From positions 1 to 32,745 of the forward strand of contig CANHSO010000008.1 of the NCBI GenBank assembly GCA_947463705.1: a stretch of DNA of 32,745 nt, given 5' to 3'. Below are positions 1 to 32,745 of this stretch, piece after piece; position 1 is the stretch's first letter, and every line of letters begins with the position of its first letter. Source of the DNA: Bacteriovoracaceae bacterium (lineage in GTDB: Bacteria; Bdellovibrionota; UBA1018). Under the pieces are notes generated by a model. The model had not been told where the DNA came from. It worked only from the letters and a program-made list of their open reading frames with translations, and searched no databases. Made by a program: the position numbers and the translations under genes.

Positions 1-32
1 TTATGGATGGCCTTGTACAGCTGAATCTGGCG

Positions 33-176
33 CGATACCAAACAGTTCCGTTTAAGTGAAATCAAGCGGTTCCCAATGGATGAAATCGAGTGGTTTCGAC
101 CCTGTGAAATTGGGTGGTTCCGAGGTTATGAAATCAAACGGTTCCCATTAGGTGAAATTTTGCAGACGCCAGCACG
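33..176. repeat. 24-bp tandem repeat array, probable transposon-end repeats
   Basis: The motif TGAAAT recurs at 57, 81, 105, 129 and 153, exactly 24 bp apart. The consensus is TGAAATCRAGYGGTTCCCA plus five variable bases. Four copies (57-152) are clear, a degenerate one precedes them (33-56) and a partial one follows (153 on). Because 24 bp is eight codons, any frame through it gives an eight-residue repeat, but I see no credible gene there. Short GGTTCC-containing repeats of this kind occur inside the ends of some IS21-like elements. The array also abuts a truncated gene on its right, which fits an element end whose body lies left of the window. The IS21 link is from memory and tentative. 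Confidence 0.6.
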
Positions 177-284
177 GTCTCGGTCGTCTTCTGCAGGGAT
201 TGCAATAAATCGGGTTAAAGTTTGGACTGCCTTTTCAAAGTTCTTAAGAGTGTTGTCCGTTCGGGTTTCACTTTTTTTTGTCAT
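165..284 (-). pseudogene. 5' remnant of a nucleotidyltransferase substrate-binding (HI0074-like) gene
   Basis: Reading the minus strand from ATG 284-282 gives about 35 residues including TLKNFEKAVQTLTRF and DDRDRAGV. This resembles the N-terminus of the HI0074/PF08780 family, the helical partner of minimal nucleotidyltransferases (an HEPN/MNT-type toxin-antitoxin arrangement). Family members run on for about another 100 residues starting with a conserved FE-rich helix. Here the reading frame instead enters the 24-bp repeat array and stops near 126. I infer that a transposon end cut the gene. No clear Shine-Dalgarno is present. The assignment rests on one short stretch and could be a chance resemblance. 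Confidence 0.4.
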
Positions 285-418
285 ACAGGATGATGCCTTC
301 GATCGAGACATGTATTTGGCACTCAGTTGAGTCGATGTTGGGCAGCACAGAATGACTTTACTCCGAGGACTTGATCCACTCAATGGGACTGATCGAAGTA
401 GGCAATCAAATTGGAGTT

Positions 419-450
419 GACTCTACTTTACTCATGAGTAAAGTAGAGTC
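419..450. promoter_or_regulatory. Perfect 32-bp palindrome ending at the ATPase start codon
   Basis: Positions 419-450 read identically on both strands (half-site GACTCTACTTTACTCA). The palindrome ends at the base before ATG 451. A third copy of the core TCTACTTTACTC lies at 454-465, inside codons 2-5 of the gene. It occupies the place of the ribosome-binding site. It could be an operator for autoregulation, an mRNA hairpin that hides the start, or a target site for the element that carries this gene. Confidence 0.8.
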
Positions 451-1599
451 ATGTCTACTTTACTCGCACGCTACCTAGAGCCATTCATTAAAAAGGACCT
501 AGGTGATAAAATGGTGTTTTTGGGTGGCCCCAGGCAGGTTGGAAAAACTACCTTTGCTAAATCACTGCTTCCTCGTTTTCAGGAAGTTGGACCAACCTAT
601 CTCAACTGGGATAATATAGAGGACAAAAAGAAAATCATTCAAGGAAAACTACCCTCAGTCACTCATAAATTGATCATCTTTGACGAAATTCATAAATATA
701 AAAATTGGCGTAATTTAATCAAGGGCTACTATGACACTTTTAAAAATTCGCAACAATTCCTCATCACCGGATCTGCCAGACTAGATTACTATCGAAAAGG
801 GGGAGACTCCCTTCTTGGAAGGTATTTTTACTACCGGCTTCATCCTCTGTCATGGAGTGAAATTAAGTCTCAGAGTAATTCTAATTTTAGTTTAGATCAT
901 TTGCTGAAATATGGTGGATTTCCTGAACCTTTTTTAAAAGGGACCGAACGCGACTTAAGGCGCTGGCACTTACAGAGAAACAGCAGAATTGTAAATTCAG
1001 ACATACGCGACCTCGAAAACGTCCGCGATATTTCCCTGATTGAGCTGCTCATCTCTGCGCTCCCAGAACGAGTCGGTGCGCCGTTGTCCAAAAAAAATCT
1101 TTCCCAAGACCTCGCAGTGGATTTTAAAACCATAGAGAAGTGGATTACCATTCTCGAGAATGTCTATTATTGTTTCAGAGTTTCGCCTTTTGGGTCTCCA
1201 AAAATAAGAGCCGTTAAAAAAGAGCAAAAGCTGTTTCTCTGGGATTGGAGTGAACTGGAAGACCCGGGAGCACGCTGGGAGAACTTCATTGGGTCTCACC
1301 TCCTCAAATATTGCCATTTTCAGGAAGATACGGAGGGGCACAAAATGGAGTTGCGCTACCTACGCGATACCGACGGGCGAGAGGTGGATTTTGTAGTCAT
1401 GAAAAATAAAAAACCTCTCTTTGCCGTAGAATGCAAAAAGGGGGAAAAGCAGGTTTCCCCTGCCGTAAAGTACTTCTGCGAGAGAACCTCTATCCCCATT
1501 TTTTATCAAGTTCATTCAGGGACTAGCGAATTTAAGCACTCTGAAAGAATTCATGTTTTGCCTTTTGATCGCTTCTGCGATGCCGTAAATTTAGTTTAG
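451..1599 (+). CDS. AAA+ ATPase of the AAA_14/DUF4143 family
   Basis: This 382-residue protein has the usual two-part layout of the family. The N-terminal P-loop domain carries Walker A GGPRQVGKTT (residues 25-34), Walker B LIIFDEIH (D78, E79) and a sensor-like ITGSARLDYYRKGGDSLLGR. The C-terminal DUF4143 part starts near residue 190 with a winged-helix-like segment and ends in a PD-(D/E)XK-like nuclease core (REVDFVV, then AVECKKGE). Length is normal and no frame break is seen. Members are common, patchily distributed accessory genes of unsettled function. It is A+T-rich compared with its right-hand neighbours and stands alone on the plus strand, converging on the avd-like gene 20 bp away, which suggests separate arrival. 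ATG 451 is the only sensible start. There is no free Shine-Dalgarno because the palindrome sits there. Confidence 0.9.
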   Translation: MSTLLARYLEPFIKKDLGDKMVFLGGPRQVGKTTFAKSLLPRFQEVGPTYLNWDNIEDKKKIIQGKLPSVTHKLIIFDEIHKYKNWRNLIKGYYDTFKNSQQFLITGSARLDYYRKGGDSLLGRYFYYRLHPLSWSEIKSQSNSNFSLDHLLKYGGFPEPFLKGTERDLRRWHLQRNSRIVNSDIRDLENVRDISLIELLISALPERVGAPLSKKNLSQDLAVDFKTIEKWITILENVYYCFRVSPFGSPKIRAVKKEQKLFLWDWSELEDPGARWENFIGSHLLKYCHFQEDTEGHKMELRYLRDTDGREVDFVVMKNKKPLFAVECKKGEKQVSPAVKYFCERTSIPIFYQVHSGTSEFKHSERIHVLPFDRFCDAVNLV

Positions 1600-1619
1600 C
1601 CTCAAAAATAAAACTGTAA

Positions 1620-1874
1620 TCATCTTGATCCTAGAATGAACGGTCTTGAAGAAATTGCGAGACTACAACAGGAAAAGCCAGCCGCACCAATGAGGCGACT
1701 CTTATCTTGAGAGCGATTCGCAAGCGCAACACATTTAACGATTTTAAGAATTGAAGCAAAAGCTTCCTGTCCCAGGTCGTTTTTCAAAATTTTCGGCAGC
1801 TTGACCTGAATGCGATAGATGTCTTTAGCAAACTGATATTTTGCTCGGCACAGAGGCAAATGATGACGCGACAT
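1620..1874 (-). CDS. avd: Avd-like four-helix protein (DGR accessory protein), C-terminally short
   Basis: This 84-residue product matches the Avd/23S-rRNA-intervening-protein fold family over its first 60 residues: an LPL start, a K-Y-x-x-x-K-D-I-Y helix, KLPKILKNDLGQ, then a helix ending ANRSQDKSRLI. In diversity-generating retroelements Avd is a positively charged pentamer that binds the reverse transcriptase and the template RNA. The usual length is 110-130 residues. Here the last 20 residues (GAAGFSCC onward) do not look like the family's final helices, and the +1 frame shows a more family-like LVRLA, so the 3' end is probably frameshifted or truncated. ATG 1874 has AGGGAG six bases upstream. 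It follows the target-protein gene in the same direction, the order seen in many DGRs. Family assignment is fairly sure from sequence plus context. Whether it is functional is doubtful. Confidence 0.65.
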   Translation of the reverse strand: MSRHHLPLCRAKYQFAKDIYRIQVKLPKILKNDLGQEAFASILKIVKCVALANRSQDKSRLIGAAGFSCCSLAISSRPFILGSR

Positions 1875-1897
1875 CCTCCACTCCCTTCAAAATGTCC

Positions 1898-1912
1898 CGG
1901 CTCTTCGAGCCG
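1898..1912. repeat. Hairpin, 6-bp stem, 3-nt loop
   Basis: CGGCTC/GAGCCG pairs around TTC. It lies 24 bp upstream of the avd-like start, next to a second hairpin, in the spacer between the DGR variable region and avd. Confidence 0.8.
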
Positions 1913-1914
1913 CA

Positions 1915-1932
1915 GCTCGACTTTCGTCGAGC
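1915..1932 (-). repeat. Hairpin with 7-bp stem and GAAA loop
   Basis: On the minus strand GCTCGAC-GAAA-GTCGAGC forms a 7-bp stem with a GAAA tetraloop. DGR target sites are known to need a hairpin/cruciform with a 7-10 bp stem and a 4-nt loop downstream of the variable region, with GAAA in the phage BPP-1 case as I recall. Here it lies about 170 bp past the variable region rather than immediately after it, so a homing role is uncertain. Confidence 0.6.
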
Positions 1933-1976
1933 CAATATCAAGTATCTGAGCTCCTATCGTCAGATCTCATTTCACA

Positions 1977-1991
1977 GCGCGCATAGCGCGC
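1977..1991. repeat. GC-only hairpin, 6-bp stem, 3-nt loop
   Basis: GCGCGC-ATA-GCGCGC forms a very stable stem. It lies midway between the variable region and avd. No T-run follows on either strand, so it is not a standard terminator. Confidence 0.75.
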
Positions 1992-2039
1992 GCTGGCAAC
2001 GACGGTGCTTCTAGCAAGCCCACAAACCCACGCCCTTCA

Positions 2040-2055
2040 GGTGCATCCATGCACC
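2040..2055. repeat. Hairpin closest to the DGR variable region
   Basis: GGTGCAT/ATGCACC pair around two bases (about a 6-bp stem with a 4-nt loop in practice). It starts 46 bp downstream of the target gene's stop codon. Of the four hairpins in this spacer it is the best placed to act as the homing hairpin. Confidence 0.6.
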
Positions 2056-2101
2056 CGACAGCACATTCAGTGCTACCGGAAACCTACGCTCATGCTTCGG
2101 T

Positions 2102-2226
2102 TTAACGAACGCACCGGACCGACTTGTAGAGGTAACGGTCGTAGTTGTAGACGCTGCCATCATTGCCATTGAAGTAGAAGGCGGGATCATCGTCCCGAGG
2201 ATGAACCGACGCCGACCAAAACCGTC
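2102..2226 (-). other. DGR-type variable region (VR) at the end of the target gene
   Basis: The last 41 codons encode a C-type-lectin-like ending that begins RRFWSASV and ends SVRCVR. The residues that are usually variable in DGR targets are here H, D, D, D, P, Y, D, S, Y, N, Y, D, Y, L, Y. Their codons (CAT, GAC, GAT, GAT, CCC, TAC, GAT, AGC, TAC, AAC, TAC, GAC, TAC, CTC, TAC) all have the form NNC or NNT, as expected if AAC/AAT codons of a template had been mutated only at their adenines. Between them lie constant words such as FNGN. The non-DGR family DUF1566 has a similar ending, but the avd-like neighbour and the codon pattern favour a DGR. Confidence 0.7.
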
Positions 2227-3513
2227 GGGCTTTCAACTTCGGTAAAATCTGCGGGACATATTTCTGTTCGCGGCACCCTAAATCGCCTTCAATCACATCC
2301 CACTCCTCTTTGCTCATGAGGTAGATTCCTGGAATGGGGTGGGCTTTGTGAATCGCTGCAACTTGATTTTTCAGATCAACAGAGTTCGCTTTTCGAACTG
2401 CATCTAAAGCAACCTCTCGATTTAGGAGCGCTGATATCACTGCGTCTCGTTTCGCAGGGGAGTTAAGATTGATGCACGCTTCGATCGCACCAACGAAGTC
2501 CATTCTCAACTCTTGCCCGCTCTCATCGACTAGCGGTTCACCGATGATCACTTGCCGTCCAAACATCTCGCGACTCCAGCTTCTGCTCATTTTCTTGGCT
2601 GCCTCGTCTCCAATCCTTTCAGCGAGCGTCTCGGGGGAGAAGCGGGTATACACTGCATCGGGTTTACCCAACGCGTGAATGGTGTCGCCCTCATAGGGGT
2701 TGTTCGCGTCAGCAAGCGCGGCGTAGATCAGTTGTTCGCGCAAGCGCGTGTCAGCTGAGTGAGTGCTTACTGCCACGTCAATCACACTCCCGCTTGCGAA
2801 CCAAGGAAGGAGCGCAGGAGCTTTGCCAGGAGCACTCGTGGCTGCATTTTTAGCGAGTGCTTCTCCCACTGAGTCTTTCCAGGAGTCTTTGGAACCGGTG
2901 AGGTCTCGCACCGAAAAGTGCCCTGCACTAAAATCCCAGGAGAATGCGGGTACGCCATTGATCTTAAATTGGAGATTGACGCCAGTGTTATTTGCATTGA
3001 GGAGCGGTATCAGGCTTGAGGTAACTCACCCCGGCATGCCGAGAAACGACCATCTCGCTCCACGCGTCTCGGACCGCTTGGTTACTCGCCGAGGAGGGAT
3101 CAGAGTGAGTTTGATAAAAAGATTGAAGGCTGGGGGCTACATTGAGTTCCGGATCGGATCTTAGCCTCGGCATGCCTTGGAAGAGTTCGATCAGGTCAGT
3201 CTTTGAGTTCGCTTTCTTTTGAATGAAAAACGCGAGCAGCGCATGCTCCGGGAAATACTTGGGATAGGCTGGATTTACATCGACGCGGGATTCCTTGAGC
3301 GCTCCAACGAGAATACGCGCAATGCTGCGAAATCGGGTCAGACCCCACCTGATTCGCCACGAAATTCACCCCGTCCTGAGACGGGAATAATCGCTGCAAC
3401 CATTCCGAAGTCGAGTCTTGTGGGCAGTCGCGATTCTCCACGAGTTTAGCGTGAATTGCACTCACGCCCTCCATACATCCGTAGCCGTCCTTTTTTGACC
3501 CGTAATTCCCCAG
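2102..3513 (-). pseudogene. DGR target (variable) protein gene, frameshifted and N-terminally truncated
   Basis: One protein-like sequence can be followed on the minus strand through three frames. The segment from about 3513 to 3345 gives MEGVSAIHAKLVENRDC and runs to DGVNFVANQ. A frameshift near 3340 leads to a segment with RSIARILVGALKES and NPAYPKYFPEHALLAFF that runs to VVSRHAGV. A second frameshift near 3025 leads to SSLIPLLNANNTGVNLQF and then the long open C-terminal part, read without interruption to the stop at 2104-2102. That part could start independently at GTG 2911 (269 residues). The C-terminal 110 or so residues look like a C-type-lectin/FGE-type fold and end in the variable region. 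The N-terminal function is not recognised. Upstream the gene is fused in frame to a transposase fragment, so its true start is lost. Both breaks assume no sequencing error. Confidence 0.65.
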
Positions 3514-3741
3514 GAATCTCCGGTTCTCAAGCTCCGCGTCTCTCAGAAGGGACTCCAGGCTCTTGAGCCCCTTCTTGTACTCCCTCTGTGGGGCTCGCCT
3601 CTCAGCGTTTACCCAGCTCACTATCGTTGTGTAGGAAATTCCTCGGCTCCTGGCCACTAAAGCCATGTTCCCGGTTTCTTTTACTTCTTTTAAGATTTGC
3701 TCACACAGCTCCTTGGAATATCGACTCACTTCTATAGTCAT
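3514..3741 (-). pseudogene. Truncated IS3-type transposase OrfA (helix-turn-helix part)
   Basis: ATG 3741 opens about 76 residues of the type found at the N-terminus of IS3-family OrfA proteins: a helix-turn-helix region (GNMALVARSRGISYTTIVSW) and a leucine-zipper-like helix SLESLLRDAELENRRF. OrfA normally continues about 25 residues, followed by the OrfB integrase. Here the frame passes directly into the DGR target remnant, giving one fused frame of 181 codons (to 3196) that is unlikely to be a real protein. OrfB and the other end of the element are absent. The purine-rich stretch just upstream (GGGAAGG, then AAAAGG) could serve as ribosome-binding site. Confidence 0.65.
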
Positions 3742-3868
3742 CCTTTTCGCCTTCCCTTATAGCACAATCTACGCATTCCGACTGTCCAAGGAATATCAGG
3801 AACCTGAAGGAGTACACATCCTGTTTTTGAGGTCCAATATAGACATCCTGTTCATAATGTTACTCCAC
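3742..3868 (-). mobile_element. Probable left end of the truncated insertion sequence
   Basis: Two copies of ACATCCTGTT (3816-3825 and 3843-3852, 27 bp apart) lie upstream of the transposase start. On the minus strand they read AACAGGATGT. The stop codon of the interrupted lipoprotein gene falls inside this stretch, so I place the element boundary around 3855-3868. The exact terminus cannot be fixed without the opposite end. Confidence 0.5.
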
Positions 3869-5244
3869 AACTGAGCATCCGCACCCTCGGAATCAAGCGT
3901 ACTCCGGGTCCAATGTTCACCCTCTGGAAGGGTGCAGTCCCAGTCTTCGCCCGCTTCGGCCGCTGCGTCAGACGCAGTCACAGGATGATCAAGTTCAAAA
4001 GCGTAGGCTGCTTCAGCTGCTCCCCGATGATTATTTGTCGTATCCGAAACAACCATATTGATATCAAAGCACTCATCTTCTCCGCCAGAAATCGAGTAAG
4101 GCTGTAAGTCGCGAAATACAATGCGTCCGCCCTGTGCTGCGGTCCTCTCTGAGGTGCTCTCTGAGGTGCTCCTTAAGCAGCCACTTCCCAGATTGAACCC
4201 AAAGGGACTGGAAGGATTGCTAATGATATCAGCCTTTAATGCGGCTCTTCTACCAAAAGAACCCCTAAATGCTTCACTATGGCCATCGTAACTCAGGAAA
4301 GTTGAGAAAGAACCGACATCGGAACGACGATACGTCAAATCTGACGCTGTCACAACTATCGTATTACCAACTATATTACTAGTAGCTTTAGAACCGGAAT
4401 CATTGGTCTTCTTACCGGAATCATTGGTCTTCTTACCATAAACACTAGACATACTTTTTACTCCAGACCAAACGAAACCATCAGATAATTCAGACAAATC
4501 ACCCCGAGCCACAGCCCGACTCTGATAGCCAGGAAATGATCTGGCGACCACCAGTTCAAGATGGGGTGCAGCCCTCCCCTTAGGCTCATAAGTCACATCG
4601 GAGGACAAATACGTTTTAGTGGTCGGTGCACTTCTACTAGAGTCACAGCTATACATTTTAAAGTCGGTGATGTTATTTGAGCGATCCCTGGTGACTCGGA
4701 TCTTGGTTTTCAGATCTATTGGACTAAGCGCGCCACCCGCAGCAGGTCCCGTGAGGTGGGTGTAACCAAAGGTCGTATTAGTTCCAGCACTTACTTTTTT
4801 TGCATCCACCAACATTTGCATCTTAGTAGCTTCCATCGTCATTCCATTCATTTCGGAAAGGGCATAAAACATGTCCCATCCAACTGAAAACAACGCTAGT
4901 GAATACGACTTACTGAATTCACCTTCGAAGGAAGTGTACGAACTCCTCATACAAGAGAGATCAAGACCCGAAGGAACACCATCTCGCGCAACTGTTCTCC
5001 CTGTCGTAGCTATCCTAGCTCCCGCGTGGCTAGCCGTCCTAACGGAGCCAGTTGCCCTCCTCCCGACAGGGTCCGTAATATTCGGAAGATCAGCGGTGTT
5101 TTTGACCACCACCCCAGTGACCCCCACCCCAGTATTGGACTTGGCACACCCGCTAAAACTGATCGCTGTCAGCGAGCAGCTTAAAATCCCCAAGAGAGCT
5201 GCAGTTCTATTTTTAGTTCTCATACGATCTTCATCCATTTCCAT
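3796..5244 (-). CDS. Unknown lipoprotein, 3' end replaced by an insertion sequence
   Basis: I do not recognise the family. The N-terminus is a lipoprotein signal: charged start, hydrophobic LLGILSCSLTAISF, then lipobox FSGC, so the mature protein should be lipid-anchored. ATG 5223 (MRTKNRTA) gives a better signal peptide than ATG 5244, which adds seven acidic residues. The mature part is Ser/Thr/Asp-rich with scattered cysteines and no evident enzymatic motif. It contains two exact tandem duplications (KKTNDSG twice and STSE twice), signs of replication slippage. The last 20 or so residues (after about ADAQLWSN) are read from the insertion-sequence end, so the native C-terminus is lost. A 7-bp inverted repeat with a 4-nt loop (5253-5270) lies just upstream of ATG 5244. 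Confidence 0.6.
   Translation of the reverse strand: MEMDEDRMRTKNRTAALLGILSCSLTAISFSGCAKSNTGVGVTGVVVKNTADLPNITDPVGRRATGSVRTASHAGARIATTGRTVARDGVPSGLDLSCMRSSYTSFEGEFSKSYSLALFSVGWDMFYALSEMNGMTMEATKMQMLVDAKKVSAGTNTTFGYTHLTGPAAGGALSPIDLKTKIRVTRDRSNNITDFKMYSCDSSRSAPTTKTYLSSDVTYEPKGRAAPHLELVVARSFPGYQSRAVARGDLSELSDGFVWSGVKSMSSVYGKKTNDSGKKTNDSGSKATSNIVGNTIVVTASDLTYRRSDVGSFSTFLSYDGHSEAFRGSFGRRAALKADIISNPSSPFGFNLGSGCLRSTSESTSERTAAQGGRIVFRDLQPYSISGGEDECFDINMVVSDTTNNHRGAAEAAYAFELDHPVTASDAAAEAGEDWDCTLPEGEHWTRSTLDSEGADAQLWSNIMNRMSILDLKNRMCTPSGS
4393..4434 (-). repeat. Two exact tandem copies of a 21-bp unit inside the lipoprotein gene
   Basis: The unit begins ACCGGAATCATTGGTC on the plus strand and adds one KKTNDSG heptapeptide per copy, keeping the frame. 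A 12-bp unit (TCTGAGGTGCTC) is likewise doubled at 4148-4171, giving STSESTSE. Confidence 0.9.
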
Positions 5245-5732
5245 TTCACGGTTTCACTTTTTCAAGTGAACGTGTTCCATCCCATTCTTTTCTTTGCTTG
5301 ACGCTTTGCTTGACGCTTGGCTTGACTTTTGTTGTTGTATTTCTATTCAAAATGTTACCCCCCCCTCAAATTCCACAATGTGTCAACCAAGACAATTTAA
5401 AAAAATCGTCCAAAATCAAGGAGTTAAACGAATTGATCCGCATGTTCTGACGAATTCCATCCGCGCAAGATCCTGAACTTGCTCTAAAGAAGTTACTTCT
5501 TCTCTGATCAGCCGGGTGCGGTGGCCCAAGCGCCAGCGATCCGCATCCACTTGAAAAGCCTTACTCCGTCCCCAACTCACTCCCCCAACTCACTCCTTCA
5601 AAAATCAGTTTTTTCGTACCCATTGTTAGATTTTTCGTGAGCCAATTCACAATTCGCTCCCGAAAAGGCAAGATCACTAATTATTGACTTTTTTAGTAAA
5701 CTAATGATACAGTAGAGTAACGAGAGGAGATA
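5245..5732. other. Repeat-rich intergenic region between divergent genes
   Basis: No convincing gene is seen in these 488 bp. It holds three 12-bp direct repeats with CTTGAC at 5297, 5309 and 5321, an odd palindrome AAGAAGTTACTTCTT (5487-5501), and two 14-bp copies of CCCCAACTCACTCC overlapping by one base (5570-5583, 5583-5596). It must contain the promoters of the lipoprotein gene and of the GNAT-like gene. Confidence 0.7.
5684..5711 (+). promoter_or_regulatory. Possible sigma-70 promoter of the GNAT-like gene
   Basis: TTGACT (5684-5689) is followed after 16 bp by GATACA (5706-5711), a weak -10. A purine-rich ribosome-binding site AGAGGAGA (5723-5730) precedes ATG 5733. Confidence 0.4.
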
Positions 5733-6503
5733 ATGAAACGAAAAAACTATAATAAATGGTTTACGTTTTTTAATTTTGTCCTGGTCGTTGTTCTAACGTG
5801 CCCTGCGGTCGCTGGTCCAAAATCTCAAGGGCATGTCGACAATCATCCTCCTTACCAACGCAAACCTCAGGCGCAACGCCTATCCTTTGATCCTTTCCAC
5901 AAAAATGATCCTTCGTCGCACCCTAGGTTTTTATTAAACCCTCAAGTTCAACATCAGGCAGGCCAAGCATACACGGAAGAAACCATCAGAGAGGTAGTTA
6001 ACCACTCCAGACCAATTCAAACTCAATCAGACTATAATCATCTCGCAATCAAAGACAACACATCCAAACAGACCGTTGGACTCATGCAGATCTATCATGC
6101 TAGGCATGGACAGGTGTTTCAAGAGACTCTGGGAAAAGCAGGAAAACTAGATGCCAACACTAAAGCCGTAGGCTTCGTCATTGACCCAGCGCACCAAAAC
6201 AAGGGCTACGCTACTGACGCGGTGAAAACCGTTGCTACGGAGCTATTTACCCAGGAGGGAGCCTCACGACTGACCGCGACCGTTCAGCCAGACAATACGG
6301 CTTCAAAAAGAGTGTTAGAAAAGGCCGGCTTCAAGCAGAAATTTTCCAGTATTCCCGATTCAGAATATCAAGGTGGCCGTTCTGATGTTTATGTTTTGAG
6401 TAAAAAGAGATGGCAAAAAAACGAAGCAACTAGAGACGGATCTACCGCTACTCCTGATAAAACCTCGCCGCCGACCTACGTCCCAGCTGCTTTTGATCAC
6501 TAG
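5733..6503 (+). CDS. Exported GNAT-family acetyltransferase-like protein
   Basis: This 256-residue protein starts with a signal peptide (KRKNYNK, hydrophobic FFNFVLVVVL, cleavage probably near PAVAG). After a Pro/Gln/His-rich linker of about 60 residues comes a RimJ/RimL-type GNAT fold: VGFVIDPAHQNKGYATDAV, which contains the acetyl-CoA pyrophosphate loop (consensus Q/R-x-x-G-x-G/A), and later VQPDNTASKRVLEKAGF, the usual GNAT motif B. The core is family-typical, so the fold call is safe. The substrate is unknown. Acetyl-CoA is not expected outside the cytoplasm, so either the leader keeps the enzyme membrane-anchored or the domain has another use. The gene stands alone, with its own promoter candidate and Shine-Dalgarno. 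Confidence 0.8.
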   Translation: MKRKNYNKWFTFFNFVLVVVLTCPAVAGPKSQGHVDNHPPYQRKPQAQRLSFDPFHKNDPSSHPRFLLNPQVQHQAGQAYTEETIREVVNHSRPIQTQSDYNHLAIKDNTSKQTVGLMQIYHARHGQVFQETLGKAGKLDANTKAVGFVIDPAHQNKGYATDAVKTVATELFTQEGASRLTATVQPDNTASKRVLEKAGFKQKFSSIPDSEYQGGRSDVYVLSKKRWQKNEATRDGSTATPDKTSPPTYVPAAFDH

Positions 6504-6769
6504 ACCTGGTTCTACTCAAAAAAAACCGTCAGCGTTTAGTACAGCTTGCATCGGGCAGTCAATAGATAGTGAGTTGGCTCCAATACGACTACCTGCAACT
6601 GCAGCTGGTCTGATCGAGCCAAGGTTACGAAAATGAACAACTCCCTCTCCCAATCGCTACAGTAAAAGGCTTTCTATAAAAGAGATCTCCTTAGGTAGCC
6701 ATTTTATCACACATTTCCGCGTGCAATCCCGATTTGAACGCAATAGATTATCAACGTCCGGGGGAAACT

Positions 6770-8209
6770 ATGCGATTTTGCCATTTGTCCGTTTTCTTAC
6801 TCGCCTTGGTCTGCACTCTGTGGCGCAGCCCAAGAGCAGAGGCCATCACGATTCTTCCATCTCAGTCGTGCGCGAGCACTTGGGAGGGAAAATCACTGAG
6901 CCAAACCCAGTTTGATCCTCTCCAAGACGCAGACTACCGTGCTTACCAGAATCGCCTGCGGGCCAAAAGCTGGCACCGAGAAAAGTGCAACAAGCCTTGG
7001 ACCATTCTCATCTCGATGATGGTCTCACCTGACCTTGAAAAATATGCCATTGCTGACCTTTTGCAGTTAGAAAAACAGATCGAAGGAAGTGCTCTGCAGG
7101 CCGATGTCATTATTCAAATCGAAGAGCAGCAGTCTCGACGGGTTCGACGCTATCATCTCCACCAAACCTCAACCAGTATTCCAGCTCCAAATACATCAGA
7201 AGAATTGGCCCAGCTCAGCTTCAATCAACTTAAGTCCCCAATCATCTCAGAGTTTTACGCTCACTCCTTAATTCCTGCTCGAAAACGATTTGCTAATTTT
7301 GTCCGCTGGGGAGTGCAAGACTATCCATCTGAGAATTTAATGCTCGTATTCTGGGGACATGGCAAAGGATGGCAGACCCTTTCAGAACTCAATCTAAGAG
7401 CAACTCTAGCAAAAATTCAATGTTGGCGAAAAAAGCCGCTCGACGTCCTGGCCTGGGACGCCTGTTTTATGCAAAGCCTAGAAGATGCGGTCGAAGTTGC
7501 CCCCTGGACCCGATTTGTGTGTGGCTCCGAGGATATCGAAAGCTGCGCCGGCTATGACTATACCAACGTCGTTCAGGCAGTTACCCACCCTCAGCAACAT
7601 TCCTCCGATCCAGCTCTCCACGTCGCAGCCTCTCTCCCCACTCTTTACGAAAAGTCTTTTAATTCAAATGGAGGCTCGCAAGCTAACCTCGATCCAAAGA
7701 TCACGGAGACCCTTACAGGGAGCACACTTAAGTCTCAGGAAGTTCTCGAAAATTTGCTTCCTGCGCTCAACCAACTGGCTCAAGAGCTCCAGAAGTGGAC
7801 ACATCAAAGCGATATCTGGCAATCAGTTAAAATGGTCATCAGAAAAAGCCCCACCTATGCGGGAGGGACCCGAGACCTTGGGATATTTTTAATGGAATTG
7901 CTAGGAGTCATTAAGGACATTCGACCTGAAAAAACCACACGAGATGTAGATTACCTCACTCAACTCATCGAGCACACCTGCATGGTTTTGAACCGAAGTA
8001 TCCTCAGAACTGCACTAGGAAAACAATACGCATTTCCAGAAGATCGTCAGATTTGCCAGGCCGCTGGCGTATCCATTTTTTTACCGCGAACATCGAGTGA
8101 ATTTCACGAACAAATTAAACTCATCAGCCGATCTGAACTCTATCTATCCCATCCTTTTTTTCGGGTCCGAAGCCCTTGGGCGGGATGGGTGAGATCGATG
8201 TACCGTTAA
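6770..8209 (+). CDS. Secreted clostripain-family (C11) cysteine protease
   Basis: The signal peptide MRFCHLSVFLLALVCTLW with cleavage after AEA, and GGGGGA seven bases before ATG 6770, fix this start over an in-frame ATG at 6734. The 479-residue product carries the C11 catalytic pair: His in LMLVFWGHGKGW (about H197) and Cys in LDVLAWDACFMQSLED (about C232, the D-A-C motif). The family cleaves after Arg (or Lys) and often matures by self-cleavage in the stretch between or after these motifs. A periplasmic or extracellular role is inferred from the leader. The last 66 bp overlap the 3' end of the convergent ppsA gene. Confidence 0.85.
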   Translation: MRFCHLSVFLLALVCTLWRSPRAEAITILPSQSCASTWEGKSLSQTQFDPLQDADYRAYQNRLRAKSWHREKCNKPWTILISMMVSPDLEKYAIADLLQLEKQIEGSALQADVIIQIEEQQSRRVRRYHLHQTSTSIPAPNTSEELAQLSFNQLKSPIISEFYAHSLIPARKRFANFVRWGVQDYPSENLMLVFWGHGKGWQTLSELNLRATLAKIQCWRKKPLDVLAWDACFMQSLEDAVEVAPWTRFVCGSEDIESCAGYDYTNVVQAVTHPQQHSSDPALHVAASLPTLYEKSFNSNGGSQANLDPKITETLTGSTLKSQEVLENLLPALNQLAQELQKWTHQSDIWQSVKMVIRKSPTYAGGTRDLGIFLMELLGVIKDIRPEKTTRDVDYLTQLIEHTCMVLNRSILRTALGKQYAFPEDRQICQAAGVSIFLPRTSSEFHEQIKLISRSELYLSHPFFRVRSPWAGWVRSMYR

Positions 8210-10573
8210 CTCCCGTTCGTAGATCTTTTGAATAACATCGATTACACAATCTGGGTTAAGAGAAATTGAATCAATTCCTTGCTCTACCAAAAACTCTGCA
8301 AATCCAGGGTAGTCGCTTGGAGCTTGACCACAGATCCCAATTTTTTTTGAGTGCGCGTGGGCGTCGTGAATCAAGATAGAAATAGCGCGCTTTACGGCGG
8401 GATGCCTTTCATCAAAAAGACCTTTGAGAATCTCTGAATCTCGATCAACACCTAAGACCAGTTGAGTGAGGTCATTACTACCGATTGAAAATCCGTCGAA
8501 ACGCTGGGAATATTCGTCAACCAGTAGAAAATTAGATGGAATCTCAGCCATCACATAAATCTGAAGCCCCTGAGCTCCTCGTTTGAGCCCATTTTTATCC
8601 ATGACGGCAAGGACCCGATCAGCCTCCTCGGGCGTCCTACAGAATGGGATCATCGGAATGATATTAGTCATTCCAAACTCAGTCCTAGCTTTCATCAGCG
8701 CCTGGCATTCGAGTGCGAATCCCTCTCGATAACGCTCGTCATAGTAGCGAGAGGCTCCCCGAAAACCGATCATCGGGTTTTCCTCCTTGGGCTCAAAGGC
8801 TCTTCCACCGAGGAGGTCAGCGTACTCATTGGTCTTGAAATCACTGAAGCGAACGATGGCGGGATTTGGGTACTGCGAAGCAGCGATTTTAGCGATCCCC
8901 ATTGCGAGTTGATCAACAAAAAATTGAGAGGGTTCTGAATATCCTCGAGTCATTTTATCAATTTTTCGACGCTCCTCGCTACTTTGAACCCTCTCAGGAT
9001 GAATTAATGCCATCGGATGAATCTGGATGGACTGGGTAATCAAAAACTCGATTCTAGCCAGGCCGATCCCCGATACCGGAAGACGCCACCAGCGAAACGC
9101 ATCGCTTGGACTCGCGACATTGATCATGATCTGGATTTTGGTTTGAGGCAAACCCAACAATGAAACAGTCCGCTCCGAAAACTTGAGACGGCCCCGATAA
9201 ACGGTGCCAGTTTCTCCTTCGGCACAGGAGACAGTAACTTCCATTCCGTCTTTAATTTTTTCTCTTGCTCCCGCCGCGCCAATGATCGCTGGGACTCCCA
9301 GCTCGCGGCTTACGATTGCTGCATGAGATGTTCTCCCCCCCTGCTCAGTTACAATCGCAGCCGCTTTTCTCATGATCGGCACCCAATCGGGATCAGTCTT
9401 GGAGACCACGAGCACGTCACCGGCCTGCACCTGCTCGATTTCACTGGGCCCGGAAAGCACCCTAGCTCGGCCGGTCGCGATTTTGCTTCCCAAGGCAGTA
9501 CCACGAACCAGGACCTCACCCGCTCCCTCCAAGCGATAGCGAGTAAAAGACTGATTCAACTTACCGGCATAGATCGTCTCCGGACGCGCTTGGACGATGT
9601 AAAGCGGCCCGCTTGGGCCATCTTTGGCCCACTCCATATCCATGGGGCGTCCATAGAAGTTCTCAATCTCGACAGCCCAAAGCCCAAGTTGTCTCGCTTC
9701 AGCATCCGAAAGGGTGAATCTGTTTTGTTCAGCTTGACTGGTCTCCATCTGCTGGGTTCGATCCTCTCCAGCATAGATCACTTTTTTTTCCTTAGACCCG
9801 AGGACCTTCTCAATCACTGGATTGATTTTAGGCATCTTCAAGTGCGGCTTAAATACGATATACTCATCAGGATTGACCATCCCCTGAACGACCGACTCAC
9901 CCAGCCCCCAAGAGCTATTAATGACGACGACCTTTTGAAAACCAGTCTCCGTATCAAGAGAAAACATCACGCCAGCACAAGCCAAGTCGGAGCGAATCAT
10001 TTTCTGAACGCCCACCGACACGGCAATATCGAGGCTTCCAAATCCTTGATCCTCCCGATAAGCAATCGCACGATCGGTGAACAGCGATGCATAGCAGTTG
10101 ACACAAGACTGAATGAGGCACTGAGGAGTACTGATATTGAGGAACGACTCTAACTGACCCGCAAAACTCGCCTCGGGCAGGTCTTCAGCGGTGGCACTGC
10201 TCCTTACGGCCACACTGAACTCGGTTCCACTCGTGAGATCTCTCAACGTCTGAAATGCGACTTTCAACTCTCCCTCAAGTTCGGGCTGCATTTGACTTCG
10301 TTGAATTCGTTCCCGAATTTGACTTCCGGCCTCGCGCAACGTTTTCTTTCCATCGCGATAAAGGCGGATCGTCTCAGCAATTTCTTGATCTAATTGATTG
10401 TGACGCAGGAACTGTCGATAGGCTTCAGCGGTCGTGGCGAAGCCATTCGGTACATTCACCCCTCGCCCCGTCAAACCACGAATCATTTTTGACAGTGAAG
10501 CGTTTTTGCCACCGAGCCGCTTCAGATCCTCACCCCGCTGATCACTTAACCAACAGACTAAGAGTTCGCCCAT
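8144..10573 (-). CDS. ppsA: Phosphoenolpyruvate synthase
   Basis: This is pyruvate, water dikinase, which converts pyruvate and ATP to PEP, AMP and phosphate for gluconeogenesis. Domains appear in the normal order. The N-terminal ATP-binding part has LGGKNASLSKMI, VAVRSSATAEDLPEASFAGQ and SWGLGESVVQG. The swivelling phosphohistidine domain has GGRTSHAAIVSRELGVPAI. The PEP-binding barrel has SIGSNDLTQLVLGVDRD, catalytic Cys in GICGQAPSDYP and a SLNPD end. ATG 10573 is chosen because GAGGAG lies seven bases upstream; longer in-frame starts lack a site. That gives 809 residues, close to the 792 of E. coli PpsA. The extra C-terminal tail (HRSHPSRPRASDPKKRMG) is the part that overlaps the protease gene. 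Confidence 0.95.
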   Translation of the reverse strand: MGELLVCWLSDQRGEDLKRLGGKNASLSKMIRGLTGRGVNVPNGFATTAEAYRQFLRHNQLDQEIAETIRLYRDGKKTLREAGSQIRERIQRSQMQPELEGELKVAFQTLRDLTSGTEFSVAVRSSATAEDLPEASFAGQLESFLNISTPQCLIQSCVNCYASLFTDRAIAYREDQGFGSLDIAVSVGVQKMIRSDLACAGVMFSLDTETGFQKVVVINSSWGLGESVVQGMVNPDEYIVFKPHLKMPKINPVIEKVLGSKEKKVIYAGEDRTQQMETSQAEQNRFTLSDAEARQLGLWAVEIENFYGRPMDMEWAKDGPSGPLYIVQARPETIYAGKLNQSFTRYRLEGAGEVLVRGTALGSKIATGRARVLSGPSEIEQVQAGDVLVVSKTDPDWVPIMRKAAAIVTEQGGRTSHAAIVSRELGVPAIIGAAGAREKIKDGMEVTVSCAEGETGTVYRGRLKFSERTVSLLGLPQTKIQIMINVASPSDAFRWWRLPVSGIGLARIEFLITQSIQIHPMALIHPERVQSSEERRKIDKMTRGYSEPSQFFVDQLAMGIAKIAASQYPNPAIVRFSDFKTNEYADLLGGRAFEPKEENPMIGFRGASRYYDERYREGFALECQALMKARTEFGMTNIIPMIPFCRTPEEADRVLAVMDKNGLKRGAQGLQIYVMAEIPSNFLLVDEYSQRFDGFSIGSNDLTQLVLGVDRDSEILKGLFDERHPAVKRAISILIHDAHAHSKKIGICGQAPSDYPGFAEFLVEQGIDSISLNPDCVIDVIQKIYERELTVHRSHPSRPRASDPKKRMG

Positions 10574-10720
10574 GCTCATTCTCCTCAAAACGGGGATTTG
10601 AAATGAGACACAGGTGCTGCACAAAGCTTGCCAGCATAGAGCAGCTCGGAAGCAAAGGCGTCAAAATGCAACGCAGCTAATCAGGAATAGAACTTTTATA
10701 TTTAGATCAGATTTAAAAAA

Positions 10721-11770
10721 TCACTTCCGCAGGGACTGAACATCAATCACAAAACGATATCGAACATCGCTGCGAACGACTCGCTCGAATGCCTCATTGA
10801 TTTTTTGAATCGGAATCAGTTCGATATCTGACGAGATGCCGTGCTTGCCACAAAAGTCGAGCATTTCCTGAGTCTCAGCAATGCCGCCAATGAGCGACCC
10901 GGCTACGCTGCGGCGTCCACCAATGAGAGGAAATGCTGCCATAGGGACCAGTTTCTCAGGGACGCCTAAAAGAACGAACGATCCATCTCGTTTAAGCAGG
11001 TTCACATACTCGTTCCAGTCCAAATCAACGGAGACCGTATTAATAATCAGGTCAAAACTTCTTTGAAGTTTAGTAAACGTATCGGCATCTGAGGTAGCAT
11101 AATAGTGATGGGCGCCGAACCGCTGGGCATCAGGCTGTTTTTTCATCGTGTGACTGAGGACTGTCACCTCCGCACCCATGGCACTCGCCAGTTTCACAGC
11201 CATATGACCGAGACCGCCGAGACCCAAGATTGCGACTTTTTTCCCAGGACCAACCTTCCAATGTCTCAAAGGTGAGTAAGTAGTGATCCCTGCGCAAAGC
11301 AAGGGTGCAGAGGCATCCAGAGGCAAGTTAGCTGGGATTTTGAGAGTAAATTTCTCATCAACAACAATCTGAGTAGAATAGCCACCCTGAGTAGCAGTTT
11401 TTCCATCTTTTTCTAGGCTATTGTAGGTAAAGTTTGCGCCTGGTTCGCAGTACTGCTCCAAACCTTCTTTGCAACTGGAACACTCGCGACACGAATCCAC
11501 CATGCAGCCAACGCCGACGCGATCCCCCACCTTAAATCTAGTCACGTTGGAACCGACTCGACTCACAACACCGACAATCTCATGTCCTGGAACCATGGGG
11601 AATGTGGCACCACCCCATTCATCTCTGGCCTGATGAATATCGGAGTGGCAGACGCCACAATAATGGATCTCGATCAAAACATCATTCAACCCAGGTTCTC
11701 TTCTTTGAAACTGAAAAGGAGCCAACGGTTCTTTAACAGCATGGGCAGCATAAGCTTGAACTTGAATCAT
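10721..11770 (-). CDS. Zinc-dependent alcohol dehydrogenase, YahK/CAD type
   Basis: This 349-residue medium-chain dehydrogenase has complete zinc sites: catalytic C41 (GVCHSD), H63-E64 (GHE) and the distal Cys, plus structural cysteines C94, C97, C100 and C108. The Rossmann loop [10 protein letters not shown] binds NAD(P). The overall sequence is close to E. coli YahK and plant cinnamyl-alcohol dehydrogenases, which are NADPH-dependent aldehyde reductases with broad substrates. A cytoplasmic role in aldehyde detoxification is the likeliest job. AAGGAAAC lies a few bases before ATG 11770. It follows the SMP-30-like gene by 34 bp in the same direction, so the two may be co-transcribed. Confidence 0.9.
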
Positions 11771-11804
11771 GAGTGTTTCCTTCTGTCATTGTTCATAGTC
11801 CATG

Positions 11805-12818
11805 CTAATCTAATTCGCAAACCAAATGAGCCCGTTCTCTTAACCTAGAGTCCTCGATGCGAACGACAACTGCTGGATAGACTGAGTTCGATCCCAAATG
11901 AGAGTCATCGCGAACTGCAGACAGATAAAGATGATCACCATCCACCCAAACGTTGGTCGTATTGGGAAACTGAGACCTCAGTTCGATCACGCCAATCGGA
12001 ATTCCAGATTCGCTGAGTTTGAGAATTCGTGAGCCAGCGTACTGCGCTACAAAGACAACCCCCTGATCCTGGCGCATCCCGTCTGGCCCCAAGTAGGCTG
12101 AATCATGAGAATTTTGAATCGGAAAAAGAACGCCTAAATCGGCAAAAATGTCGAAGTTTCTTGTCAGCCTACCGGGTTGAACCACACGGTATTTTAAAAT
12201 ACGATTCTGGAAATGCTCAGAAACGAGAAGAGAGCTACCATCTGAACTCAGAGCGATCCCATTTGAGTAATGAATCCCAGAGGCCACTTCATCAATCACC
12301 CCAGATCGATTCAAGTAATAAACGCGACCATCCACCGGAATTTCTGGCGCCACATTAAACTCGCCAGACGAAGTAAAATAAACCCCACCCCACTCGTCTT
12401 TCACAAAGTCATTCGGAGTCATTGGTGGGTGACCAAAGCGAGGAGATTCCCAGATTCGAGCAAGCTGTCCTCGAGCCGAGATGAAGATGAGCTGATTTGA
12501 AGTGTAACAAGCAACCAGAAAGCCACTTAAGTAGGGCGTAACGGCTGCAGGTCCGCAGCCCGGCTTTTTCCAAAACTCTGTCTTTAATCCATCCCGAATT
12601 CGAATCACACGATCCTGACTGAACTCGACCTGGTAAAAATCCCCTTGATGCATCAATGGACTTTCAGCGTAAAAAGACCGAGAATTGATGATTCGACTTG
12701 AAACCTGCTCAACGCCATCTCTACAGTCGATTTGAGATGCAAATTCATCAGCTGAATTAGCCAGATTTAAGTTTAAAAAACCGATCAAAAATATAGCTAA
12801 TTTCACTCTGATTGTCAC
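11805..12818 (-). CDS. Exported SMP-30/gluconolactonase-like beta-propeller
   Basis: The product of 337 residues has a signal peptide (KLAIFLIGFLNLNLANSA) and the repeated blade pattern of the SMP-30/strictosidine-synthase group, including PNDFVKDEWGGVYFTSSG and YSNGIALSSDGSSLLVSE. Asn and Asp in these two motifs are typical metal ligands. Family members are Ca2+/Zn2+-dependent lactonases or esterases; the substrate here is unknown. The start is GTG 12818 and no strong ribosome-binding site is visible. It sits between the P-type ATPase (46 bp upstream) and the alcohol dehydrogenase, all on the minus strand, and may be part of one transcript. Confidence 0.8.
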   Translation of the reverse strand: MTIRVKLAIFLIGFLNLNLANSADEFASQIDCRDGVEQVSSRIINSRSFYAESPLMHQGDFYQVEFSQDRVIRIRDGLKTEFWKKPGCGPAAVTPYLSGFLVACYTSNQLIFISARGQLARIWESPRFGHPPMTPNDFVKDEWGGVYFTSSGEFNVAPEIPVDGRVYYLNRSGVIDEVASGIHYSNGIALSSDGSSLLVSEHFQNRILKYRVVQPGRLTRNFDIFADLGVLFPIQNSHDSAYLGPDGMRQDQGVVFVAQYAGSRILKLSESGIPIGVIELRSQFPNTTNVWVDGDHLYLSAVRDDSHLGSNSVYPAVVVRIEDSRLRERAHLVCELD

Positions 12819-12864
12819 CTAAAGGAAGCTAACACGAGTCAATTGTAATTCAAATCGTAATTTT

Positions 12865-15336
12865 TTAAGAATCCAACTCATCCAGGTCATTTCGTTTCAG
12901 TTGAAGCAACTTGACGGCCTCAACTAACGACGGAACGATGCAACCCAAACAAAATGCAAGCGCAATACGTCGATCAGAGAGTGAGCCGAGCTGAAAGATC
13001 TTCTGCGCCCAATCAAAGTAGAGGAGTCCAATCTGTGAGAGCAGGGTCAATATAATTACGTTCAGCAAGGGTAAGTTCGAGAAAAGTCCAATCTGCCAAG
13101 GGAGCCGTATGGAACTCCGAGCACCCCAGGAGCGAAGAATTTGACTGATAATAAGTACGGTAAAAGCGAATGTTCTTGCGGTCAAAGTCGGATTCTTATC
13201 GACGGTACTACTCCCTGGTCCAAGTGCCCAAGCAAAGGCTGAAAGCACAACACTTCCTTCAAGGATACCGATACTACCCATTCTCAACCACTGCTTCTTA
13301 CCCAGCATAGGCTCTCGAGGATCACGAGGAGGCTCAAGCATAACATCATCAGAAACTGGGTCCATACTCAGGGTCAGAGCTGGTAAGCCATCCGTCACAA
13401 GATTAATCCACAGGAGATGAATGGGAACAAGAGGCAATGGCAAACCCAAAGCTAAACCACCTAGCATCACAAAAATCTCAGCAACATTGCCCGTGAGCAA
13501 GTAGACCAAGGCTTTGCGGATGTTGGCGTAAATCCCCCTCCCCTCTCGAACTGCTGCAATAATACTCGCAAAATGATCGTCAGTCAGAATCATGTCCGAA
13601 GCTTCTCGAGCCACTTCAGTTCCACTTTTCCCCATAGCAATTCCAACATGGGCCTCTTTCAGGGCTGGGGCATCGTTTACGCCATCTCCAGTCATCCCTA
13701 CTATGGCCCCCCTACTTTTGAATCGCTTCACGATATCAATCTTGTCCTGAGGAGTTGCTCGTGCATAAATCAACTCAGAAACATCCTTCTGTTCAGAGCT
13801 AACTATACCAAGTTCTTCAGCTATTGATCTAGCGGTGATCGGGTGATCTCCAGTAATCATTACGATTCGAATGCCCGCTTTATTTGCTGCTGAAATTGCG
13901 TCAACCACTTCGGGTCTTGGCGGGTCGGCAATTCCAATCAATCCCGATAGAATCAAGTCTTGCTCCTGCTCGCTTTTTCCAGTAGCTACAGCAAGCACTC
14001 TCAAACCTTTTTTTAACATTCCCGCATGAGCTTCGTGAACAGCCGGATCTAAAGCTGAACAGAGAGTAAAAATCGACTCCGGAGCACCCTTGCAGTAAAG
14101 CGTGCCATCCGAACGAAAGATGGACATTCTTTTTCGATCAGAGTCAAATGGGTGCACTAATCTCCTCGGAATCTGAGCTTCGACTGAAGATTTACGAATT
14201 CCCATTCTCAAGGCCTCTTGCAGAATGGCAATCTCCGTAGGGTCGCCGGTACCCGACCTTTCATCCTGAGTAAGCTCCGCCTCGCTGCAGGCTGCACCCT
14301 GAACTAAAAGTTTCTTTTGATCAGCGCCCCAAAGCTCCCTGACCTCCATTCGACCAGTCGTCAGAGTTCCCGTCTTATCAGTACACAGCACGGAGACTGA
14401 ACCCAAGGCTTCGACAACCGGGAGTTTCCGGACCAAGACGTGCCGGGCAGACATCCGCCTCACACCTAGAGCAAGAGCAATGGTCACCATGGCAGGGAGC
14501 CCCTCAGGAACTGCGGCAACTGCAAGAGTAACAGAAGAAAGAATAAGATCGAGCCATCCGATGCCCCGGATCCACCCAACGACGGCAACCAATAAGACAG
14601 CAACCATGCTGAGTCGTACCAACGATTTACCCACCCGATTCATCTCTTTTTGAAGCGGTGTCAATTCCCGTTGTGTCGTTTGCAATAGGTGAGCCACGCG
14701 TCCAAGTTCCGTGCTCATCCCGGTTGCAGTCACTAAACCGGTGGCTGAACCTGTCAGAACTGATGTCCCAAGAAAAGCCTCACCGCTCCGTTCAGCCAAG
14801 TGGAGGACTTTTCTCTCAGAAAAGACTTTTTTTTCAACTGCCGTACTCTCACCCGTTAAGGCGGCTTCATGGGTCGACATTGAATGAGCTGTGATGAGCT
14901 GAACATCTGCTGGAATCGAATCTCCGGCCTCCAGCACCACTAGATCCCCTGGCACAATCTCTCGCGAGTCAATGACTTTGGAGTAACCATCTCGAACAAC
15001 CCGTGCTCGAGGCGCCTCGAGCGCTCTCAGTGCCAAAATGGCCTTTTCAGCTCGGTATTCCTGAATAAAACCCACTAGTGCGTTGATCACTACGATGAGT
15101 CCAATCGCAATAGCATCAACCGCTTCACCCAGGAAGAGCGAGGCACCGCAGGCACCTAAAAGAAGCAGAATTGGACCTTGACGAAACTGATCCAGCAACA
15201 AAATCAGGGGAGATGCCTTCGTTTCCTTTTTGATTTCATTGGGACCTACCTCTAAAAATCTCTTTTGAGCCTCTTCCGAACTTAAGCCTACGGATCTCAT
15301 AGAAAGGTCCTGAGCATCATCTTGAAGTCGATTCAT
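12865..15336 (-). CDS. P-type cation-transporting ATPase, Ca2+-type (P2)
   Basis: All hallmarks of an active P-type ATPase are present in 823 residues: TGES (161-164) in the actuator domain, the phosphorylated D320 in DKTGTLTTG, TGDGVNDAPALKEAHVGIAMG in the P domain, and KGAPE in the nucleotide domain. The fourth membrane helix carries VPEGLP (276-281), the ion-binding signature shared by SERCA-like Ca2+ and Na+/K+ pumps. About ten membrane helices are visible, with no N-terminal metal-binding domain, so it is not a copper or zinc pump. Ca2+ export (or Mn2+) is the best guess. AAGGGA sits eight bases before ATG 15336. The promoter region is shared with the divergent transglycosylase gene. Confidence 0.9.
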   Translation of the reverse strand: MNRLQDDAQDLSMRSVGLSSEEAQKRFLEVGPNEIKKETKASPLILLLDQFRQGPILLLLGACGASLFLGEAVDAIAIGLIVVINALVGFIQEYRAEKAILALRALEAPRARVVRDGYSKVIDSREIVPGDLVVLEAGDSIPADVQLITAHSMSTHEAALTGESTAVEKKVFSERKVLHLAERSGEAFLGTSVLTGSATGLVTATGMSTELGRVAHLLQTTQRELTPLQKEMNRVGKSLVRLSMVAVLLVAVVGWIRGIGWLDLILSSVTLAVAAVPEGLPAMVTIALALGVRRMSARHVLVRKLPVVEALGSVSVLCTDKTGTLTTGRMEVRELWGADQKKLLVQGAACSEAELTQDERSGTGDPTEIAILQEALRMGIRKSSVEAQIPRRLVHPFDSDRKRMSIFRSDGTLYCKGAPESIFTLCSALDPAVHEAHAGMLKKGLRVLAVATGKSEQEQDLILSGLIGIADPPRPEVVDAISAANKAGIRIVMITGDHPITARSIAEELGIVSSEQKDVSELIYARATPQDKIDIVKRFKSRGAIVGMTGDGVNDAPALKEAHVGIAMGKSGTEVAREASDMILTDDHFASIIAAVREGRGIYANIRKALVYLLTGNVAEIFVMLGGLALGLPLPLVPIHLLWINLVTDGLPALTLSMDPVSDDVMLEPPRDPREPMLGKKQWLRMGSIGILEGSVVLSAFAWALGPGSSTVDKNPTLTARTFAFTVLIISQILRSWGARSSIRLPWQIGLFSNLPLLNVIILTLLSQIGLLYFDWAQKIFQLGSLSDRRIALAFCLGCIVPSLVEAVKLLQLKRNDLDELDS

Positions 15337-15470
15337 AGAGTATCCCTTGCATGAGTCATTGTTCTTAGTGATTCACCTACAATCAAAATAGCATTTCTAA
15401 AAAGATATCCAGCACTTATTTGGAAAAAATTTACTTAAGAGTCGCGGCAAAAGAACCGAAATGCCTTTCA

Positions 15471-17225
15471 ATGAGTAGACCCTCGCGTGCTCGATCTCGA
15501 TATCCACTCTGGCTCTTTGCTCCCTTGATCTCACTTTGGCCTTCTGCAGCAATGGAATCGCCGACTTCACTTCGATTTTCTGAAATTTACAAAAATGAGA
15601 GTTTAACTGGTCTGACACTCGGCATTAACAGTCGCACTGAAATCGAACAACAGTATCAGTACTGGTCTGAATTTAGAAACAACGAAATGCCCCAGGAACG
15701 TCAGAAAATTTGGATGGATCGTTGCCGCGCTATTCCTATTCACAACTCATCGCCCTTTTGTCCCTTTTTTATCAAAGAAGGAAAGACCAAAGCTAAGGAA
15801 CTGGGCCTAACATCACTACCTACCTCATTTGGCGTTGCATCCCATTTAACCTCCGCTGAAGCCCTCACTGCATGGAAGAGCCAACACTGGGCAGTTCTTG
15901 CTGGACGCACTAAACAGGAGGTTCAACCCATCTTAAACACGATTCGATCCCCACAATCCGCGCTCAATACGGCAGATCTCATTTTAAAGCGCTCGCAGTG
16001 TATTTCTAGCTCGCTTCTTTTTGGCGTCGGTTTCAAACTCGAATCTGCATTCCCAAACGTCGCCTATCGAACCAAGGCAGAAGCACTTTACCAAATGGCC
16101 CTCAGCTGCGGAAATGATGAGGGAGCTGAGGCAGCAGGATACCGACTGGGTCTATTCAAGATTTGGCAAGGCCGTTATGATGAAGCAGAAACTATTCTCT
16201 CGAAGATTCCAGACCTAGCCCGTGCCTCGGACTATCGAATGAGGATTGGTTACTGGCGATACTACTGCGCTACCCAGAACAAGAATGAGGTTCTTAAAGC
16301 TCAACTCCGAGCCTGGGTGACTCATGAATACCCACTCAGTTTCCATAGCCTACTCATGCATCCAAGCAAATTTGGAAGTGATCTCCAATGGAAACAAGCC
16401 CAAGACCCAGAGGTCTTTTTTCGCCCTGTTTCGAACGCTGACCTCGGTGCTAGTACAGCAGCAATCGAATACCTGCTCGGTCGAGGGGATCAGCGATCTG
16501 CTCGCTCCTTACTTTTTACATATCAACAAGAAGCAATCAAGGAGGCCCCTCAGTTCAGACTCTATTGGGCGATTCTACTAAAACGAGCTGGGGTGTACTC
16601 CGAAAATTTTCGATTCATGGCATCTGCATTCCGTGAGAACCCAAGTCTCATATCACGACCGACTCTAGAGATTCTCTACCCGACTCAATTCTTAGAATAT
16701 GTCCCTGCAGTACAATCCCATTTGGATCGATTCTTCACACTCTCAATCATCAGACAAGAAAGCGCATTTGATCCAAACGCAGCCAGTCCAGCCCGGGCTA
16801 TGGGTCTAATGCAACTCCAACTCCCCACTGCACGCAACTATGACAAGCGCGTCAGCATCCAACAACTCTGGGAACCCGAAACCAATATTCGAATCGGCAG
16901 TAAATACATCAATCGTTTGGTTGAAAGCGAAAGAGGATCGATCGAGCTGGCGCTCGCAGCCTACAATGCAGGCCCGGGACGAATCCGACAATGGAAGGCC
17001 CGCTATCCCATCACCAATCGACTCCTTTTCATTGACCTGCTCCCGGCACGAGAAACTCGTGAATACGTTTCATCGATTCTAAGAAACTATTTTTGGTACA
17101 TCAAACTTTACTCGCCCAATGAACCCATTCGAACCATCGCTAACGACGGTAAAAATTCAGCCTCCGCAGGTCTTCTCAAAGAAGGTCTTGAGCCCTACCT
17201 TCGATCAATGACCTCAGATCCGTAA
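15471..17225 (+). CDS. slt: Soluble lytic murein transglycosylase (Slt70-like)
   Basis: A signal peptide begins at ATG 15471 (MSRPSRARSRYPLWLF, cleavage near WPSAA). An upstream in-frame TTG at 15420 would put 17 residues before it and is less likely. The middle 400 residues are helical TPR-like repeats, as in the U-shaped ring of Slt70. The C-terminal SLT domain has catalytic Glu in IRQESAFDPNA, then ARAMGLMQL and LALAAYNAGPGRIRQW. It cleaves the MurNAc-GlcNAc bond of peptidoglycan, forming 1,6-anhydro ends, in the periplasm. Its 584 residues are close to the family size. The gene tail overlaps the convergent metallophosphoesterase gene by 50 bp. Confidence 0.92.
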   Translation: MSRPSRARSRYPLWLFAPLISLWPSAAMESPTSLRFSEIYKNESLTGLTLGINSRTEIEQQYQYWSEFRNNEMPQERQKIWMDRCRAIPIHNSSPFCPFFIKEGKTKAKELGLTSLPTSFGVASHLTSAEALTAWKSQHWAVLAGRTKQEVQPILNTIRSPQSALNTADLILKRSQCISSSLLFGVGFKLESAFPNVAYRTKAEALYQMALSCGNDEGAEAAGYRLGLFKIWQGRYDEAETILSKIPDLARASDYRMRIGYWRYYCATQNKNEVLKAQLRAWVTHEYPLSFHSLLMHPSKFGSDLQWKQAQDPEVFFRPVSNADLGASTAAIEYLLGRGDQRSARSLLFTYQQEAIKEAPQFRLYWAILLKRAGVYSENFRFMASAFRENPSLISRPTLEILYPTQFLEYVPAVQSHLDRFFTLSIIRQESAFDPNAASPARAMGLMQLQLPTARNYDKRVSIQQLWEPETNIRIGSKYINRLVESERGSIELALAAYNAGPGRIRQWKARYPITNRLLFIDLLPARETREYVSSILRNYFWYIKLYSPNEPIRTIANDGKNSASAGLLKEGLEPYLRSMTSDP

Positions 17226-18756
17226 CAGTCTCCTCTAAAACCTTCTCCTGGATCTTTGTATTAAACGACGCTCGCTCTTGGACTGGTTGATGACGACCAG
17301 GAATTAAGACTGCCTTATGATTCACCCACTCGTAAAGATCAGCAACCCGTTCAGGCCTTGGAGACCGATGATCTGCATTCAACTCAGGATACCGAATCCA
17401 TGCAAAACACTTTTTCCCATACGGCTGTGTGCACTCTACATCGTGAAATGCCGCAGACCAGGTCCCAGTATTTAAGACCTCGACTCCACCGTTCAGTCGA
17501 TGATCTTCATGATGGGTGTGCCCTTGGACGATCCGCCTTACTTTTGCGACCTGAGCGCTCAACGGAGCCATTCGAAAGGCTGCGCGCTGGGTGTCCTCCA
17601 CCTCTGATTCAACATTTCGTGCGTAGAGAATAAAAGCAGGAACTAGAAATAGCATTGGGAACGCGATCCAAAACACCGAAACTGGCAGAAAAATATTGAG
17701 GAATGAGAAAAACTGAAAACTAATGAAGAAGATCGTCCCCAATAATAACGCCCGATCCAACCAGAGCTCTCGCATAATCTTGATCGGATTAAAAATCGCT
17801 GGATGAACGTGAACCTCCTTCAAAGCGAGAACCATAGGGACAGTCGCATTTGAGCGATCAGCAATCTCCTGCAAACGACTATCTACAGTGAGTGGATCTC
17901 GCATAGCCGGTAAAAACCCTTCGACTAAGGAATAGATGAGAGTGATCATTGCACTCCAAAACCAGGTCCAAATCAAAAAAGGTTGAGTCTTAAAAACATA
18001 TTTAAAATAAAAAACGACATATTCCCACACGGAACTCTTGATAAAACTTTCCGTAGCATGAGGATTAATAAAACCCATACCATTGGTCATGTATTTACCT
18101 GCTAAATTTCCGAACGGCATCCGGATCTGTGACTTGGTACCCATCTTGATGAGAGGATGAACTGGATTAGAGCAAAGGCAATAGGCATCATACTGATTGC
18201 CATGCTCAATGAGGGTGTCTTGATTACTAATATAAAACCACTCACAAAATCTGACCTGAGACTCAAACTCCTGAGTAAGATTAAGACGCTCTAAAAAATC
18301 ATGCTGCACTGCTGGCCAGTGAAGTTCAAGATCGTGATTTCCAATAACGAAGATCACCCGGTTTCCAGCAAGAATGAAGCTACGAACCTCATTGATCCAA
18401 ACTGGATGGGTATCTAAAATGACCTTAAATTTGAATCTAGACTTTTCTTCTTCTGCATTCAAACCCCGCAAACGCTCAATCCAACTAATATTACTCTGAA
18501 AATTATCGCCTGAGACGGGCTGTACCATGACAGAATCAAAATCAAAAATGTCGCCATTAAAAACAAGCTCAATGGGAGATTTACTTTTTCTTTGAATCTC
18601 TTTAAGAAAGGCTGCAAAATCCTGGTCAATTAGATGCTCTCGGGTTTTAAACTGCTTCCACAAATGATGATGAATCCCAGGATCCTCCACATCTGCCAGG
18701 TGAATATCACTTACAACGACTGTATTTCTTGAACGGGAAAAATCTAACTGAGTCAT
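17176..18756 (-). CDS. Membrane-associated metallophosphoesterase
   Basis: ATG 18756 has AAGGAACT seven bases upstream and is preferred over ATG 18810. The calcineurin-like metal site is complete but split: VVVSDIHLAD, ELVFNGDIFDFD and VIGNHDLE in the N-terminal third, and QGHTHHED near residue 430. Between the third and last motif lie hydrophobic stretches: one around FLIWTWFWSAMITLIYSLV and a long one from LLLGTIFFISFQFF through VFWIAFPMLFLVPAFILYA, probably two or three membrane spans. The phosphatase site therefore seems to fold from parts on either side of a membrane insert, which is unusual. The substrate is unknown. UDP-diacylglucosamine hydrolase (LpxH) shares the motif set but is much shorter and soluble. 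Confidence 0.75.
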   Translation of the reverse strand: MTQLDFSRSRNTVVVSDIHLADVEDPGIHHHLWKQFKTREHLIDQDFAAFLKEIQRKSKSPIELVFNGDIFDFDSVMVQPVSGDNFQSNISWIERLRGLNAEEEKSRFKFKVILDTHPVWINEVRSFILAGNRVIFVIGNHDLELHWPAVQHDFLERLNLTQEFESQVRFCEWFYISNQDTLIEHGNQYDAYCLCSNPVHPLIKMGTKSQIRMPFGNLAGKYMTNGMGFINPHATESFIKSSVWEYVVFYFKYVFKTQPFLIWTWFWSAMITLIYSLVEGFLPAMRDPLTVDSRLQEIADRSNATVPMVLALKEVHVHPAIFNPIKIMRELWLDRALLLGTIFFISFQFFSFLNIFLPVSVFWIAFPMLFLVPAFILYARNVESEVEDTQRAAFRMAPLSAQVAKVRRIVQGHTHHEDHRLNGGVEVLNTGTWSAAFHDVECTQPYGKKCFAWIRYPELNADHRSPRPERVADLYEWVNHKAVLIPGRHQPVQERASFNTKIQEKVLEETVTDLRSLIEGRAQDLL

Positions 18757-18840
18757 CAGAGTTCCTTCTCGAATAGGTAGATGTATCACCCGTTTGAAAT
18801 GAATTTGCAAGCCTAGGCAAGCAGTCTAACAAGATTCTAA

Positions 18841-20502
18841 TCAAACCTTGATTTTATGCAGACAGCTCAAAACTTTCCTAAAATTGCCCGTCGAATAAAG
18901 GGCCTTTCTCGCTGCCACAAAATCCGGAATTGAATCAGAGAAATTCAGCATCGCAACCGAATCGGTCGTCTTACGTTCTAGAATAAAATCGACCCAATCG
19001 TGAACTAAAATAAAAATACTAGGAAGCGGCCCGATTCGAGTTGAGGTTAGTCCTTTCGGAAAACCACTTCCATCGGGGAGCTCATGATGCTGAGCAATAA
19101 TCAAATCTACGTCGGGCGGCACTTCATGAAAAGCACGAGCTAGATCAGCACCTTTCAACGGATGATCTCTCACAGTCCTAAACATTTCGTTAGTCTTTTT
19201 TACATCATTTTGATGCTCAAACTCCGCAATTTGACTCAAACTCTTGATTCTAGCAAGGTCCTCGTCCTGCATCGCAACATCGTGAAGAAACGAAGATAAG
19301 ACCAGCTTCTGATACGTCGTATCTGAGCTCCACTCCATTTGAGTCGCTACTGCACAGGACAAAAAACTAAGGAGCATGCTATGGCTTGCTAGATAACTTT
19401 CCTGACCCTGCTGAAGGTGCCGAAGTAAATCGTTCAAACGCGGAGCCTTTCGAACATGCTGGACCACCTGCGTTACATTGCGTTTTGCAACCTCTTGAAC
19501 TTCTGGCGTCATCCCAGAAACTGCGATCATTTTTTGCATCGAGTCCAAATCCAAGAGCATTTTCTTTTCCGGAGTAGGTAGCCTTGCCTTTGGGGGTCTC
19601 GATTGAATTTCCGACCTAAGCCGAGCTAAGACTTCTGTTTTCTGCTGAGCTTCCACTTCTGCCCGCCTCTTGGACTCTGCCTCCTCCTTGAGTTCTGCCG
19701 TAATCTTAGCTTCAACGCGAAGCTGAGCAGCAATCGCCTGTCGAGTCTCCTGCTCTAAACTCAACGATGGGTCAAGCTGAACACTCGCAACGACCGAGGT
19801 CGTCTCACTCGCCTCCTGTCCCTGGTGCATAGCCGTTTGAGGCTGAGGATCTTGGTTCGGAGGCGATCCCGACAGGCCCTTAGACTTACTCCGATTCACT
19901 TGGGCCTCAGGAGGTGAGAATTTCCCAAGCACCCCATCAGAAATCAACGATACAGCACCTCTTGAGACCCAGAGTCGATCAATCTTTTTCTTGTTTTGAA
20001 AAAAATCAACATCCTCATTAGAAAATCTCTGGCCCGCCCGAAGGATTTTAACCAACTTCTGGTTCGACAGTTGAGCATAGATATCGGCCTGAACTGGACT
20101 CAAATGAATCAAAAATTCGGAATTGGCTTGAACATAGTCTGAATCCCGCTTAGGTATTTGATTTTCAGATAAAAGGTCATTTAGGCGAGTAAGCAGTCCA
20201 TGATGATCAGAAAAATAGAATCCCTGTTTGGTCTTAGCATTGAAAGCGTCGACCTGAGCTTTCTGGACTCGAAAAAGAAACTGCGTCTTGAGTTCTCTTT
20301 TTAGACTCAACGGAACTAAAGTCTTTGCGGAGTCTGTATAGTCACAAACAATCAAGTTCCATGAATTTGGATCTTGATCCAAGAGCCCTATCGCTTCTTC
20401 GTTGTTTTTTAAGACTTGAACCTGAGCTTTGAAGTGGCTCTCCACAAAAAACTGCAATAGTAGACCAAGTTCGTTTTCTTGAAAGATCGTTAGAATTTTC
20501 AC
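18841..20502 (-). CDS. HD-GYP-like phosphodiesterase with receiver-like N-terminus
   Basis: The 553-residue protein begins (GTG 20502) with a segment resembling a response-regulator receiver, with NLIVCDYTD in the position of the phospho-acceptor loop. A variable middle follows, then a long Glu/Ala/Lys coiled coil (about 245-305). The C-terminal half is an HD-GYP-type domain: HD in FLHDVAMQD (H407, D408), DHPLKGADLA, then QHHELPDGSGFPKGL and a late VHDW. HD-GYP proteins hydrolyse cyclic-di-GMP. Here the GYP tripeptide reads GFP, a substitution that can still be active, and the metal ligands seem kept. A minor alternative is an HDOD-type signalling domain without catalysis. No clear ribosome-binding site is seen. 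Confidence 0.75.
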   Translation of the reverse strand: MKILTIFQENELGLLLQFFVESHFKAQVQVLKNNEEAIGLLDQDPNSWNLIVCDYTDSAKTLVPLSLKRELKTQFLFRVQKAQVDAFNAKTKQGFYFSDHHGLLTRLNDLLSENQIPKRDSDYVQANSEFLIHLSPVQADIYAQLSNQKLVKILRAGQRFSNEDVDFFQNKKKIDRLWVSRGAVSLISDGVLGKFSPPEAQVNRSKSKGLSGSPPNQDPQPQTAMHQGQEASETTSVVASVQLDPSLSLEQETRQAIAAQLRVEAKITAELKEEAESKRRAEVEAQQKTEVLARLRSEIQSRPPKARLPTPEKKMLLDLDSMQKMIAVSGMTPEVQEVAKRNVTQVVQHVRKAPRLNDLLRHLQQGQESYLASHSMLLSFLSCAVATQMEWSSDTTYQKLVLSSFLHDVAMQDEDLARIKSLSQIAEFEHQNDVKKTNEMFRTVRDHPLKGADLARAFHEVPPDVDLIIAQHHELPDGSGFPKGLTSTRIGPLPSIFILVHDWVDFILERKTTDSVAMLNFSDSIPDFVAARKALYSTGNFRKVLSCLHKIKV

Positions 20503-20566
20503 TCATTCATGATACAAAACGATTGGATTTAATACTCCATAAATAATAATCAATAAAAAATAGTTA

Positions 20567-23476
20567 TTAAAAAAGCGCCATTTGTTCTAATTCAGGCTCA
20601 GGAGTGACGATCGACGCAGGGCATCTTTTTTGATGACGGCATACATTACAGTGCCCCCCTGGGCGAGCTTCTCCTTGAACTCCAGAAATGATCTCAGCAG
20701 AAAGGGATACAAAGCTCTGAGCAAGACTCATGCAGTTCCGAAGATCAATTGGGATCATCACCTCTTGAACCCCTCGGGGAGAAATGTGAACTACTGAGGC
20801 CTGAACCCGATCCATTTTACGTTCGGACCCCGAACCTAAGATTTTTACAGCCAGGGCATAAAGTTGAATCTGGGTCGAATAAGACTGGATGATCATCCGA
20901 GGTGATTTTGGACTTTGACCCACTTTAAAATCGACGATCGCGTACTGACTTTGATTCCCCTGGGTTTCAGAACTCAGCCGATCCAAAGATCCCACGAGAA
21001 TCTCATTTAGAATGGGGACTTCAAAAGCCATCTCCTTCCAAACTTCACGCCCCAAGACCGGATTTTCAGGCATCATCGAAGGAGCTTTTTCTGCCCATCG
21101 AATCAATGCCTCGGCGTTAAGTCGGTCGGAACCCACTTCGGCTTCAATTACTCTTAGTTCTGAAAATTTCGAATACTGAAGGCACTGATGCACGCGGGTA
21201 CCTAGATCTTGGCGAGTTTGTCCCGGTTTTTCTGCTGGGTTCTCAATAACGGGTTGGGGACGAATAAAAGTCCACTCATAGGCGCGAGGACACTGTGCCA
21301 AAAGACTCCACTCCGTGACGCTGTGACGAGCGCGCTTCTTCTGAACTCGGGCAGGATTAAAAGTCAGGAGTTGAGGAGTCGGAGTGTTGACCGAAGGTGA
21401 GGTTTGTGGTTCGATCGGCACCTCTACAATTGAAGTGGAAACAGCGAGAACCTCGGGAGGTTGAACACCTGAATACTCGACCCAGTTGCGCCAATGATCC
21501 TCTAAAAATAGGGTGGCTCGGTCAGGCTCCCCCTCCCCTTCACTTTCTTGGCAAGCAAGAATCAATCGCTCTCGGGCTCGCGTCAACGCGACGTAAAAGA
21601 CCCGTTTGCTTTCAGCAAGATTCTTCTTCTTTTCGAGACCTCGCCATTGGACTTCGACAGGATTTTTTCGATCTCGGTTTCCATCTTCATCCCGCCCTCC
21701 GAGAAAGGCACCGTCTTCTCGATCCCAAAATAAAAGCGGTGCATCAGAACTTCGGGGCTTTAACGGAAAATCAATCAAGATGACATGAGGGAACTCAAGA
21801 CCCTTGGCTCCATGAAAAGTCAAAACTGAAAGCTGCCCGAGCTGTCGAGGAGCTGGCACTTCTCGATCTCGCCGTTTTTCCTCGACCGCACGACTCAGTT
21901 CTTGCACGACCTCATGGAACTCAAGGCCCTGAGCAGAATACTCCTCGACACGGTGCCAAAGTCCCATCAATGGTGCCCAAAGTTCATTCTCACGCGTTTC
22001 GTCCAGAAGTAGGCTCATCAAGAGCTCTCCAGGACGGACAGGTGAACCTCTCCATGGATTGAGACGCAATGCAATAGGATGGTGAGAGCTGAAGAATGGG
22101 GATGTAAAAGTCGCATCCTCTTTCACCCATCGATCGAGCACTTCATCAGAAATCTCCATCCAAGGCGCCCGAAGAAAAATCGCGCCTGAAAGACTGTTAA
22201 ACGGGTGATCCCACCATTTTAAAAACGCAACTAACTCTCGAACTCTAGGATCATCCCAGAATAATCCACCACTGCCGAAAGCCAGCGGAATGCCGTTTGC
22301 CGAAAGCGCCTTAAACCAGGCTTCGTTTCCGCGAATTCTTCGAACCAGCAGAGCCATCTCGTCTAATGGTACGCCTTTTTGATTTTCATTGAGAATCCAC
22401 TGAGCCAACTCGGCAGGACTTTTTACACGAACCTTTACTACAGGTTCCAAATTAGATCGTACCTCTCGTTGAGGTACAAGGGCCTCAAATCGCATCTGAG
22501 AGGCCTCAAAGGCGGGCGCACAGATCTCGTTTGAAAAATGAATAATTCCTGGGCGACTTCTGAAGTTCCAAGTGAGGGATTGCCGAATAGGGAGTCTTGC
22601 ACAGAACTCCTCGAAAACAGTGACGTCAGCATCACGAAACCGGTAAATCGATTGCTTGGGGTCACCCACAACGCAGAGATTGGCTCCGGAGGGTTGAGCC
22701 AGTTTCCAGATCAAGCGGGCTTGGAGCGGGTTAGTGTCTTGAAACTCATCTACCAAAACCAGGTGAAAACGCCGGTGAAAAATCTCTTGAACACGCGGCG
22801 AGTTCAGCGCTCGGTCGGCACAGATTTCAAGATCGTTAAAATCCAAGGCACCCCGTCTCCGCTTAATTCGGGCGTATTTTTCTAAAACAAACTCACTCAC
22901 CTGGGCCAGTGCTAGTGAGCTTGGATCCAGCTTTTGCTTCAAGGAATCTAAGACGCCAAAGGCCATTAACTCTCTGACTCTTCTCAGTAAATCCGATAAG
23001 CCCTGCTGAGATTCTCGATCCAGGAGTGAGTTCAGTGCCTCAGCTACGGGATCCGGCAGTTCATCTAACCACAAGCTATCTAGAGCAGATTCCCAAAGGA
23101 GGAGTGACTCTGATTCGCTCAAGACTTGTTCTTCGCCGTCCAGACCCGCTTCTCTCGGAAATTCCTGAATCACGGCTCCGCAGAGTCCGTGGATCGTCAT
23201 AACCCAGTGGTGATGAATCGCACCTGGATTGTCAGCTTGGGTAAATTTCTCCGCAAGCTTAGCTCGCAAATCACTCGTTGACCTCTCTGTAAACGAAACT
23301 GCTGCAAACCGTGCATCGGGTTGCCTTTTTAAAAGTTCGAGGCACTTCGTCACTAAAGTGGTCGTTTTCCCGGAACCTGCTCCAGCCATGACCGCCAAAC
23401 CTTGGCCCCAAGTATCGATCACTTTTTGTTGCTCAGGTGACGGAGCGTGAACACTCACATTTTTTAATTCTGACAT
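20567..23476 (-). CDS. addA: Helicase-nuclease subunit AddA of the AddAB recombination complex
   Basis: An SF1A (UvrD/RecB-like) helicase with motif I MAGAGSGKTTTL, motif II LVDEFQDTNP, motif III VVGDPKQSIYRFRDAD, motif IV NFRSRPG, motif V FHGAKGLEFPHVILID and motif VI YVALTRARERL is followed by a PD-(D/E)XK nuclease (GSLDRL, YAIVDFK, QIQLYALA). One Cys before the nuclease (LLAQCPRAYEW) and three after it (C-x2-C-x5-C in HCNVCRHQKRC) suggest a 4Fe-4S staple of the kind known in AddB and Cas4. AddAB resects double-strand breaks and loads RecA. ATG 23476 overlaps the addB stop as TGATG, showing translational coupling. A GTG one codon earlier is possible. The protein ends in MALF, normal for the family in size. 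Confidence 0.9.
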   Translation of the reverse strand: MSELKNVSVHAPSPEQQKVIDTWGQGLAVMAGAGSGKTTTLVTKCLELLKRQPDARFAAVSFTERSTSDLRAKLAEKFTQADNPGAIHHHWVMTIHGLCGAVIQEFPREAGLDGEEQVLSESESLLLWESALDSLWLDELPDPVAEALNSLLDRESQQGLSDLLRRVRELMAFGVLDSLKQKLDPSSLALAQVSEFVLEKYARIKRRRGALDFNDLEICADRALNSPRVQEIFHRRFHLVLVDEFQDTNPLQARLIWKLAQPSGANLCVVGDPKQSIYRFRDADVTVFEEFCARLPIRQSLTWNFRSRPGIIHFSNEICAPAFEASQMRFEALVPQREVRSNLEPVVKVRVKSPAELAQWILNENQKGVPLDEMALLVRRIRGNEAWFKALSANGIPLAFGSGGLFWDDPRVRELVAFLKWWDHPFNSLSGAIFLRAPWMEISDEVLDRWVKEDATFTSPFFSSHHPIALRLNPWRGSPVRPGELLMSLLLDETRENELWAPLMGLWHRVEEYSAQGLEFHEVVQELSRAVEEKRRDREVPAPRQLGQLSVLTFHGAKGLEFPHVILIDFPLKPRSSDAPLLFWDREDGAFLGGRDEDGNRDRKNPVEVQWRGLEKKKNLAESKRVFYVALTRARERLILACQESEGEGEPDRATLFLEDHWRNWVEYSGVQPPEVLAVSTSIVEVPIEPQTSPSVNTPTPQLLTFNPARVQKKRARHSVTEWSLLAQCPRAYEWTFIRPQPVIENPAEKPGQTRQDLGTRVHQCLQYSKFSELRVIEAEVGSDRLNAEALIRWAEKAPSMMPENPVLGREVWKEMAFEVPILNEILVGSLDRLSSETQGNQSQYAIVDFKVGQSPKSPRMIIQSYSTQIQLYALAVKILGSGSERKMDRVQASVVHISPRGVQEVMIPIDLRNCMSLAQSFVSLSAEIISGVQGEARPGGHCNVCRHQKRCPASIVTPEPELEQMALF

Positions 23477-26175
23477 CACAGATCGTCCGTTCTACGTTTG
23501 ACACCACAGAGATCCCCTACGCGACAACTACTGCATTCTTTTGCGGCAGGCTTCATCCGAGGCCGAGCTTCAAATTGGCCCGCCACATAGGCTTTTGCGA
23601 CTTGAATCATTTGATCTTCTAAGTCGGCCCACACTTCCTCTCGAGGTCTATTGAACAGGCTTTTAGAGTTGGATCTGAGCTGTGTCAATTTGCCGGGCTC
23701 TTTCCCATTAAACTCGGTAAAATGAATACCACTCCGTCTGGCACCTTTAGAATCAAGTTCAACAAATTGAACGCCTAAGATTTCCTGGTTCAACTGCCGA
23801 GCTGCAGCGATGGCGTAAAACGGAAGCTGAAGTCGGTAGCCGTGCTCCAAAATGTCTTGACCGTGGGGTACAGTACCAGCACTTTTGTAGTCCATAATAA
23901 AAAGACCTTCAGAACCTTGGTCAATCCGATCGGGCTTTCCTCGAATTGAGAAGTCAGGATAGTTGACCCGTAAAGTTAAATCATCCAAACTCACCGGGCG
24001 AGTCTGAGCCCTAAGAAAATACTCCCGCTCTTTTTCGCAAAAAACATCTAATACTCGAACTAACCGAGATCGGACATAACTCTCAACTCGCTGAGTGCGA
24101 ACTAATCCCTGAGGCCGCTGACGCCGCCATGCCTCATCTAATGCTGCACTCGGTTGGACTCCGAAGTGCCCTGCACTATTTCGAGAAAGCATTAAAATCC
24201 TCACCGCATCATGCAGTAATGTTCCACGAACATCTGGCCAGAGCTCAGTTCCCGGTTCACGAATGTCCTTCAGCTTCCACCGATGAAATACCAAGGCCTG
24301 AAATCCGCATCGACTCGAACGATCAATTAAAGTTGCACTCAGTTCGGCTGGCTGCCCTGTGGCTGAAACCTCCAAGGGCGGCAATTGAACCCGAGTAGGA
24401 TGAGAAACCCGAGCAGCAGAATAGCTCTGCAAGGTTCTTGCATGAGCGCCTCGACTTTCGGGCGCATCGGGCAAATTCCATCCAACGTGCTGGGCTAGCT
24501 CTTTAACCAGAGGCAAGAGAGTTTCCCGCTCACGGCCCGTGGAATCAAATTCAGATTCTAATAAAATGACTTTCTGGGCAGTTCTGAGCCAAAGCGTTAG
24601 GACTTTAAGTCGCTCTTCTCGCACTTGGAAGCGAGACCGCACCGCAAATTCGTTCGATAAGATTTCCCGATCTCGCTCGGAAAACCAAAAATCTCCTGCC
24701 CCTTCTCCACCCAACCATCGCGGTGGCAGCCCAAAAAGCCAAATCGTTTCGGCCTCTAGAACTGGCGCTTGTTGAAGCCGATAAAGTCTCAGGCCCTCAC
24801 GAGGTTTAAGCGCTTCAATCGGTGGAGATGCTTCGCGCAACCGACTTTCCAATCGCTCCAGCCAAAACAGGAAAGGAGCTTTTCGATCGCCCTGTCCAAT
24901 TCGTTCGAAATCTTCAGCCATAGCGTTCCAGATTGACTCAAAAACTGAGTAGATCTGATTGAGCTTAGGGTGAGACTCTTTTCGATCCTTGAAAAGTTGA
25001 AGATGTGCGTTTCCTGATTCACGGCAATTTTTACGTCCACCCAGCAGGGTTTGAAGACTCTCCAACTGTGAGTAAAAAACTTCTAAAGTCCCGCCTTGGT
25101 ACGCTTTAAGTCCGGAACGAATCCCTCTTGCGTGAATTTCTTTCACCCAAGCTGAGTGCTGTTCATCTGAATCTGGCAACCAAGCTCGTAACCAAGCAAT
25201 GACTTTAGACCTTTCAAAACCACGACCCACGACTTGAAGTGGCAAAAGCCCCATTTTCAAAGCTTCATCGCTTTTCACTTGGGTAGGATCACGTGGCTCA
25301 GCCAGAGGAATTCCTCTCATTTCTAGAGTTCTCTTCAAGGCTCGACGTACTCCAGGAATATCGGGAATCAAGACAGCATGGTGATCAAAAACAAATGCCT
25401 CGGTACCCTCAGCCTTCCGCTCGTCCAACTGCCGCAAGAGCTCATCAGTGAAGGACTCCGCAGCGTCCTCGAGGGTATGCCACCTTTGCCATGCGAAATC
25501 AGGCATCGGAGCTTTCTCACTTGCTTGGTCCAACGGACTCACCTGAACGTAACTTCCAAGCACATCCCAAAACTCGCGCTCTAAACTTTCAGGAAGGTTC
25601 ACCGATACCCTGTGAATGATTTGCGGTTTCCTCACTTTTTCAGGCCAACCTCGATCGCGCAGAGACTCAATCGTACGCTTGAACAACAGAGGGAGGTCCC
25701 ACCAGCCTGATGACTCTAACCAAGCCTCGTATGCCGCGGTAAAAGCTCGAAGTTCTTGCCGCAAAGGCTGATCTCCGAAAACCTGCCCCAAACGCTCCAG
25801 ATAAACTTCTTCTTCTTGGGGATGTGCAAACGCCATCCGTCCTGCTTGGATTGCAGAGTCCAAACTCTTCACAAAACCCAATTGTCGACGAATTCTCTTC
25901 AGCTCCCTCAGGTTTCCGATAATCCTCTTTTCAGCTAAAAAAAGTCGCAAGATTTCTTGTCTTGCTGAAGGCGTCAAAACGCGCTCCTTGGGGAGGTCCA
26001 AGATTTTAAGGCAAATCTCTTGCGGGGTGGTCACCGCTTCTGCAACAAATCCCCGCCCTTGATTCAAAACCAAGGTCTTAAAGTCCTCGCGAGAGTATCC
26101 CGAACCCACACAAAGCCAAGCTTGTGGTCGAAGTCCGGTAATTAAATTGATAAAGTTAAGATCCAGAAGAGCCAT
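23476..26175 (-). CDS. addB: AddB-type nuclease subunit of the AddAB complex
   Basis: About 900 residues with a degenerate helicase-like N-terminal two-thirds and a C-terminal PD-(D/E)XK nuclease (SIRGKPDRID, FIMDYKSAG, YRLQLPFYAIAA). Cysteines at RSSRCGFQALVF, before the nuclease, and in ECSSCRVGDLCG after it make the AddB iron-sulphur staple. No Walker A is seen where it should be near the start (CVGSGYSRED), so this subunit probably binds but does not unwind DNA; AddA provides the motor. ATG 26175 is used; GTG 26181 two codons upstream is an alternative, and neither has a good ribosome-binding site. It is the first gene of a two-gene operon with addA. Confidence 0.85.
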   Translation of the reverse strand: MALLDLNFINLITGLRPQAWLCVGSGYSREDFKTLVLNQGRGFVAEAVTTPQEICLKILDLPKERVLTPSARQEILRLFLAEKRIIGNLRELKRIRRQLGFVKSLDSAIQAGRMAFAHPQEEEVYLERLGQVFGDQPLRQELRAFTAAYEAWLESSGWWDLPLLFKRTIESLRDRGWPEKVRKPQIIHRVSVNLPESLEREFWDVLGSYVQVSPLDQASEKAPMPDFAWQRWHTLEDAAESFTDELLRQLDERKAEGTEAFVFDHHAVLIPDIPGVRRALKRTLEMRGIPLAEPRDPTQVKSDEALKMGLLPLQVVGRGFERSKVIAWLRAWLPDSDEQHSAWVKEIHARGIRSGLKAYQGGTLEVFYSQLESLQTLLGGRKNCRESGNAHLQLFKDRKESHPKLNQIYSVFESIWNAMAEDFERIGQGDRKAPFLFWLERLESRLREASPPIEALKPREGLRLYRLQQAPVLEAETIWLFGLPPRWLGGEGAGDFWFSERDREILSNEFAVRSRFQVREERLKVLTLWLRTAQKVILLESEFDSTGRERETLLPLVKELAQHVGWNLPDAPESRGAHARTLQSYSAARVSHPTRVQLPPLEVSATGQPAELSATLIDRSSRCGFQALVFHRWKLKDIREPGTELWPDVRGTLLHDAVRILMLSRNSAGHFGVQPSAALDEAWRRQRPQGLVRTQRVESYVRSRLVRVLDVFCEKEREYFLRAQTRPVSLDDLTLRVNYPDFSIRGKPDRIDQGSEGLFIMDYKSAGTVPHGQDILEHGYRLQLPFYAIAAARQLNQEILGVQFVELDSKGARRSGIHFTEFNGKEPGKLTQLRSNSKSLFNRPREEVWADLEDQMIQVAKAYVAGQFEARPRMKPAAKECSSCRVGDLCGVKRRTDDL

Positions 26176-26181
26176 ACTCAC

Positions 26182-26415
26182 CGTTTTAAAGGAGAATGAG
26201 CGAACAAATCAAGATTTCTTAAAACAGGTGAGCCAATTGGATGGGGGCTACCGGACGACGATCCATCTCCTCATTTCGGTCTCAGTAGGGTCAGTCCCAG
26301 AATGGGTCAATTCTCCGATTAATTTTTAGATGAATATTTTTTTTATCATGCTAAATCAAATAACTCGAACGTCGGGGGAAAAAAAGGGGACTATATTAAA
26401 AGGAGCTCATTCGTC
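26182..26415. promoter_or_regulatory. Divergent promoter region of addB and the Hint gene
   Basis: The 234 bp separate two outward-facing genes, so both promoters must be here. The right half is A+T-rich with a T-run (around 26338). AAGGAG at 26400-26405, ten bases before ATG 26416, is a good ribosome-binding site for the Hint gene. No riboswitch or strong inverted repeat was recognised. Confidence 0.5.
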
Positions 26416-27687
26416 ATGAGTAAGAAGCAGACCGTCCTCAAGCAGTCGCTCAGCATTTTTCTAGCCAGTTGTATTTTGGCATGGAGCGCTTCAGCAAACC
26501 CGACCCAACCGGAAAAATGCACCTCCATCAGCCCTCGAAGCTTCATCCAAAAATGTGCTCGCGTGACTCTCCCCATCCTCATGGCAGCGCCCAGTGCAGA
26601 AGCAGGCTATTGGGCAGCAGGAACCACGCTCAATTGTGCCTCCTGGGACGCTCTGACCTTGCCTGGAGTTGCGTCAGTAGGCTGCACCCAATTTGGAAGA
26701 ACTGATCACGGAGTCACCTGCTCACTCTATGGATTTAGCTATGCAGGACCGATCTCAGGAGTCATCTGCACCCAGATCTACACGCCAGATGAATTGGGAT
26801 ATCGCGACTGTACACAAGTTGGATATGACACCATTGGTTTCGACGCCGGAGTCGTCTGCGACCAATATGGACTTGACTACTCTGCACCCTATTGCACCGC
26901 AACCGCGATCGCACAAGCTCGAGGAGTCGAAAATGTCATGTGCAGTCAAATCTACTGCCCATCCTGCCTCCACTATGTCTCTGAGCAACAGTGTTTTCCC
27001 GATAAAACTTGGGTAAAAGTTCAGATGAATGACGGAACGATTCAAATTAAATCCATGCGAGACCTTCGTTTGGGCGATCCAATCCTAGCAGGCGTAGATG
27101 CTCAAGGGCACGAAGTATTCTCACCGGTCATCGACGTTCCGCATCGACAACCTGGAAAAAAAGGGGCGTTCCTAAAAATCACAATTGGAGGATCCTCATT
27201 TTTAGTATCACCAGAACACCTCATTTATGTTGCAGGTGCACTTGATGAAGAATTTGAAGTGTCAAAGGCAACGACCAAGTTCGCTAAAGATTTAGAGCCA
27301 GGAGACATCCTTTGGAATCATGATCAAAAAACATTAAGACTCGAAGTCGCACCAGAACCAATTGATGAAAGAGGGATGTATGCTCCTGAAACCAAATCAG
27401 GAACCCTGGTTGTTTTTGGTAGTGAGGATGCAATCCATGGGGCGCTGGTCAGCTGTTACTCAACATTCAAGCATCCGTCCATTACCCGAAACTACTTTAA
27501 GGCTAAACACGCGTTTTCCCCTCCTCAACAAATTGAGGAAAACACGGTAAAACGCCAGAGTCGCTTTGAAGACGCTCTGCTAAGCGGCTTACAGTCGATT
27601 TACTCATCTGGATTTTCAGAGAATTCAAACCCTGAAACTGAATCCAGCCGGCCTCAAAAGAAAGCTCTAAGAGGAACTGAGAACTAG
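26416..27687 (+). CDS. Secreted Cys-repeat protein with a Hedgehog-type Hint domain
   Basis: The 423-residue product has a signal peptide (cleavage near residue 27, SASA). Residues 70-185 hold four repeats with exactly 15 residues between paired cysteines: C74/C90, C102/C118, C132/C148 and C160/C176. Most second cysteines read G-V-x-x-C-[TSD]-Q. A CPSC follows. Residues 193-350 are a Hint (Hedgehog/intein) domain: C193 in QQCFPDKTWVKV, MRDLRLGDPILAGVD, FSPVIDVPHR, SPEHLIYV (H268; Ser in place of the usual Thr), DLEPGDILW, GTLVVFG, and HGALVSCYS (C347, like the conserved late Cys of Hedgehog). Hint domains cleave themselves at the first Cys by an N-S acyl shift; Hedgehog proteins pass the fragment to cholesterol. 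I infer release or anchoring of the Cys-repeat part. Self-processing is not shown. A hairpin terminator follows. Confidence 0.8.
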   Translation: MSKKQTVLKQSLSIFLASCILAWSASANPTQPEKCTSISPRSFIQKCARVTLPILMAAPSAEAGYWAAGTTLNCASWDALTLPGVASVGCTQFGRTDHGVTCSLYGFSYAGPISGVICTQIYTPDELGYRDCTQVGYDTIGFDAGVVCDQYGLDYSAPYCTATAIAQARGVENVMCSQIYCPSCLHYVSEQQCFPDKTWVKVQMNDGTIQIKSMRDLRLGDPILAGVDAQGHEVFSPVIDVPHRQPGKKGAFLKITIGGSSFLVSPEHLIYVAGALDEEFEVSKATTKFAKDLEPGDILWNHDQKTLRLEVAPEPIDERGMYAPETKSGTLVVFGSEDAIHGALVSCYSTFKHPSITRNYFKAKHAFSPPQQIEENTVKRQSRFEDALLSGLQSIYSSGFSENSNPETESSRPQKKALRGTEN

Positions 27688-27697
27688 TTACTTACTG

Positions 27698-27745
27698 AAT
27701 CACTCCCAGGGGACGAAAGCAATTTTCGATTCTCTGGGAGTGATT
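27698..27745. terminator. Hairpin between convergent Hint and purQ genes
   Basis: AATCACTCCCAG (27698-27709) pairs perfectly with CTGGGAGTGATT (27734-27745), 12 bp, around a loop with its own smaller inverted repeat. The right arm covers two bases of the purQ stop codon. It lacks a T-run, so termination may be weak or factor-assisted, but its position between two converging genes suits a shared bidirectional terminator. Confidence 0.6.
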
Positions 27746-28499
27746 ACATCGCTTCGTGATAGGCATTTTCAAAAAAAGTCAGTCCCACACCGGGAGCTCC
27801 TGCTCGTCCGCGCTGAGCAGTCCACTCAGGATGTGCGGTTCCACGAATATAACTCTCAGGACGCGGCATCAACCCTAGAATCCGCCCTGTAGAATCGCAA
27901 AGTCCTGCACGTTTTTCATCACTCCCAATGGAGTTTTCTTCATACTTCAAACAGGCCATCCCCAAACGGTCGAGTTTTGCTAGGGTTTCAGCGCGTCGCG
28001 AAGCACCAATCACGATCCGACCCTCTGCGTGACGAATCGGGAGGTCCATTGTTCCCAGCCCTCTCAGCCAAACGCATCGATTCCCAGAGGGTGTGACCTT
28101 GGTCCAAGTATCGCTCCACTTCCCAGTCGCATTATGGGTAATCGAAAGATCTTTTCCAAAAATTCCCATTCGAATTAAAGCCTGAAAACCATTTCCAATC
28201 CCAAGAACGAGCCCACCGCGAGAAGCATAGGTCGCCAGGTCCCAACCGAGCTGGTAAGTGAGCTTCAAACCCAGAATTCTGCCTGCCCCTAGGTCATCGC
28301 CAAAAGAAAATCCACCAGGAAAGGCGACAGCCGAATACTTACGACAAAGCTCATCCATTCCTAGTTTTTCTTGAATGAGATCATTGAGGTGTCGGATATC
28401 GACGTCAAACTTGGCAAGTCTAAAGGCATGTGCAGTTTCGCCTTCACCCTGAATTCCATCGCCAGTCACGACTAATGCATGAGGACTTTGCGGTCTCAT
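27744..28499 (-). CDS. purQ: PurQ-like glutamine amidotransferase lacking the catalytic cysteine
   Basis: This class-I glutaminase domain resembles the C-terminal part of large PurL, with GGFSFGDDLGAGRI, IRHAEGRIVI and a late AHPEW that supplies the His-Glu of the triad. The nucleophile elbow reads LGIGNGFQ where GVCNGFQ is expected: codon 28196-28194 is GGA (Gly) instead of Cys. If correct, the protein cannot hydrolyse glutamine and FGAR amidotransferase here would need free ammonia or another glutaminase. The product is 251 residues from ATG 28499, which overlaps the purL stop as ATGA; a TTG at 28505 is less likely. Translational coupling with purL supports a PurLQ partnership. I found no second glutaminase nearby. 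Confidence 0.85.
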   Translation of the reverse strand: MRPQSPHALVVTGDGIQGEGETAHAFRLAKFDVDIRHLNDLIQEKLGMDELCRKYSAVAFPGGFSFGDDLGAGRILGLKLTYQLGWDLATYASRGGLVLGIGNGFQALIRMGIFGKDLSITHNATGKWSDTWTKVTPSGNRCVWLRGLGTMDLPIRHAEGRIVIGASRRAETLAKLDRLGMACLKYEENSIGSDEKRAGLCDSTGRILGLMPRPESYIRGTAHPEWTAQRGRAGAPGVGLTFFENAYHEAM

Positions 28500-31400
28500 T
28501 CCCAATACCCCTCTCTTGACCAGGCAGCACGGAGCTGAGTAATCGTTGCCGTGAAGGCGAGATCACCAAAGCCATTTGAACTCGTCGCCGGAGCAGACCC
28601 GCGTACAAAAACCTCCAAGCGATCATGATTTTCGACGTTCCCAATTCGTTGAAACGGAATACCCAGCTCGTCCCACTCTGCCTCAATCGAAGGAGCATCG
28701 TCAGGAGCGACACTCCCAACAAATGAATGAAATCCCTCGCCAAATGACAGCTCCCATGGATCTCTGCCTCCAGAGATCCAAAGCGAGGCTCCTAGACCTC
28801 GGGAAATCAAGCTCTCTGCAACGGCAACCATGAGTCCTCCCTCGGACAGATCGTGTAGGCTCTTTAATCGAAACTGCTGCTTTCCTTGAGCTCCTCCCAA
28901 CCAGGAATAGATCTGGGTAGCCAAATTCCAATTGGGACGCCCGAGATGAAGTTCTGCAGAAACAGGATGGATCTGGGCAGTTTCGCGGACCAACGACTGA
29001 AGCTCGGAGCCCTGAAGACCAAATTCATTATTTCCTATGAGGTAGATAAAATCCCCAACCGACTTGAAATCAGCGGTACGCGCCTGCTTAATGTCAGTCA
29101 CCCGAGCTACCGCAGTGATCAACAAAGTCGGTGGAACTGAAATCGAAATAGACTGTCCTCGACGCATGCCCTGATACTCATTTTTCATGCTGTCTTTCCC
29201 TGAAATCAGGGGAGTGCCCAAGGCCAGAGCAGCATTCTGAAGTCCTTGACAAGCTCGCACTAGGGCGCCCATTTTCTCAACGTCATGAATCGGGTCAGAC
29301 CAACAAAAATTATCTACTAGAGCAAGCACTGAATCTGGTGTGCCATATTCGGCCCCTACACACAGGACATTTCTCACTGCTTCGTCGACCGCAGCCTGAG
29401 CCATTAGAAAGGGGTCGATATCGGAAAGTTTAGGTTGAATTCCACATCCCACAGCAAGACCCAAATCGGAAGTGACCTTGGGCTTGATCACACTTGCGTC
29501 ATTGGGACCGCTCCAAGCTCGAGTCGTTCCCGAAGCAGTAATGTGCAAAGGCTTAACCACCGATGTGCCTTGAGCCTCATGGTCATACTGACGAATAATC
29601 CATTCCTTTGAAGCAATATTAGGACGCGACAACAAACCTAAAAGGACAGGTTGCCCCAGCTTTTTAAATGACTCCAGCACCTGTTCTGAATTTGTGCTGA
29701 CTAAAATAGGACTTGGCGCTGCGGCCGGAGGAGTCCATTGGGCAGACAACTTCAGCCGAGGAACCCCCTCGTGAAGAAAGTTAAGACTTAGACTTGCGAC
29801 TTGCACTGAGGTATTAAAGATGTCGAAGCTGCCGCTCGAGTTAAACTCACCTAGGTCACTCACCTCAACTCCGCGACGCTCAGCCAAAGATTGAAAACCT
29901 GCAACCTGAATCGGAGGAACAATGACCGTCATCCTTTCTTGCGACTCACTCACAATGATTTCAAAAGGTTTCAAGCCGGTGTATTTCGCCTTAGCCTGGC
30001 TCACATCGACTTGCGCCCCGCCTGAAAGGAGTGCCATTTCACCTACAGAAGAAGATAGCCCTCCGGCCCCGTTGTCGGTAATGGCGCGATAAAGACCAAG
30101 ATCCCTAGCCTCTAACAAAAAATCTGCCATTCGTTTTTGAATCATGGTGTCACCCAACTGAACGGCCGACGTAGGGGAATGATCGCTCAAAGCAAGAGAG
30201 GAAAACGTAGCGCCATGAATCCCATCCTTCCCGACGCGCCCGCCCACCATAAAAATTCGATCGCCTGGCAGAATCTTTTTAACCTCACACGGTTCACCCG
30301 CGCTTATTCGAGGCATGATCCCGCCGCTCCCACAATAAACTAAGGGTTTACCTAAGTAGCGCTCATCAAAAATTAAAGCTCCGTTGATCGTCGGAATTCC
30401 ACTTTGATTTCCGGCTTGCTGGACTCCACGTCTAACTCCATCCAAGATCCGCCGCGGGTGCAAGATCCGATCGGGTAGGGTTTCTCGATAATCTAACGGA
30501 GCAATACACATGACATTCGTATTAAAAACTGGCTTCGCTCCCAAGCCACAGCCGAGAATATCCCGATTCACTGCGAGCATTCCAGTGAGAGATCCTCCGA
30601 ATGGCTCAAGTGCCGAGGCGGAGTTATGAGTTTCAACTTTGACACAAAATGCATCATCGTCATCAAAGGCGCAAATGCCTCCGTTATCTTTGAAAACTGA
30701 AAGCAACCAGGGCTTTTTAATGTTTTGAGTGGTTCCCACCACATAGGTTTTAAAGAGACTATCAATAGTCTGACCTTCAAAGGTGACCACTGCATTGAAA
30801 ATCTTATGTTTGCAATGCTCAGACCAGGTTTGAGCAATGACTTCAAGTTCAACGTCCGTAGCATTCTTCATCCCAATGAGGGACCGTTTTTCTTGAACTT
30901 TGGGATCATTAAAGTAGGCTTGAATCGCCTTCATTTCTTCAAGAGACAAGGCAAATGTTTTTTTACGACTCAGGTTTTCCAGGTCGGAGTCCGACATTTT
31001 GCTCAAATCAAAAGTCTCGACAACTTGAAGTCCCCTTGGCTGCCACTTGGGAAGATCGTACTTAACTCGCTCTTGATGAAAACGTTCATTTTTCTTAAGC
31101 CCGTCCTCAGGAACCAGGGTCCAAGTCTCCAAGGTTTCATTACAGAGGATATCTCGGGCGATTCTAGCAAGGACATCTTCGTCTAAGCCAGGACCTTCCA
31201 TCACAAAAAGTCCGCCGCTCGAGGCACGTCCTTGATCGAGTTTTTTACCCAAAACAATTTCTAATGCGTCGAGAAAGCTCCTTCCCTTGGTATCCGTCAC
31301 ACCTGGACGATATCGACGCTCAACCCCACAAAATCGACCTGGTCGGTAAGGAGCAACTTCCATGAGATCCTGGAGACCACCCGTTTTACCTGCTGCGGCT

Positions 31401-31636
31401 GGCATGAGATTACCTGTGAAAACCCACTGAAGGACTCGGTCCCACGCGATTTCGGAAAGCGCCGGAATTAACTCCTCTCGTCCCACAGGAAGATCTAGCC
31501 AGTAAATTTCAAGATACCTCGCCCAACGGATCTGACGCCTTAAATGGGGATCCGTCAATTCAATCCGCCTCATTAAATTTTGAGCAGTGGAATCAACAAG
31601 ATCAGGTCGAACTGCAATTTCAATTCTAGCGAACAA
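28496..31636 (-). CDS. purL: Phosphoribosylformylglycinamidine synthase, synthase subunit (large PurL without glutaminase)
   Basis: This 1046-residue enzyme converts FGAR, ATP and ammonia to FGAM in purine synthesis. It follows the fused E. coli-type PurL (1295 residues) from the PurS-like N-terminal region through both synthase halves, but ends before the glutaminase domain, which is the next gene (purQ). Signatures are TWSEHCKHKIF with the catalytic His, VKVETHNSASALEPFGG in the ATP/substrate loop, and in the second half DLGLAVGCGIQPKLSDIDPF and SGKDSMKNEY. TTG is the start; AGGGAGG lies just upstream and no better start exists. It begins 11 bp after purC and overlaps purQ by 4 bp, so the three genes form one transcript. 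Confidence 0.93.
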   Translation of the reverse strand: MFARIEIAVRPDLVDSTAQNLMRRIELTDPHLRRQIRWARYLEIYWLDLPVGREELIPALSEIAWDRVLQWVFTGNLMPAAAGKTGGLQDLMEVAPYRPGRFCGVERRYRPGVTDTKGRSFLDALEIVLGKKLDQGRASSGGLFVMEGPGLDEDVLARIARDILCNETLETWTLVPEDGLKKNERFHQERVKYDLPKWQPRGLQVVETFDLSKMSDSDLENLSRKKTFALSLEEMKAIQAYFNDPKVQEKRSLIGMKNATDVELEVIAQTWSEHCKHKIFNAVVTFEGQTIDSLFKTYVVGTTQNIKKPWLLSVFKDNGGICAFDDDDAFCVKVETHNSASALEPFGGSLTGMLAVNRDILGCGLGAKPVFNTNVMCIAPLDYRETLPDRILHPRRILDGVRRGVQQAGNQSGIPTINGALIFDERYLGKPLVYCGSGGIMPRISAGEPCEVKKILPGDRIFMVGGRVGKDGIHGATFSSLALSDHSPTSAVQLGDTMIQKRMADFLLEARDLGLYRAITDNGAGGLSSSVGEMALLSGGAQVDVSQAKAKYTGLKPFEIIVSESQERMTVIVPPIQVAGFQSLAERRGVEVSDLGEFNSSGSFDIFNTSVQVASLSLNFLHEGVPRLKLSAQWTPPAAAPSPILVSTNSEQVLESFKKLGQPVLLGLLSRPNIASKEWIIRQYDHEAQGTSVVKPLHITASGTTRAWSGPNDASVIKPKVTSDLGLAVGCGIQPKLSDIDPFLMAQAAVDEAVRNVLCVGAEYGTPDSVLALVDNFCWSDPIHDVEKMGALVRACQGLQNAALALGTPLISGKDSMKNEYQGMRRGQSISISVPPTLLITAVARVTDIKQARTADFKSVGDFIYLIGNNEFGLQGSELQSLVRETAQIHPVSAELHLGRPNWNLATQIYSWLGGAQGKQQFRLKSLHDLSEGGLMVAVAESLISRGLGASLWISGGRDPWELSFGEGFHSFVGSVAPDDAPSIEAEWDELGIPFQRIGNVENHDRLEVFVRGSAPATSSNGFGDLAFTATITQLRAAWSREGYWE

Positions 31637-31647
31637 AATGCCTCCCT

Positions 31648-32745
31648 TCAGGTCGACTCACGTAACCGAGTCACCACTTGTTCGAGAGGCCATGCCTCAG
31701 GAAACCACTTACGCCCCGTCAACTCATTACTCAGAGCAAGGTAGCAGTGCGTGGCCAACTCTTTATACTGGACTGGCAAACTAGGTGGAACTTCGTGGAC
31801 CAATTTTTTCCACTCTGAACTTCCCTGAGATTGAGCCTGAACTCTGGCCGACTCAACTGCTTGGTACCAGCGAGTTCGACGATAAAATGTCTGGAGGAAA
31901 TCTTTGCCAATGAAAACCCCACCCTTGGAAATTCGAAGCTCATCAGGACCCAGCAGTCCGACTAAGAAGCATTTACCATCTGCCGAAAGAGCCCACTCGA
32001 GTTTGCCTTCATTCAACTCAAACCCTCGCTTGCCACAAAGGTACTTCAGTAAAGCTGCAATCCAAGCAGTCTTGAGAAGCGCATCTTGAAGAAGTCCTGC
32101 AGAAACCCCAGAAAGTGCAAGTGCTTCGGCCAAATGAATGGGTCGCTCCGTAGACTCAAGCTTAGTGAAAAGTTCAACCAGTGGAAAACCCCATTTTTGG
32201 CCCACTTCAGCCTTCAAATGACCAAAACCTAACGATCCGAGATAAGCAGGATCATGAGCAACCCGTTCAACCAGTCCACTTCCGTCGAAACATCCAAATC
32301 GAAACTGCATCGCCAACGGGATGAGACGCGGAAGCGGTGAGGTCCGGGTGGGATAATAATCTGGAAGGGTCCGTCCCAAAACTGAAGTCATCCGCGGCCT
32401 AACGACAGAGACCGGTAAAGTTGCCAGATGTCGAAACGGTGCTCTCAACTCATCGGTTTTTTTAGGAGTAATTTCTAGAGCAGAGGGAGCTGCCTCAAGC
32501 GCACCAAGAACGTAAGTTCTCAAACCAACCGACTGTAATTCCTCTCCAATTTCGTTAAAGATCCCACCAAAACGATTCGATTTACGTAACGTGAGAGCCT
32601 CAGGTGAGCGAGAAAATTCCTTCCAAACTTCTGGACTTTCTAGTTTCTCAAAAAAATCTGCAGTAAGAACCGCAAGCGCCTCTCCTTTTCGAGAAAGAAG
32701 GTCAGGCATTTTTCCCCAATCAAAAACAGAGTAAGAATCTGCAAA
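31648..32745 (-). CDS. purC: SAICAR synthetase (partial, 5' end beyond window)
   Basis: The frame is open through the right edge: upstream of ATG 32709 it reads SYSVFDWGKMPDLLSRKGEA, the typical N-terminal SAICAR synthetase substrate loop, so the gene continues beyond 32745 and ATG 32709 is not its start. The family signatures continue with VVRPRM, KLEWAL, LLGPDELRI and GVFIGKDFLQ. The enzyme (phosphoribosylaminoimidazole-succinocarboxamide synthase) joins CAIR and aspartate using ATP. The visible 365 residues are longer than the usual 240-300, with a middle insertion, so this is a divergent long form. It is the first visible gene of the purC-purL-purQ operon. Confidence 0.85.
   Translation of the reverse strand, partial: FADSYSVFDWGKMPDLLSRKGEALAVLTADFFEKLESPEVWKEFSRSPEALTLRKSNRFGGIFNEIGEELQSVGLRTYVLGALEAAPSALEITPKKTDELRAPFRHLATLPVSVVRPRMTSVLGRTLPDYYPTRTSPLPRLIPLAMQFRFGCFDGSGLVERVAHDPAYLGSLGFGHLKAEVGQKWGFPLVELFTKLESTERPIHLAEALALSGVSAGLLQDALLKTAWIAALLKYLCGKRGFELNEGKLEWALSADGKCFLVGLLGPDELRISKGGVFIGKDFLQTFYRRTRWYQAVESARVQAQSQGSSEWKKLVHEVPPSLPVQYKELATHCYLALSNELTGRKWFPEAWPLEQVVTRLREST

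Follow-up and report, generated by a model that had tools for sequence, protein, structure and literature searches.

A Hedgehog-class Hint domain behind a Cys-repeat module in a putative secreted bacterial precursor

In the window, by which we mean the whole 32,745-nucleotide stretch analysed, the gene at 26416-27687 (+) encodes a bacterial protein whose C-terminal half is confirmed as a Hint domain of the Hedgehog class, not of the usual bacterial intein-like kind. A sequence-only reading had claimed a secreted Cys-repeat module joined to a Hedgehog-type Hint in a bacterium, and tests of family, profile, fold, tree and conservation all agree with it. The protein belongs to the family, keeps the catalytic positions, lacks the Asn of intein and BIL C-terminal cleavage, is chromosomally encoded and is under purifying selection. 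We propose, with a probability of about 0.6, that leader, Cys-repeat domain and Hog form an exported precursor in which a thioester would arise at C193 and the Cys domain would be freed by a small nucleophile, most probably as an ester to an alcohol.

The open reading frame, of exactly the extent first reported, encodes the whole precursor of 423 residues and has orthologues in two congeners; a Shine-Dalgarno-like AAGGAG (26400-26405) lies 10 nt upstream of the ATG, and all features given here are on the + strand. By reading of its sequence, the leader (aa 1-63, 26416-26604) carries an N-terminal, signal-peptide-like hydrophobic segment (aa ~9-27) and, further on, another hydrophobic stretch, short and with the conserved PSAEA-G at its end; PSAEAG is the sole strongly conserved part of the leader in the alignment of the three congeners. 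A lipoprotein reading of LASC at C19 was dropped, as the distant congener has no LASC. The leader is followed by the Cys-repeat domain (aa 64-192, 26605-26991), presumed to be the mature N-terminal product, by the Hint domain (aa 193-349, 26992-27462), assigned from PF01079, an AF2 model and Foldseek matches to 6TYY and 1AT0, and by a tail (aa 350-423, 27463-27684) at the place of the SRR/ARR. PF01079 is the sole Pfam family in the protein, and the N-terminus is a Cys repeat without a Hedge signalling domain. Elsewhere in the window, 6734-8209 (+) encodes another cysteine peptidase, of the clostripain family (PF03415; 491 aa).

The Cys-repeat domain is 129 residues long, with Cys at 74, 90, 102, 118, 132, 148, 160 and 176. 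The spacings from C74 to C176 are 15-11-15-13-15-11-15, that is, four C-x15-C units starting at C74, C102, C132 and C160 (26635-26976). These four repeats, already noted from the letters, are beyond chance (4 x15 pairs against 0.6 expected when Cys positions were shuffled within the domain, P = 0.001), and their spacing is identical in both orthologues. Just ahead of the Hint Cys, a C-P-S-C motif (aa 181-184, 26956-26967) is invariant in the alignment of the three species; we would guess from the sequence that this motif, which lies beside the scissile bond, and the conserved C347 could permit redox control. The repeat is confined to this one gene within its own genome, and the domain had no relative in the PDB or in viral contigs and no credible one among 369 genomes of the phylum. 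A match in G204 (E 0.006) was judged to be chance, since it comes from a large repeat protein without the spacing. The full-length AF2 model, built on three rows, had a mean pLDDT of 34.5 and was left unused for this domain.

The class of the Hint domain was assigned by several comparisons. The search against Hint families that had been suggested returned PF01079 only (E 2.1e-21, aa 189-368, profile positions 9-180 of 213), at 77 bits against a curated Pfam cut-off of 29.7. The three congeners scored 77, 74 and 65.5 bits, spanning positions 9-180 of 213, and none of them matched PT-HINT, Intein_splicing, Vint or Hint_2 in Pfam. Local alignment to the Hint of Drosophila Hedgehog, whose sequence was typed in and then matched letter for letter to 6TD6, scored 108, compared with a maximum of 54 in 500 shuffles. 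Sequence matches in the PDB (HMMER) were Drosophila and human Hedgehog only, with Drosophila best; reciprocally, Drosophila Hedgehog as query ranked the window protein first in the test set (22.9 bits), the next-best bacterial Hint reaching 10.6. The AF2 model of the Hint part, built on 18 rows, had block means of 64-95 across aa 194-348, mostly above 75, and its top structures in Foldseek were 6TYY (E 3.5e-6) and 1AT0 (E 5.1e-6), with inteins and BILs ranking below; TM-scores were modest (0.43 by target length) because the model rests on so few rows. Trees with long branches and two animal Hogs, one of them incomplete with a gap, joined the three bacterial proteins to animal Hedgehog at 100/100 on all columns and at 92/98 on the N-terminal half taken by itself, a result that motif J is unable to drive. 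We class the protein within the Hog group, distinguished by its new N-terminal module and by a His that occurs naturally as general base, and do not call it a Hedgehog.

Cys193 (26992-26994), aligned with Hedgehog C258, is the predicted nucleophile of the N-S acyl shift; it is followed by F and is invariant in 18/18 Hints aligned. Alignment also placed motif B at Ser265-x-x-His268 (SPEH 265-268, 27208-27219; Hedgehog T326-x-x-H329) and motif J at Ser346-Cys347-Tyr348 (27451-27459; Hedgehog SC400Y), within SCYS 346-349. C193, S265-x-x-H268 and C347 are invariant across the three genus members and SCY is found in all of them. The first Cys, SPEH and SCYS, which the sequence-only reading had picked out, occur and are conserved in each of the three congeners, and close homologues have kept the catalytic residues whose loss there was to count against the idea. 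From the longer HGALVSCYS only SCYS survived the comparison, HGALV being QGVLV and QGTVV in the congeners. The residue before C193 is Q192, Ser in the distant congener, and not Gly. His243 (27142-27144) takes the place of the Hedgehog general base Asp303 (D46 of the Hint) in HMMER alignments to 1AT0 and 6TYY, where it pairs with the His of the D46H mutant 6TYY. It is H in all three congeners, and the same position holds His in three of the 15 further Hints compared; on sequence grounds this may be an old bacterial state. The D303H change in Drosophila Hedgehog keeps structure and activity and widens substrate tolerance, with more sterols accepted (review, PMC9163320). The C-terminal His-Asn of inteins and BILs is not at its expected place in the window protein.

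Across 369 genomes of the phylum, PF01079 matched in 19 genomes from 16 genera, the window genus included; apart from the three congeners, the matches were weaker and mostly partial. Nearly all of the phylum Hints that were read end in the ‘(V)HN’ of BIL/PT-HINT, and the exceptions (L021, L022, L023) also have no SCY motif; no other Hint of the phylum has motif J. The seven that were tested matched several Hint models, six of them best to PT-HINT or Intein_splicing; for L008, PF01079 was best, yet over profile positions 11-91 only. Hints of the BIL/PT-HINT type are scattered through 15 other genera of 182 (L008, L009, L011, L012, L014, L015, L019, L025 and others), where they sit C-terminally or mid-protein in large repeat-rich, Cys-rich or TG-repeat proteins, at times two in one protein (G185).

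The tail, of 74 residues, fits the SRR/ARR in position and size. A helix at 354-361/365 was predicted in both AF2 models and a second at 385-392 in the three-row model only, both at low confidence; the helices of human SHH are at 372-390 and 432-447 (PMC7906309). The proposal that the tail recalls the lipid-recognition region of Hedgehog stands for position and size but fails for the letters, whose likeness to the Hedgehog SRR falls short of significance (shuffles gave P 0.025, marginal, and P 0.24, no similarity), and motifs K (HPR) and L (HWY) are absent. Human SHH requires H374, R381 and HWY (PMC7242414), all missing here; several eukaryotic non-Hedgehog Hogs likewise have no such SRR motifs (PMC2362128). 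KHAFSPP, put forward as part of the resemblance, is not a general feature of the tail, the distant congener having RRTMFPP in its place. Between the two closest species no part of the protein is better conserved than the tail (97%, dN 0.012, dN/dS 0.05), which is variable in the distant congener (32%). We treat it as a candidate region for adduct recognition and not as a proven sterol site. A sterol made by the bacterium itself is unlikely, because the three genus genomes gave no squalene epoxidase and no SQHop_cyclase_C match, within the limit set by their completeness of 77-93%; a sterol would need an outside source.

Among 97 relatives, the whole protein was confined to the same genus (G001, 93% identity; G002, 48%). 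When 84,980 species were scanned by peptide pattern for close relatives, only the G001 record, a Bdellovibrionales MAG, came back, and no relatives were found in plasmids, phages or viral contigs. Homologues with a different N-terminal module, which the sequence-only reading had suggested looking for, did not turn up in these searches. In the window's own genome (G000), the gene is flanked by a PD-(D/E)XK nuclease gene on one side and by purQL-type genes on the other; in G001 it adjoins the same purQL-type genes on a 200-kb contig. In G002 (L003 1254-2582) it stands beside photolyase and amine-oxidase genes, not purQL-type ones, and the locus has therefore moved within the genus. Contamination was ruled out by the chromosomal neighbours in G000 and G001 and by GC and GC3 of the gene, which resemble those of its neighbours. 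The dN/dS of the gene is about 0.12, indicating purifying selection.

What we infer about export, cleavage, the nature of the nucleophile and the purpose of the precursor runs as follows. The leader would direct export of the precursor, and the Cys repeats would fold by disulfides. Cys193 would attack the carbonyl of Q192 (Ser in the distant congener), giving a thioester by an N-S acyl shift. His243, in place of Asp303, would activate a small nucleophile to open this thioester, and the Cys domain would be freed, most probably ester-joined to an alcohol, such as a membrane lipid or a sterol-like compound, presented by the tail; alternatively, the thioester might simply be hydrolysed. The precursor may serve to anchor a small Cys protein at the surface or to release it in a controlled way.

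The most serious competitor, which we hold to be possible though clearly the less probable, shares the Hog-class fold and makes the protein a self-releasing protease: hydrolysis or a small thiol would open the thioester and the Cys domain would leave without an adduct. Hydrolysis is known for other Hint domains (PMC7242414), and this reading would suit a tail without sterol motifs and a genus with no match to a sterol pathway enzyme, but close species keep the tail under strong constraint, which suggests a role for it beyond the Hint fold. A catalytically dead or purely structural domain seems improbable to us. Asp303 is replaced, the -1 Gly is absent and T326 has become Ser, yet the nucleophile, the motif B His and the motif J Cys are invariant even in the congener at 48% identity, and Hedgehog still functions with His as its general base (PMC9163320).

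We give very little credence to an ordinary Hint of the BIL-A/PT-HINT type that resembles Hedgehog by chance. Although such domains are common in the phylum, as the 16 genera with a PF01079 match show, and some of the Hints compared share the His at the Asp303 place, the window protein has no PT-HINT or intein match and no C-terminal HN, it has the SCY motif and the tail, and both tree and reciprocal scores favour Hedgehog.

Our preferred reading, the exported Hog precursor, can be set against known systems. It shares with the Hedgehog Hog (Hint plus SRR; Drosophila 1AT0/6TYY/6TD6, PF01079) a signal-type leader and a secreted N-terminal domain, Cys1, the motif B His, G-x-x-A-P-x-T-x-x-G-[TA]-[LI]-V-V, the SCY motif J and a C-terminal tail with two predicted helices. 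Unlike Hedgehog, it is bacterial and has Cys repeats instead of the Hedge domain, His for Asp303, Ser for Thr326, Gln or Ser for the -1 Gly, and no recognisable SRR motifs K and L. Eukaryotic Hogs with unrelated N-termini (warthog, groundhog, protist and algal; PMC2362128) likewise join a secreted, often Cys-containing, fast-evolving N-terminal domain to a Hog that has motif J and whose adduct-recognition region is divergent, but all those described there are eukaryotic, and no relative of our Cys-repeat domain was found. Bacterial BIL-A/PT-HINT domains (PF07591, PF14890) have the same fold, first Cys and motif B and occur in the same phylum, whereas their end is (V)HN and no tail follows; the window protein has no such Asn and leaves PF07591 and PF14890 unmatched. 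An intein differs too, as our Hint is followed only by a 74-residue tail, with no second extein and no His-Asn at the expected place. The Hint-like proteins described by Buerglin in 2008 (Myxococcus, Stigmatella, Serratia and others; PMC2362128) are likewise bacterial, some of them secreted, and have two conserved Cys upstream; these were described as divergent from Hog, intein and BIL, and we set them apart by that description.

Later work has proposed that Hog descends from bacterial toxin HINTs (PMC12419801, PMC3482391). We found no report of a bacterial Hog with motif J in the non-subscription literature searched, and we claim no priority; a bacterial Hog that is chromosomally encoded and has both motif J and a tail gives the question of Hog origin a concrete object. 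One idea, rather doubtful though worth stating, is that Hedgehog-type cholesterolysis with a naturally occurring His base allows the bacterium to join a sterol or another lipid alcohol, which prey or host might supply, to the C-terminal end of its secreted Cys-repeat protein, and also that the eukaryotic Hog either arose from bacterial Hogs of this sort or gave rise to them by an early transfer. The D303H swap made in the laboratory, which widened the range of sterols, has its counterpart in the natural His at the general-base position, so the window Hog may also be useful for ligating small alcohols to the C-termini of proteins. Bacteria, too, may carry out the chemistry by which animal Hedgehog acquires its cholesterol, or an ancestral or variant form of that chemistry.
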